A stretch of 45,425 nt of DNA from Candidatus Poseidoniales archaeon (lineage in GTDB: Archaea; Thermoplasmatota; Poseidoniia; Poseidoniales; Poseidoniaceae). The DNA lies in assembly GCA_003602575.1 (NCBI GenBank), contig QQRY01000041.1:1-45425 (forward strand). Direction: 5' to 3'. The position numbers and the translations under genes are program-made. The notes under the pieces were generated by a model. That model ran no database searches and was not told the origin of the DNA. It was given only the letters and a program-made list of their open reading frames with translations. Below, one piece after another: positions 1 through 45,425 of the stretch (the first letter of the stretch is position 1; each line of letters starts with the position of its first letter).

Positions 1-1
1 C

Positions 2-61
2 CTTTTGGGCTCCAGTCTCCACTCTTTTTTTATTTCATTAGCACTTTACTTTTTGCAGTAA
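2..61 (+). other. Possible 3' end of a gene entering from the left edge
   Basis: One plus-strand frame stays open from base 2 to a TAA at 59-61 and would encode a short hydrophobic tail. It would end 14 bases before the convergent NAD kinase gene, a normal spacing here. Other frames are also open over this short distance, and a T-run at 25-31 could equally be the terminator of an RNA or gene lying outside the window. There is too little sequence to decide. Confidence 0.15.
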
Positions 62-75
62 GTGAGATTTTTAAT

Positions 76-963
76 TTATCCGATGTTAATTCTTTCTAAT
101 TTTTCAGATAACGTATTTCTAAATGTGAGCAAGGAAAGTCTGGGTGCATCGGTGTTGACTGTAATAGTAGCGCCTCTATTGAAATGTACTTCATCCCATC
201 CATCTGGAACTACATAGCCTCTGTGCATGTCGGATGTAAGTATTGTCGATTCTGATGTCCAATCAATCCAAGACCAAGGGTCATCTATTCTTTGGTTATG
301 AGGTATGTCTCTTGCCACAAAGAAATAGTGGTCACTCCAATCGCCTTCACTTATTCTTGATTGAAGTCTACTCATTGTCTTAGAGTCTATTGTATGATTT
401 AGCCATGCTCCTTGACCTAACCAAGTAGAAAATAATAGACCGCTACTCTGTTGGCGGCATTTCTTATCACCTCTTCTAAGGTGGTATTTACTAGGAGCAT
501 ATTGATGAGTATTAGCAATTAATAGGTCATTCATTGCAGGATCTGTGGTAAATCTATTACCTGATGTAGTATCGATTATTGCTTGTAATCTCGGGATATC
601 ATTAATTATCGCTTTACCATTTAGAGCTAATTGTATGTCTTGGGAAAAAGTCTCAATATCACTATCCATATAAAATCCATAACTACCTTCAGGGTCTTGG
701 TTTATTGGATGTGAATTAACGCCCATCACTGGTGTATTTGCATCTATATTATGAGAAATACTGGTTAAAGTTCCGTCTCCGCCCAAGACAATTACTAGGT
801 CTCTTCCTATGAAATCTGCCCGCCTCACTTGCTCTCTTGCACGTATTTCGACTCTAATACTCTTGGAATTTTCCAATTCTTTTAGGGTATTTTTTACCGT
901 TTCAAGACTTTTGTCATGGACAGACTCAAAGTTTTTTTTGAAAACCACTAAGATGTCAGTCAT
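76..963 (-). CDS. nadK: NAD kinase, NADK2-like
   Basis: Predicted ATP-NAD kinase (295 aa), making NADP from NAD in the cytosol. The diagnostic GGDGT motif is at residues 61-65, followed by the helix LTSISHNI. PVMGVNSHP (78-86) matches the family's second loop, and NDLLIA (145-150) takes the place of the NE/D substrate motif. The usual glycine-rich S-T-P-T-G-S-T-A-Y segment is replaced by SSGLLFSTWLGQGAW (173-187). This resembles the eukaryotic mitochondrial NADK2 branch (SSG...TGTGSKAW) more than the standard bacterial or archaeal form. The ATG at 963 begins directly at the core fold. It is divergent from the membrane protein gene at 1069, with which it could share an AT-rich promoter region. 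The superfamily is clear; NAD specificity is inferred. Confidence 0.85.
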   Translation of the reverse strand: MTDILVVFKKNFESVHDKSLETVKNTLKELENSKSIRVEIRAREQVRRADFIGRDLVIVLGGDGTLTSISHNIDANTPVMGVNSHPINQDPEGSYGFYMDSDIETFSQDIQLALNGKAIINDIPRLQAIIDTTSGNRFTTDPAMNDLLIANTHQYAPSKYHLRRGDKKCRQQSSGLLFSTWLGQGAWLNHTIDSKTMSRLQSRISEGDWSDHYFFVARDIPHNQRIDDPWSWIDWTSESTILTSDMHRGYVVPDGWDEVHFNRGATITVNTDAPRLSLLTFRNTLSEKLERINIG

Positions 964-1011
964 AGACCCGCCTCATTAGATGCAGACACTCTTCCTTCTT
1001 GAAAACCTCCA

Positions 1012-1020
1012 TTTATAATT
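1012..1020. promoter_or_regulatory. Candidate TATA element in a divergent intergenic region
   Basis: TTTATAATT lies between the divergent NAD kinase and membrane protein genes. It is nearly self-complementary, so it could serve either strand. For the plus strand it predicts a start of transcription near 1040, about 30 bases before the ATG at 1069. This is judged by eye only. Confidence 0.35.
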
Positions 1021-1068
1021 AAACAAAAAATACGAGTGTTGAAGTGCTTTCGCCCTTGAGCATTATCC

Positions 1069-1638
1069 ATGCAACCAGACCCTTGGAGTGGTGTTGAGCC
1101 AGAGCATAAATCTCTCGAACCTTCTTTAGAAGGTTCAGTGACAACAATGGAAGGAAATAATTTCAATGGTCAGATAATAATGCTCCAACAACCTTCGAAT
1201 TCCGCCAAAGTAATTGGAATTTTACTCATAATTTATGGAGCATTTAATGCTCTTTCTCTTCTAATTAGTTTTGTAGGTTTTATGGATCCGACTTTTATGG
1301 ATGAAATGGGTTATAGTTCTGTAGATGTGATTCTTCTAGTTATATCCGGTCTTGTTGCTGCATCGACTTCAATAATTGGAGGTTACTGGATGACCAACTT
1401 CAAAAGAAAAGGAGTTCACTTAGTACTTGTTGGTTTAGTTGTAGGTTTTTTGCTTCAAGTAGTTATGTCTTTTTCAGACAGTTCACAAGATATGTATAAT
1501 CAACTAGGGCTTGAGGGTTCTACTGTTACTGCATTAGTCGTGGGTATTCAAGCGGCATGTGCGGCAGTTTGTGCACTGATTGTAGCAATACCTCTAATGG
1601 TTGCAAATAATGGTTTAGACGAATCTAAATTATTTTGA
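1069..1638 (+). CDS. Four-TM membrane protein of unknown function
   Basis: No family recognised. The 189-aa reading has a soluble, Pro/Glu-containing N-terminus of about 45 residues and then four hydrophobic segments, starting around residues 46-70, 86-107, 115-132 and 152-180. The first TM carries the string IIYGAF, and the last ends in VAIPLMV followed by a short polar tail. The same two landmarks (IIYGAF and VAIPLLM) occur in the SAP/zinc-ribbon membrane protein at 37611-38396, so the two probably share a membrane fold. The start is uncertain: ATG 1069 is the longest, and ATG 1147 (residue 27) would remove the Pro-rich leader. Neither has a convincing ribosome site. It lies 37 bases upstream of the GIDE-like gene on the same strand and may be co-transcribed with it. 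Confidence 0.6.
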   Translation: MQPDPWSGVEPEHKSLEPSLEGSVTTMEGNNFNGQIIMLQQPSNSAKVIGILLIIYGAFNALSLLISFVGFMDPTFMDEMGYSSVDVILLVISGLVAASTSIIGGYWMTNFKRKGVHLVLVGLVVGFLLQVVMSFSDSSQDMYNQLGLEGSTVTALVVGIQAACAAVCALIVAIPLMVANNGLDESKLF

Positions 1639-1675
1639 AGCCAACCTTTAATGATTAAACTCCACTGCATCCTCC

Positions 1676-3028
1676 ATGATTAATGAGTTAAATCTTCATG
1701 GAGGGAGTTTTAAAGCCGTATTACCATATACTTTCTGGGGTTGGTTTGCTTGGGTTATAAGTGCATTAATAGCCATTGCAGGTCTATTTTTGGGCATTAC
1801 AGGCGGGGAAGAAAACCGACCAGCAATTTTGATGGGTGCTATTGGTTTTATGTGTTTGGCACTTTGTACTCCGGGTTCACATGAAGGAGACCTGCACAAG
1901 GTTCGAATGCAAGCAATTGATCCAGCAGAACTAGAAGCAAAGGCAAAAGCAAGTGGCCTTTCAATTGATAATTGGTGGCTACAACAATCAACATATGTGC
2001 CAACAAATGACCCGAATGACTGGATTTTGCCAGCACCAGGTCCTGCTTCATGGAGCGAACAGGACCGCTATGGTCCTGATGGCGACGGTTCTGCTATCGC
2101 AGAACATCCATCAAAAGTTGGTACTCCAATACCAGCTTCCTTCAGTCTATTTGGCTTGTTTGGAGCGATTTCTGCTATCTTAACAATCGTTGGTTTGTGG
2201 AGTATAGTTTCTGGTTTAGAAGGTGAAAATGAAAATGTAGGGCTGTATGTAATTATTGGAGTGATAGTAATAGGTTTGATTTTACTTTTGGTCGGGTTTT
2301 TCAGGTCTAAAATGATTAATCAGATGATTGATACTCCAACTTCACTAATCCGTTCAGCATCAGTTGGCGTCAACGAATTAGTTGGTCAAGTAAGACCTTC
2401 ACCTGAAGGAGTTTTAACAGTTGTAGTCGATGGAAATACCAACATGGTTATGACAAATATGACCGCTTTTAGATGGACTTATGAACAGTATCAATGTCGA
2501 ACTGTGAAAACCAAAGAAGGAACAAGAGAAGAATGTAATTGGGTCACAGTCCGTTCAGATTCAGGCGGTTGTCCATTTATTCTTCACGATGGTACCGGGG
2601 GAATTAAGGTACACCCTAATTCTTTCAAAAGAAATGAATGGGGTCAATATCTCAAGCGATGGGATGGTGCTTTTGCACAAACATTCGGTAAGCAACTAAT
2701 GTCACAGGCAGTTGCAGGTTTGCTTGGTGGCGCTAGAGTCAAGAAGCATAGATGGACACTTTATGGTTTGAAATTAGGTAATCCTGCATATTTGATAGGA
2801 AATGTAAAACCTAGAGATAGGGCAGATCTCGCTAAAGAAGGAATTGATGGTACTTTACAAAATAGTATCATAGAAGTATTTGGGGCCGAAGACCAACCAG
2901 GTACAAAGATGACAATTCAAAGAGGTTCAGAACTATCTAATCTCGGCAGATCTAGGTCTGGGCTCGAACTTGTTATGCTACCAATGATACTGATTATTGG
3001 TGGAATCTCAATGCTCGGACTTGCATGA
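1676..3028 (+). CDS. Membrane protein with a GIDE-like domain, no RING
   Basis: A 450-aa membrane protein. Two TM segments lie at about 20-42 and 48-65, a soluble Pro/Trp-rich loop runs to about 150, two more TMs are at 157-180 and 188-210, and one TM is at the C-terminus (430-449). Between residues 219 and about 410 it resembles the GIDE domain of MULAN/GIDE-type membrane E3 ligases: DTPTSLIRSASVGVNELVGQ, then a C-rich hairpin with W289, then CPFILHDGTGGIKVHP (299-314). No C-terminal RING zinc finger follows, so it is not itself predicted to be a ubiquitin ligase. Archaeal and bacterial RING-less relatives are known, but their function is not established. The N-terminal part is unlike anything I recognise. 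Confidence 0.6.
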   Translation: MINELNLHGGSFKAVLPYTFWGWFAWVISALIAIAGLFLGITGGEENRPAILMGAIGFMCLALCTPGSHEGDLHKVRMQAIDPAELEAKAKASGLSIDNWWLQQSTYVPTNDPNDWILPAPGPASWSEQDRYGPDGDGSAIAEHPSKVGTPIPASFSLFGLFGAISAILTIVGLWSIVSGLEGENENVGLYVIIGVIVIGLILLLVGFFRSKMINQMIDTPTSLIRSASVGVNELVGQVRPSPEGVLTVVVDGNTNMVMTNMTAFRWTYEQYQCRTVKTKEGTREECNWVTVRSDSGGCPFILHDGTGGIKVHPNSFKRNEWGQYLKRWDGAFAQTFGKQLMSQAVAGLLGGARVKKHRWTLYGLKLGNPAYLIGNVKPRDRADLAKEGIDGTLQNSIIEVFGAEDQPGTKMTIQRGSELSNLGRSRSGLELVMLPMILIIGGISMLGLA

Positions 3029-3059
3029 AGTTCAATACCCTGTTTCTACTGGCTCAATC

Positions 3060-4277
3060 ATGGAAGATGTTGTAATTGTTGGAGGGGCTCGAACGCCCTT
3101 TTGTGAATGGCAAGGTGGTAAGCGTGGAGATGGAAAGCCAGGGGGCCTTCTAAAAGATGTTAGTGCTCTTAAGTTAGGAGAAATAGCAATCAAGGGTGCA
3201 CTTGAAAAAACCAATACTAGTCCTGAGGATGTCGACCATGTTGTCATGGGCTATGCCCTTCAAACATGTGATCAAGCAATATTTGGTGCTAGGCATGCAG
3301 GATTAGGTGCTGGAATTCCACAAGAAGTGCCAATGCTCACTTTATCGCGAATTTGTGGTAGTGGCGTACAATCAATTGTTACAGCAGCACAAATGATAAT
3401 GCTTGATGAGGCTGAAACAGTAGTTGCTGGTGGAATGGAAAATCTATCTCAAGCACCTCATGTATTACGTGGGATGAGAGATACTTACAAGTTAGCTCGT
3501 CCTCCTAAAGAAGGGTCTGTATTGGAAAAAGATATGGAAGACTACCTATTTACAAATCTACTAGACGGTATGTGTGGATCTTTTATGGCTCAAACATCAG
3601 ATGAAATTTGCAAGCGTAAAGGTGTCACTAGGGAGGAGACAGATGAATTTGCTGCATTATCTCATACAAGAACAAATAATTCTATTCAAAACGGAGTATG
3701 GCAACAAGAAATTGTTGATGTTGAAGGTGTTGGTTACAAAGATGAAGATCACGTTGTTCCAGGATGTACCAAAGAATCACTTTCTGAATTAAGAACAGCT
3801 TTTGGTCCTGAAAGTTTGGTCACCGCTGGTAATGCCTCCGGCGTTGTAGACGGAGCAGCTGCAGTTGTCGTTAAGTCTGCTAGTCGAGCAAAAAAAGACG
3901 GCAACACGCCTTTGGCTAAGATTATCTCTTGGGGGATTGTTGGTTTAGAGCCGGCAATAATGGCATATGGGCCAGTTCCTTCATCTAGGTTAGCACTTGA
4001 GAAAGCAGGATTAACAATACAAGATATTGACCGATGGGAGATTAATGAGGCATTTGCTGGGCAAGCCGTAGCATGTGTCAAAGATTTAGGACTTGATATT
4101 TCTAAGGTAAATGTCAATGGAGGCGCTGTTGGACTTGGACATCCTCTTGCTGCAACTGGGACGCGACTGGTTCTTACACTTGCGCACGAGTTAAAGAGGT
4201 CAGGTGGCAAGTACGGGGTTGCAACAGCCTGCATTGGCGGTGGCCAAGGTATTGCAATGGTAATCGAATCAATCTAG
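3060..4277 (+). CDS. Acetyl-CoA acetyltransferase (thiolase), bacterial type
   Basis: A 405-aa thiolase catalysing reversible condensation or cleavage of acyl-CoAs with CoA. Seen: the N-terminal VIVGGARTPF, the nucleophilic Cys in SRICGSG (C99), NEAFAGQA, the His of GGAVGLGHPLAATG, and the second Cys in ACIGGG (C391). All catalytic residues are present. The sequence looks like the bacterial AtoB/FadA/PhaA group rather than the DUF35-associated archaeal thiolase of the mevalonate pathway, and no DUF35 or HMG-CoA synthase gene is next to it. A role in fatty-acid beta-oxidation or acetoacetyl-CoA metabolism is therefore likely, but unproven. ATG 3060 is chosen because the family core begins there; an upstream TTG would overlap the GIDE-like gene. 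Its stop overlaps the convergent DUF2892 gene by four bases. Confidence 0.9.
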   Translation: MEDVVIVGGARTPFCEWQGGKRGDGKPGGLLKDVSALKLGEIAIKGALEKTNTSPEDVDHVVMGYALQTCDQAIFGARHAGLGAGIPQEVPMLTLSRICGSGVQSIVTAAQMIMLDEAETVVAGGMENLSQAPHVLRGMRDTYKLARPPKEGSVLEKDMEDYLFTNLLDGMCGSFMAQTSDEICKRKGVTREETDEFAALSHTRTNNSIQNGVWQQEIVDVEGVGYKDEDHVVPGCTKESLSELRTAFGPESLVTAGNASGVVDGAAAVVVKSASRAKKDGNTPLAKIISWGIVGLEPAIMAYGPVPSSRLALEKAGLTIQDIDRWEINEAFAGQAVACVKDLGLDISKVNVNGGAVGLGHPLAATGTRLVLTLAHELKRSGGKYGVATACIGGGQGIAMVIESI

Positions 4278-4486
4278 TTGCTTGAAGGAGTCGAGAAATT
4301 CGTGGGGCAGGTATTGTAGCCCATTATCTTGTAGAATGGACAGAATCCAAATGCTGAGGTTAGAACACCCCATGTTCCAAACAATAGAAGTACAACTTCC
4401 CAGTTAGCAGTTGCGAAATAATCGAATGTTACTAAACCTAAGCCTGAAACAAGTCTCAACACCCTATCATTCAAACCTAGATTCAT
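4274..4486 (-). CDS. DUF2892 / YgaP-type small membrane protein
   Basis: A 70-aa inner-membrane protein of the DUF2892 type. It starts NLGLNDRVLRLVSG, has two hydrophobic segments, and ends its core with the signature FGFCPFYKIMGYNTC. Related domains are fused to, or neighbour, rhodaneses (YgaP) and are linked to sulfur or thiocyanate transfer. It lies downstream of a TauE/SafE sulfite-exporter-type gene on the same strand, consistent with a sulfur-handling pair. ATG 4486 is chosen because the family normally begins at this Asn-Leu/Val-Gly segment. An upstream ATG at 4555 would overlap the TauE stop as ATGA and add 23 residues, so it remains possible. Confidence 0.8.
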   Translation of the reverse strand: MNLGLNDRVLRLVSGLGLVTFDYFATANWEVVLLLFGTWGVLTSAFGFCPFYKIMGYNTCPTNFSTPSSN

Positions 4487-4551
4487 TATTATCAAATTTA
4501 GTTTTTGATTATGCCATATATAGGTTGGTATTTTTCCATATGATGCAAAAG

Positions 4552-5349
4552 TCATACAAAAATATCAATCAAATATCTGAACCAGATAATTACTAATATG
4601 GTGATAAAAATCTGCAGTATGCGATTTTCAGGTATATTTTTAATACCAAATTTAGCACCAAACCTTGAACCAATAAAAGTGATAATTAACAATGAAGCGA
4701 TAAAGAATAATTGTTCAAGTAATTGATTTGTCTGAAAATCGTTGAGAATAACTAGGTGTGAAATAACTGCAATAGGGACAACAATCATCATTATGTTCAG
4801 ACTAGAACCGATAGAGATTCTTGCTTTTAAATTACCAAATGTTTGCAATGTTGGTACATAAATAGCTCCCGCTCCAATCGCTAGGACACTGGAAAGAAAA
4901 CCACCAAAACCTGATCCTAATACAACAGCAGGTATATTTTCTTCCTTATGTTCTAAATCATCATCTCTAGATTTTTTCCCAGAAAATGTGTATTTAGCTA
5001 GAGCCATAGAAATCAAAATCAAACTAAGACCTTTGAAAATTATATCGAAATCTCCTTCAAATAATTGAATAATAAAAACTCCTAGAACAGCACCTGGGAC
5101 AGCGCCCCATAATGAAATTCCTATCATATCGTCATCTACTAAATTCTCTTTTCGATGAGTTAGTCCACTTCCCCAACTTACAACCCCTGTTAGCATCAAA
5201 GAAACAGCTAGTAGTTTACCATCAATTGGCCATCCTGATACGTAATGAAGTAATGGAACAAATAGCATTCCACCGCCAAGACCGATCGGTGCAAAAATAA
5301 ATGCGATCACCATTACTCCAAGGATTACGAGTAAGTTTTCTATCAACAT
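4552..5349 (-). CDS. TauE/SafE family membrane transporter
   Basis: A 265-aa polytopic membrane protein of the TauE/SafE (DUF81) family, which exports sulfite, sulfoacetate or related anions. It has about eight hydrophobic segments in two repeated halves. Each half starts with a glycine-rich membrane motif: FAPIGLGGGMLFVPLL in the first, and SGFGGFLSSVLAIGAGAIYVPTL in the second. The length is typical. The start at 5349 leads straight into the first TM. It is divergent from lemA and is followed by the DUF2892 gene. The substrate cannot be read from sequence; sulfite or another sulfur anion is inferred from the family and the DUF2892 neighbour. Confidence 0.85.
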   Translation of the reverse strand: MLIENLLVILGVMVIAFIFAPIGLGGGMLFVPLLHYVSGWPIDGKLLAVSLMLTGVVSWGSGLTHRKENLVDDDMIGISLWGAVPGAVLGVFIIQLFEGDFDIIFKGLSLILISMALAKYTFSGKKSRDDDLEHKEENIPAVVLGSGFGGFLSSVLAIGAGAIYVPTLQTFGNLKARISIGSSLNIMMIVVPIAVISHLVILNDFQTNQLLEQLFFIASLLIITFIGSRFGAKFGIKNIPENRILQIFITILVIIWFRYLIDIFV

Positions 5350-5437
5350 TAATACACCAAATCCAAGAAATAGAACAAAAAATAGTCAGGCTCATCTAGT
5401 TCCTGTAAGATTACACATTTGTTTTTATCGTAGATTT

Positions 5438-6055
5438 ATGATTGGTAACTATGATAAGGTAAAGCCCTCAGCATCGTCCATGGATAGTATACTAATAATT
5501 GGATTAATTGTTGGAGTTTTATTTCTTTTCTTCATTTTCTGGTTCTTCTCTACTTGGAATCGATTAGTTTCTCTTGAAGAAAATGTAAATCAATCTTGGG
5601 CTAATATAGATGTTCTACTAAAGCAAAGATACGATATGTTGCCAAATCTAGAAGAAATTGTAAAAGGTTATGCTAAGCACGAAAAGGATTTGTTCATGGA
5701 ATTTGCTAAAGCAAGACAAGCAGCTGCTGGTGCTCTTCAGAATAAGGACGTTAAAGGTGTGAGTGCAGCAGAATCGATGATGAGTGGTATGATGCCTAGA
5801 ATTACTGCGGTAGCAGAAGCATACCCTGAACTAAAAACCGATGGTAACTTTTTGAATATTCAAAATGAACTTGTATCACTAGAAAATCAAGTCGCAGACC
5901 GAAGAGAGATGTACAACCAAACCACTACAAGTTTCAATAAGCAAATTCAGATGATTCCAGTAACCTTCGTGGCTAGTATGAAAGGTTGCCAAAGAAGAGA
6001 CTTATTCGAAGTTCATGGTGTACAGAGAGAAGCTGTTAAACTAAGTTTCACATGA
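5438..6055 (+). CDS. lemA: LemA family protein
   Basis: A LemA-like protein of 205 aa (191 if the ATG at 5480 is used). A single N-terminal TM (about residues 18-40) is followed by the LemA helical domain: STWNRLVSLEENVNQSWANI, LLKQRYDMLPNLEEIVKGY, then EN-Q-ADRREMYN and a C-terminal FEV tail. All landmarks of the family are in order. LemA proteins form a membrane-anchored four-helix bundle whose molecular role is unknown; bacterial versions are often near membrane proteases or TPM-domain genes, which are absent here. It is the first gene of a plus-strand run leading to the DHH and TraB genes. Neither possible start has a clear ribosome site. Confidence 0.85.
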   Translation: MIGNYDKVKPSASSMDSILIIGLIVGVLFLFFIFWFFSTWNRLVSLEENVNQSWANIDVLLKQRYDMLPNLEEIVKGYAKHEKDLFMEFAKARQAAAGALQNKDVKGVSAAESMMSGMMPRITAVAEAYPELKTDGNFLNIQNELVSLENQVADRREMYNQTTTSFNKQIQMIPVTFVASMKGCQRRDLFEVHGVQREAVKLSFT

Positions 6056-6113
6056 ATAATTAGAACCGTCAATTTCAAAACCCATTGACATATAATTTTA
6101 ATGTGGGGATTAA

Positions 6114-7517
6114 ATGTTCTTAGTATTTGGTTCTAATTTCTTGGCAGTAAGACTGTCTAAGTGGTGTGCTAAGAGGCATAAGTGCGTTCTAGTAGGTCTG
6201 GCATCAAGCCTACCAATTGAGGAATCTTTGGATGATTGTGAAATTATTGCTTTACCTTCTCCAGTCGAATTATCCTCAATTCCACTAATCGATCATATAC
6301 CTACTGCCATATTATACTTGGATGATGATGCTCTAATTGACGAAAACTCACTTGATAAAATTAAGATGAAGTGGCCAGAAACCCCCATCTTGACTACAGT
6401 ACCCTTGGAAGGCGATGGTATCGATTTGGTAAGTATTGATGATATTTCATTTGCTGCCATGAAGGATAGAATTCGTTCATGGGAGAGAAGGGCTAGTGCG
6501 TCAGTTGTTGAGAACTATCTAAATTCAATACCTAAGGGTAGTAAAGTAGCAATATTTTGTCATGATAATCCAGATCCAGACGCTTTGGCTTCAGGTTTGG
6601 CTATGCTGGAATTAGTGGAAAAAATGGGTCTAGAAGGGAGTATCCTTCATGGTGGTTTAATTGAACACCAACAGAATAGAGCAATGGTTCAATTATTGAA
6701 CATACCAACTCGAAGATTAATTCTTGATTGGGAAGTGTCTGATGCAATCAAAGAATCAGAGATAATTATTACAGTTGATTTTCATCGTCCTGGGGCAAAT
6801 AATATCTTGCCAGTAGATTGTATTCCTAACATCGTAATCGACCACCATACTGTAGAAGATACAGTTGCAGCAGATATAGTTCTTGTACGTTCAGAATTTT
6901 CTTCTACCTCTTCTTTAGTTACGAGTCTTTTGATGAGTTTAAATCATCAAATCAGTACTAAAACTGCGACAGCTCTAGCATTCGGGATTAAGACAGATAC
7001 ACTTGGTTTCACAAGAGATTTCAATGCCGTAGATTTGAGGGCTTTATCATGGCTAAATGCCTTTGTCGATAGAGAAATAGCGCGTTCTATAGAAATTCCT
7101 CCGCGTTCACAAGAAACTCTAGAATCCTTTTCTAATGCTCTAAATAATCGAATAAAGATTGGAAACAATCTCTTTGCTCCACTAATAGAGATGCCCAATA
7201 GGGACTCTTTGGCACAGATTGCAGATTTCCTTCTACCAACAGAAGGGATAGATACAGTTGTTGTTTTCGGTGTCCGTCGAGGTAGAATTATTATTTCTGC
7301 AAGAACAAAAAGAAGAGATGTTCACATCGGTAAGGTTCTATCTTCTCGTTGGAAGGACGGTTTAGCAGGTGGTCATAGAGAATTAGCTGGGGGACAAATT
7401 CCATTTGAAGTGATTTTAGATGAAGTGCCAATGGATTTAGAACAGGCTAGTATTGAAGCATTGGAACAAATTACAGAGGATCTAAAATTACTATTTACTG
7501 AAACTAAAGAGGATTGA
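6114..7517 (+). CDS. Rossmann-like domain fused to DHH/DHHA1 phosphoesterase
   Basis: 467 aa. Residues 1-120 look like a TrkA-N/Rossmann-type regulatory domain (MFLVFGSNFLAVRLSKW, then alternating strands and helices). A DHH phosphoesterase follows. Visible motifs are HDNPDPDALASG (metal-binding motif I), ITVDFHRPG (motif II), the eponymous DHH in VIDHHTVED (motif III) and GIKTDT (motif IV). The C-terminal DHHA1 domain carries GGHRELAGGQIPF. The domain set suggests a Mn-dependent hydrolase of small phosphodiesters, cyclic dinucleotides or nanoRNA; the substrate is not deducible. A GGGGAT ribosome-site-like sequence precedes ATG 6114. It is followed two bases later by the TraB gene, so the two are almost certainly one transcript. 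Confidence 0.85.
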   Translation: MFLVFGSNFLAVRLSKWCAKRHKCVLVGLASSLPIEESLDDCEIIALPSPVELSSIPLIDHIPTAILYLDDDALIDENSLDKIKMKWPETPILTTVPLEGDGIDLVSIDDISFAAMKDRIRSWERRASASVVENYLNSIPKGSKVAIFCHDNPDPDALASGLAMLELVEKMGLEGSILHGGLIEHQQNRAMVQLLNIPTRRLILDWEVSDAIKESEIIITVDFHRPGANNILPVDCIPNIVIDHHTVEDTVAADIVLVRSEFSSTSSLVTSLLMSLNHQISTKTATALAFGIKTDTLGFTRDFNAVDLRALSWLNAFVDREIARSIEIPPRSQETLESFSNALNNRIKIGNNLFAPLIEMPNRDSLAQIADFLLPTEGIDTVVVFGVRRGRIIISARTKRRDVHIGKVLSSRWKDGLAGGHRELAGGQIPFEVILDEVPMDLEQASIEALEQITEDLKLLFTETKED

Positions 7518-7519
7518 AA

Positions 7520-8677
7520 ATGTCTTTATCCCCCGTTGTAGATATTTCACCTAATCTAAGATTATTAGGTACTGCGCATGTCGCTAAGGCTAGTGTTGAA
7601 GCGGTAAAGAGTCAAATCGAGGAATTCAAGCCAGAAGTAGTAGCAGTGGAATTATGTCAATCTAGATATGATTCACTAATTAGCGATAGAAGATTAGACA
7701 AAGAAGGGCTATTGAAAGTTATCAAAGAAGGAAAAGCACCTCTTGTGCTACTACAATCAATGTTAGCCTCAGAGCAACGCAGGCTGGGAATGGACGAAGG
7801 TGAACAGCCAGGTGCGGAATTAATGGCAGCAGTAGAGGTTGCTAGAGAGAAGGATTTGGAAGTGGTACTGATAGACAGGGACATCCAAGTAACACTAAGA
7901 AGAGCTTGGAAGAAAATGAAGTTGAGAGAGAAATTTAAGATTCTTTATTCTCTATTAGGAGATGACCATGATGAAGAGAATCCAGATTTAGAGGAATTAC
8001 TAGGTAATCAAGATTTATTATCTTCAATGATGGAAGAATTAAGAGAGTTTTCCCCTGGCGCTGGAACGGTATTGATCGATGAAAGAGATTCTTATCTTGC
8101 GGAGAAGATTTTATCTATCGATTCAGATAAAAAAGTTCTAGCAGTTGTAGGGGCAGGACATCTTTCAGGTTTAGAAAAAAATCTGGATGAAAAATTAGAA
8201 TTTAATCAAAATAATCTAAAGGTATTAGAGGAAATACCGAAGAGGACTCTAATCTCAAAATCTATTCCTTGGTTGATTCCTGCATTAGTAATGGGTCTAA
8301 TGGCTTACTTTTTGACAACGGGTGAGGGTGTTGATATTGTTGAACTATTCACTGTTTGGACATTGGCTAATGCTGTATTTGCAGCAATTGGATGTATTCT
8401 TGCAAGAGGACATATTTTAGCGATTTTAACCGCTGCTTTAGCCTCTCCAATCACTTCACTAAATCCAACCTTGGCAGCTGGATGGTTTGCAGGTTATGTT
8501 CAACTCAAAGTTGTCGAACCGACAACAGAAGATCTGCAGAACTTCCTTAAATTAGACAAATTCAGCCTTTTCTGGTCAAATAGAGCAGGGAGAGTATTAC
8601 TAGTAACAGCCCTAACCAATTTAGGTAGTATGGCTGGTGCTTGGGTTGCAGCAGCGGGTTTGATTGGTGGGATTTGA
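7520..8677 (+). CDS. TraB/PrgY family membrane protein
   Basis: A 385-aa TraB-domain protein. The N-terminal LLGTAHVAKASVEAV and FKPEVVAVELCQSRYDSL are the hallmark Gly-Thr-Ala-His and Glu-Leu motifs of the family, which shares a fold with erythromycin-esterase/Tiki-type proteins. LAVVGAGHLSGL closes the soluble domain, and three to four TM segments occupy the last 130 residues. Bacterial PrgY limits pheromone activity and eukaryotic TRABD is mitochondrial; archaeal function is unknown. ATG 7520 is preferred because GAGGATTG lies at the right distance upstream. An in-frame TTG at 7514 would overlap the DHH stop. Tight coupling to the DHH gene suggests a shared process. Confidence 0.85.
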   Translation: MSLSPVVDISPNLRLLGTAHVAKASVEAVKSQIEEFKPEVVAVELCQSRYDSLISDRRLDKEGLLKVIKEGKAPLVLLQSMLASEQRRLGMDEGEQPGAELMAAVEVAREKDLEVVLIDRDIQVTLRRAWKKMKLREKFKILYSLLGDDHDEENPDLEELLGNQDLLSSMMEELREFSPGAGTVLIDERDSYLAEKILSIDSDKKVLAVVGAGHLSGLEKNLDEKLEFNQNNLKVLEEIPKRTLISKSIPWLIPALVMGLMAYFLTTGEGVDIVELFTVWTLANAVFAAIGCILARGHILAILTAALASPITSLNPTLAAGWFAGYVQLKVVEPTTEDLQNFLKLDKFSLFWSNRAGRVLLVTALTNLGSMAGAWVAAAGLIGGI

Positions 8678-9541
8678 TTAATTTAATTCACTTAGAACTT
8701 TCATTAAGTCTACATTTTCATCTATATCATGAACTCTGATAATATCTATATCATTGTAGAAGGCAAAGGCCGACGTCGCTAAAGTTCCTGGTAATCTGTC
8801 TTCAGTTTTTTGTTTTCCAGTAATTTGTCCTATCATCGATTTTCTTGAGACTCCAAGTAATGTTGAGAAATTAGATTGGGTAAGCAAATGTATATTTTTC
8901 ATTAGTTCTATATTGTGATTCAACAACTTTCCAAATCCAATTCCTGGGTCAATAACAATCAATTCTTTAGGATGGCCAGAATCTAGAAGTTGCTGTACTT
9001 TACTAAATAAAAATGAACTTACTTCATCGACACAATTCTCGTATTCTGGGTTCTCTTGCATTTTTTCTGGTTCACCTTGCATGTGCATTACACATACAGC
9101 ACATCCAGTTTCAATGACGACATCAATCATTTCTGGGTCACTAAATCCTGATATGTCATTTATCATTTCAGCCCCTGCTTTAATCGCTTCTCTTGCTACT
9201 ACCGCTCTTCTAGTATCGATCGAAATTAGACCTTCAGGTCTTATTTCTTTTAGGGATTTTATTGCTGGAATTACTCTTCTCAGTTCCTCATCAATATCAA
9301 CAGGTTCTGCTCCAGGTCTAGTAGATTCTCCACCTATATCCAACCATGTTGCTCCATAATCCCATATTTCGATTCCTCTTTTTATGGAATCTTCTAATTG
9401 GAATCTTCTGCTTTCACTATGAAATGAATCAGGAGTTATATTTAGAATCCCCATAATTATGCAAGGATTATTTTTTTGTCTAGAAATATTTCTAAAAATA
9501 TAATGACGGCGATTTTCTTGAGGTCCTAAGTTATCGCCCAT
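8678..9541 (-). CDS. folP: Dihydropteroate synthase
   Basis: A 287-aa DHPS joining pterin pyrophosphate with p-aminobenzoate to form dihydropteroate in folate synthesis. Seen: IMGILNITPDSF (29-40), LDIGGESTRPGAEP (67-80), INDISGFSDPEM, CAVCVMHMQGEPEKMQ, IDPGIGFGK, LLGVSRKSMIG and the C-terminal RVHD. All pterin- and pABA-site signatures are present. Loop 1 reads PDSFHSES instead of the usual PDSFSDGG. The N-terminal 28 residues are a polar extension. The family is the bacterial-type DHPS, which fits the FolB-like and pterin dehydratase genes elsewhere in the window. It is convergent with the TraB gene (no gap) and divergent from a membrane protein gene. Confidence 0.92.
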   Translation of the reverse strand: MGDNLGPQENRRHYIFRNISRQKNNPCIIMGILNITPDSFHSESRRFQLEDSIKRGIEIWDYGATWLDIGGESTRPGAEPVDIDEELRRVIPAIKSLKEIRPEGLISIDTRRAVVAREAIKAGAEMINDISGFSDPEMIDVVIETGCAVCVMHMQGEPEKMQENPEYENCVDEVSSFLFSKVQQLLDSGHPKELIVIDPGIGFGKLLNHNIELMKNIHLLTQSNFSTLLGVSRKSMIGQITGKQKTEDRLPGTLATSAFAFYNDIDIIRVHDIDENVDLMKVLSELN

Positions 9542-9593
9542 TAACCGTGCTAAAGCGAGAGATTTGATAAGTTGTGGCTGTAAAGGTGTCGTT

Positions 9594-10223
9594 ATGCCGG
9601 AGGAACCTCAGCAATCATTGATTCAAGAATCGAGTGATTTTGAATCTAATAATTCTGTTTCTGAATCTAGTCTTGAATTGGCAAATCGTCTGATTGTTAG
9701 GCTAAAACCAGAGGATAACTCTTCAATTTTTGGTATGATTGCCAATAAGTCGTATTATAGTGGCGGATTGATGACTATAATACTGGTATTTTGGTGGTTA
9801 GCAGTTGACTCAGCTAGCGATGATCTTGACTCTGGACTCTCAACATTTTTCGATTTGGATTTCTCACAAGTGGCATTAGCCGTCATTGGATTAGGTCTCA
9901 TGTCCTCATTATTGAGTGATTTGAGTAGAGAATTAGGAAAATTACTACCTTCGCTGATATCAGGTGCAATGTTAATTATGTGCGGCTTATATGTCATTGA
10001 ACCGATGGCAATTGGTTTACTCACAGATCAATATGAATTAACTGACGGAGTTTGGAGATGTCTTAGGCTTGGAATACTATGGGCTGGAGTTTCATGGTGT
10101 GCACATTTGCTAGTCGATGCTTCACTACTGGTTTGGTTGAAGAGATTCTGTGATTCAAATGGCATAGAAATTACACCTGATAGAGAATCAAACAAATCCG
10201 ATGGAAAATCGATTGATGTATGA
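9594..10223 (+). CDS. Membrane protein of unknown function
   Basis: 209 aa, family not recognised. A Ser/Glu-rich N-terminal stretch of about 55 residues is followed by four hydrophobic segments (roughly 58-72, 92-108, 119-143 and 156-180) and a charged C-terminal tail. Short conserved-looking pieces such as LSDLSRELGKLLPSL sit between segments 2 and 3. AAAGGTG is suitably placed before ATG 9594, which decides this start over an upstream TTG. It is divergent from folP and lies 41 bases upstream of trm56 on the same strand; the context suggests no function. Confidence 0.6.
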   Translation: MPEEPQQSLIQESSDFESNNSVSESSLELANRLIVRLKPEDNSSIFGMIANKSYYSGGLMTIILVFWWLAVDSASDDLDSGLSTFFDLDFSQVALAVIGLGLMSSLLSDLSRELGKLLPSLISGAMLIMCGLYVIEPMAIGLLTDQYELTDGVWRCLRLGILWAGVSWCAHLLVDASLLVWLKRFCDSNGIEITPDRESNKSDGKSIDV

Positions 10224-10264
10224 TTTAGCATACCTTTCATCAATGATTGTCTTTTGGCAGTGTT

Positions 10265-10822
10265 ATGTCTGGTGAGAGAGTCGATGTACTTAGACTTGGA
10301 TATAGGCGAGGTAGAGATCCAAGAATTACGACTCATCTTGCACTAGTAGGACGTGCATTTGGCGCTGATAGGTTTCTTCTAGCGGGTGATGAGGATAAAG
10401 ATATGTTTGAAAACCTAGAATCTGTTGAAAAGAGGTTTGGAAAAGGACTTGAATGTGAATATATCAAAAGTCCAATGGGTTGGTTAAGAAAATTTGTTGA
10501 AGAAGATGCAGGTGATGGTCTACCTGGTGTAGCAGTACACCTTACGATGTATGGCGAACCATTCAGAGAGGCAATTCCTAAGATTCGTAGAGATCGACCA
10601 TTAGTAGTCATTGTAGGTGGTGCTAAAGTCCCACCAGAAGTATTCAAACTCAGCCAATACAATGTCGCAGTAGGCAATCAACCACATTCTGAAGTGGCTG
10701 CTTTGGGTTTATTCCTAGATTCATGGTATGGTGGAAATACTAGTGAGCGTAAGTTCGAAGATGCTCGGTTGATTATCGAGCCTTCGGCTAAAGGCAAGAA
10801 AGTAATTGATTTGGATAGATAA
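10265..10822 (+). CDS. trm56: tRNA (cytidine(56)-2'-O)-methyltransferase
   Basis: A 185-aa SPOUT-class methyltransferase, the archaeal enzyme that 2'-O-methylates C56 in the T-loop of tRNAs using SAM. Seen: VLRLGYRRGRDPRITTHLAL, ARAFGADRFLLAG near the start, AVHLTMYG in the middle, and VVIVGGAKVPPEVF with VAVGNQPHSEVAALGLFLD forming the trefoil-knot SAM site. The length is as expected for aTrm56. The ATG at 10265 starts at the conserved strand; an upstream TTG is less likely. This is an archaea-specific marker and supports the archaeal assignment. Confidence 0.92.
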   Translation: MSGERVDVLRLGYRRGRDPRITTHLALVGRAFGADRFLLAGDEDKDMFENLESVEKRFGKGLECEYIKSPMGWLRKFVEEDAGDGLPGVAVHLTMYGEPFREAIPKIRRDRPLVVIVGGAKVPPEVFKLSQYNVAVGNQPHSEVAALGLFLDSWYGGNTSERKFEDARLIIEPSAKGKKVIDLDR

Positions 10823-10829
10823 AATTAGT

Positions 10830-10838
10830 AAATATATA
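10830..10838 (+). promoter_or_regulatory. Candidate TATA box upstream of carAB
   Basis: AAATATATA lies 114 bases before the carA ATG in the 129-base gap after trm56. A perfect short inverted repeat, AATGT-N4-ACATT, follows at 10850-10863, close to where transcription would begin, and could be an operator. A second TATA-like string (TATTTTAT, near 10898) lies closer to the ATG and is an alternative promoter. Confidence 0.35.
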
Positions 10839-10951
10839 CTTACTTAGAGAATGTAATGACATTATATCTGTTTTTCATTTAGTCTTCTAATCGGCATTAT
10901 TTTATCCCTACAAACCCAATCATTATGGGAGTCCGTTTTTGACCATCTGCG

Positions 10952-12259
10952 ATGTCAACTGCCCAGTTGCAAGACGGAAGTTTCTGTCCTGGTGCTGTTA
11001 ATAGAAAATCAAGTGGCTATCCGACCTTCCAAGATGCTGCAGATGGGCTTTCTAGAGGTGATGATTTAGCAACTTCTGCGAGTGGAGCAGGTATTCTACT
11101 GACGGCAGATGGTGGCAGGTATGAAGGGGAACTATTTGGCGCTAGTAAAATCGGCGAAGGTGAACTTGTTTTCACCACCGGGATGATGGGTTATCAAGAG
11201 TCTTTGACCGACCCATCATTTGCAGGTCAGGTTTTGACTTTCACATATCCGCTGATTGGAAATTATGGCATTCATCACGGTTGTTCAGAGTCTGCATCTG
11301 TTTGGCCCCGAGGAGTTGTAGTACGTCATGCGATGTCTCAACCAGACCATAGAAACTCTATTGGTACGGTTAATGATTTACTCAGGCTCCATAATGTTCC
11401 CGGTATTCAAGGTATTGATACTAGGGCCATTACCAAGCGAGTTAGAGAATTGGGGACAGTTCTATGTGTTTTTGGACCTGTAGAGGATGAACAAGCCCTT
11501 GTTGAAAGATTAAACAACTTGACATCTCCGGATTTAGAAGATTTAGTAGATCAAGTTTCAATAGATGAACCGGTAATTCTAAACTCAGGTTCACTAGATG
11601 ATTTCGGAGTTCCAAAGCCTCGTTTGGCTGCTATTGATTGTGGAATCAAATATAATATTCTTAGGAGTTTATGTAAATCGTTTGAAGTTATTTGGTGTCC
11701 TCCTGACGTTGACTTTTCATTACTTCAAGACCAGTATGGAATTGATGCTTTATTCTGTTCAAATGGTCCGGGAGATCCTGCTCATGCAGGAAAAGCATCA
11801 ATCGCTCGTCACACTCTGGCATCTGCCGTGAAGTCTAAAATTCCAGTAATGGGTATTTGTTTGGGGCATCAGTTGATGGGATTAGCATCTGGACTTAGTA
11901 CATACAAAATGCGATATGGACACAGAGGGGCTAATCAGCCTGTTGTTGATTTGAAAACAGGAAAGGTATTGATCACAAGTCAAAATCATGGTTTTGCCGT
12001 TGCAGACCCAGATTCAGGGATGTTAGCTGCTCACCCCTCAGGAGCAACTTCTCCTCCACAAGAAAACCTTCATGGTGCTGAAGTTGAAGTTAGATATATC
12101 AACGCTAACGATCGAACAGTTGAGGGTCTTGATGTTATTGGCAGTCCTTCATTCACAGTACAATTTCACCCTGAGGCTTGTCCTGGGCCTCATGATGCAG
12201 AAAATTTATTCTTAAGATTTAGAGAAGTTGTTGACCAATACTTAGGAGTGATTGACTAA
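10952..12259 (+). CDS. carA: Carbamoyl-phosphate synthase small (glutaminase) subunit
   Basis: 435 aa. It hydrolyses glutamine and passes ammonia to CarB, feeding pyrimidine and arginine synthesis. The CPSase small-chain domain begins at about residue 47 (GILLTADGGRYEGELFG), and the class I glutaminase domain runs from about 223 to the end. It has nucleophile C303 in GICLGHQ and the His406/Glu408 pair in FHPEACPGPHDA. The first 46 residues are an N-terminal extension not seen in typical CarA. No alternative in-frame ATG, GTG or TTG was found near the usual start, so the extension seems real. Its stop overlaps the carB start by one base (TAATG), showing translational coupling. Confidence 0.95.
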   Translation: MSTAQLQDGSFCPGAVNRKSSGYPTFQDAADGLSRGDDLATSASGAGILLTADGGRYEGELFGASKIGEGELVFTTGMMGYQESLTDPSFAGQVLTFTYPLIGNYGIHHGCSESASVWPRGVVVRHAMSQPDHRNSIGTVNDLLRLHNVPGIQGIDTRAITKRVRELGTVLCVFGPVEDEQALVERLNNLTSPDLEDLVDQVSIDEPVILNSGSLDDFGVPKPRLAAIDCGIKYNILRSLCKSFEVIWCPPDVDFSLLQDQYGIDALFCSNGPGDPAHAGKASIARHTLASAVKSKIPVMGICLGHQLMGLASGLSTYKMRYGHRGANQPVVDLKTGKVLITSQNHGFAVADPDSGMLAAHPSGATSPPQENLHGAEVEVRYINANDRTVEGLDVIGSPSFTVQFHPEACPGPHDAENLFLRFREVVDQYLGVID

Positions 12260-15200
12260 TGCCTCGTAGAGATGACTTAAAGACAATTCTAGTCTTAGGA
12301 AGTGGTCCAATAAAGATTGGCCAAGCGGCTGAGTTTGATTTCTCTGGAAGCCAAGCTGTCAGGGCGCTACGAGAAGATGGATATGAAGTGATTTTAGTAA
12401 ATTCAAACCCTGCAACTATCCAGAACGACCCTGAAATGGCAGATAAGGTCTACATTGAGCCATTATTATCCTCCTCGGTAAAGAGAATTTTAGAGATAGA
12501 AAGACCGTGTGCAATATTGGCTGGAATGGGCGGGCAAACCGCATTAAACATTGCCAGTGAATTGGCTCATCAAGGTGTTTTGGATGAATTAGGTGTAGAA
12601 CTAATTGGTTCTGATTTGGATGCTATCGATAAGGCAGAAGATAGAGATTTATTCAACAAAGTTTGTGAATCGATAAATCTACCAATTTCAGAAGCCATAG
12701 CTTGTAACTCAATGGAAGAGGTTATTTCAGCTGCAGAGAAAATTAACAGTTGGCCATTACTTATCAGGCCTGCGTTTACGCTTGGAGGTTTAGGTGGAGG
12801 AACTGCCTGGGATTTGGGCGAATTAGTTGAAATAGCTACTTTGGGCCTTAGAAACTCAAGAATAAGTCAAGTACTTATTGAGGAATCTATTCTTGGTTGG
12901 CAAGAATTAGAATATGAAGTAATGAGAGATGAAGCCGATAATGCCACAATTGTATGTACTATGGAGAATATCGACCCAATGGGGGTTCACACAGGAGAAT
13001 CTACAGTTGTAGCACCTTTACAATCATTTTCAGATAGCGATCATCAGATACTTAGAGACCAAGCATTGAGTCTAATTCGTGCATTGAATATTAAGGGCGG
13101 GTGTAATGTACAATTTGCATTCAACCAATCTACTGGAGAGATTAGAGTTATCGAAGTGAATCCACGAGTCTCTCGTTCTTCTGCTTTAGCCAGTAAAGCA
13201 ACCGGTTATCCTATTGCTAGGATGGCTGCTAAGATTGCTGTAGGCTACACTCTAGATGAACTTCCCAACCCTATTACAGGTGAAGGAACAACTGCTGCTT
13301 TCGAACCTACATTGGATTATTGTGTAGTTAAGATACCTAGGTGGCCTTTTGATAAGTTTAGAACTGCAGATAGAACACTTGGCACCTCTATGAAGTCAAC
13401 AGGGGAAGTTATGGCTATAGGTCGAAATTTCGAAGAAGCCTTCTTGAAGGCATGGGCTTCTCTAGAGCAAGGTTGCCCCTATCCAAGACCTCTGACTAGA
13501 GCAGATGAGTCAGAAGGGGAAGGGATGAAAGAAAGAGCATATGAAGAACTTCCAGACTCAGTATTAGTGGATTGGTGTAAGGTCGCCACCGATAGAAGAA
13601 TGGGTGCTTTAATCGAAGCATTTAGACGTGGCTGGAGTGTTGAGAGAGTTCATGAGATAACTAGGATAACTAGATGGTTTTTATATCGATTTGAAAATAT
13701 TGCAAAGATGGAGAATGAAATAGTATCAATGGCTTGTAATCCCTCTGAAATAGATTCTGAATCATTACGTGAATGGAAATCCTTCGGATTTAGTGACTCA
13801 CACATTGCTGATGCGCTTAATGGATTTCCTGCAACTGGATACAAATCTCTACCTAGAGGTCGTGATGAAAGAACTGTTATGTCTCGTAGACATTCATTGA
13901 AGTTACATCCAAAGTATCGAATGGTTGATTCTTGTGCTGCAGAATTTGCAGCAAAGACTCCTTACTATTATTCTACATATGAACCAAATGGTTCGAATGA
14001 AATAGATTACATTCCCGATTTAGAAAATAGAACTAAGCAACGTTATGTTGCTATAGGTAGTGGCCCGATAAGAATAGGTCAAGGTATAGAATTTGATTAT
14101 GGATGTGTACATGCAGTCAAAGCGATTAGAGAAGCAGGAAAAGATGCAATATTGATCAATAATAATCCCGAAACAGTTTCTACTGATTTTGATACCTCGG
14201 ATAGACTTTACTTCGAACCTCTAACTCTAGAATATGTCTCAGAAGTGCTTCTTAGAGAGAATGCTCACTCAATACTTCTACAATTTGGAGGCCAAACAGC
14301 AATCAATCTTTCACAGCCACTTGAGAAGAGGCTCCCCGATTTAAGAAAGATAGGATTGGAATTGGAAATAGCCGGGACTTCTTGTGACGCTATAGACGAA
14401 GCAAGCGATAGAGAAAGATTTGAGAAATTCGCCCAAGAAGCAGGATTGAAAATGCCTAGAGGGGCAACTGGTACTAGTTCTGATGATGTTAGAAAAGCGG
14501 TAAAAGAAATAGGATTCCCGGTACTTATTCGTCCATCATATGTATTGGGTGGTAGAGGTATGGAAATATTATCTAATCAAGAACAATTAGATGCTTATCT
14601 AAAAGAAGCATATCTTGCACCTGATAAACCACTATTGGTCGATGAATATCTCGGCCATGCTACTGAATTGGATGTGGATGCAGCATGTGATGGTAAAGAA
14701 GTGCTTGTAGGGGCTATCATGGAACATTTGGAAGAAGCAGGGATTCATTCAGGTGATTCGACATGTTTCATTCCAACACAAAATGTCCCCGAAGATATTC
14801 TAGAATTGGTTCGTAAACAAACAGAAGTTATAGGTTTAGGGCTTAATATCAAAGGCTGCTATAATATTCAATTTGCAATCCAAGGCGATGAACTATATGT
14901 TCTAGAAGTCAACCCAAGGTCCTCAAGAACAGTTCCTTTCGTTGCAAAGTCATCAGGCTTACCTCTGGCTAGAATAGCCGCTAACATAACCATAGGTATC
15001 CCTCTTTCTAAGCAAGAAATACCGATTAGAACTTCTGGACAAATCTGTGTAAAAGCACCAGTATTTCCATTCATTAAACTACGCGGACTTGATCCAGCAC
15101 CTGGTCCTGAAATGAAATCTACCGGTGAAGTATTTGGTTCTGATTCATCAGCAGATATAGCATATCTAAAAGCTAGATTAGCTACTGAAGTTCCGGTTGC

Positions 15201-15603
15201 TAAGTCGGGAGGTGCTTACTTGACTGTTAGAGACCAAGACAAAAAGAAACTTTTGAATTCTGCATCAAAACTGGTGGAACTAGGATTCAATCTATATGCC
15301 ACTCCAGGGACTGCAGATTACCTTAGAGAGAATTCAATACCAGTTGAAGTGGCTTATCGAATAAGAGAATCTAAGCACCCTGATGCACTAGATTTAATGA
15401 GACAAGGTAAGATTTCATTCATAGTTAATGTTCCAACTGTTTCTGGGGGTGCTGTACGCGATGGGAATATGATGAGAAGACTTGCAGTTGAACTAAACAT
15501 CCCATTTGTAACTACAATCAGGGGTGCTGATATGGAAGTCGCTGCAATTAGAGCTCAACAAAAAGGAATAGTTGAACCTAGAAGGCTGAAGGTAAACTAC
15601 TGA
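12259..15603 (+). CDS. carB: Carbamoyl-phosphate synthase large subunit
   Basis: 1114 aa, full length. Two homologous ATP-grasp halves are visible. The first begins LVLGSGPIKIGQAAEFDFSG and has RPAFTLGGLGGG. The second begins AIGSGPIRIGQGIEFDYG (near residue 596) and has RPSYVLGGRGME. EVNPRVSRSSALASKATG and EVNPRSSRTVPFVAKSSG mark the two metal/ATP sites. A C-terminal MGS-like allosteric domain (about 980-1114) holds LYATPGTADYL and VNVPTVSGG. GGAGTG before the ATG is a good ribosome site. CarB makes carbamoyl phosphate from bicarbonate, ammonia and two ATP. It is an unsplit single gene, unlike the split carB of some methanogens. Confidence 0.96.
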   Translation: MPRRDDLKTILVLGSGPIKIGQAAEFDFSGSQAVRALREDGYEVILVNSNPATIQNDPEMADKVYIEPLLSSSVKRILEIERPCAILAGMGGQTALNIASELAHQGVLDELGVELIGSDLDAIDKAEDRDLFNKVCESINLPISEAIACNSMEEVISAAEKINSWPLLIRPAFTLGGLGGGTAWDLGELVEIATLGLRNSRISQVLIEESILGWQELEYEVMRDEADNATIVCTMENIDPMGVHTGESTVVAPLQSFSDSDHQILRDQALSLIRALNIKGGCNVQFAFNQSTGEIRVIEVNPRVSRSSALASKATGYPIARMAAKIAVGYTLDELPNPITGEGTTAAFEPTLDYCVVKIPRWPFDKFRTADRTLGTSMKSTGEVMAIGRNFEEAFLKAWASLEQGCPYPRPLTRADESEGEGMKERAYEELPDSVLVDWCKVATDRRMGALIEAFRRGWSVERVHEITRITRWFLYRFENIAKMENEIVSMACNPSEIDSESLREWKSFGFSDSHIADALNGFPATGYKSLPRGRDERTVMSRRHSLKLHPKYRMVDSCAAEFAAKTPYYYSTYEPNGSNEIDYIPDLENRTKQRYVAIGSGPIRIGQGIEFDYGCVHAVKAIREAGKDAILINNNPETVSTDFDTSDRLYFEPLTLEYVSEVLLRENAHSILLQFGGQTAINLSQPLEKRLPDLRKIGLELEIAGTSCDAIDEASDRERFEKFAQEAGLKMPRGATGTSSDDVRKAVKEIGFPVLIRPSYVLGGRGMEILSNQEQLDAYLKEAYLAPDKPLLVDEYLGHATELDVDAACDGKEVLVGAIMEHLEEAGIHSGDSTCFIPTQNVPEDILELVRKQTEVIGLGLNIKGCYNIQFAIQGDELYVLEVNPRSSRTVPFVAKSSGLPLARIAANITIGIPLSKQEIPIRTSGQICVKAPVFPFIKLRGLDPAPGPEMKSTGEVFGSDSSADIAYLKARLATEVPVAKSGGAYLTVRDQDKKKLLNSASKLVELGFNLYATPGTADYLRENSIPVEVAYRIRESKHPDALDLMRQGKISFIVNVPTVSGGAVRDGNMMRRLAVELNIPFVTTIRGADMEVAAIRAQQKGIVEPRRLKVNY

Positions 15604-16860
15604 TCAACATGCATCATATGCATCAATGATATACTTTGTAAGAGGGCTAGTCCATGCTAATTCGCTAATTCCAGATTCTCCGTCTTTTGAGTATATTCTT
15701 ACGACATCTCTAACTCTAACATTTCCTTCTGAAGACCTTGCTAGAATAGTTGCAGCTTTTATTGACTTTCCAGTGCCATGAGGATCATAGATAGTATCTA
15801 ATGCTTCTTTCAAGAACCAATCTGCTTTGCCACCCTTTTCACCATCATAGGTTTTCTTAGGTTTCTTTGCGCCAAACATGCCACCCGATTTCTTAGGGGT
15901 TGCTTTCTTCTTTTCAGGTTTCTTTTTAGCAGGAGTAGATTTTGTTTCTTTTTTACTAGAGTCATCTTTCTTAGCAACATTTGAAACAGTCTTATTCTGG
16001 AACTCTTCTTCAAGTTCAGCCCGAATTTCTTTTTCCAACTCTTTTCTGATACTCTTTTCTAATTTAGACCGTATTTTTTCTTCCATTGCTGAAGCATCGA
16101 CCTTTTGTAACTTTGAGTAAGCATCATCACGCTCATCTTGTAATGCTTGCATTACATTGATGTAATGAGATGCAACCTGAATTAATGAAGTTTCCATGGA
16201 TGCTTCAAGTTGCATTGAAACAACTTCGCTAGCAGAATCTCTCCACTTACGCCATTGTAACATTGTATTTGCATGTATATCTGACCCACATTTAGGACAA
16301 AAACTTCTCTTTGGTGGTTTTAGAACTGGAATTGCTCTCATAGCATCAGGGTCGATACCTTCATGCTCTCCACTAGCAACATCGTGAATGTGAGTAGATG
16401 CCTCCATCCCGGTATCCATAGCATCTCTAAAAAGGCCCTCGTTTAGGTCAAGCTTTCCTTCTTGGATAAGATCCCATGCATTTGTTCCTCTAACTACCGC
16501 TCTAACTGCTGCATTAGCTGCGGGGGAATTACCCCAATCCATGTTTATGACTTTTGTAGAACTAGAGGAACCAATTTCAGCAGATGAAAAAGCATCTCCA
16601 ATATCGTATTCTTCACCTTCTGCAGGTGCTGCAATACCTAGTTGTATCGGATTGGCTCCTTCCTCGATTTTAGCAATCATATCAAATTTTTCTGCCATCG
16701 ATAAATCGTCTCGTAGCCTAATGACATCTCTAAGTTGATTCAAATCATGGCCAGTAGATGTAATTGGTCCTTGAACTGTCATGTCATGTCCGCAGGAGAG
16801 ACAAAACTTTGCGGCAGGCTCTACATCTGCCTCACAGGTTGGACAATAGACCCCCGCCAT
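15604..16860 (-). CDS. Zinc-ribbon / coiled-coil protein with a basic H1-like linker
   Basis: 418 aa, unknown. In order: an N-terminal zinc ribbon (CPTC at 6-9, CLSC at 20-23); an acidic, poorly conserved middle; a second CPKC knuckle at 188-191 with no obvious partner pair; a long charged coiled coil (about 240-290) of Lys/Glu heptads; a very basic linker (about 297-345) with repeated TPAKKK, KKATPKK and AKKPKK; and a compact C-terminal domain (345-418). The linker resembles histone H1 tails and suggests nucleic-acid or chromatin contact; this is inference only. ATG 16860 is supported by a TATA-like element about 44 bases upstream. It is convergent with carB and immediately downstream of lysS. 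Confidence 0.6.
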   Translation of the reverse strand: MAGVYCPTCEADVEPAAKFCLSCGHDMTVQGPITSTGHDLNQLRDVIRLRDDLSMAEKFDMIAKIEEGANPIQLGIAAPAEGEEYDIGDAFSSAEIGSSSSTKVINMDWGNSPAANAAVRAVVRGTNAWDLIQEGKLDLNEGLFRDAMDTGMEASTHIHDVASGEHEGIDPDAMRAIPVLKPPKRSFCPKCGSDIHANTMLQWRKWRDSASEVVSMQLEASMETSLIQVASHYINVMQALQDERDDAYSKLQKVDASAMEEKIRSKLEKSIRKELEKEIRAELEEEFQNKTVSNVAKKDDSSKKETKSTPAKKKPEKKKATPKKSGGMFGAKKPKKTYDGEKGGKADWFLKEALDTIYDPHGTGKSIKAATILARSSEGNVRVRDVVRIYSKDGESGISELAWTSPLTKYIIDAYDAC

Positions 16861-16897
16861 GGATGGAGATGATACGGTTTCACTTTTCAATAGTGCG

Positions 16898-16909
16898 GAA
16901 TATATTTCC
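16898..16909 (-). promoter_or_regulatory. Candidate TATA box for the zinc-ribbon/coiled-coil gene
   Basis: Read on the minus strand, GGAAATATATTC is centred about 44 bases before ATG 16860. It predicts a transcript starting near 16878 with a leader of under 20 bases. This suggests the gene has its own promoter despite lying just behind lysS. Confidence 0.4.
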
Positions 16910-16924
16910 TAATATGTTTAACTT

Positions 16925-18535
16925 TCAACCTTGGGAGTTAATTACAGTCAAGCATTGTTCAAGTATTTTGATTATTTTTTCTCGTTCCATCTCAGCTAGA
17001 ATTGGCGCAAGTCTGGGGCCTCTGGGACGACCCATCAGTGATTTATACGCTACAAAGTAAGCGATTCTGGGGGACAAGTCAATTGATTTAGCGGAATTAG
17101 GAATTACATTTCCTATGTCTTCTTTATTCCATTCACATGTCTTAAGTTCATCTATAAGCAATTTTAAGACTTTAACTTCCTCTTGACCAAAGTCAGTGAA
17201 CATCTCAATCTCAGGGTTGTCGATAATGGAAATTCTCATCTCTTCAGGGAGGTGCTTAGAGTTGATCCAAAGTTTCATTTTGTTCAATCTATCGACCAAA
17301 GTTGAAGGTGGTTTATCAGTTTCACAATAGCCTAAACTACTCCAAACCATATCATCTGAAGTTTTGGTTTGAGCGAGTAAGCAAAGATGTCTAAATGATA
17401 TATTGGATGATTCCAATGATGATTCTGGTGAAACTATGGACATTTTTAATGCACCGATAGAGTCCTCAATTTGGACTTTTCTGCGACGAGACAAATCTTC
17501 TACAGCAAGTTCTTCATCAAAATTACGTGATAATAATCTTTCATATTCATCAGCCAAATTTACTAAGCTCATACCAGTATCAAATTCAATGGCTTTGTTT
17601 GGTTTGGATTGAGCAATAAGCAAACGGAGAATTTCAGGAGGTACTAATTCTAATGCTTCAATAGGTCCGATAGTATTGCCAGTTGATGAAGACATTGCTC
17701 CTTGACCTTTCAGACTAATCCATTCATATGTTAATGGCTGAGGAGGGCTATGTCCAAAAAGTTGACAAATCTCTCTTCCTGTGGCATAAGAGCCTCCAGC
17801 AGCCCCATGATCTTTACCAAATGCTTCACAGGTGACTCCAATCCAAGACCACTTTGCAGGCCAATCAATGCGCCATGGAAGTTTTCCTTCTCCTTTGGTA
17901 ATATCGGAACTTCCTTCAACGCCATGCGAGTCTTTCCAATGAACTAATGGATATTCATAACCGGTTACTTTGACACCTTCAAGTGAACCTTTGGAGTCTA
18001 GTGGGCTCCAAGGAAACCAATCCTCAGCCAATTCTCTAGTTGAGACACGTTCGATTATTTCTCTAATATCTTCAGCTTTGTCACAAGCAATTTTTGCCAC
18101 TTCATCGAAAGCACCGGATTGATATGAATGTAAGTTTTTGATAATTCTTGGCACGACCCCAATCTTCCTCAATGCTTCTAGAAACGGGCTAAGAAAGTAA
18201 TCTGCATAGCTCAATCCATCCTTACTAAATTTCTCAAAGTCTGGTTTACCATTTTCGTCTGGTGCGGGGATTGAACCAATTTGATGACCTATAAATTGTG
18301 AATAATCATCATGTAGAAATGGATATACTTTCCTTAGGGGGTCAGCATCATCAACAATGAAGATGAAATCAACTTCAAGTCCTGCATTTCTTGCAGCTCT
18401 TGAAATCATGTCGCCTGTCAGAATTTCCCTAAGGTGTCCAATATGAAATTCTCCACTAGGGGTAATCCCAGTAGAAATAATATGTTTCTTACCTTTGTGC
18501 GCTAAGGCCTGAGCGGTAACGTCAGTCCAGTGCAT
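16925..18535 (-). CDS. lysS: Lysyl-tRNA synthetase, class I
   Basis: A 536-aa class I LysRS charging tRNA-Lys, the form typical of euryarchaea rather than the class II enzyme of most bacteria and eukaryotes. The catalytic Rossmann domain has HIGH exactly (residues 31-34, in PSGEFHIGHLREIL) and a KMSKS equivalent in GQGAMSSSTGN, with an Ala in the first Lys position. GKDHGAAGGSY and the all-helical C-terminal anticodon-binding domain follow. A strong GAGGTGAGGTT ribosome site precedes ATG 18535. It lies nine bases after the HTH-PRTase gene, so they are probably one operon. Confidence 0.95.
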   Translation of the reverse strand: MHWTDVTAQALAHKGKKHIISTGITPSGEFHIGHLREILTGDMISRAARNAGLEVDFIFIVDDADPLRKVYPFLHDDYSQFIGHQIGSIPAPDENGKPDFEKFSKDGLSYADYFLSPFLEALRKIGVVPRIIKNLHSYQSGAFDEVAKIACDKAEDIREIIERVSTRELAEDWFPWSPLDSKGSLEGVKVTGYEYPLVHWKDSHGVEGSSDITKGEGKLPWRIDWPAKWSWIGVTCEAFGKDHGAAGGSYATGREICQLFGHSPPQPLTYEWISLKGQGAMSSSTGNTIGPIEALELVPPEILRLLIAQSKPNKAIEFDTGMSLVNLADEYERLLSRNFDEELAVEDLSRRRKVQIEDSIGALKMSIVSPESSLESSNISFRHLCLLAQTKTSDDMVWSSLGYCETDKPPSTLVDRLNKMKLWINSKHLPEEMRISIIDNPEIEMFTDFGQEEVKVLKLLIDELKTCEWNKEDIGNVIPNSAKSIDLSPRIAYFVAYKSLMGRPRGPRLAPILAEMEREKIIKILEQCLTVINSQG

Positions 18536-18544
18536 AACCTCACC

Positions 18545-19132
18545 TCAAACAGAAAAAGCGCGAATTACGCCTCTAAGTGGTACGCCTTCAATTTCATTAC
18601 GCATCGTTTTGTTGACTAGAACGATTACTAGTCCAACTTCTCCACCTGCATTTCTTATCGAACTAATTGTCTTAGTCATAGTTTTACCAGTAGATAAAAC
18701 ATCATCAATAATTACAACTTTCTTGCCAGAAACTTGCCCATATTTACTCGATAGAGAACCAGAGCCATCTCCATCATCAGTTGTTCTATAGACGGTAAAT
18801 TCACAATCTAGATTACTTGCAACTTCGTGAGCAAAAGAGATTCCATTGATGGAAATTCCAACTACTGTGTCGATTTCATCAAATCCTAATTCTTCATCAG
18901 CAACATCTGCCATTATTGTTCCAATAGCAGCGATTCGGTTTGGTTTTACTCCAATTGTCCTCCAACCAATTCTTACATCAGTAGGCCTCTCTTCATTTTG
19001 CTGATTTCCTGCTAGAAGCCAGGAAATTGTGTCCTGGGATAGTGAAAGTTCATCAGCAATTTGCTGACTATTCAATCCTTCTTTACGTAAATTACCGGCA
19101 GTGATTCTAAGCTCTTCTATGCTTGATACCAT
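18545..19132 (-). CDS. HTH-phosphoribosyltransferase regulator (GfcR/PyrE-like)
   Basis: 195 aa. An N-terminal helix-turn-helix (about residues 5-40, with LRKEGLNSQQIADELSLSQDTISWLL) is fused to a type I phosphoribosyltransferase domain carrying the PRPP loop VVIIDDVLSTGKT (about 140-152). This architecture is that of archaeal 'orotate PRTase-like' proteins, including GfcR, a haloarchaeal regulator of sugar catabolism. It is more likely a PRPP- or nucleotide-sensing transcription factor than the biosynthetic PyrE. ATG 19132 is chosen over an upstream TTG. It is divergent from the aIF2-beta gene and is the first gene of the lysS operon. Its target genes are unknown. Confidence 0.75.
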   Translation of the reverse strand: MVSSIEELRITAGNLRKEGLNSQQIADELSLSQDTISWLLAGNQQNEERPTDVRIGWRTIGVKPNRIAAIGTIMADVADEELGFDEIDTVVGISINGISFAHEVASNLDCEFTVYRTTDDGDGSGSLSSKYGQVSGKKVVIIDDVLSTGKTMTKTISSIRNAGGEVGLVIVLVNKTMRNEIEGVPLRGVIRAFSV

Positions 19133-19245
19133 GTCTCTCAAAACTGTCGAGACTATTTCAACACATCAAACCTTTCATCAGATATAGCATTAATCGATGA
19201 AATTAATCCCAAAGGCTTCAAGAACGAATGATATAAGCGCTAACC

Positions 19246-19656
19246 ATGGGAGACTTTGATTACGAGACACTTCTCGACCGTGCACGAGAAAATATTCCGG
19301 ATAATATTTCTTCAAGGTCAAGATGGAGGCTACCGGAGCCACAAATTTTAATCGAAGGTTCCAATACGATATTTCGTAACTTCAATGATGTAGTTTCAAT
19401 GATGGATAGGGATGAAGATCACGTTTATCAGTACATTCTAAATGACCTAGGGACATCTGGTTCTAGGGATGGGCCAAGGGCTAGATTCAAGGGTAGAATT
19501 CCACCTAAAAGAATAAAGAAAACCATTGCAAACTATGTTAATTCATACATCAAATGCGTTCAATGCAAGTCCCCAGATACAATGTTTGTTCGAGAGGACA
19601 GGACTACATTGCTAAAATGTCAAGCATGTGGTGCTACTAGGCCAGTAAAACTTTGA
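19246..19656 (+). CDS. Translation initiation factor aIF2 subunit beta
   Basis: 136 aa, the beta subunit of the archaeal initiation factor that delivers Met-tRNAi. The core has FRNFNDVV and RARFKGRIPPKRIKK. The C-terminal zinc ribbon has CVQCKSPDT and CQACGATRPVK, giving two CxxC pairs. Length and domain order match archaeal homologues, which lack the eukaryotic Lys-rich N-terminus. It is convergent with the nitroreductase gene with no gap. Confidence 0.95.
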   Translation: MGDFDYETLLDRARENIPDNISSRSRWRLPEPQILIEGSNTIFRNFNDVVSMMDRDEDHVYQYILNDLGTSGSRDGPRARFKGRIPPKRIKKTIANYVNSYIKCVQCKSPDTMFVREDRTTLLKCQACGATRPVKL

Positions 19657-20229
19657 TTAGGGCAGATAGAATCTGATCTCATCGATTGGCTTCTTTTCCT
19701 TCGTTGGGGTGTTTTCAGGAAATCCAGCCTTGATGAAACCAATTATCCTTTCACTTTCCTTTGGTATTGATAATGCTAAGTAAGTGTTTTTATTACGTGT
19801 AATTGAACCAGTACTCCACTGTGTTCCAATTCCTTGATCCCAAAATGATAACACCATATTATGCAAAGCACATACTGTAGCAGCATAATCTTCTTCTTCT
19901 CGAAAAGAATCTTCTTCGTTAATTAAGGTTGTAATTGCTATTAAAACCGGAGGCTTCAAAATTTTATTTCTTGCTCTATCCAATAATGCTTCCAGTTTTT
20001 GTTGATCCTCGCTATCAGCCTTTGCCTTTGCTAACGTTTCAACGATAGGAATCAACCTTTTCCTAGTTGCGCTACCCATTATATAGAATTTCCAAGGGTG
20101 CGTATTCTTATGGCAAGGGGCATGTCTTGCAGCCTCGATGGCAGTTTCAATACAATCTTTTGATACTAATTTATCGCTGAAACGAAAAATAGTTCTTCTA
20201 GTCAATATATTTTCTTGAACCTTTGACAT
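19657..20229 (-). CDS. Nitroreductase family flavoprotein
   Basis: 190 aa, nitroreductase fold (FMN-dependent). Seen: RRTIFRFSDKLVSKDCIETAIEAARHAPCHKNTHPWKFYIM, the N-terminal FMN-binding Arg-Arg and the Ala-Pro-(Ser/Cys)-x-x-Asn-x-x-Pro-Trp core. GTQWSTGS and IIGFIKAGFP mark the C-terminal flavin site. The Cys in APCHKN replaces the common Ser. The substrate is not predictable; family members reduce nitroaromatics, quinones and pterins. It follows the pterin-4a-carbinolamine dehydratase gene by nine bases, so a redox role on a pterin or flavin is possible but unproven. Confidence 0.85.
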   Translation of the reverse strand: MSKVQENILTRRTIFRFSDKLVSKDCIETAIEAARHAPCHKNTHPWKFYIMGSATRKRLIPIVETLAKAKADSEDQQKLEALLDRARNKILKPPVLIAITTLINEEDSFREEEDYAATVCALHNMVLSFWDQGIGTQWSTGSITRNKNTYLALSIPKESERIIGFIKAGFPENTPTKEKKPIDEIRFYLP

Positions 20230-20238
20230 TCCAACAAC

Positions 20239-20565
20239 TCATTTGATTTGATTGATCTTAGCAGCTAAGTAGAAGTCTGATTCAGCTAAACCATCTATTT
20301 TATGAGTCCAAATGCTAATTTTAACTCTGCCCCAGCCCAATTCAAAATCAGCATGATGTGCTTGTTGTTCACAAATTTCACCTGCTGAATTTACAAAATC
20401 CAATGCTGTTTGAAAATCATTAAATTCGAACTTTCGCTCTAGATGGTGGTCATCAACAACAATCCAATCATTTCCTAGTTGTTCAATTAAAGGAGTGATC
20501 TGTGATTTATTCAAAGGTGGAATCCCACCCTTACATGGTATGCATTCTTTGTTGTGAAGTGACAA
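20239..20565 (-). CDS. Pterin-4a-carbinolamine dehydratase
   Basis: A PCD/DCoH-fold protein (108 aa from the TTG at 20565). It dehydrates 4a-hydroxytetrahydropterin, or in other lineages serves molybdopterin metabolism. Seen: CIPCKGGIPPLNKSQI at the N-terminus, DWIVVDDHHLERKF, then the active-site segment QAHHADFELGWGRVKISIWTH, with both catalytic His pairs. The family's HHPD reads HHAD here. DFYLAAKIN closes the fold. The TTG start sits two bases after the previous gene's stop and matches the usual family N-terminus. An ATG at 20625 would add a basic 20-residue leader inside the upstream gene and is less likely. Confidence 0.85.
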   Translation of the reverse strand: MSLHNKECIPCKGGIPPLNKSQITPLIEQLGNDWIVVDDHHLERKFEFNDFQTALDFVNSAGEICEQQAHHADFELGWGRVKISIWTHKIDGLAESDFYLAAKINQIK

Positions 20566-20569
20566 AAAA

Positions 20570-21019
20570 TCAACCCCAAAGATGGGTATCGTCGGAGCCT
20601 TTGCTCTCTTTTTCGACCTTCTCATGTAGGTTTGAACGTCTCTTCATATCCTTTCTTTCAAAGGCCAGTAATTCTTTGTCATCTATGTATGCAGGTCTTG
20701 TATGCGCTACTAGGACTATTTTTACTATTACATCTCTTGCGATATAGTTATTCTTTCCTTCTTCACACAGAATCTCAATACTGGATTTTCCAGATGATAG
20801 TAGTCTTCCTCTAATCCAAGCATCCTTTCCTTCAATATCAACAAAGGCGCGAGCATCAAGTTGGACTTCGATAATGTCGTCTTTACGTAGTCCATGTCTC
20901 CTTTCTAGTAGGTCTCCACTATTAATTCTCTCAACATCTGATAAATTTGGAGAACCCATATCTTCCCAAAGAGGTACAGCCCATTTAGGTAGATTTACCC
21001 CACTCTTTTTCTTCGCCAT
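20570..21019 (-). CDS. Conserved-looking small protein, possible beta-barrel (Sm-like) core
   Basis: 149 aa, not recognised. After a basic N-terminus (MAKKKSG), residues 48-100 form a clear run of predicted strands: DIIEVQLDARAFVDIEG, AWIRGRLLSSGKSSIEIL, then YIARDVIVKIVLV. The layout recalls Sm/Lsm or other small RNA-binding barrels (Gly-Arg-Leu turn, Ile-Ala/Pro-Arg-Asp-x-Ile-Val-Lys-Ile end). This is only a pattern resemblance. The C-terminal 45 residues are highly charged and probably disordered. It is the first gene of a minus-strand group with pterin dehydratase and nitroreductase, and divergent from NOG1. Confidence 0.55.
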   Translation of the reverse strand: MAKKKSGVNLPKWAVPLWEDMGSPNLSDVERINSGDLLERRHGLRKDDIIEVQLDARAFVDIEGKDAWIRGRLLSSGKSSIEILCEEGKNNYIARDVIVKIVLVAHTRPAYIDDKELLAFERKDMKRRSNLHEKVEKESKGSDDTHLWG

Positions 21020-21142
21020 GGTTTGACCATATGACGAGCCTACTTTAACCTCGCTCCTAATTTATCTGATTTTGATTATATCGAGTCAATATCTACCAAG
21101 TCTTCTTGAAGTGTAGTCATCTGGATTGATTTGGGGAACAGT

Positions 21143-22261
21143 ATGAAAGTCTCATGGCGTACTCTTCCGACCGTACTTTTAGAGGATGAAATACTTGACA
21201 AGGCCTTTTCGCGAGCAAGAAAGGCAGCCGACAGAGTTGACGACTCGGATAGAATTTTTAGAGTTAGAAAACAAATGAATCGTATGGTTCAAACCGCTGC
21301 AGATATAATTTCAACCAATCTTCTTGATACGGTTAATACATGGCCATCACTTGACCAATCTCCACGATTTGATGTTTCAATGATAGATGCATGTGTCGGG
21401 TGTGATGATTATAGACACCACCTCTCGATGTTGCAATGGGGTTCTAAACAGGTGCTCAATATCTCTAGACAGAATTCACAAAAAATAATCCGTACTGGTC
21501 GAACCGAATTAATGCATGATGCGCGCAGAGAAGCCTATGGGCGCATCTCATCAATAATGAGGAGAGTCGGTCCATCTCTTGATTGGTTAAATCGCTCAAG
21601 AGAGGTATTGAAGCGTTTACCTACTATCGATCAATTACTGCCCTGTGTAGTTGTTTGCGGTGCGCCAAATGTTGGAAAATCTGCATTTATCTCTGCACTA
21701 AGTTCAGGTAATATGGAAGTAAATCACTACCCGTTTACTACTAAACAAATTCACGTTGGGCATTTCGTACATCGTAGATTACAGTATCAATTAGTAGATA
21801 CTCCTGGTCTATTAGATAGGCCAATGGAAAAGCGTAATGACATTGAATTACAAGCTATTTCAGCTCTCGAAAACCTTGGTTCACTAGTTCTATTTTTGAT
21901 CGATGAGAGTCAAAACTGTGGTACTTCAATCGAAGAACAATTGAATTTACTTGAAGACGTTAAAGTTCATCTTCCAGGGACAGAATTATTGGTTGTTTCA
22001 TCAAAGGCTGATTTGATTGAACCAAGACCTGATAATTGGGATTTAGTTAAGCAATGCGAAATAGAATGGATTGATGAAGGTTCTGAGGGTGAACCAGAGT
22101 TACCTCTTCTGTATGACGAAAATAATAGGGTTACTATGTCAGCAATTGAAGGCGTTGGGATGGAAGCTATGAAACTCGAGATAGTACGTAGAGTGAAGGA
22201 TTCTAATGTCTACGATCCTATGGAACTGCCAGATGGTTGGTATAGGTCGGACATCAAGTGA
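21143..22261 (+). CDS. NOG1-family GTPase
   Basis: 372 aa. An N-terminal helical NOG1 domain (1-160) precedes an OBG-type GTPase: GAPNVGKSAFISAL (P-loop, G1), YPFTTKQIHVGHF (G2), VDTPGLLDRP (G3), then SSKADL (G4, in place of NKxD). NOG1 proteins act in large ribosomal subunit assembly in eukaryotes, and archaeal orthologues are presumed to do the same. The archaeal form is short and lacks the eukaryotic C-terminal NOGCT tail, as here. ATG 21143 is chosen over a TTG four codons upstream. Its stop abuts the convergent argS stop. Confidence 0.92.
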   Translation: MKVSWRTLPTVLLEDEILDKAFSRARKAADRVDDSDRIFRVRKQMNRMVQTAADIISTNLLDTVNTWPSLDQSPRFDVSMIDACVGCDDYRHHLSMLQWGSKQVLNISRQNSQKIIRTGRTELMHDARREAYGRISSIMRRVGPSLDWLNRSREVLKRLPTIDQLLPCVVVCGAPNVGKSAFISALSSGNMEVNHYPFTTKQIHVGHFVHRRLQYQLVDTPGLLDRPMEKRNDIELQAISALENLGSLVLFLIDESQNCGTSIEEQLNLLEDVKVHLPGTELLVVSSKADLIEPRPDNWDLVKQCEIEWIDEGSEGEPELPLLYDENNRVTMSAIEGVGMEAMKLEIVRRVKDSNVYDPMELPDGWYRSDIK

Positions 22262-24049
22262 TTACATTCTCTCAAGAGGGGTAATTCCCAGTCCTTCCAT
22301 GCCAGTTTTCAAGAATTGAGAGGCTAATTGAGATACTTGTAAGTATAATTCATTTACATTTCCATCATCAAAAATCTTACAATCTCGATAGAATCCGTTG
22401 AAACTAGTTGCTAAGTTAAGAACTTGATTAGCAAATAAGTTCGGACGACACTGCATAACTGAACGTTCTAATGCATCATTTTGGATTGCCATGCAACGAA
22501 GTAGGTCAATCAATGAATCTGGTAATTCCGAATCGATAGAATCTAGGTCTAACTCTTTATTGGAGATTTCATCAACATCGATCCCATTATCAATGCACTT
22601 TTTAGCTATAGAAAGGGCCCTTGTGTGGCTATACATTATGAAAGGTGCAGAACCTGCTTCAAATGCTAACGCTTCTTCCCACCTAAAGGTAAAACCTTTA
22701 TCAGGACTTACTTTTATTATATTGAATCTTATTGCTGAACGTCCTACTGATTCACCAATATGGGAAACTTCTTGCTCTGAATATTTAGTTCTCAGTTCTC
22801 GTACAATTTGTGAAGCATGCTCTTTTGCCTCTTCTAGTAAATCATCCATAAATACAACGTTTCCCTTCCGAGTCGACATTTTTCCTTCTGGTAATTTTAT
22901 GAATGAATAGAATAGTACTTCAGGTACTTTATGTCCTAACTCTTGAAGAGTCATGCCTACTTGTTTTGATTGTAATTTGTGATCTTCTCCAAGAATATTA
23001 ATCAAATCATCACATTGTTTCCATTTCCATATGTGATAGGCTATGTCTCTAGTTGCATACAGGGATGAACCATCTCCTCTCTTGAAGAAGAATTCAGTTT
23101 TACCTTTCATGCCTCTAGCTCCCAAGTCTAAATATTCTGCACCATTATCAGCAACTCCATGTATCTCAAGTTTAGAAAGGGTTTCAGTCAATTTAGCAAC
23201 ATCTCCATTTGTCACAAACATTGATTCATTGGTGAATTGATTGAATTCTATTCCTAATCTACTCAATGTCTCTAACATTCCATCTAATACCGGTTGGAAT
23301 GAGTCATGGAACTTTTGTAAAACCGACTCGTCTCCATGCTCGCTAGCATGTACTAATTTAGCAATGTCTTGTTCGATTTTTTCACTTTTTGACTCATCTT
23401 TCCTAAGTTTTTGAGCCGCTTGGTACCATCTTACTCTTGTATGGTCTGCTTTATCAGACCATTTCGTCGATAAAGATTCTTTATCTTGAAGTATATCTTC
23501 TACATCTTGTTTCGATAAATTATCCAATGCCCATGCTAGTACTCCTACTTGTTTGCCCATGTCATCTACATAATACTCCGCCCTGACCTCGTTTCCAAGT
23601 AAGCGATGGAGCCTTACCAAAGTATCACCAAGTATCGCATTTCTTGCTCTACCTACGTGGAATGGCCCATTGGGATTAGCAGAAGTATGCTCAATCAAAA
23701 TTTGTCGCCCTGTATGTGGTTTATTACCAAATGCATCTCCAACTCTTATCTTTCCTGATAGTAGTTGCTTAGCAAGCCATTTTGGTTCAGCCTTGAAATT
23801 AAGGTATCCCCCAATAGCATTTATCTTTCCAATAGCGACATTTGGGACAATTATATTGGATAATTCTTCGGCGATATCATTAGGACTTTTTCCTAATTGT
23901 TTGGCAAAAGGGAAGCATGGAAGGGATAAGTCTCCCTGAGAATGCTCCCTTGAAGGAGACAGCATTGATGTCCAATTAGAATCATTAACCCCTATAGAGT
24001 TTAATGCATCTTTGAGAATAGGTTCTACATGTCCTCTTAGAATGTTCAT
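22262..24049 (-). CDS. argS: Arginyl-tRNA synthetase
   Basis: 595 aa, charging tRNA-Arg. Seen: an N-terminal Add1-type tRNA-binding domain; EHTSANPNGPFHVGRARNAILGD carrying the HIGH equivalent (HVGR); YVDDMGKQ; LDLGARGMKGKTEF; then LPEGKMSTRKGN, the KMSKS equivalent; and a helical DALR anticodon-binding domain ending LGITPLERM. The family's normal features are complete. It lies four bases after the aRF1 gene on the same strand, giving a translation-related operon. Confidence 0.96.
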   Translation of the reverse strand: MNILRGHVEPILKDALNSIGVNDSNWTSMLSPSREHSQGDLSLPCFPFAKQLGKSPNDIAEELSNIIVPNVAIGKINAIGGYLNFKAEPKWLAKQLLSGKIRVGDAFGNKPHTGRQILIEHTSANPNGPFHVGRARNAILGDTLVRLHRLLGNEVRAEYYVDDMGKQVGVLAWALDNLSKQDVEDILQDKESLSTKWSDKADHTRVRWYQAAQKLRKDESKSEKIEQDIAKLVHASEHGDESVLQKFHDSFQPVLDGMLETLSRLGIEFNQFTNESMFVTNGDVAKLTETLSKLEIHGVADNGAEYLDLGARGMKGKTEFFFKRGDGSSLYATRDIAYHIWKWKQCDDLINILGEDHKLQSKQVGMTLQELGHKVPEVLFYSFIKLPEGKMSTRKGNVVFMDDLLEEAKEHASQIVRELRTKYSEQEVSHIGESVGRSAIRFNIIKVSPDKGFTFRWEEALAFEAGSAPFIMYSHTRALSIAKKCIDNGIDVDEISNKELDLDSIDSELPDSLIDLLRCMAIQNDALERSVMQCRPNLFANQVLNLATSFNGFYRDCKIFDDGNVNELYLQVSQLASQFLKTGMEGLGITPLERM

Positions 24050-24053
24050 ATTA

Positions 24054-25301
24054 TCACATCATGGGGTATCTAAGAATTGCTGCGAGTCCGCCAAAGCCTT
24101 CGAGTAATTGCGAGCCTTCTTCTGTATCTGTAGAAATAAATGATATCATAGAATTACCTTTTGAGGCCATAATTGTCAATTCATCAATCAATGAAACATT
24201 TTCTAGTTCTATTATTTCATCACTTTTAGCATCACAAGAAGGGCAATCTGGTATTTCCTCAGTACGAGAAATAGATATTTTCCATTCATGTGAGCACTTT
24301 TTACACTGTAATTTCAAAGAGTTCTTTCTAAGCCCTTCTGAGATGAGTAGGGTGTCTACTGCCCCTTGATCAAGTGCTTGTTTTATCATCAACTCTCCAT
24401 AAGTTGCTTTTGGATGGGCTTTGACTAATTCCTGCAAGAAGCGATTCATCATTTGCCTCTCTGCATCCAGTTCAATTTCGCCCATCAAACCTCCCGCATT
24501 ATCGACCAGTTCTCTTACACCACTATCATTTGAGTATCCAACATCAAAAGTTGTTTTAGCAATTTTTTTAGCTATTTCATGATGGAAATATTCATTCTTT
24601 ACAACAAAATCCTTTGTTGCCCCAGGGCCGCCGATAATTATTGCTTGGATATTTTCCAAGTTTGGTAGCCAATAACTACAAGCGTGCTCAGATGCCCTCT
24701 TGAAGAAATTATGTGCAGCCTCCTCGATAAGACGTTCGAAACGTTGGGCGGACTGGCCACCTTGTCGGTGCTTACCCATGATATTGGAAACTAGATGTTC
24801 TTGAACGTGAATCCTCTTTCCAGAAGCAATACCATATGCGGCTTCTGCTCTATCAATTACGAATAATCCATATGATTTTTTATCAACCAACATATCTTCT
24901 AACTGGGTCAATTCAAATTTAGAATCGCATCTGTAGCGGAATGAAATAAATGGTTGAGGTGGATTGTCAACTACGATATTGACCATTCTTGACTTATTAT
25001 TTCCAATAATCACGGAACCGACAAAAAGCGCTATTCCATTTTCACCTGCATTTTTGAAACGATTAAGTGTAGAAATTGCCGATTCAATTGCTCCTTGTAC
25101 GTTCTTCCTTGTCCCCTTCGACTTTATATTTGCGGCTTGTCCATGTTCATTTTGAAGCATTGTTCTAGCATCAAAAACCTGTCTGTCTGGAGGGATTATT
25201 ATAGTGACTAATTCAGTTCCAAATCCTTTCATCTCTCGAAGTTCTTCAAGAGCCATTTTTAGACGAAGACGTCGAGTTGAAATCTCAGCATCATCACTCA
25301 T
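24054..25301 (-). CDS. prf1: Peptide chain release factor aRF1
   Basis: 415 aa, the archaeal/eukaryotic class I release factor that reads all three stop codons and triggers peptide hydrolysis. Domain 1 has QAANIKSKGTRKNVQ (NIKS stop-codon motif), and domain 2 has GKHRQGGQSAQRFERL (GGQ catalytic motif). Domain 3 includes a C-x2-C ... C-x2-C minidomain near the end (CKKCSHEWKI, CPSCDAK). ATG 25301 is decided by the strong GGAGGA ribosome site at 25309-25314. An upstream ATG at 25355 would place the start at or before the likely transcription start. It is divergent from pyrH. Confidence 0.95.
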   Translation of the reverse strand: MSDDAEISTRRLRLKMALEELREMKGFGTELVTIIIPPDRQVFDARTMLQNEHGQAANIKSKGTRKNVQGAIESAISTLNRFKNAGENGIALFVGSVIIGNNKSRMVNIVVDNPPQPFISFRYRCDSKFELTQLEDMLVDKKSYGLFVIDRAEAAYGIASGKRIHVQEHLVSNIMGKHRQGGQSAQRFERLIEEAAHNFFKRASEHACSYWLPNLENIQAIIIGGPGATKDFVVKNEYFHHEIAKKIAKTTFDVGYSNDSGVRELVDNAGGLMGEIELDAERQMMNRFLQELVKAHPKATYGELMIKQALDQGAVDTLLISEGLRKNSLKLQCKKCSHEWKISISRTEEIPDCPSCDAKSDEIIELENVSLIDELTIMASKGNSMISFISTDTEEGSQLLEGFGGLAAILRYPMM

Positions 25302-25446
25302 ACTTCTTCCTCCATACATGGGGCATTCGCTAAAGGTCTTCAACTCTCTCCCCATTTCAACTCAGTTTACTAACTTAAAATCGCCAAATCGAACTGTCAT
25401 AGACAAATCTAGGGATATCCTCAAAGACTTGAGGTCTGACGAGAGA

Positions 25447-26157
25447 ATGATGACAAGAACTCATATTGTTGCCCTGGGTGGAAGTCTTCTGAGGCCTGAA
25501 GAGGCTGAAAAACGGCAACAATGGCTAGGACAATTGAGGCAATTGATTGTTCATGTAGAAGGTAACGGAGGCAAACTAGGAATCGTTGTTGGAGGTGGAC
25601 TACCCGCTAGAGAAGGCATTGAACTTGCTAAGAATATAATTTCTGATTCTGAAAAGTTAGATGAAGTTGGTATTGCAGCAACTAGACTTAATGCTACAAT
25701 CTTGCAACAGATTTTCCTCGATATTGGATGTAACGTAGCACCGTCAATTCCTACAACTACAGGTGAAGCATCTAAACTGATAGATAGTTACTCTATTGTA
25801 GTGATGGGAGGGACAACTCCTGGGCACACTACAGACGCCGTAGCAATCGCACTAGCTCGTGATTGTGGTGCCAGAAATTGCGTTATTGCTACAAATGTTG
25901 ATTATGTCTATGACAAAGATCCTAGAGAGCATGATGATGCAAATCCAATGTTTGATATTTCTATTGACCGGTTAGCCGAAATAACTGGTACTGAACCACT
26001 TTCACCGGGTCAGTCTGCAGTGGTCGACCCTGTGGCTGTAGGCTGGGCTAGAGACGCTTCTATAGACATAGCAGTGCTCGATGGTAGAGATATATCATTA
26101 CTGGATAATGCCTTAGAAGGGAAAGAATTCAGCGGGACATTGATTAGGAGTGTGTGA
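25447..26157 (+). CDS. pyrH: Uridylate kinase (archaeal UMP kinase)
   Basis: 236 aa, amino-acid-kinase fold, phosphorylating UMP to UDP. Seen: HIVALGGSLLRP near the N-terminus, GKLGIVVGGGLPAREG, EVGIAATRLNATIL (archaeal UMPK signature), GGTTPGHTTDAVAIALA, then NVDYVYDKDPREH. The length suits the archaeal rather than the longer bacterial PyrH. Start: tandem ATGs at 25447 and 25450 immediately before the first beta strand; longer open sequence upstream overlaps the aRF1 gene. It is followed almost without gap by a DUF2116 gene. Confidence 0.93.
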   Translation: MMTRTHIVALGGSLLRPEEAEKRQQWLGQLRQLIVHVEGNGGKLGIVVGGGLPAREGIELAKNIISDSEKLDEVGIAATRLNATILQQIFLDIGCNVAPSIPTTTGEASKLIDSYSIVVMGGTTPGHTTDAVAIALARDCGARNCVIATNVDYVYDKDPREHDDANPMFDISIDRLAEITGTEPLSPGQSAVVDPVAVGWARDASIDIAVLDGRDISLLDNALEGKEFSGTLIRSV

Positions 26158-26159
26158 AG

Positions 26160-26429
26160 ATGGTAGATGCAAAAAAAGTTAAGGAAAAGATTTCAAAAGT
26201 TTCAGAAAAAGTGTTTTCAGGTTCCAAAAATCAAGCCCATAAGCATTGCAGGATATGTCATAAACCAATATCAATTAACGCAGAGCCTAGAGTGTGCAAG
26301 AATGTTGAATGCGTGAATAAAAACGATCGTGATGAGCGCAATCAAAAGCAGATGCGACTTTGGATGTTTATATTCTTCGGACTATTTGCCTTCAGTTTTG
26401 TCGGACCACTAATACTCAATTTGATCTAA
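26160..26429 (+). CDS. DUF2116-type zinc-binding membrane protein
   Basis: 89 aa. A Lys-rich N-terminus is followed by a compact zinc-binding segment, HKHCRICHKPISINAEPRVC-x4-C, a charged stretch rich in Asn/Arg/Lys, and one C-terminal TM (about 68-88). This is the layout of the archaeal DUF2116 family (zinc ribbon plus TM, unknown function). GGAGTG before ATG 26160 supports this start, although a GTG at 26154 overlapping the pyrH stop is possible. It is likely co-transcribed with pyrH. Its stop overlaps the convergent gene by four bases. Confidence 0.75.
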   Translation: MVDAKKVKEKISKVSEKVFSGSKNQAHKHCRICHKPISINAEPRVCKNVECVNKNDRDERNQKQMRLWMFIFFGLFAFSFVGPLILNLI

Positions 26430-26941
26430 TCTTTGGATTGTTCTAAGTGTTCTTGCATCAACTTTTCAGCAGAAACACTGTTTTGTTCACTTACACCAGC
26501 AGCTCTAAGTCTGTCTCCTAGTTTGTATAGTTCTCTAACCGCCTCTTCTATAGACTTATTTTGTTTCAAAAATCGTATCGTTGGCCATCCACAGTCTATT
26601 ATCTCTGGATCTACAGTATTCTCTTCTATCCAAGCTGAACATGCACTTCCATGACACAAAGCACTGAAATTTTCTAAATCTATCCAAAAAGTTCTCCTTG
26701 AACATACAGGACAGTCTTTACATTCCATTGTTGCTAAGACATTCATTGCCTCTTCGCCAACACGATCGATGTCCCAAACTACTACACTAGAACTAGTTAA
26801 GAGCATTTCTTCACTTCTTTTTAGAAATGTACGCAAGACTTCCCAGGCCACCTTTTCAGTACTAAAGCACCCTAGCCCGATTGTACCTCCGTCTTCTTCG
26901 GTGACAGATGGTACAAAAACACGCTGGATGTCTTCGACCAT
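26426..26941 (-). CDS. Hypothetical protein with Cys/His cluster
   Basis: 171 aa, not recognised. An N-terminal alpha/beta segment (1-70; VFVPSVTEEDGGTIGLGCF, then SSVVVWDIDRVG) leads into a probable zinc site: CKDCPVC followed about 18 residues later by CHGSAC. The spacing is loosely like the CHC2/P4 primase-type zinc knuckle (C-P-x-C ... F-x-x-Cys-x-x-x-x-Cys). The C-terminal third is helical and charged. It stands alone between folB (38 bases upstream) and the convergent DUF2116 gene. Confidence 0.5.
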   Translation of the reverse strand: MVEDIQRVFVPSVTEEDGGTIGLGCFSTEKVAWEVLRTFLKRSEEMLLTSSSVVVWDIDRVGEEAMNVLATMECKDCPVCSRRTFWIDLENFSALCHGSACSAWIEENTVDPEIIDCGWPTIRFLKQNKSIEEAVRELYKLGDRLRAAGVSEQNSVSAEKLMQEHLEQSKD

Positions 26942-26979
26942 AATGTTCCGATTTAGTCATGAGGCTTGAATGCTCCCAT

Positions 26980-27333
26980 CTATTTTGACCATTCGGCTTC
27001 AACTACAGCCAATCCACCTTTGTGCGGTAGAGGTGCTTCAGGTTTCTCGATTCGTATCGAGATTTTATTTATCAATTGATTAGATTTTAATTTATCAATC
27101 ATCCTTTCTGCCATTGTTTCCATTAAACGAATTGGTTCAGTTTCTAGAAGAATTTCATCTATTGTTTTCTGCAAGTCTGCATAATTCACAGTCTTGCTTA
27201 AATCATCATGAATACTTCCTTTATTCAGAACTACCTTGATTGTTACAATAAACGGCTGCTCTTCGAGATGCTCAAAATCATAAGCCCCATGCTTTGCCAT
27301 TACGCAGTAATTTTCTAAGGAAATAGTGAACAT
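26980..27333 (-). CDS. folB: Dihydroneopterin aldolase-like (FolB family)
   Basis: 117 aa of the FolB tunnelling fold, expected to cleave dihydroneopterin to hydroxymethyldihydropterin for folate synthesis. Seen: ISLENYCVMAKHGAYDFEHLEEQPFIV (start of the fold with the conserved His-Gly and Glu), then KTVNYADLQKTIDEI carrying the active-site Tyr, and IRIEKPEAPL with the catalytic Lys near the C-terminus. The key residues are in place. ATG 27333 is preferred, since GAGTGAT lies just upstream and the family starts here; ATG 27355-27357 would add eight residues overlapping the parvulin gene. It is four bases from the parvulin gene. Confidence 0.88.
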   Translation of the reverse strand: MFTISLENYCVMAKHGAYDFEHLEEQPFIVTIKVVLNKGSIHDDLSKTVNYADLQKTIDEILLETEPIRLMETMAERMIDKLKSNQLINKISIRIEKPEAPLPHKGGLAVVEAEWSK

Positions 27334-27337
27334 ATTA

Positions 27338-27628
27338 TCACTCAGTATCTCTCTCATGAACCCAAATCAAATGGTAACCAAATTGAGTTTTTATCGGGTT
27401 TGAGGTAGAAGCTAAGGGTAATTGCCAGACTGCTTCATCAAACTCTCTGACCATCATTCCTTTACGGAACCAACCTAAATCTCCGCCCTTCTGGCTTGAT
27501 GGACATGTACTTTTCTTACGAGCCATTTTTTGAAAATCTTTCAACTTAGTGACTTTATCTTTAATCTGAATCGCTTCTGATTTTGAATTAACTAAGATGT
27601 GAGATGCCCATGCACTAGGAGCGACCAT
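27338..27628 (-). CDS. Parvulin-type peptidyl-prolyl isomerase
   Basis: 96 aa, a single stand-alone rotamase domain: WASHILVNSKSEAIQI, FQKMARKKSTCPSSQKGGDLGWF, MVREFDEAVWQLP, and IKTQFGYHLIWVHERD. This covers the complete parvulin fold, with its active-site His residues and Cys. No signal peptide or TM is visible, so it is a cytosolic folding helper like small archaeal parvulins. It is co-directional with and four bases from folB. Confidence 0.93.
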   Translation of the reverse strand: MVAPSAWASHILVNSKSEAIQIKDKVTKLKDFQKMARKKSTCPSSQKGGDLGWFRKGMMVREFDEAVWQLPLASTSNPIKTQFGYHLIWVHERDTE

Positions 27629-27667
27629 GATGATGGCCAGAAGATTCAGTTATTGAAACTCTCGCAA

Positions 27668-29428
27668 TCAAACATTAGAGTCATAAGCGAGTAATCTCAT
27701 GTATGTTCCATAAATTGTAGTCGATACTGCTAGCGATTCTTCATTGAATCTGTCCATAGTATCCAGATATGTATGATACTCCCAACTTCCACTGCCATAG
27801 CATACAACTGCACGACCATCTTTTCCTCCCAAATCATAGACAAATGGACAATGGTCTGAATTACATGGCATTTGGTTGGCATCTCCTTGACCACCGTCTA
27901 GAAGTTGGAATTGGATATCATATCTGTTTGCGATCTCGCTTCTTTCCTGTTTGTAGATTTCTGTAATTCTTTGCATGTGGCCGAAGTCATCTTCATTATT
28001 GGTGAATAATGTCAAAGAATTCCCCCTATTTTCAAAATCAGCATCAACATGGTTCATGTCAAAATTGATGTAAAGCCTAAGGTTTTCTCTAAGACTGCTC
28101 TGCATTTCTTCAACATATGCTCGACTGCCCCATAATCCTTCTTCTTCACCGCCCCATGTACAGAATTTGATAGTTCTCTCAGGTGTTCCAGTTTCATTGA
28201 TTATTGCAGACATTTGTCTTGCCATTTCTAGTACGCTAGCAACTCCCGAACTATCATCAACAGCACCTTGTGCCTGATATACAGTATCATGGTGACCTCC
28301 AGCAATTATTACTTCAGATGATTTTCCCTGCATCGTTCCACAAGGTACGTAAATAGTTCTTTCTTCATCGTTTGTAACATCTATAATTAACTCTATAGAA
28401 GCAGGCTCTGAAGCGTTTATAACCGATGCTTCAAAGACATCTCCAGCATCTTTGGACATAGAGATGAATGGTATATCGGTAGGTATGCTCCCACCATTTG
28501 CTTCAACCAGTGAGTCATAGTTTGTTCCCTTGAAAATAGGTACACAGTCATTGCCTTCGATCTTTCCACAATTGTAGTTCTTATTGACAGTAATTAGTCC
28601 TGCAAGATCGTTCATTGCTGCATTACTGTATAATTCTGTATTGCCAATTTTTGAACTATCACCTCTAACGTACCCTATTGTTCCAGTAGCAGTTTGCCAT
28701 AGAGATTCATCCGAACCATTTCCTAAGTCAGTAACTTGAATATCCTCATTAAACATATATTGAGACTGTCCTGAGAATCCTTGGATGACATAATCAGATC
28801 GGTGCTGGAATGAAGTCACTTGAGAATTTCCTGCTAATGGCCCGTCGCAAGGCGAAAATCCAAAACCTCCTTGAACACAAAGTCGGAAACTAGGTTCTGA
28901 ATTTACATGATGCATAGGTACTTGAAACTCATTTATTTCAGATTGATAGCCCATTTCTTCTAACTTACTGCTGATATATTCTGCTGTGTTTGATTCTTCA
29001 GTAGTTCCACTCATTCTACCCTCCCAATCGGGGTGCCCTAAGTCTACAAGTTCTTGAGCAAAAATTCTTACTTGTTGTTGGTCAAAATCGATTAATTCAT
29101 ATTCATATTCATCTCCAAAACCTAGCCATGATGGTTGAATAATTAGTACGGTTGTCAGCATCAGTAGTGAAACTCCAATCGCGTATAATGCTCCAAGGTT
29201 TATTGGTCCATAAACAGGTGTACGCATGCGTTTGACAAAAGAATTCACTGTGGTTTGACTGTAATCATCACCTAGCAAATCATCATCTTCTAATGTGATG
29301 ACATTTTCTTGTTTTAGATTTAGTTGCTTAAGCCTTTCAATTAATTCAGTTTTTGTTCCACTTACCGTTGCTCCTATATTTCTGAGTTCATTTCTCAGTT
29401 CAGAAACTTTCATAGATTCATAATCCAT
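27668..29428 (-). CDS. SAP-domain, membrane-anchored M28 metallopeptidase
   Basis: 586 aa. Residues 5-38 form a SAP helix-extension-helix domain (MKVSELRNELRNIGATVSGT, then KTELIERLKQL). A single TM spans about 78-98. The rest is presumably outside: an insert (110-350, PA-like region), then an M28 aminopeptidase domain. Its zinc ligands are all visible: His379/Asp381 in GGHHDT, Asp391/392 in AVDDSSG, the Glu pair 428-429 in GGEEEGLWGS, Asp457 in NFDMNHVD and His526 in SDHCPFV. It should trim extracellular peptides. Two details are unusual: the cytoplasmic SAP domain, normally DNA-binding, and an inverted repeat over the ribosome site just upstream (29432-29462). Confidence 0.85.
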   Translation of the reverse strand: MDYESMKVSELRNELRNIGATVSGTKTELIERLKQLNLKQENVITLEDDDLLGDDYSQTTVNSFVKRMRTPVYGPINLGALYAIGVSLLMLTTVLIIQPSWLGFGDEYEYELIDFDQQQVRIFAQELVDLGHPDWEGRMSGTTEESNTAEYISSKLEEMGYQSEINEFQVPMHHVNSEPSFRLCVQGGFGFSPCDGPLAGNSQVTSFQHRSDYVIQGFSGQSQYMFNEDIQVTDLGNGSDESLWQTATGTIGYVRGDSSKIGNTELYSNAAMNDLAGLITVNKNYNCGKIEGNDCVPIFKGTNYDSLVEANGGSIPTDIPFISMSKDAGDVFEASVINASEPASIELIIDVTNDEERTIYVPCGTMQGKSSEVIIAGGHHDTVYQAQGAVDDSSGVASVLEMARQMSAIINETGTPERTIKFCTWGGEEEGLWGSRAYVEEMQSSLRENLRLYINFDMNHVDADFENRGNSLTLFTNNEDDFGHMQRITEIYKQERSEIANRYDIQFQLLDGGQGDANQMPCNSDHCPFVYDLGGKDGRAVVCYGSGSWEYHTYLDTMDRFNEESLAVSTTIYGTYMRLLAYDSNV

Positions 29429-29431
29429 ATC

Positions 29432-29462
29432 AAAACCTCGGATAACTAGCGCTGGAGGTTTT
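29432..29462. promoter_or_regulatory. Inverted repeat overlapping the ribosome site of the SAP-M28 gene
   Basis: Perfect 8-base arms, AAAACCTC (29432-29439) and GAGGTTTT (29455-29462), with a 15-base spacer. On the minus strand the second arm, GAGGTTTT, sits seven bases before the M28 ATG and contains its Shine-Dalgarno sequence. In RNA, the first arm (AAAACCTC) would pair with and hide it. As DNA it could instead be an operator near the transcription start. The arm complementarity is seen; the function is inferred. Confidence 0.55.
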
Positions 29463-29488
29463 CATTCAATAAATGGGCGGTGATTTGC

Positions 29489-30061
29489 TCAATTTATTTC
29501 TTCACCAGTCCATCGTTTCCCGATGCTGTGTTCATATCCGATGTGATCTAGAATTCTTGCAATGACAAAGTCGACTAAGTCATCAATAGATTTAGGATGA
29601 TTATAAAATCCTGGTGATGCAGGAATTACTATTGTATCCATTGATGAAAGTTTGGCCATATTTTCAAGATGAATCGTTGCATAGGGTGCTTCTCTAGGTA
29701 CAATAATCAGTTTCCTTCTTTCTTTCATGGCAACAATTGCAGACCTTGTGACTAGATTATCACCAATTCCCGCTGCTAATTTACCAATAGTTGTACCTGA
29801 ACATGGGCAGATAACAACAGCATCAATCTTTGAAGAGCCGGAAGCTGATTTACCACCAACATTGGACTGATCCTCTAGGGTTGAATTTGTCATTTCAGAA
29901 AGTTCTTCTTTTGTCATATTACATTCATGTTTGAGAGTTAACTCTCCAGACTCAGTAACCACCAATCTTGTGGCAATACTCATCTCGTTTAGAACTTCAA
30001 GAAGACGTTTTCCATATATCGCACCAGATGCTCCAGTTATCGCAATAACGACCTCGCCCAT
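29489..30061 (-). CDS. ubiX: Flavin prenyltransferase (UbiX family)
   Basis: 190 aa, UbiX/Pad1 family. It makes prenylated FMN, the cofactor of UbiD-type decarboxylases. Seen: VVIAITGASGAIYGKRLLEVL at the N-terminus, VVTESGELTLKHE, VICPCSGTTIGKLAAGIGDNLVTRSA, REAPYATIHLENM and PASPGFYNHP. The length is normal for the family. No UbiD partner lies in this window, so its client enzyme must be elsewhere. It is 24 bases downstream of an aminotransferase gene. Confidence 0.92.
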   Translation of the reverse strand: MGEVVIAITGASGAIYGKRLLEVLNEMSIATRLVVTESGELTLKHECNMTKEELSEMTNSTLEDQSNVGGKSASGSSKIDAVVICPCSGTTIGKLAAGIGDNLVTRSAIVAMKERRKLIIVPREAPYATIHLENMAKLSSMDTIVIPASPGFYNHPKSIDDLVDFVIARILDHIGYEHSIGKRWTGEEIN

Positions 30062-30085
30062 GTTAGGTGGTCGAGGAACTTACTT

Positions 30086-31261
30086 TTATTGACTTGTTTT
30101 TTGGCTAATTGCTAAATCAAGCGCTTTTTCTAAATTAATTATTGCCTTTTCAAACAATTTAGGCTCTATAGACCATGCCACTCTAATCCATTCATCTAAG
30201 TCAGGTTCAAACATGTTCCCCGGTACTAATAAAACTCCATAATTTTTACATTCTCGGTCGATGAAATCCATAGCATTTATTCCATAAGGTAGTTTAAATG
30301 CCCCAAATAATCCGTGAGATGGTTCATTCCAAATAATATCAAACCTTTCTAGAACTCTTCTTAGTAATGGTAAATTTTTCTCTCTATATTCCTGTACCTT
30401 GTCCAATGCAATATCCAAATGAGGAAATACACTTTCTGCAATTCTTAATGTTGGGCTACCCATCATCCCCCCTAATGTGATAAATGCCCTTCTTGCTTGT
30501 TCTGCTATCTTCGGAGAAGCAATTATCCAACCAAATCTTATTGTTCCAAGTGAGTACACTTTAGTTAACGAATTAATAGATATACAATGTTCACCTAACT
30601 TATAGAATGGTAAGTATTCTTCATGTCTTCTTTTAGTATCAAGGTATACTTCATCTGCGATTATTATTACATTATGTTCCTTACAAGTATTAACTATCCA
30701 TTCTCTATCATCGCTGTGATAATCCCATCCGCTCGGATTTAGTATTGGAGTTATCATTAGAATCTCAGATTTTTGAATTGCTTGAAGCCATTTCTGTTTA
30801 TCTATCCTCCAATGCCCGAAACTATCCTTGGGTTTGAGTCTTCTAACTTTGATGACTTCATGATTGAATAATTGTGGAGATTGAACAATTGGGGCATAAC
30901 ATGGGGACTCAACAGCTATTGTGACAGTCTTGTCGCTATTGTTAGCTAATGCTGCACAAATGGCAATGTGTAATCCCTGTGTCGCACCGTGGCAAATTAC
31001 TACCCTTTCCACATCAACCCTTTCTCTGTTAGAAACATTAATTCTTGGATCTTTTAAATTTCCAATGTGATGATTTGCAATTTCATAAATCGAATCTTCC
31101 ATTATCTCTTTGATGTCCCACTCATATTGCATACCATTTAACGATAGATTATGCGGTCTATTTTCTTCCAATCTTGGGACGTACCAATCCAGATAACCAA
31201 TTTTCGGGATTCCTGATTCATAATTTTTTGAACCAAAAACGGGCCAATAACTCTCCGCCAT
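30086..31261 (-). CDS. PLP-dependent aminotransferase, class I/II
   Basis: 391 aa, fold type I aminotransferase. PLP signatures: ATQGLHIAICAAL (phosphate-binding region), ITPILNPSGWDYHSDD (the NP-(T/S)-G motif), VIIIADEVYLDTKRR (Asp for the pyridine N), SINSLTKVYSLGTIRFGWII (Schiff-base Lys), and a C-terminal RVAWSIEP with substrate Arg. Substrate unknown; NPSGW and the absence of clear operon hints prevent a finer call. It is between lipB and ubiX on the same strand, 25 bases after lipB. Confidence 0.88.
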   Translation of the reverse strand: MAESYWPVFGSKNYESGIPKIGYLDWYVPRLEENRPHNLSLNGMQYEWDIKEIMEDSIYEIANHHIGNLKDPRINVSNRERVDVERVVICHGATQGLHIAICAALANNSDKTVTIAVESPCYAPIVQSPQLFNHEVIKVRRLKPKDSFGHWRIDKQKWLQAIQKSEILMITPILNPSGWDYHSDDREWIVNTCKEHNVIIIADEVYLDTKRRHEEYLPFYKLGEHCISINSLTKVYSLGTIRFGWIIASPKIAEQARRAFITLGGMMGSPTLRIAESVFPHLDIALDKVQEYREKNLPLLRRVLERFDIIWNEPSHGLFGAFKLPYGINAMDFIDRECKNYGVLLVPGNMFEPDLDEWIRVAWSIEPKLFEKAIINLEKALDLAISQKTSQ

Positions 31262-31286
31262 GAACTCCGATTATGGATAAAGACCA

Positions 31287-31931
31287 TCAATTATTTGCAA
31301 TAATTTCTCTATCTAATACAAGAGGCATCGTTTGAATTAATTTCTCTTTTAGTTGTTCAATACTTACTTTATGTCCCATTCTACTTAGACAAGTGGTTGT
31401 ATCGGTATCCAGTCCACATCCTGCAAGACCTTCCACTCTTGATTCCGGAGTATCATAGTTTATGGTAAATCCATGCCTTGATGTCCATCGGAGAAATGAT
31501 AATCCAATACTTGAAATCTTCTTCCCCTTTACCCAAACACCTTGCATCCTATCATCGGTATTAGATTCTATTTGCAAAGATTTCAACGCTTCAATAATCC
31601 AATTTTCAAGTTTTGAAATTATTTGAGCTACAGATTTTTCATTATCTTTATTCCATTTGAATATTGGATATGCTACTAGTTGTCCTGGACCATGCCAAGT
31701 TAATCCCCCACCTCTGTCTACTGGGAATGAGGGATAGTCGCTGGGCGGCATGACTCCATCATTTCTTGCTCTAGGGCCAACAGTTACTACTTCTGGATGT
31801 TGTAAAAAAATGAGTGTATCACTTATCTTGTCGTCGATTCTCTTTTGTTGAAGTTCTTTCATTAGTAGAAATGCTTCTTCATATTGAGTCACTCCAAGAT
31901 CCATAACACTAACGTATCGAATCTCGGCCAT
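31287..31931 (-). CDS. lipB: Octanoyl-[acyl carrier protein]:protein transferase LipB
   Basis: 214 aa, transferring octanoyl groups to lipoyl domains, the first step in lipoate assembly before LipA. Seen: FLQHPEVVTVGPRARN, the family core RGGGLTWHGPGQLVAYPIF, GVWVKGKKISSIGLSF with the catalytic Lys, and AGCGLDTDTTTC with the acyl-accepting Cys after a Gly-rich stretch. The region before that Cys departs from the common bacterial (I/V)-x-P-C-G. Partner genes lipA and the E2 acceptor lie in a separate operon at 39-44 kb. Confidence 0.92.
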   Translation of the reverse strand: MAEIRYVSVMDLGVTQYEEAFLLMKELQQKRIDDKISDTLIFLQHPEVVTVGPRARNDGVMPPSDYPSFPVDRGGGLTWHGPGQLVAYPIFKWNKDNEKSVAQIISKLENWIIEALKSLQIESNTDDRMQGVWVKGKKISSIGLSFLRWTSRHGFTINYDTPESRVEGLAGCGLDTDTTTCLSRMGHKVSIEQLKEKLIQTMPLVLDREIIANN

Positions 31932-31968
31932 GAACCGGCGAGAAAGTTTCCCATCATCAAACCATCAC

Positions 31969-33279
31969 TCAGTCAAAGTCTAAATCGATTTTACTACTAT
32001 CTTTTCTACCTTCGCGGTATGCTTCAATGGCAGCTTTAGCAATTGCTACAGGGTCATTGAAAATCTGTTTGTCGATTTTATCTCCGTTGAATAGATTATC
32101 TCCTACCATTACAGAATCTTGGAGGGATAATGCTTTATCGCCCGAGTCCTTGTTATCCTCAACAATTTTTTCCATACTCTTAGTTATCTCTTGAATACTC
32201 TCCAACTCAACCTTCTTCTCATCCAATTCGACTTCCAAGCCTTTCACTTTATCTCTTGTTTCATCTAACTCTTTTCTCAAGAATGCTGCTTCAGCTTTTG
32301 CAGCTTCCATCTCTCGAGCCAATGCTTTGAGCACATCATCAGGTGTTGCAGGCTCTGATGATAATTTACTAACTCTTTCCTCTTCCACCTTTACTTGTTG
32401 ATTTCTAACACTTGGAGGTAGAATCGAATCATCTTCACCTTCATATTCTGCAAATAAATATTTTGCTGCAATTTGACTTGAAATAGTATTTATCAGTGAC
32501 ATTGATATTAATAGGAAGGCTTGAACATCACCTTTGTTCTGTGTGAATCTACTATCTATTCGATGATTCTGGTTTGCCAATTCATTGAAATAACTCCCAA
32601 TTGAAAGAAATGTCCAAATCAATACTAACGCTGAAACAGCATAGATCAGAATTATAGTTCTCTCTTCTTTTTTACTCGGTTTGGAAATTGGTACGGCAGT
32701 AGGTAATCTTATTCTTCCTTCAATGACTCCGTTTGGGTCCATTGTCAGTCTCCTAAGGATTGGGCGTAGATTTCTTTCCGACTCTTCCAGTTCTTTACCA
32801 TGGTTACGTCTTCGATTTGATGCTCTATTGATTCCAATCATTATGAAGAAACAACTTGCAGCATACACGATCCAATACCATGGGCCATTAGGCGACATGC
32901 GTTGTGGTAATTCATCTCCAACCTCAAACCCCATATCAGCATCAGTAAACAAGAAATCATCTATTGCATAATCCCAACTCTGGCCACGTCTTGACTCATC
33001 CAATTCATCATTGACTGCGGAATTCCATTCACTCAATGCTATGAAGCAAATCAATAGCATAATACTAACGGAAAAAGTAAGTGCGAAAAGATTGAACTTA
33101 CCAGGGGGTTCATTCAAATTATTAGAGTTGGATCTTGGGTTTGAGTAATATCTTTGGTGTACGATTCTAGTAGTTGTTACTTTACGAGTCTTTTTTGATC
33201 CTCCTGACCAAAAAATGAAAATCACGAAAATAATGAAAAGTACCACGAGGTATTGACCATTTATCCCTACCTGATTCAT
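31969..33279 (-). CDS. Membrane protein with coiled-coil C-terminus
   Basis: 436 aa, not recognised. Hydrophobic segments lie at about 9-25 (VVLFIIFVIFIFW), 65-85, 136-152, 205-225 and 255-280. After a Pro-rich hinge comes a long coiled coil (roughly 310-385), with heptads such as LAREMEAAKAEAAFLRKELD and VKGLEVELDEKKVELESI. A C-terminal tail then includes VAIAKAAIEAYREGRKDSS. ATG 33279 starts the first TM; a TTG at 33339 would overlap dut. It could be a membrane scaffold or envelope protein, but nothing indicates a specific role. Confidence 0.6.
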   Translation of the reverse strand: MNQVGINGQYLVVLFIIFVIFIFWSGGSKKTRKVTTTRIVHQRYYSNPRSNSNNLNEPPGKFNLFALTFSVSIMLLICFIALSEWNSAVNDELDESRRGQSWDYAIDDFLFTDADMGFEVGDELPQRMSPNGPWYWIVYAASCFFIMIGINRASNRRRNHGKELEESERNLRPILRRLTMDPNGVIEGRIRLPTAVPISKPSKKEERTIILIYAVSALVLIWTFLSIGSYFNELANQNHRIDSRFTQNKGDVQAFLLISMSLINTISSQIAAKYLFAEYEGEDDSILPPSVRNQQVKVEEERVSKLSSEPATPDDVLKALAREMEAAKAEAAFLRKELDETRDKVKGLEVELDEKKVELESIQEITKSMEKIVEDNKDSGDKALSLQDSVMVGDNLFNGDKIDKQIFNDPVAIAKAAIEAYREGRKDSSKIDLDFD

Positions 33280-33335
33280 AACTATCCCCGTAATTATATA
33301 TTTGTTGCAGTTTCTATTTAATACTCTTGCTCGTT

Positions 33336-33785
33336 TCAAAATTCCCCAGTAGAGCCAAAACCACCAGTTCCTCTTTCTGTTTCTCCTAAATCTTCATACT
33401 TAGTTTCTACTATAGTCACCTTTGGGACAGGTGCAAATAACAACTGTGCGACTCTTTCTCCCTTCTTAACAGTAAAATTTTCTTGTTCTCCAATCCATGT
33501 TGCCAACACCATTAGTTCTCCTCGATAATCAGAATCAATAGTTCCAATTCCATTAGGCATTATCATGCCTTTCTTGCCTAATGATGAACGACATCTTATC
33601 TGGCCTTCCCATCCTTCAGGTATTGCAACTGCCAAACCAGTTTTTATCATTGTACTTTTTCTTTTTTCCACTATTGTTTCCTCAAGAGCATAAAGATCCC
33701 ATCCTGCTGCTTGTGGGGAGCCTTGTGTTGGAAGTTTGGCTTCATCAGAAAGTTTAGCGAATTCAACGGTCAAAGATGTTCTCAT
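33336..33785 (-). CDS. dut: dUTP diphosphatase (trimeric dUTPase)
   Basis: 149 aa, hydrolysing dUTP to dUMP and limiting uracil in DNA. All five dUTPase motifs are visible: AAGWDLYA (I), RSSLG (II), GTIDSDYRGEL (III), GERVAQLLF (IV) and the C-terminal RGTGGFGSTG (V). The length fits the trimeric family rather than the dCTP-deaminase-type enzyme of many archaea. ATG 33785 is chosen because the fold begins there; upstream open sequence to 33866 reads like intergenic DNA. It is divergent from nrdBA, the ribonucleotide reductase genes, so dNTP genes face each other across a shared regulatory region. Confidence 0.95.
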   Translation of the reverse strand: MRTSLTVEFAKLSDEAKLPTQGSPQAAGWDLYALEETIVEKRKSTMIKTGLAVAIPEGWEGQIRCRSSLGKKGMIMPNGIGTIDSDYRGELMVLATWIGEQENFTVKKGERVAQLLFAPVPKVTIVETKYEDLGETERGTGGFGSTGEF

Positions 33786-33900
33786 AATGACCGGTAAAGT
33801 TTCGAGGTTATTGACTATTATCTTAAGTATGAATTTACTTACTTGTACGCAGTGGAAATAAAGCAATAAAAAGTCATTCTCAATGTAACTTCGACACCTG

Positions 33901-33909
33901 TTATAAAAG
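33901..33909 (+). promoter_or_regulatory. Candidate TATA box for nrdBA
   Basis: TTATAAAAG in the 272-base gap between dut and nrdB. It predicts transcription from about 33930 and a 130-base leader containing the palindrome at 33982-34011. A second candidate, ATTATACA (33997-34004), lies inside that palindrome and would give a leader of about 30 bases. Nothing else gene-like was seen in this gap. Confidence 0.35.
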
Positions 33910-33981
33910 GCTCTTTTCGGCTTTCATAGTTGCTTTTTCCAATCCTTGATAAACGTCCGAAAACCTGCATTTCCTAAGGAG

Positions 33982-34011
33982 CGAGTAGGGGTATCATTAT
34001 ACACCCTATCG
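33982..34011. promoter_or_regulatory. Palindromic operator or leader hairpin before nrdB
   Basis: CGAGTAGGGGTAT (33982-33994), a CATT loop, then ATACACCCTATCG (33999-34011). The arms pair over 12 base pairs with one bulged base on each side (G33985 and A34003). The structure ends 46 bases before the nrdB ATG. It includes a TATA-like string, so as DNA it could be a repressor site over the promoter; as RNA it would be a stable leader hairpin. The symmetry is seen directly; the role is inferred. Confidence 0.5.
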
Positions 34012-34057
34012 AACGAGAAGAAACTCCGGCGCGAATGAACAAGTGAGGTGAACGAAT

Positions 34058-35098
34058 ATGGTAATAGAGCATAGTTTAAAAGGTCAAGAAGAAAATGAGA
34101 TAGACCTATCAATGGAGCACATCGAACCGATGCTTCAGGAAAATATGAATCGTTTTGTTTTGTTCCCTATTGAACACGCCGAGATTTGGGAAATGTACAA
34201 ACTTCACGCTGCTGCTTTTTGGACCGCAGAAGAGATAGATTTAGCTGAAGACGCTAAAGATTGGAAGAAACTCAATGACAACGAGAGACATTTCCTGAAA
34301 CATGTATTAGCATTCTTTGCTGCAAGTGATGGTATTGTTAACGAGAACTTGGTTACAAATTTCGCCGATGAGGTTCAATGGGCTGAAGCACGCTGTTTCT
34401 ATGGCTTCCAAATAATGATGGAAAATATTCATGCTGAAACTTATTCATTGTTAATAGATACATACATCACTGACCCGATAGAAAAAGATCATTTGTTCAA
34501 TGCTCTAGAAACTGTTCCTTCTGTAAAGAAGAAAGGAACTTGGGCACTAAAGTGGCTATCTAGGAAGAAAGGAACGTTCGCACAAAGGCTTGTTGCTTTC
34601 GCCGCAGTAGAAGGCATCTTCTTCTCTGGTTCTTTCTGTGCTATCTTTTGGCTAAAGAAGCGAGGATTGATGCCAGGTTTGACATTTTCTAATGAATTAA
34701 TTTCAAGAGATGAAGGGCTTCATTGTGATTTTGCTTGCTTGTTACACAATCAGTTGAATCGTGGAGCTGGAGAAAATATTATCCACAGAATTATTTCTGA
34801 AGCAGTAGAGATAGAAACAGAGTTCGTGACAAGCGCTCTTCCTGTTGAATTAATAGGCATGAATGCAGGTTTGATGAGACAATATATCGAGTTTGTAGCA
34901 GACCGTTTGTTGGTTTCTCTAGGTGCTTCAAAGTTATATGATGTAACCAATCCATTCCCATGGATGGAAATGATTTCAATGCAAGGAAAAACTAATTTCT
35001 TTGAGAAGAGAGTTGGCGAATATCAAAAGTCCGGTGTCAAGGATGGAGCAACTCTCGGAAGTGTCCAACAACGCTTCTCAGTAGACGAAGACTTTTGA
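34058..35098 (+). CDS. nrdB: Class Ia ribonucleotide reductase small subunit (R2)
   Basis: 346 aa, housing the diiron-tyrosyl radical used by NrdA to reduce ribonucleotides. Every key residue is present: Asp91 (ASDGIVNEN), Glu122/His125 and radical Tyr129 (MENIHAETY), Glu185 (VEGIFFSG), Glu219/His222 ([10 protein letters not shown]). The sequence reads like a eukaryotic R2, including [15 protein letters not shown] and a C-terminal tail FSVDEDF resembling the R1-binding tail FTLDADF of animals. It does not look like bacterial NrdF or archaeal class II enzymes. GAGGTGAACGA is a clear ribosome site. Followed by nrdA 50 bases later. Confidence 0.96.
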
Positions 35099-35148
35099 AC
35101 CGTACGCGATGGAAGGGGAATACTGCGCAATTTTAGAACACGACGGAG

Positions 35149-37548
35149 ATGACAAAGATGACAATGCAAGTAGTAAACAGAAAAGGAGAGAGAGAAGACG
35201 TCCGATTCGATGCTATACTTGAGAAATTATCAAGTCTAACCGAGGGATTGGACCCTAATTGGATCGACCCAGCACATCTTACAAAATTGACAATCGAGGG
35301 TTTGTATGATGGCGTATCGACTCGTGAATTAGATCAGTTGGCCGCAGAAACTGCGGCATCTCTTGCATCTCACCATCCTGATTACAGTAGATTAGCTGCA
35401 AGGATTTGTGTCGATGATCTTCACCGGTCAACTAAAGATACATTTACAGATGTAGTAACAGACCTTAGAGAATATGTCGATCCAGAATCTAAGAAGCATG
35501 CACCTTTGATTTCAGAAGAAGTCTATGGAATTATAATGGAAAATGCAGAAGTGTTGAATAGCCATATTGATTATACTCGTGATTATAATTATGATTACTT
35601 TGGTTTCAAAACTCTAGAGCGCTCATATTTACTGAAATTAAATGGTGAAGTTGCTGAAAGACCACAACACATGTTGATGCGTGTCTCTGTTGGTATACAT
35701 CATGGCGATATTGAGAAAGCCTTGAAGACTTATGATTTGATGAGCCAAGGATATTTTACCCACGCAACTCCTACATTATTTAATTCAGGAACTCCAACGC
35801 CACAAATGTCATCATGTTTCCTTTTGACAATGCAAGATGATTCTCTAGTTGGGATCTATGATACATTGAAGCAATGTGCTTTGATTTCCAAGTCTGCTGG
35901 AGGAATCGGATTATCCATTCACCACATTAGGTCGAAGGGATCTTACATCAAGGGCACTAATGGAGAGAGTAATGGAATTGTTCCAATGCTCCGTGTATTC
36001 AATGATACTGCAAGATATGTCGACCAAGGCGGTGGCAAGAGAAAAGGCTCTATCGCTATTTACTTGGAGCCATGGCACCCTGATATTTTGGCGTTCTTAG
36101 ACTTAAGGAAAAATCATGGAAAAGAAGAACTTCGGGCAAGAGATTTATTCTATGCACTATGGACTCCAGACTTATTCATGGAAAGAGTCGAGCAAAATGC
36201 CGATTGGTCTTTCTTCTGTCCGAATGAATGTCCTGGTCTTCAAGACGCATATGGTGAAGAATTCAAGGAATTATTTGAATCATACGAAGCACAAGGGTTA
36301 GCAAGAGAAACAATTCCTGCAAGAACTGTATGGGATAAAATTGTTGAATCACAAATAGAAACCGGTACTCCTTACATGCTTTACAAAGATGCAGCTAATA
36401 CAAAATCCAATCAGAAGAATTTAGGTACAATTCGTTCATCTAACCTTTGTACAGAAATTATGGAATATACTGCTAAAGATGAAGTTGCTGTGTGTAACTT
36501 GGCATCAATTGCACTTCCAAAGTTCGTCGATATCGAGAACGGTCAGTTTAACCATCAACTTCTCTATGACGTGACATATCACGCGACTGGAAACTTGAAC
36601 AGAGTCATAGATGTCAACTATTATCCTGTCGAAGAAGCACGAAATTCGAATATGCGCCACAGACCGATTGGACTTGGAGTTCAAGGTTTAGCTGATACTT
36701 TTGCAATGCTTGGATTGTCATTCGAGAGTCCTGAAGCAAAGACTTTGAACAAAGAAATATTTGAGACGATTTACTTCGCGTCATGTACAGCATCAAAAGA
36801 TGCAGCAATCAAAGAAGGTGCTTATTCCACATTCAAGGGTTCACCTGCGAGTGAAGGTATTCTTCAATTCGACCTATGGAATATGAATGAACACAGTGGT
36901 CGCTGGGATTGGGATTCCTTGAAATCTGAAATCGTTGCTAACGGAATGAGAAATTCTCTTCTATTGGCGCCTATGCCAACCGCTTCAACCTCTCAAATTT
37001 TAGGTAATAACGAATGTTTTGAAGCATTTACTTCCAATCTATATGTTAGAAGAACATTATCTGGTGAATTCATAGTGCCTAATAGACACCTGATTAATGA
37101 TTTGATCAAGTTAGATATTTGGAGTTTAGAGATGAAAGATGAGATACTTCGTCACAAAGGCTCAATCCAAAATATCGAAGGAATTCCTGACCATATCAAA
37201 GAATTGTATAAAACCACATGGGAGATTAAGCAAAAGCATGTAATTGATATGGCTGCTGATAGAGGCGCTTACATTGACCAAAGTCAATCAATGAATATTC
37301 ACATGATTGATGCAAATGCCGCCAAGGTGACATCTATGCATTTCTATGGATGGAAGAAAGGTCTCAAGACTGGAATGTACTATCTTAGAACAAAGGCAGC
37401 AGTAGACGCAATTCAGTTTACTGTTGAAGCTAAGAAGGCAGAAGATCAAACTGTTTCAGGACTCGCAGATAGAGCTGAAATAACCAGTCTTGAGGCTATT
37501 GCTTGTAGCCTTGATAGCCCAGACGACTGTCTAAGTTGTGGTTCATGA
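35149..37548 (+). CDS. nrdA: Class Ia ribonucleotide reductase large subunit (R1)
   Basis: 799 aa, catalysing NDP reduction. The N-terminal ATP-cone (about 6-95; [20 protein letters not shown]) gives allosteric control. The catalytic barrel has Cys223 (SSCFLL), Asn432/Cys434/Glu436 (SSNLCTE) and Cys449 (VCNLASI). These are offset by five from the human residues C218, N427, C429, E431 and C444. The region [14 protein letters not shown] and [16 protein letters not shown] is nearly eukaryotic. The C-terminus ends CLSCGS, providing the redox Cys pair. There is no intein or split. It is co-transcribed with nrdB. Confidence 0.97.
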
Positions 37549-37569
37549 TTAAACTCTAATTGAGTTTGA
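37549..37569. terminator. Hairpin between convergent nrdA and SAP-protein genes
   Basis: AAACTC-TAATT-GAGTTT, a 6-bp stem extended by two weaker pairs (37549-37569), begins just after the nrdA stop. A second small repeat, TTCAA...TTGAA, with a T-run follows near 37583-37596. Together they could end transcription from both sides. Archaeal terminators are mainly T-runs, so the hairpin itself may be incidental. Confidence 0.4.
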
Positions 37570-37610
37570 ATCTAATTGAACTGTTCAAATTTTTGAAGAA
37601 TAATGTTACT

Positions 37611-38396
37611 TCATATATTCATCATTGCTTGGCAATGTGGGCAACTAATTTTTCCAGAATAGTCTGATGGTACTTGTAAAGATTGATTACAAGATGAGCA
37701 TTCAATTTTTCTTTTTCCGGACTTAGTGTCACCTTTAGCATTAATCAATCTCTCAATCGCTGGCGGCCATCCCTTTTTCAAGTCATCAAATGACATTAGA
37801 AGAGGAATTGCTACTAATCCCATTCCAAACGTTGTGCACATGATTGAGAACAATGACATTGAACCATCGGAAGCGAGAGAAATTGATAGCGGATTCCAAT
37901 CGCCGCCAGCGAAGATAATACTCAATAAACCAGATACCAAGAAAGTAGCAAGAGAGAAGTACACTCCATTCAAATATTCATTAGCCATCAAAATCCCACC
38001 AAAAATAAACGCAAATGCTAGTAAGAATGCAATTGGAGCAACAACTGCTCCTAATTCTCCAATTCCAATTAGAGAAAATACGAATGCCATAAGCATTCTA
38101 AATGCTCCATAAATAATAACAATCCAGCCAATACCATTCACAGTACTATTATTATTACTTATGTAAACACGTTGAACATTTTGATTCAAATATGCTTGAG
38201 GGTTAATTTGCTGTTGAGGCATTGAAGCTACATATGATGTTTGCACATTATTTTGTCCTGCCCAAACACTTTGTTGACTTTGTTCATCACTTTCCATCAA
38301 TCTTATGATGACTTCATCTTTTTTTCCAGATACCTTCAATCCTCTTTCTTTACACAATTTCTTGAGGTCTAGTAGAGTCAAAGAGTCATAATCCAT
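37611..38396 (-). CDS. SAP-domain membrane protein with C-terminal zinc ribbon
   Basis: 261 aa, family not recognised. An N-terminal SAP domain (MDYDSLTLLDLKKLCKERGL, KVSGKKDEVIIRLM; residues 1-35) is followed by a Gln/Asn-rich linker. Five TM segments lie in about 92-200, containing IIYGAFRMLM and VAIPLLM. A C-terminal zinc ribbon follows: CSSCNQSLQVPSDYSGKISC with PHC. Two potential nucleic-acid or protein-binding modules thus flank a membrane domain. The TM part resembles the protein at 1069-1638, and the SAP part begins like the M28 peptidase (MDYES versus MDYDS). ATG 38396 is chosen over GTG 38405. It lies 48 bases behind lpd. Confidence 0.65.
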   Translation of the reverse strand: MDYDSLTLLDLKKLCKERGLKVSGKKDEVIIRLMESDEQSQQSVWAGQNNVQTSYVASMPQQQINPQAYLNQNVQRVYISNNNSTVNGIGWIVIIYGAFRMLMAFVFSLIGIGELGAVVAPIAFLLAFAFIFGGILMANEYLNGVYFSLATFLVSGLLSIIFAGGDWNPLSISLASDGSMSLFSIMCTTFGMGLVAIPLLMSFDDLKKGWPPAIERLINAKGDTKSGKRKIECSSCNQSLQVPSDYSGKISCPHCQAMMNI

Positions 38397-38444
38397 GAAC
38401 TTCACATGAATTACTTATTCTTATAGTTATAGCCGTTTATTCAT

Positions 38445-39875
38445 TCATGAGGAATGAATTGCATGTCCTAGAGTTGCTAATACTGCTTCATGAGTCATCT
38501 CTGTCATTGTCGGATGTGCGTGAATTGTCCCAGCAATATCCTCAAGTAAAGCACCCATTTCTAATGCTAGAGTCCATTCTCCAACCAACTCACTGATGTG
38601 AGTTCCAACCGCTTGAATTCCAAGAATGCGATGGTCATCTTCTCTAGCACACACTCTAACAAAACCAGCAGATTTTTCTGCTTCTTGAGTTAATGCTCGG
38701 CCGTTAGCCCCTAGTGGGAATTTACCAATAATTACTGGATGTCCGGCTTCCTTCGCCTGCTCAGGTGAAAGTCCGACACTAACGATTTCAGGTTCGGTGA
38801 AAACAATTGCAGGTACAGCAACAGGATCGTAAACTCTCTTCTTTCCTGAAATGATTTCAGCAACCATTTCTCCTTGGAAAGATGCTACATGGGCAAGCAT
38901 CTCTCCTGAATCACACACATCACCAATTGCATAAACACCTTTCATATTTGTTTCACAACGTTGGTTTACCTTGACAAAACCACGTTCATCAAGAGCAACA
39001 CCTGTTGGGGATAATGATTGACTGTTCGGCTTTCTTCCTACGGTTACCAGTACTTTATCTGCAATGATTTCTTCAAACTTAGCATCATCTTTGGCATTTT
39101 TATCTACATAGAAAAGTTTTACTTTTCCATCCTTCAAGTCTTCAGTTCCTTTAGCGAAAACACCAGTGTGAACTTTAATTTTATTTTTCTTAATGAACAA
39201 TTCGAGTGGTCTTCTGAGTTCCTTGTCAAAAATCGGCAATATAGAATCCATTGCTTCAACGATTGTAACATCTGACCCTAGCATCTTGTAGGTTATTCCC
39301 AATTCAAGTCCAATATATCCTCCACCAACAACTACTACATGCTCAGGAAGTTCTTGTAAGTTTAATGCTTCACGAGAAGAAATAACATTCTCTGAGAATG
39401 GCATAAATGGTAATTCAATTGGGACAGAACCATTTGCTAGTATCACATTTTCTGCTTGAACAATTATGGCATCTTTACCCTTGCCAATTTTCACTGTTTT
39501 AGCATCTTGGAATTCAGCCCAGCCATTGATTAGTTCAGCACCTGCGGCTTTGAGTAAGTGTTCGACCCCTCCATTCAATTTATTGACGATTCCTTCTTTC
39601 CATGAAATCATATTCGCCATATTAAGTTCAGCAGGACCAGGAATTGAAATCCCCATATGTCCTGCATCTTTCGAATGTTTTGCTAGGTCATGAAATCTGT
39701 GCGCAGCATGAATTAGGGCTTTTGAAGGAATACAACCTCTAATTAGACAGGTTCCTCCAGCCTTTTCTCCTTCTACAATGATTGTTGAAAGGCCTAACTG
39801 TCCAGAACGAATAGCAGCAACATATCCACCTGGCCCAGCACCAATTACCAAAACTTGACATTTCTTTGTTTCCAT
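38445..39875 (-). CDS. lpdA: Dihydrolipoamide dehydrogenase (E3)
   Basis: 476 aa flavoprotein reoxidising the E2 dihydrolipoyl group with NAD+. Seen: QVLVIGAGPGGYVAAIRSGQ (FAD), GGTCLIRGCIPSKALIH (redox Cys pair, here CLIRGC for the usual CLNVGC), VVVVGGGYIGLELGITYKML (NAD site), AIGDVCDSGEMLAHVA (FAD), and the C-terminal HAHPTMTE with the catalytic His-Glu pair. Complete. AAGGTGATTTT precedes the ATG. Last gene of the lipA-E1-E2-E3 operon. A 7-bp inverted repeat spans its stop codon. Confidence 0.96.
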   Translation of the reverse strand: METKKCQVLVIGAGPGGYVAAIRSGQLGLSTIIVEGEKAGGTCLIRGCIPSKALIHAAHRFHDLAKHSKDAGHMGISIPGPAELNMANMISWKEGIVNKLNGGVEHLLKAAGAELINGWAEFQDAKTVKIGKGKDAIIVQAENVILANGSVPIELPFMPFSENVISSREALNLQELPEHVVVVGGGYIGLELGITYKMLGSDVTIVEAMDSILPIFDKELRRPLELFIKKNKIKVHTGVFAKGTEDLKDGKVKLFYVDKNAKDDAKFEEIIADKVLVTVGRKPNSQSLSPTGVALDERGFVKVNQRCETNMKGVYAIGDVCDSGEMLAHVASFQGEMVAEIISGKKRVYDPVAVPAIVFTEPEIVSVGLSPEQAKEAGHPVIIGKFPLGANGRALTQEAEKSAGFVRVCAREDDHRILGIQAVGTHISELVGEWTLALEMGALLEDIAGTIHAHPTMTEMTHEAVLATLGHAIHSS

Positions 39876-39885
39876 AAAATCACCT

Positions 39886-41166
39886 TCACATGAAAATTGT
39901 TGCAGGATTTTCTAAATATGTCTTGACTCTTTGAACAAGTGTCGCTCCATCATGACCGTCAACAACTCTATGATCCCATGAAGAAGACAAATTCATCATT
40001 CTTCTAATTACGACTTGTCCATTTCTAACAACAGCTCTTTCCTTAGCATTGTGGACTCCAAGAATTCCAACTTCCGGTTTGTTAATGATCGGAGTAGCAC
40101 CTAGTCCACCCAATCTTCCAAGGCTTGTAACTGTGAAAGTGGAACCAGATAGTTCATCAGCACTTGCTTTACCATCTCTTGTAGCAGATGTGACTCTAAC
40201 CATTTCGGCAGCAGATTGCCAAATATCCATTGCTTCAACATGCTTTACAACAGGCACATAGAGCCCTCTATCTGTTTGAGTTGCAATTCCAAGATTGATA
40301 GCTTCATGTCTTGTAACAATGTTTGCCTCATCATCATATAGTGCATTACACTCTGGACTTTGCTTTAGTGCTTTGACCAATGCCTGCATAATGAAAGGCA
40401 AGTAGGTCAATTTTGGTGCACCTTCCGGTCTTGTAGCATTCAGGTGTTGCCTCAAATCTTCTAGAGCAGTGATATCGACTTCTTCAAAATAAGAGAAATG
40501 AGCAATTGAACTGTATGAAGCCATCATACTATCAGCAATTTTTCTTCTTAGGCCAATAACTTTGATTTCCTCAGTTCCGTTAAGTTCAGTTTTCGCTGAC
40601 GCTCCAACAGGTGACCAAGAACTCGCGCCGCTTGCTCCACCTGAAATATGCTTGTCCAAATCGGCATGACTAACTCTTCCTGCCGGTCCTGAACCTGCTA
40701 CATGCTCAAGATTGATATTTGCTTCACGTGCTCTTTGCCTAACAGCTGGACTTGCTAGCGCTTTGGTTCCTGCCGCTCTGGCTACAGGTTGAGTGGCTTG
40801 CTTAGGTTCAACAGCGGGTGCTGGAGCAGGAGATGGTTTTTTAGCGACTTCTTTTTTCGCTTCAGGTGCTTTTTCCTCAACCTTTTCCTTTGCAGGTTCG
40901 CTAGATGAAGAAGCATTTCCATCGCCATCAACTTCAAATTCAATACATACTACTCCTACTGGAAGAATATCTCCAGCATCTCCAATGACTTTGGTGACTT
41001 TTCCATCAACCGGAGAAGGTATTTCTACGGTTGCCTTATCTGTCATCACTGACAAAATAGGGTCGTCTTCCTTGACAGTGTCGCCTACAGCGACCATCCA
41101 TTCTACGACCTCTCCTTCTACGACTCCTTCTCCTATGTCTGGTAATTTAAACGCAAATGTTCCCAT
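39886..41166 (-). CDS. 2-oxoacid dehydrogenase E2 (lipoyl acyltransferase)
   Basis: 426 aa. Order: a lipoyl domain (1-80; FKLPDIGEGVVEGEVV, lipoyl-Lys in MTDKATVEIPSP); an Ala/Pro/Lys-rich linker (about 90-130); a peripheral subunit-binding domain (ASPAVRQRAREANINLEHV and GSGPAGRVSHADLDKHI); and a catalytic domain ending SSSWDHRVVDGHDGA with the HxxxDG active site. It accepts the acyl group from E1 and passes it to CoA. ATG 41166 follows GAGGAATAATT. Longer open sequence to 41262 lies inside the E1-beta gene. With these E1 partners, a branched-chain acyltransferase role is likely. Confidence 0.95.
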   Translation of the reverse strand: MGTFAFKLPDIGEGVVEGEVVEWMVAVGDTVKEDDPILSVMTDKATVEIPSPVDGKVTKVIGDAGDILPVGVVCIEFEVDGDGNASSSSEPAKEKVEEKAPEAKKEVAKKPSPAPAPAVEPKQATQPVARAAGTKALASPAVRQRAREANINLEHVAGSGPAGRVSHADLDKHISGGASGASSWSPVGASAKTELNGTEEIKVIGLRRKIADSMMASYSSIAHFSYFEEVDITALEDLRQHLNATRPEGAPKLTYLPFIMQALVKALKQSPECNALYDDEANIVTRHEAINLGIATQTDRGLYVPVVKHVEAMDIWQSAAEMVRVTSATRDGKASADELSGSTFTVTSLGRLGGLGATPIINKPEVGILGVHNAKERAVVRNGQVVIRRMMNLSSSWDHRVVDGHDGATLVQRVKTYLENPATIFM

Positions 41167-41168
41167 AA

Positions 41169-42179
41169 TTATTCCTCTTGTGTTTTCTTTATCGCTTCTG
41201 CAATTCTTTCGGGACTTGGCAGATAATCCCATTCTGTGGTGTGAGGGAATGGAGTATCCCATCCAGTCACACGTATGATTGGTGCTTCTAGATTATAGAA
41301 ACATCTCTCTTGAATCGATGCACTCATTTCAGCGCCAAATCCACTTGTTTTAGGTGCTTCATGTACAATAACACAACGCCCCGTTTTCTTTACTGAATTA
41401 ACCACTGTATCTCTATCCCAAGGTACAAGTGTCTGTAAGTCAATTAGTTCGCAGTCAATTCCTGAATCCTTGATAGCCTGTTCACTTACGTGCACCATTG
41501 CACCCCATGCAATAACCGTACAGGCTGAACCTTCTTTTACGATACGCGCTTGTTCTAGCGGAATTGAATAGTAATCATCGGGAACTTCACCATCCGGATG
41601 GTCATTCCATGTTGGAACATTGTGCGGATCTCCATAAAATGGTCCGCGATAACATCTCTTAGGTTCAAAGAATATTACTGGGTCATTACATTCTATTGCT
41701 GATGTTAGTAATCCCTTTGCATTGTATGGATTTGAACAATATACAACCTTAAGTCCAGGCGTGTGTGTAAATTGTGCTTCAGGTGATTGTGAATGGTGAT
41801 GGCCACCTTTGATACCACCGCCGGCAGGCGTCCTAAATGTTAGAGGAGCCGTGAACTCTCCACCAGAACGATGACGAAGTTTAGCGATTTCATTGACTAT
41901 TTGGTCATATGCAGGGAAAATATAGTCTGCGAATTGAATTTCAGCAACAGGCCTTAGCCCATTTAGTCCCATACCCATTGCAATAGCAGCAATTCCTCCT
42001 TCTGCTAGAGGTGAATCAAAGACTCTGTGGGCTCCAAATTTATCTTGAAGTTTAGCAGTTACTCGAAATACTCCTCCAAAGTATCCTACATCTTCTCCAA
42101 AGATTACAACATTTTCATCTCTCTCTAACTGATGTTCAAGAGCTGAGTTTAGTGCGGCTATCATATTCATTTTCGTCAT
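41169..42179 (-). CDS. 2-oxoacid dehydrogenase E1 beta, branched-chain type
   Basis: 336 aa, the transketolase-like beta subunit of ThDP-dependent E1. Seen: FGEDVGYFGGVFRVT, RVFDSPLAEGGIAAIAMGM, AEIQFADYIFPAYDQIVNE, HSQSPEAQFTHTPGLKVV and IFFEPKRCYR. These match branched-chain 2-oxoacid dehydrogenase E1 beta (BCKDHB-like), especially FFEPK-x2-YR and the HSQSPEA segment. A GAGGTGATATT ribosome site precedes the ATG. It is two bases upstream of E2 and nine downstream of E1 alpha. Confidence 0.93.
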   Translation of the reverse strand: MTKMNMIAALNSALEHQLERDENVVIFGEDVGYFGGVFRVTAKLQDKFGAHRVFDSPLAEGGIAAIAMGMGLNGLRPVAEIQFADYIFPAYDQIVNEIAKLRHRSGGEFTAPLTFRTPAGGGIKGGHHHSQSPEAQFTHTPGLKVVYCSNPYNAKGLLTSAIECNDPVIFFEPKRCYRGPFYGDPHNVPTWNDHPDGEVPDDYYSIPLEQARIVKEGSACTVIAWGAMVHVSEQAIKDSGIDCELIDLQTLVPWDRDTVVNSVKKTGRCVIVHEAPKTSGFGAEMSASIQERCFYNLEAPIIRVTGWDTPFPHTTEWDYLPSPERIAEAIKKTQEE

Positions 42180-42188
42180 AATATCACC

Positions 42189-43430
42189 TCACTTTCCAAG
42201 TTCCTCTCGTTGTTCTTGGACGTGCCAAGGAACTGTTTCATAGACTTCAGTAAAAATGGTAGATGCTGGAGGGTAAGGTCCACTTGCTAGGTCTCCAAAC
42301 TCGCATGCTTCTTTGTAAGCAGTCATTACTTCGTCATCAATTTTCTTTTCAAGAGCAGCATGTTTCTTCTCATCCCAAAGTTTTGCTTCAATTAAATGTA
42401 ATTTGAGTCTTTCAACAGGATCTCCACCAGGCCAACATTCGAATTCATTGTCAGGCCTGTAAGCCGAAGGGTCGTCTGATGAAGAGTGAGCTCCGGCTCT
42501 GTAAGTATAAACTTCAATGTGAGTAGGTCCAAGTCCAGCGCCAGCACGTTCTCTTGCCCACTTGGTTACGCTGTAGAGAGCCAAGAAGTCATTTCCATCT
42601 ACTCTAAGCGATGGTATATCGTAGGCTAATCCACGTTCAGCGAATGTTCTTCCGCCGGTTGCTAGGTTTTTGTGAGTAGAAATAGCCCATTGATTGTTAA
42701 CGACATTCAGGATTACAGGAGGCTTAAATGTGGATGCAAAGTTCAGTGCATAATGGTAATCTCCTTGAGCAGAAGTACCATCGCCAAGCCATGAGATGCA
42801 AACTTCATCATCTCCTTTGTAAGCACTAGCCATAGCGACTCCCACCGCTTGTGAGAACTGTGTTCCTACAGGAGATGATATTGATATGAAACGCCCTTCT
42901 TTCCAAGTATAATGTACTGGCATTTGCCTTCCTTTGACATTATCTTCAGTATTTCCAATACAGTGACAAATCATGCTGACCATGTCTCTTCCTCGGACAA
43001 ATTGAGCACCAGGTTGCCTGTAAGACGGGAAAATCCAGTCTTGAGTTTCAAGTGCCATAGTTTGCGCAATTGCAATTGCTTCTTCACCAAACGAACGCAT
43101 ATAGAATGACAACTTACCAGTCCTTTGCATTTTCAACATTCTATCGTCAAATATTCTAAGCCTCATCATGTATTCCAAGCCTTGAATCATATCCTCAGTA
43201 CTTAATTTAGGATTCCATTCTCCCTTTGCTTTGTTATCATCATCCATTACTCGAATTAGTCCGGACGCATGATTGACAGTATCTTGTGAGTCACATTTTA
43301 GCGGGTCCGGACGATTCAAATCTTCTGGTTTTTCAGTGAATGAACCTCCAAAACTCGACTCATCTCCCGGCCTAAAGGGGGCAACTCCGATGGTGTAAGG
43401 AGTTGTTGCAATGGTCTTACGTTCCGTCAT
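42189..43430 (-). CDS. 2-oxoacid dehydrogenase E1 alpha, branched-chain type
   Basis: 413 aa ThDP-binding subunit. Seen: LSFYMRSFGEEAIAIAQTMA, GRQMPVHYTWKEG, ISSPVGTQFSQAVG, the ThDP motif WLGDGTSAQGDYHYALNFA to NNQWAIST, and AHSSSDDPSAYRP. The last matches the phosphorylation loop of BCKDHA (HHSTSDDSSAYR). These similarities favour oxidation of branched-chain 2-oxoacids from Val, Leu and Ile over pyruvate, though broad specificity is possible. An N-terminal region of about 70 residues is less conserved. It overlaps lipA by four bases (ATGA) and has a GAGGTGA ribosome site. Confidence 0.93.
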   Translation of the reverse strand: MTERKTIATTPYTIGVAPFRPGDESSFGGSFTEKPEDLNRPDPLKCDSQDTVNHASGLIRVMDDDNKAKGEWNPKLSTEDMIQGLEYMMRLRIFDDRMLKMQRTGKLSFYMRSFGEEAIAIAQTMALETQDWIFPSYRQPGAQFVRGRDMVSMICHCIGNTEDNVKGRQMPVHYTWKEGRFISISSPVGTQFSQAVGVAMASAYKGDDEVCISWLGDGTSAQGDYHYALNFASTFKPPVILNVVNNQWAISTHKNLATGGRTFAERGLAYDIPSLRVDGNDFLALYSVTKWARERAGAGLGPTHIEVYTYRAGAHSSSDDPSAYRPDNEFECWPGGDPVERLKLHLIEAKLWDEKKHAALEKKIDDEVMTAYKEACEFGDLASGPYPPASTIFTEVYETVPWHVQEQREELGK

Positions 43431-44455
43431 TGTTTCACCTCAGTTAGTCGAGACCTTAAGTGATGCCGGTCAAAGTTTAAATTATCAGAAATCAAAACAT
43501 GTGCCCCAGGCATACTTTCTTTATTTTCTGGGTCAATTAATTTTCGAAGTAAAAGTCCAGCCTTGAATGAAGAGCGAACAAAAGGTCCACTGGCAACGCC
43601 TAAGAATCCCAACTCAATTGCGATTTCAGCCCAATAGTCGTATAGTTCAGGCTCAGGAAATCGGTCGATAGCAAGGTGTTTACTGGATGGCGCAAGGTAT
43701 TGTCCTATAGTTAACAAATCTACATTGGCTGTTCTAAGTAACTTCATTGCTTCTACGATCTCTTCATCTGTCTCTCCAACTCCAACCATTAGAGAGGATT
43801 TAGTGATCATGTCAGGTCTAATCCTCTTTGCTTCCTCAAGAATCTTCAGTGATTGTGAAAAAGAAGCCCTCCTGTCTCTAACTTTTCTATCAAGTCTAGG
43901 CACACATTCAACATTATGAGCAAAAACAGATAGTGGACTTCCATCTAGTAGGCTTTCAAGGTCACCAATATCTCCTGCTAAGTCTGAACAAAGAAGTTCT
44001 AGGGTTAGATTTGGTTGACGTTCATGTACTGCTTGGATACACTTCTTGTAGTGAGATGAGCCACTGTCTTTCAGGTCATCTCTATTGACAACAGTAATCA
44101 CTACGTGCTTGAGATTCATAGATTCTACTGCGTCTGCTAGGTTTTCAGGCTCATCTTCATCTAACGGAGGTGGCGTTTTTATTGAACCAACAGCACAGAA
44201 TCTGCACCCACGGGTGCACTCTTGCCCTGCTACCATAAATGTAGCATCACCGCTTGACCAGCAATCATGTATGTTAGGGCAGCGGGCTTCTTGACAAACA
44301 GTGTGAAGTTTATTGTCCTTGACAGCGGCTTTAGTGTCATTGAATATGGCTTGTTGAGTTCCACTTGGCAATGTGGTTTTAAACCAAGAGGGTAGACGTT
44401 TTCTCTTCTTTGTTTCAACATTATTTCCAGCCATTGGAAGTTGTTTACCACTCAT
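43427..44455 (-). CDS. lipA: Lipoyl synthase
   Basis: A 342-aa radical-SAM enzyme inserting two sulfurs into octanoyl groups on E2. The N-terminal auxiliary cluster motif is CQEARCPNIHDC (C-x4-C-x5-C). The radical-SAM motif is CTRGCRFC (C-x3-C-x2-C), and GPFVRSSFKAG holds the C-terminal RSS that ligates the auxiliary cluster. All are intact. GGGAGGAC is a good ribosome site before ATG 44455. It is first in the operon, ahead of the E1 alpha gene it overlaps; it therefore appears made with its own substrate complex. LipB is encoded 12 kb away. Confidence 0.96.
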   Translation of the reverse strand: MSGKQLPMAGNNVETKKRKRLPSWFKTTLPSGTQQAIFNDTKAAVKDNKLHTVCQEARCPNIHDCWSSGDATFMVAGQECTRGCRFCAVGSIKTPPPLDEDEPENLADAVESMNLKHVVITVVNRDDLKDSGSSHYKKCIQAVHERQPNLTLELLCSDLAGDIGDLESLLDGSPLSVFAHNVECVPRLDRKVRDRRASFSQSLKILEEAKRIRPDMITKSSLMVGVGETDEEIVEAMKLLRTANVDLLTIGQYLAPSSKHLAIDRFPEPELYDYWAEIAIELGFLGVASGPFVRSSFKAGLLLRKLIDPENKESMPGAHVLISDNLNFDRHHLRSRLTEVKQ

Positions 44456-44595
44456 AACCCGTCCTCCCTGTTCAATCCTATGAGTTGCCTATCAAAAAGA
44501 TGTGCTAGTGTCCAATTTTGGAAATACAACCGAAAACATGGTTTACTACATGAATCAATACGAGAATTATTGAATCAATTACAATTGGAAAGTAT

Positions 44596-45342
44596 ATGCC
44601 GAAACCGGTAGTACTCATTACAGGTGCAGGAAAAAGAATCGGCGCAGAAGTATCTAAGCAACTTATGGAAATGGGATGGTATGTTCTAATTCATGTTAAC
44701 TCTTCTTTGGATAGTGCTAAGCAAATTCTGTTGGATTATTCCTCTAAATTTGGCACGGATGCGCCGGGAGATGTCCTGCAAGCAAATCTACTAGTTGACT
44801 CAGAAGTTAATGATTTGATTTCTCAAGTTTTAGCTCATTCAGCAGTCAAGGAATCAGGTGGTCTCTCTGGGCTAATTCACAATGCTTCAATCTATAGTTC
44901 GATAGATGTCGAGGAAGTTTCTATTGATGATTTGCAGAAAAATATGAAATTGCACGTAGAGGTTCCTTTCAAAATGACTCTCGGCCTATTAGATTGTTTA
45001 AAGGTCAAAAATGGTTGCGTTATAGGCATGGTTGATACTTCACTAGGGCGTGCTTGGAAGGGTCTCTCTCATTACACGGCCAGTAAAGCTGGATTGAGAC
45101 AATTGATGATCAATTTTGCAGGAGACTTCCATCCCGATGTCAGAGTTAATTGTATTGCTCCAGGTGCAATAATTTCTGCAGATTGGGAAGTAGAGCACTT
45201 TGCTAAGATAATTGAAGAAATCCCACTTGGTCGTTCTGGGCACCCCTCTGATATTGCTAAAGCAGTGTTATTTTTACTCAATTCACCTCATATTTCTGGA
45301 CAAGTCCTAAACGTTGATGGCGGTTGGAGTCTAAATCAATAA
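44596..45342 (+). CDS. PTR1/FolM-like pteridine reductase (SDR)
   Basis: A 248-aa short-chain dehydrogenase. The nucleotide-binding motif is TGAGKRIG (9-16), the variant (TG-x3-R-x-G) seen in pteridine reductases and FolM, and HNAS is at 95-98. The usual catalytic Ser is replaced by Asp147 (MVDTS), 13 residues before Tyr160 and Lys164 (YTASK). Leishmania PTR1 has the same Asp181-Tyr194-Lys198 arrangement, preceded by NMVD. The C-terminus ends GQVLNVDGGWSL as in NADPH SDRs. A reduced-pterin or dihydrofolate role is inferred and fits FolP, FolB and pterin dehydratase in the window. Other SDR roles, such as 3-oxoacyl reduction, remain possible. Confidence 0.75.
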   Translation: MPKPVVLITGAGKRIGAEVSKQLMEMGWYVLIHVNSSLDSAKQILLDYSSKFGTDAPGDVLQANLLVDSEVNDLISQVLAHSAVKESGGLSGLIHNASIYSSIDVEEVSIDDLQKNMKLHVEVPFKMTLGLLDCLKVKNGCVIGMVDTSLGRAWKGLSHYTASKAGLRQLMINFAGDFHPDVRVNCIAPGAIISADWEVEHFAKIIEEIPLGRSGHPSDIAKAVLFLLNSPHISGQVLNVDGGWSLNQ

Positions 45343-45349
45343 TCTATGC

Positions 45350-45357
45350 GTTTAATT
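45350..45357 (+). promoter_or_regulatory. Candidate TATA box for tRNA-Leu
   Basis: TTTAATTC is centred about 32 bases before the mature 5' end of the tRNA, the distance expected for an archaeal promoter. It is a weak sequence match. Confidence 0.3.
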
Positions 45358-45384
45358 CAAATGATGTCGCTTCGACGCCGTGTT

Positions 45385-45425
45385 GCAGGGGTGGCTGAGG
45401 TGGTCAAAGGCGCCGGGCTTAAGAT
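45385..45425 (+). tRNA. tRNA-Leu (UAA), 5' part, cut by the window edge
   Basis: The acceptor strand GCAGGGG, then TG, a D-arm of GCTG...CAAAGGC (long, as in Leu/Ser class II tRNAs), and an anticodon arm beginning CCGGG with loop CTTAAGA. The loop places TAA at positions 34-36, reading UUA codons. The base after the loop (T) opens the 3' side of the anticodon stem. The variable arm, T-arm and acceptor 3' strand lie beyond the window. Confidence 0.85.

Follow-up and report, generated by a model that had tools for sequence, protein, structure and literature searches.

A putative pteridine reductase of the SDR type beside lipA in Candidatus Poseidoniales that encode a conventional DHFR

Introduction

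Pteridine reductases of the PTR1/FolM kind are marked by the cofactor motif TGX3RXG (PMC1971073, PMC13259868). The catalytic triad of Leishmania PTR1 consists of Asp181, Tyr194, and Lys198, and in the L. major enzyme Ser111 contacts the 2-amino group of the pterin while Phe113 stacks on it (PMC8996148). FolM and PTR1 are able to reduce dihydrofolate, and FolM and a Xylella homolog were tested and do not use oxidised pterins (PMC1971073). In bacteria that carry folA, FolM is taken to be a pterin reductase and not a folate reductase (PMC1971073, PMC13259868), and the synthesis of tetrahydromonapterin by E. coli and P. aeruginosa depends on FolX and FolM together, according to the accounts of Pribat et al. 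2010 given in PMC5705918 and PMC13259868. The FolM of P. aeruginosa prefers dihydrofolate (PMC13259868), so the substrate of the SDR considered here is not readable from its sequence.

The published description of Ca. Poseidoniales recognizes two families and 21 genera (PMC6461757). The DNA analyzed here is a stretch of 45,425 nucleotides from a member of this order (hereafter, the window), in which the markers aRF1, aIF2-beta, and an archaeal-type class I Lys-tRNA synthetase score over their curated cut-offs. The genomes used for comparison belong to one order, two families (called here the source family, which includes the genome of the window, and the sister family), and 22 genera, and are about 1.1-2.3 Mb in size.

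Active site residues of the SDR

The SDR gene begins with ATG and encodes 248 amino acids according to the ORF call and its translation (Table 1).

Table 1. Coordinates in the window of the SDR gene, its diagnostic residues, and the genes discussed with it.
Feature	Position	Strand	Basis
DHPS	8678..9541	-	TIGR01496, 301 bits, above cut-off
Pterin-4a-carbinolamine dehydratase-like protein	20239..20625	-	PF01329, 93 bits
FolB, dihydroneopterin aldolase	26980..27357	-	TIGR00525, 76.1 bits, above cut-off; PF02152
lipA, lipoyl synthase	43427..44455	-	TIGR00510, 363.5 bits
lipA/SDR intergenic region, 140 bp, divergent	44456..44595		Divergent arrangement kept across the order
SDR, putative pteridine reductase type	44596..45342	+	ORF; PRK09135 best NCBIfam model; residue conservation in 57 relatives
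TGAGKRIG cofactor motif, residues 9-16	44620..44643	+	Aligned with references
Arg14 replacing SDR Gly	44635-44637	+	Matches Arg14 of TbPTR1 and Arg17 of E. coli FolM; FabG has Gly
Ser98 and Tyr100 of NASIY (residues 96-100)	44887..44895	+	Predicted pterin amino-group contact and pterin-stacking aromatic
Asp147 replacing catalytic Ser	45034..45036	+	Sequence and alignments
Tyr160 and Lys164 of YxxxK	45073..45087	+	Sequence and alignments

Alignment to references gives R14/S98/Y100/D147/Y160/K164 at six key positions of the SDR, R14/S95/F97/D161/Y174/K178 in T. brucei PTR1, and R17/S87/W89/D139/Y152/K156 in E. coli FolM. E. coli FabG has Gly/Gly/Thr/Ser/Tyr/Lys and differs from the SDR at four of the six. 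Asp147 precedes Tyr160 by 13 residues and Tyr160 precedes Lys164 by 4, the same spacing as in the triad of Leishmania PTR1 (PMC8996148). Ser98 and Tyr100 align with Ser111 and Phe113 of L. major PTR1, a hallmark that is absent from the initial annotation of the window. The SDR carries the TGX3RXG motif with its Arg, the Asp-Tyr-Lys triad, and the NASx[FYW] pocket of pteridine reductases, and it departs from FabG in having Asp147 for the catalytic Ser and Arg14 within the GXG cofactor motif.

These residues are highly conserved in an alignment of 57 rows from relatives, representing 56 distinct genes. T9, G10, R14, G16, S98, Y160, and K164 are invariant in all 57, position 100 is always aromatic (Tyr in 48, Phe in 9), and D147 is Asp in 56, the remaining row having an ambiguous X. 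Since the residues are invariant across the aligned relatives, the motif set is not a product of chance. The initial annotation had noted TGAGKRIG as a variant cofactor motif and Asp147, Tyr160, and Lys164 as lying at exact PTR1 spacing, and both the sequence and the 57 relatives bear this out.

Two further copies deserve mention. One, from a single-contig genome within the genus of the source genome, is interrupted by stops and a frame change (G011:C1:925088-925824) and is either a pseudogene or an assembly error. The other belongs to the source assembly, where a 3.4-kb contig, perhaps from a related strain, carries at its end an additional SDR fragment with 70% identity (G000:C58:3078-3374, locus L083).

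Similarity, phylogeny, and structure

Pteridine reductase PRK09135 was the top NCBIfam profile for the SDR, the best of 182 models, with a score of 177.7 bits that lies under the cut-off of 288 bits and hence below equivalog-level membership. It was followed by PRK09134 and FolM, all of them above the FabG models. A single-sequence search of the PDB ranked FabG at the top, and identity is ~25% to each of PTR1, FolM, and FabG. With equal identities to the three and FabG first in the PDB search, similarity alone is not decisive.

In the phylogenetic analysis that had been suggested along with the initial annotation, the SDR falls outside FabG. FabG-type sequences form a clade without the archaeal SDRs in two trees (support 100/99 and 100/98), and the archaeal SDR clade groups less firmly with a PTR1/gammaproteobacterial clade (80/78), a placement to which a sister relationship with FabG is an alternative that survives the AU test (p = 0.29). 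We therefore dropped phylogeny as the sole arbiter. Structure was dropped in that role as well, since most of the top PDB matches to the AF2 model (pLDDT 95.5) are TbPTR1 but FabG ties with it at the top. The residue set, its conservation, and the gene linkage described below support a pteridine-reductase-type SDR of the PTR1/FolM/PruA kind.

A conventional DHFR and the route to folate

It had been proposed in the initial annotation that the SDR supplies the reduced-folate step where no classical DHFR is seen. The absence holds for the window but not for the genome, in which the recommended whole-genome search for folA found a canonical DHFR over the Pfam cut-off (E = 4.3e-42); this was the first half of the outcome that the annotation itself had set against its proposal. 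folA lies directly downstream of thyA with a four-base overlap, and this adjoining pair speaks against an SDR that works for want of DHFR.

The same is true of the relatives. DHFR is found in 149 of the 165 genomes of the order and in 103/116 genomes of the family, and all 21 high-quality family genomes (completeness of 90% or more, contamination of 5% or less) have it. The 13 family genomes without DHFR are all without ThyA as well, which makes a missing region likely rather than loss of DHFR, and no ThyA-positive but DHFR-less genome was found among the 116. A missing DHFR as the reason for the SDR is ruled out by the presence of DHFR and ThyA. So is a ThyX that would make DHFR unneeded, as ThyX was found in 1/116 family genomes (G069) and not in the source genome. 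G069 has three ThyX-like matches and ThyA was not found in it; contamination or a virus is suspected.

GTP cyclohydrolase I is present in 19 of 21 genomes of relatives, the source genome included, and the presence of DHPS indicates that the organism makes folate. The conventional DHFR of this organism leaves no gap for the SDR to fill, and the SDR is probably not its folate-making step.

The locus in the two families

In the source family lipA, which has no part in the pterin pathway and is the first gene of a lipA-pdhA-pdhB-pdhC-lpd run, adjoins the SDR in 36 of 38 loci. No pterin gene is adjacent to the SDR in these 38 loci; the neighbors are lipA and the PDH genes and FolB is not among them, which rules out, for the source family, that folate genes cluster at this site. 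DHPS, a FolB-like protein, and a pterin dehydratase had been described as nearby. All three are in the window, but at distances of 35, 17, and 24 kb, respectively, and unclustered with the SDR. FolB is the probable upstream pathway partner of the SDR, and a link to the pterin-4a-carbinolamine dehydratase is uncertain.

The sister family has, at the same lipA-PDH locus, an SDR with the Arg, NASx[FY], and the Asp. The next gene downstream, in the same orientation, encodes a protein of 133-154 residues, and the one tested is FolB (PF02152, 54.5 bits, cut-off 31.8). The pair of SDR and FolB/FolX-family gene is found in 54 of 60 sister-family genomes; five of the six exceptions belong to genus g19 and have an SDR of the source type, and in the other the SDR is at a contig end. 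Where start codons are clear the two genes are separated by 0, 1, or -4 bases, and FolB is single-copy in nearly all sister-family genomes. The FolB/FolX-family gene that abuts or overlaps the SDR, seen at L172:8223-8627 and at 8 further loci, is without the KPxAP end of the source FolB and may encode an epimerase.

A similar linkage is seen in a control sample of bacterial SDR loci taken from one scan, in which FolB lies at most 3 kb from 23/47 SDRs of the Arg+Asp type versus 0/26 of those without the Asp (Fisher p = 3e-6, with related species that are not independent). This linkage to FolB outside the window is the best independent support for the pteridine reductase reading. Together with the pocket residues and the position outside the FabG clade, it upholds the view of the initial annotation that the SDR resembles PTR1 and FolM and is no ordinary FabG.

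Phylogenetic analysis places the SDRs of the source family and genus g19 in one clade, while the other sister-family SDRs fall in the PruA/Brucella FolM clade (97/92). A single clade for all archaeal SDRs is rejected (AU test, p = 0.001), which implies two pteridine reductase subfamilies at one chromosomal site (L172-L183 in the sister family, positions 43427-45342 in the window). Displacement in place, or an ancient duplication with different losses, would explain this pattern, and either way some pteridine reductase is kept at the locus.

Five of the PruA-like SDRs at the sister-family lipA locus (L173, L176, L177, L179, and L180) have YxxxR for YxxxK, an unusual change of the lysine. Three genomes that are about 90% complete or more (G007, G035, and G149) have DHFR, and searches of them found no SDR ortholog, FolB, or pterin dehydratase; either the three were lost together with a region that links them, or the assemblies are incomplete there.

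Proposed role of the SDR and competing explanations

We consider it probable that the SDR is an NADPH-dependent pteridine reductase that makes a tetrahydropterin from a dihydropterin, for which dihydromonapterin and dihydroneopterin are candidates. We infer its substrate, cofactor, and direction. GTP cyclohydrolase I and the epimerase/aldolase activity of FolB would provide the 7,8-dihydropterin substrate. By analogy with PTR1 (PMC8996148), NADPH would supply the hydride, Tyr160 would donate a proton that Asp147 relays from solvent, Lys164 would hold the nicotinamide ribose, and the nicotinamide and Tyr100 would sandwich the pterin. The reduction of folate would be left to the separate DHFR, with dihydrofolate a possible side or main substrate of the SDR.

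A physiological role as a second dihydrofolate reductase beside the canonical one is unlikely in our view. FolM and PTR1 do have this activity (PMC1971073) and the P. aeruginosa enzyme favors it (PMC13259868), but thyA and folA are side by side here, DHFR accompanies ThyA throughout the family, no genome was found with the SDR in place of DHFR, and ThyX was not found in the source genome. A FabG-like carbonyl reductase, which might act in acyl or lipoyl metabolism near lipA and the pyruvate dehydrogenase genes, is slightly less probable still. Such a role would fit the divergent position beside lipA-PDH that is kept across the order, the first rank of FabG in the single-sequence PDB search, and the sister relationship to FabG left standing by the AU test; against it are the Asp found in relatives for the catalytic Ser, the fixed Arg14, Ser98, and aromatic residue 100, the position of the SDR outside the FabG clade, and the occurrence of a different, PruA-like pteridine reductase with FolB at this site in the sister family.

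About as improbable is a true PTR1 that would salvage fully oxidised pterins in addition to dihydropterins. The catalytic set is that of PTR1, but identity to PTR1 is 27%, FolM and its Xylella homolog do not use oxidised pterins (PMC1971073), and the organism has the de novo genes for GTP cyclohydrolase I, FolB, and DHPS.

A dihydropterin reductase would call for an enzyme that uses its product. Aromatic amino acid hydroxylase (PF00351) was found in 0/116 family genomes, which rules out tetrahydropterin for phenylalanine hydroxylase. PruR-type pterin signaling was ruled out as well, PF00174 having a match in 1 of the 25 genomes searched and none in the source genome. Pterin dehydratase is conserved in the order (80/88 genomes); the hydroxylase was not found in the family searched. 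Proteins of this type have been linked to the metabolism of Moco (PMC3223725), which Poseidoniales synthesize (PMC6461757), so the dehydratase is no proof of a hydroxylase. With neither the hydroxylase nor a PruR-like protein found, the enzyme using the tetrahydropterin may be new. We tentatively suggest that this abundant planktonic archaeal order makes a free tetrahydropterin, for example tetrahydromonapterin, with a reductase from one conserved locus at which two subfamilies have replaced one another, for use by such an enzyme.

These archaea appear to combine a bacterial-type folate route that includes a normal DHFR with a tetrahydropterin-type reductase that occurs throughout the order. 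If the SDR makes tetrahydropterin, archaea that rank among the most abundant in surface seawater would have a new pterin-dependent process. The case also calls for caution in annotating such SDRs as DHFR substitutes from a single window.

Comparison with known systems

FabG shares with the SDR the fold, the Tyr-Lys pair, and a similar overall identity, but has Gly, Gly, Thr, and Ser at the four diagnostic positions and forms a supported separate clade. Trypanosomatid PTR1/PTR2 have all six key residues, their spacing, and the fold in common with the SDR at about 24-27% identity; PTR1 acts on oxidised pterins and folate. Pteridine reductases of the gammaproteobacterial PRK09135 type, such as that of Marinobacter (L086), have the same Arg14/Ser98/aromatic/Asp/Tyr/Lys set, are 36% identical, and are often encoded near FolB, but they form a clade separate from the archaeal SDRs, and the SDR scores below the profile cut-off. 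E. coli FolM, a dihydromonapterin reductase, is 24.5% identical and sits on a very long branch, with no close relation shown in the trees. It has the residue set of the SDR, with Trp at the aromatic position, and coexists with a normal DHFR. PruA and Brucella FolM (5bt9, 5tgd) belong to a clade apart from the source-family SDR, but they have the same motif set, and it is their relatives that stand at the lipA-PDH locus of the sister family.
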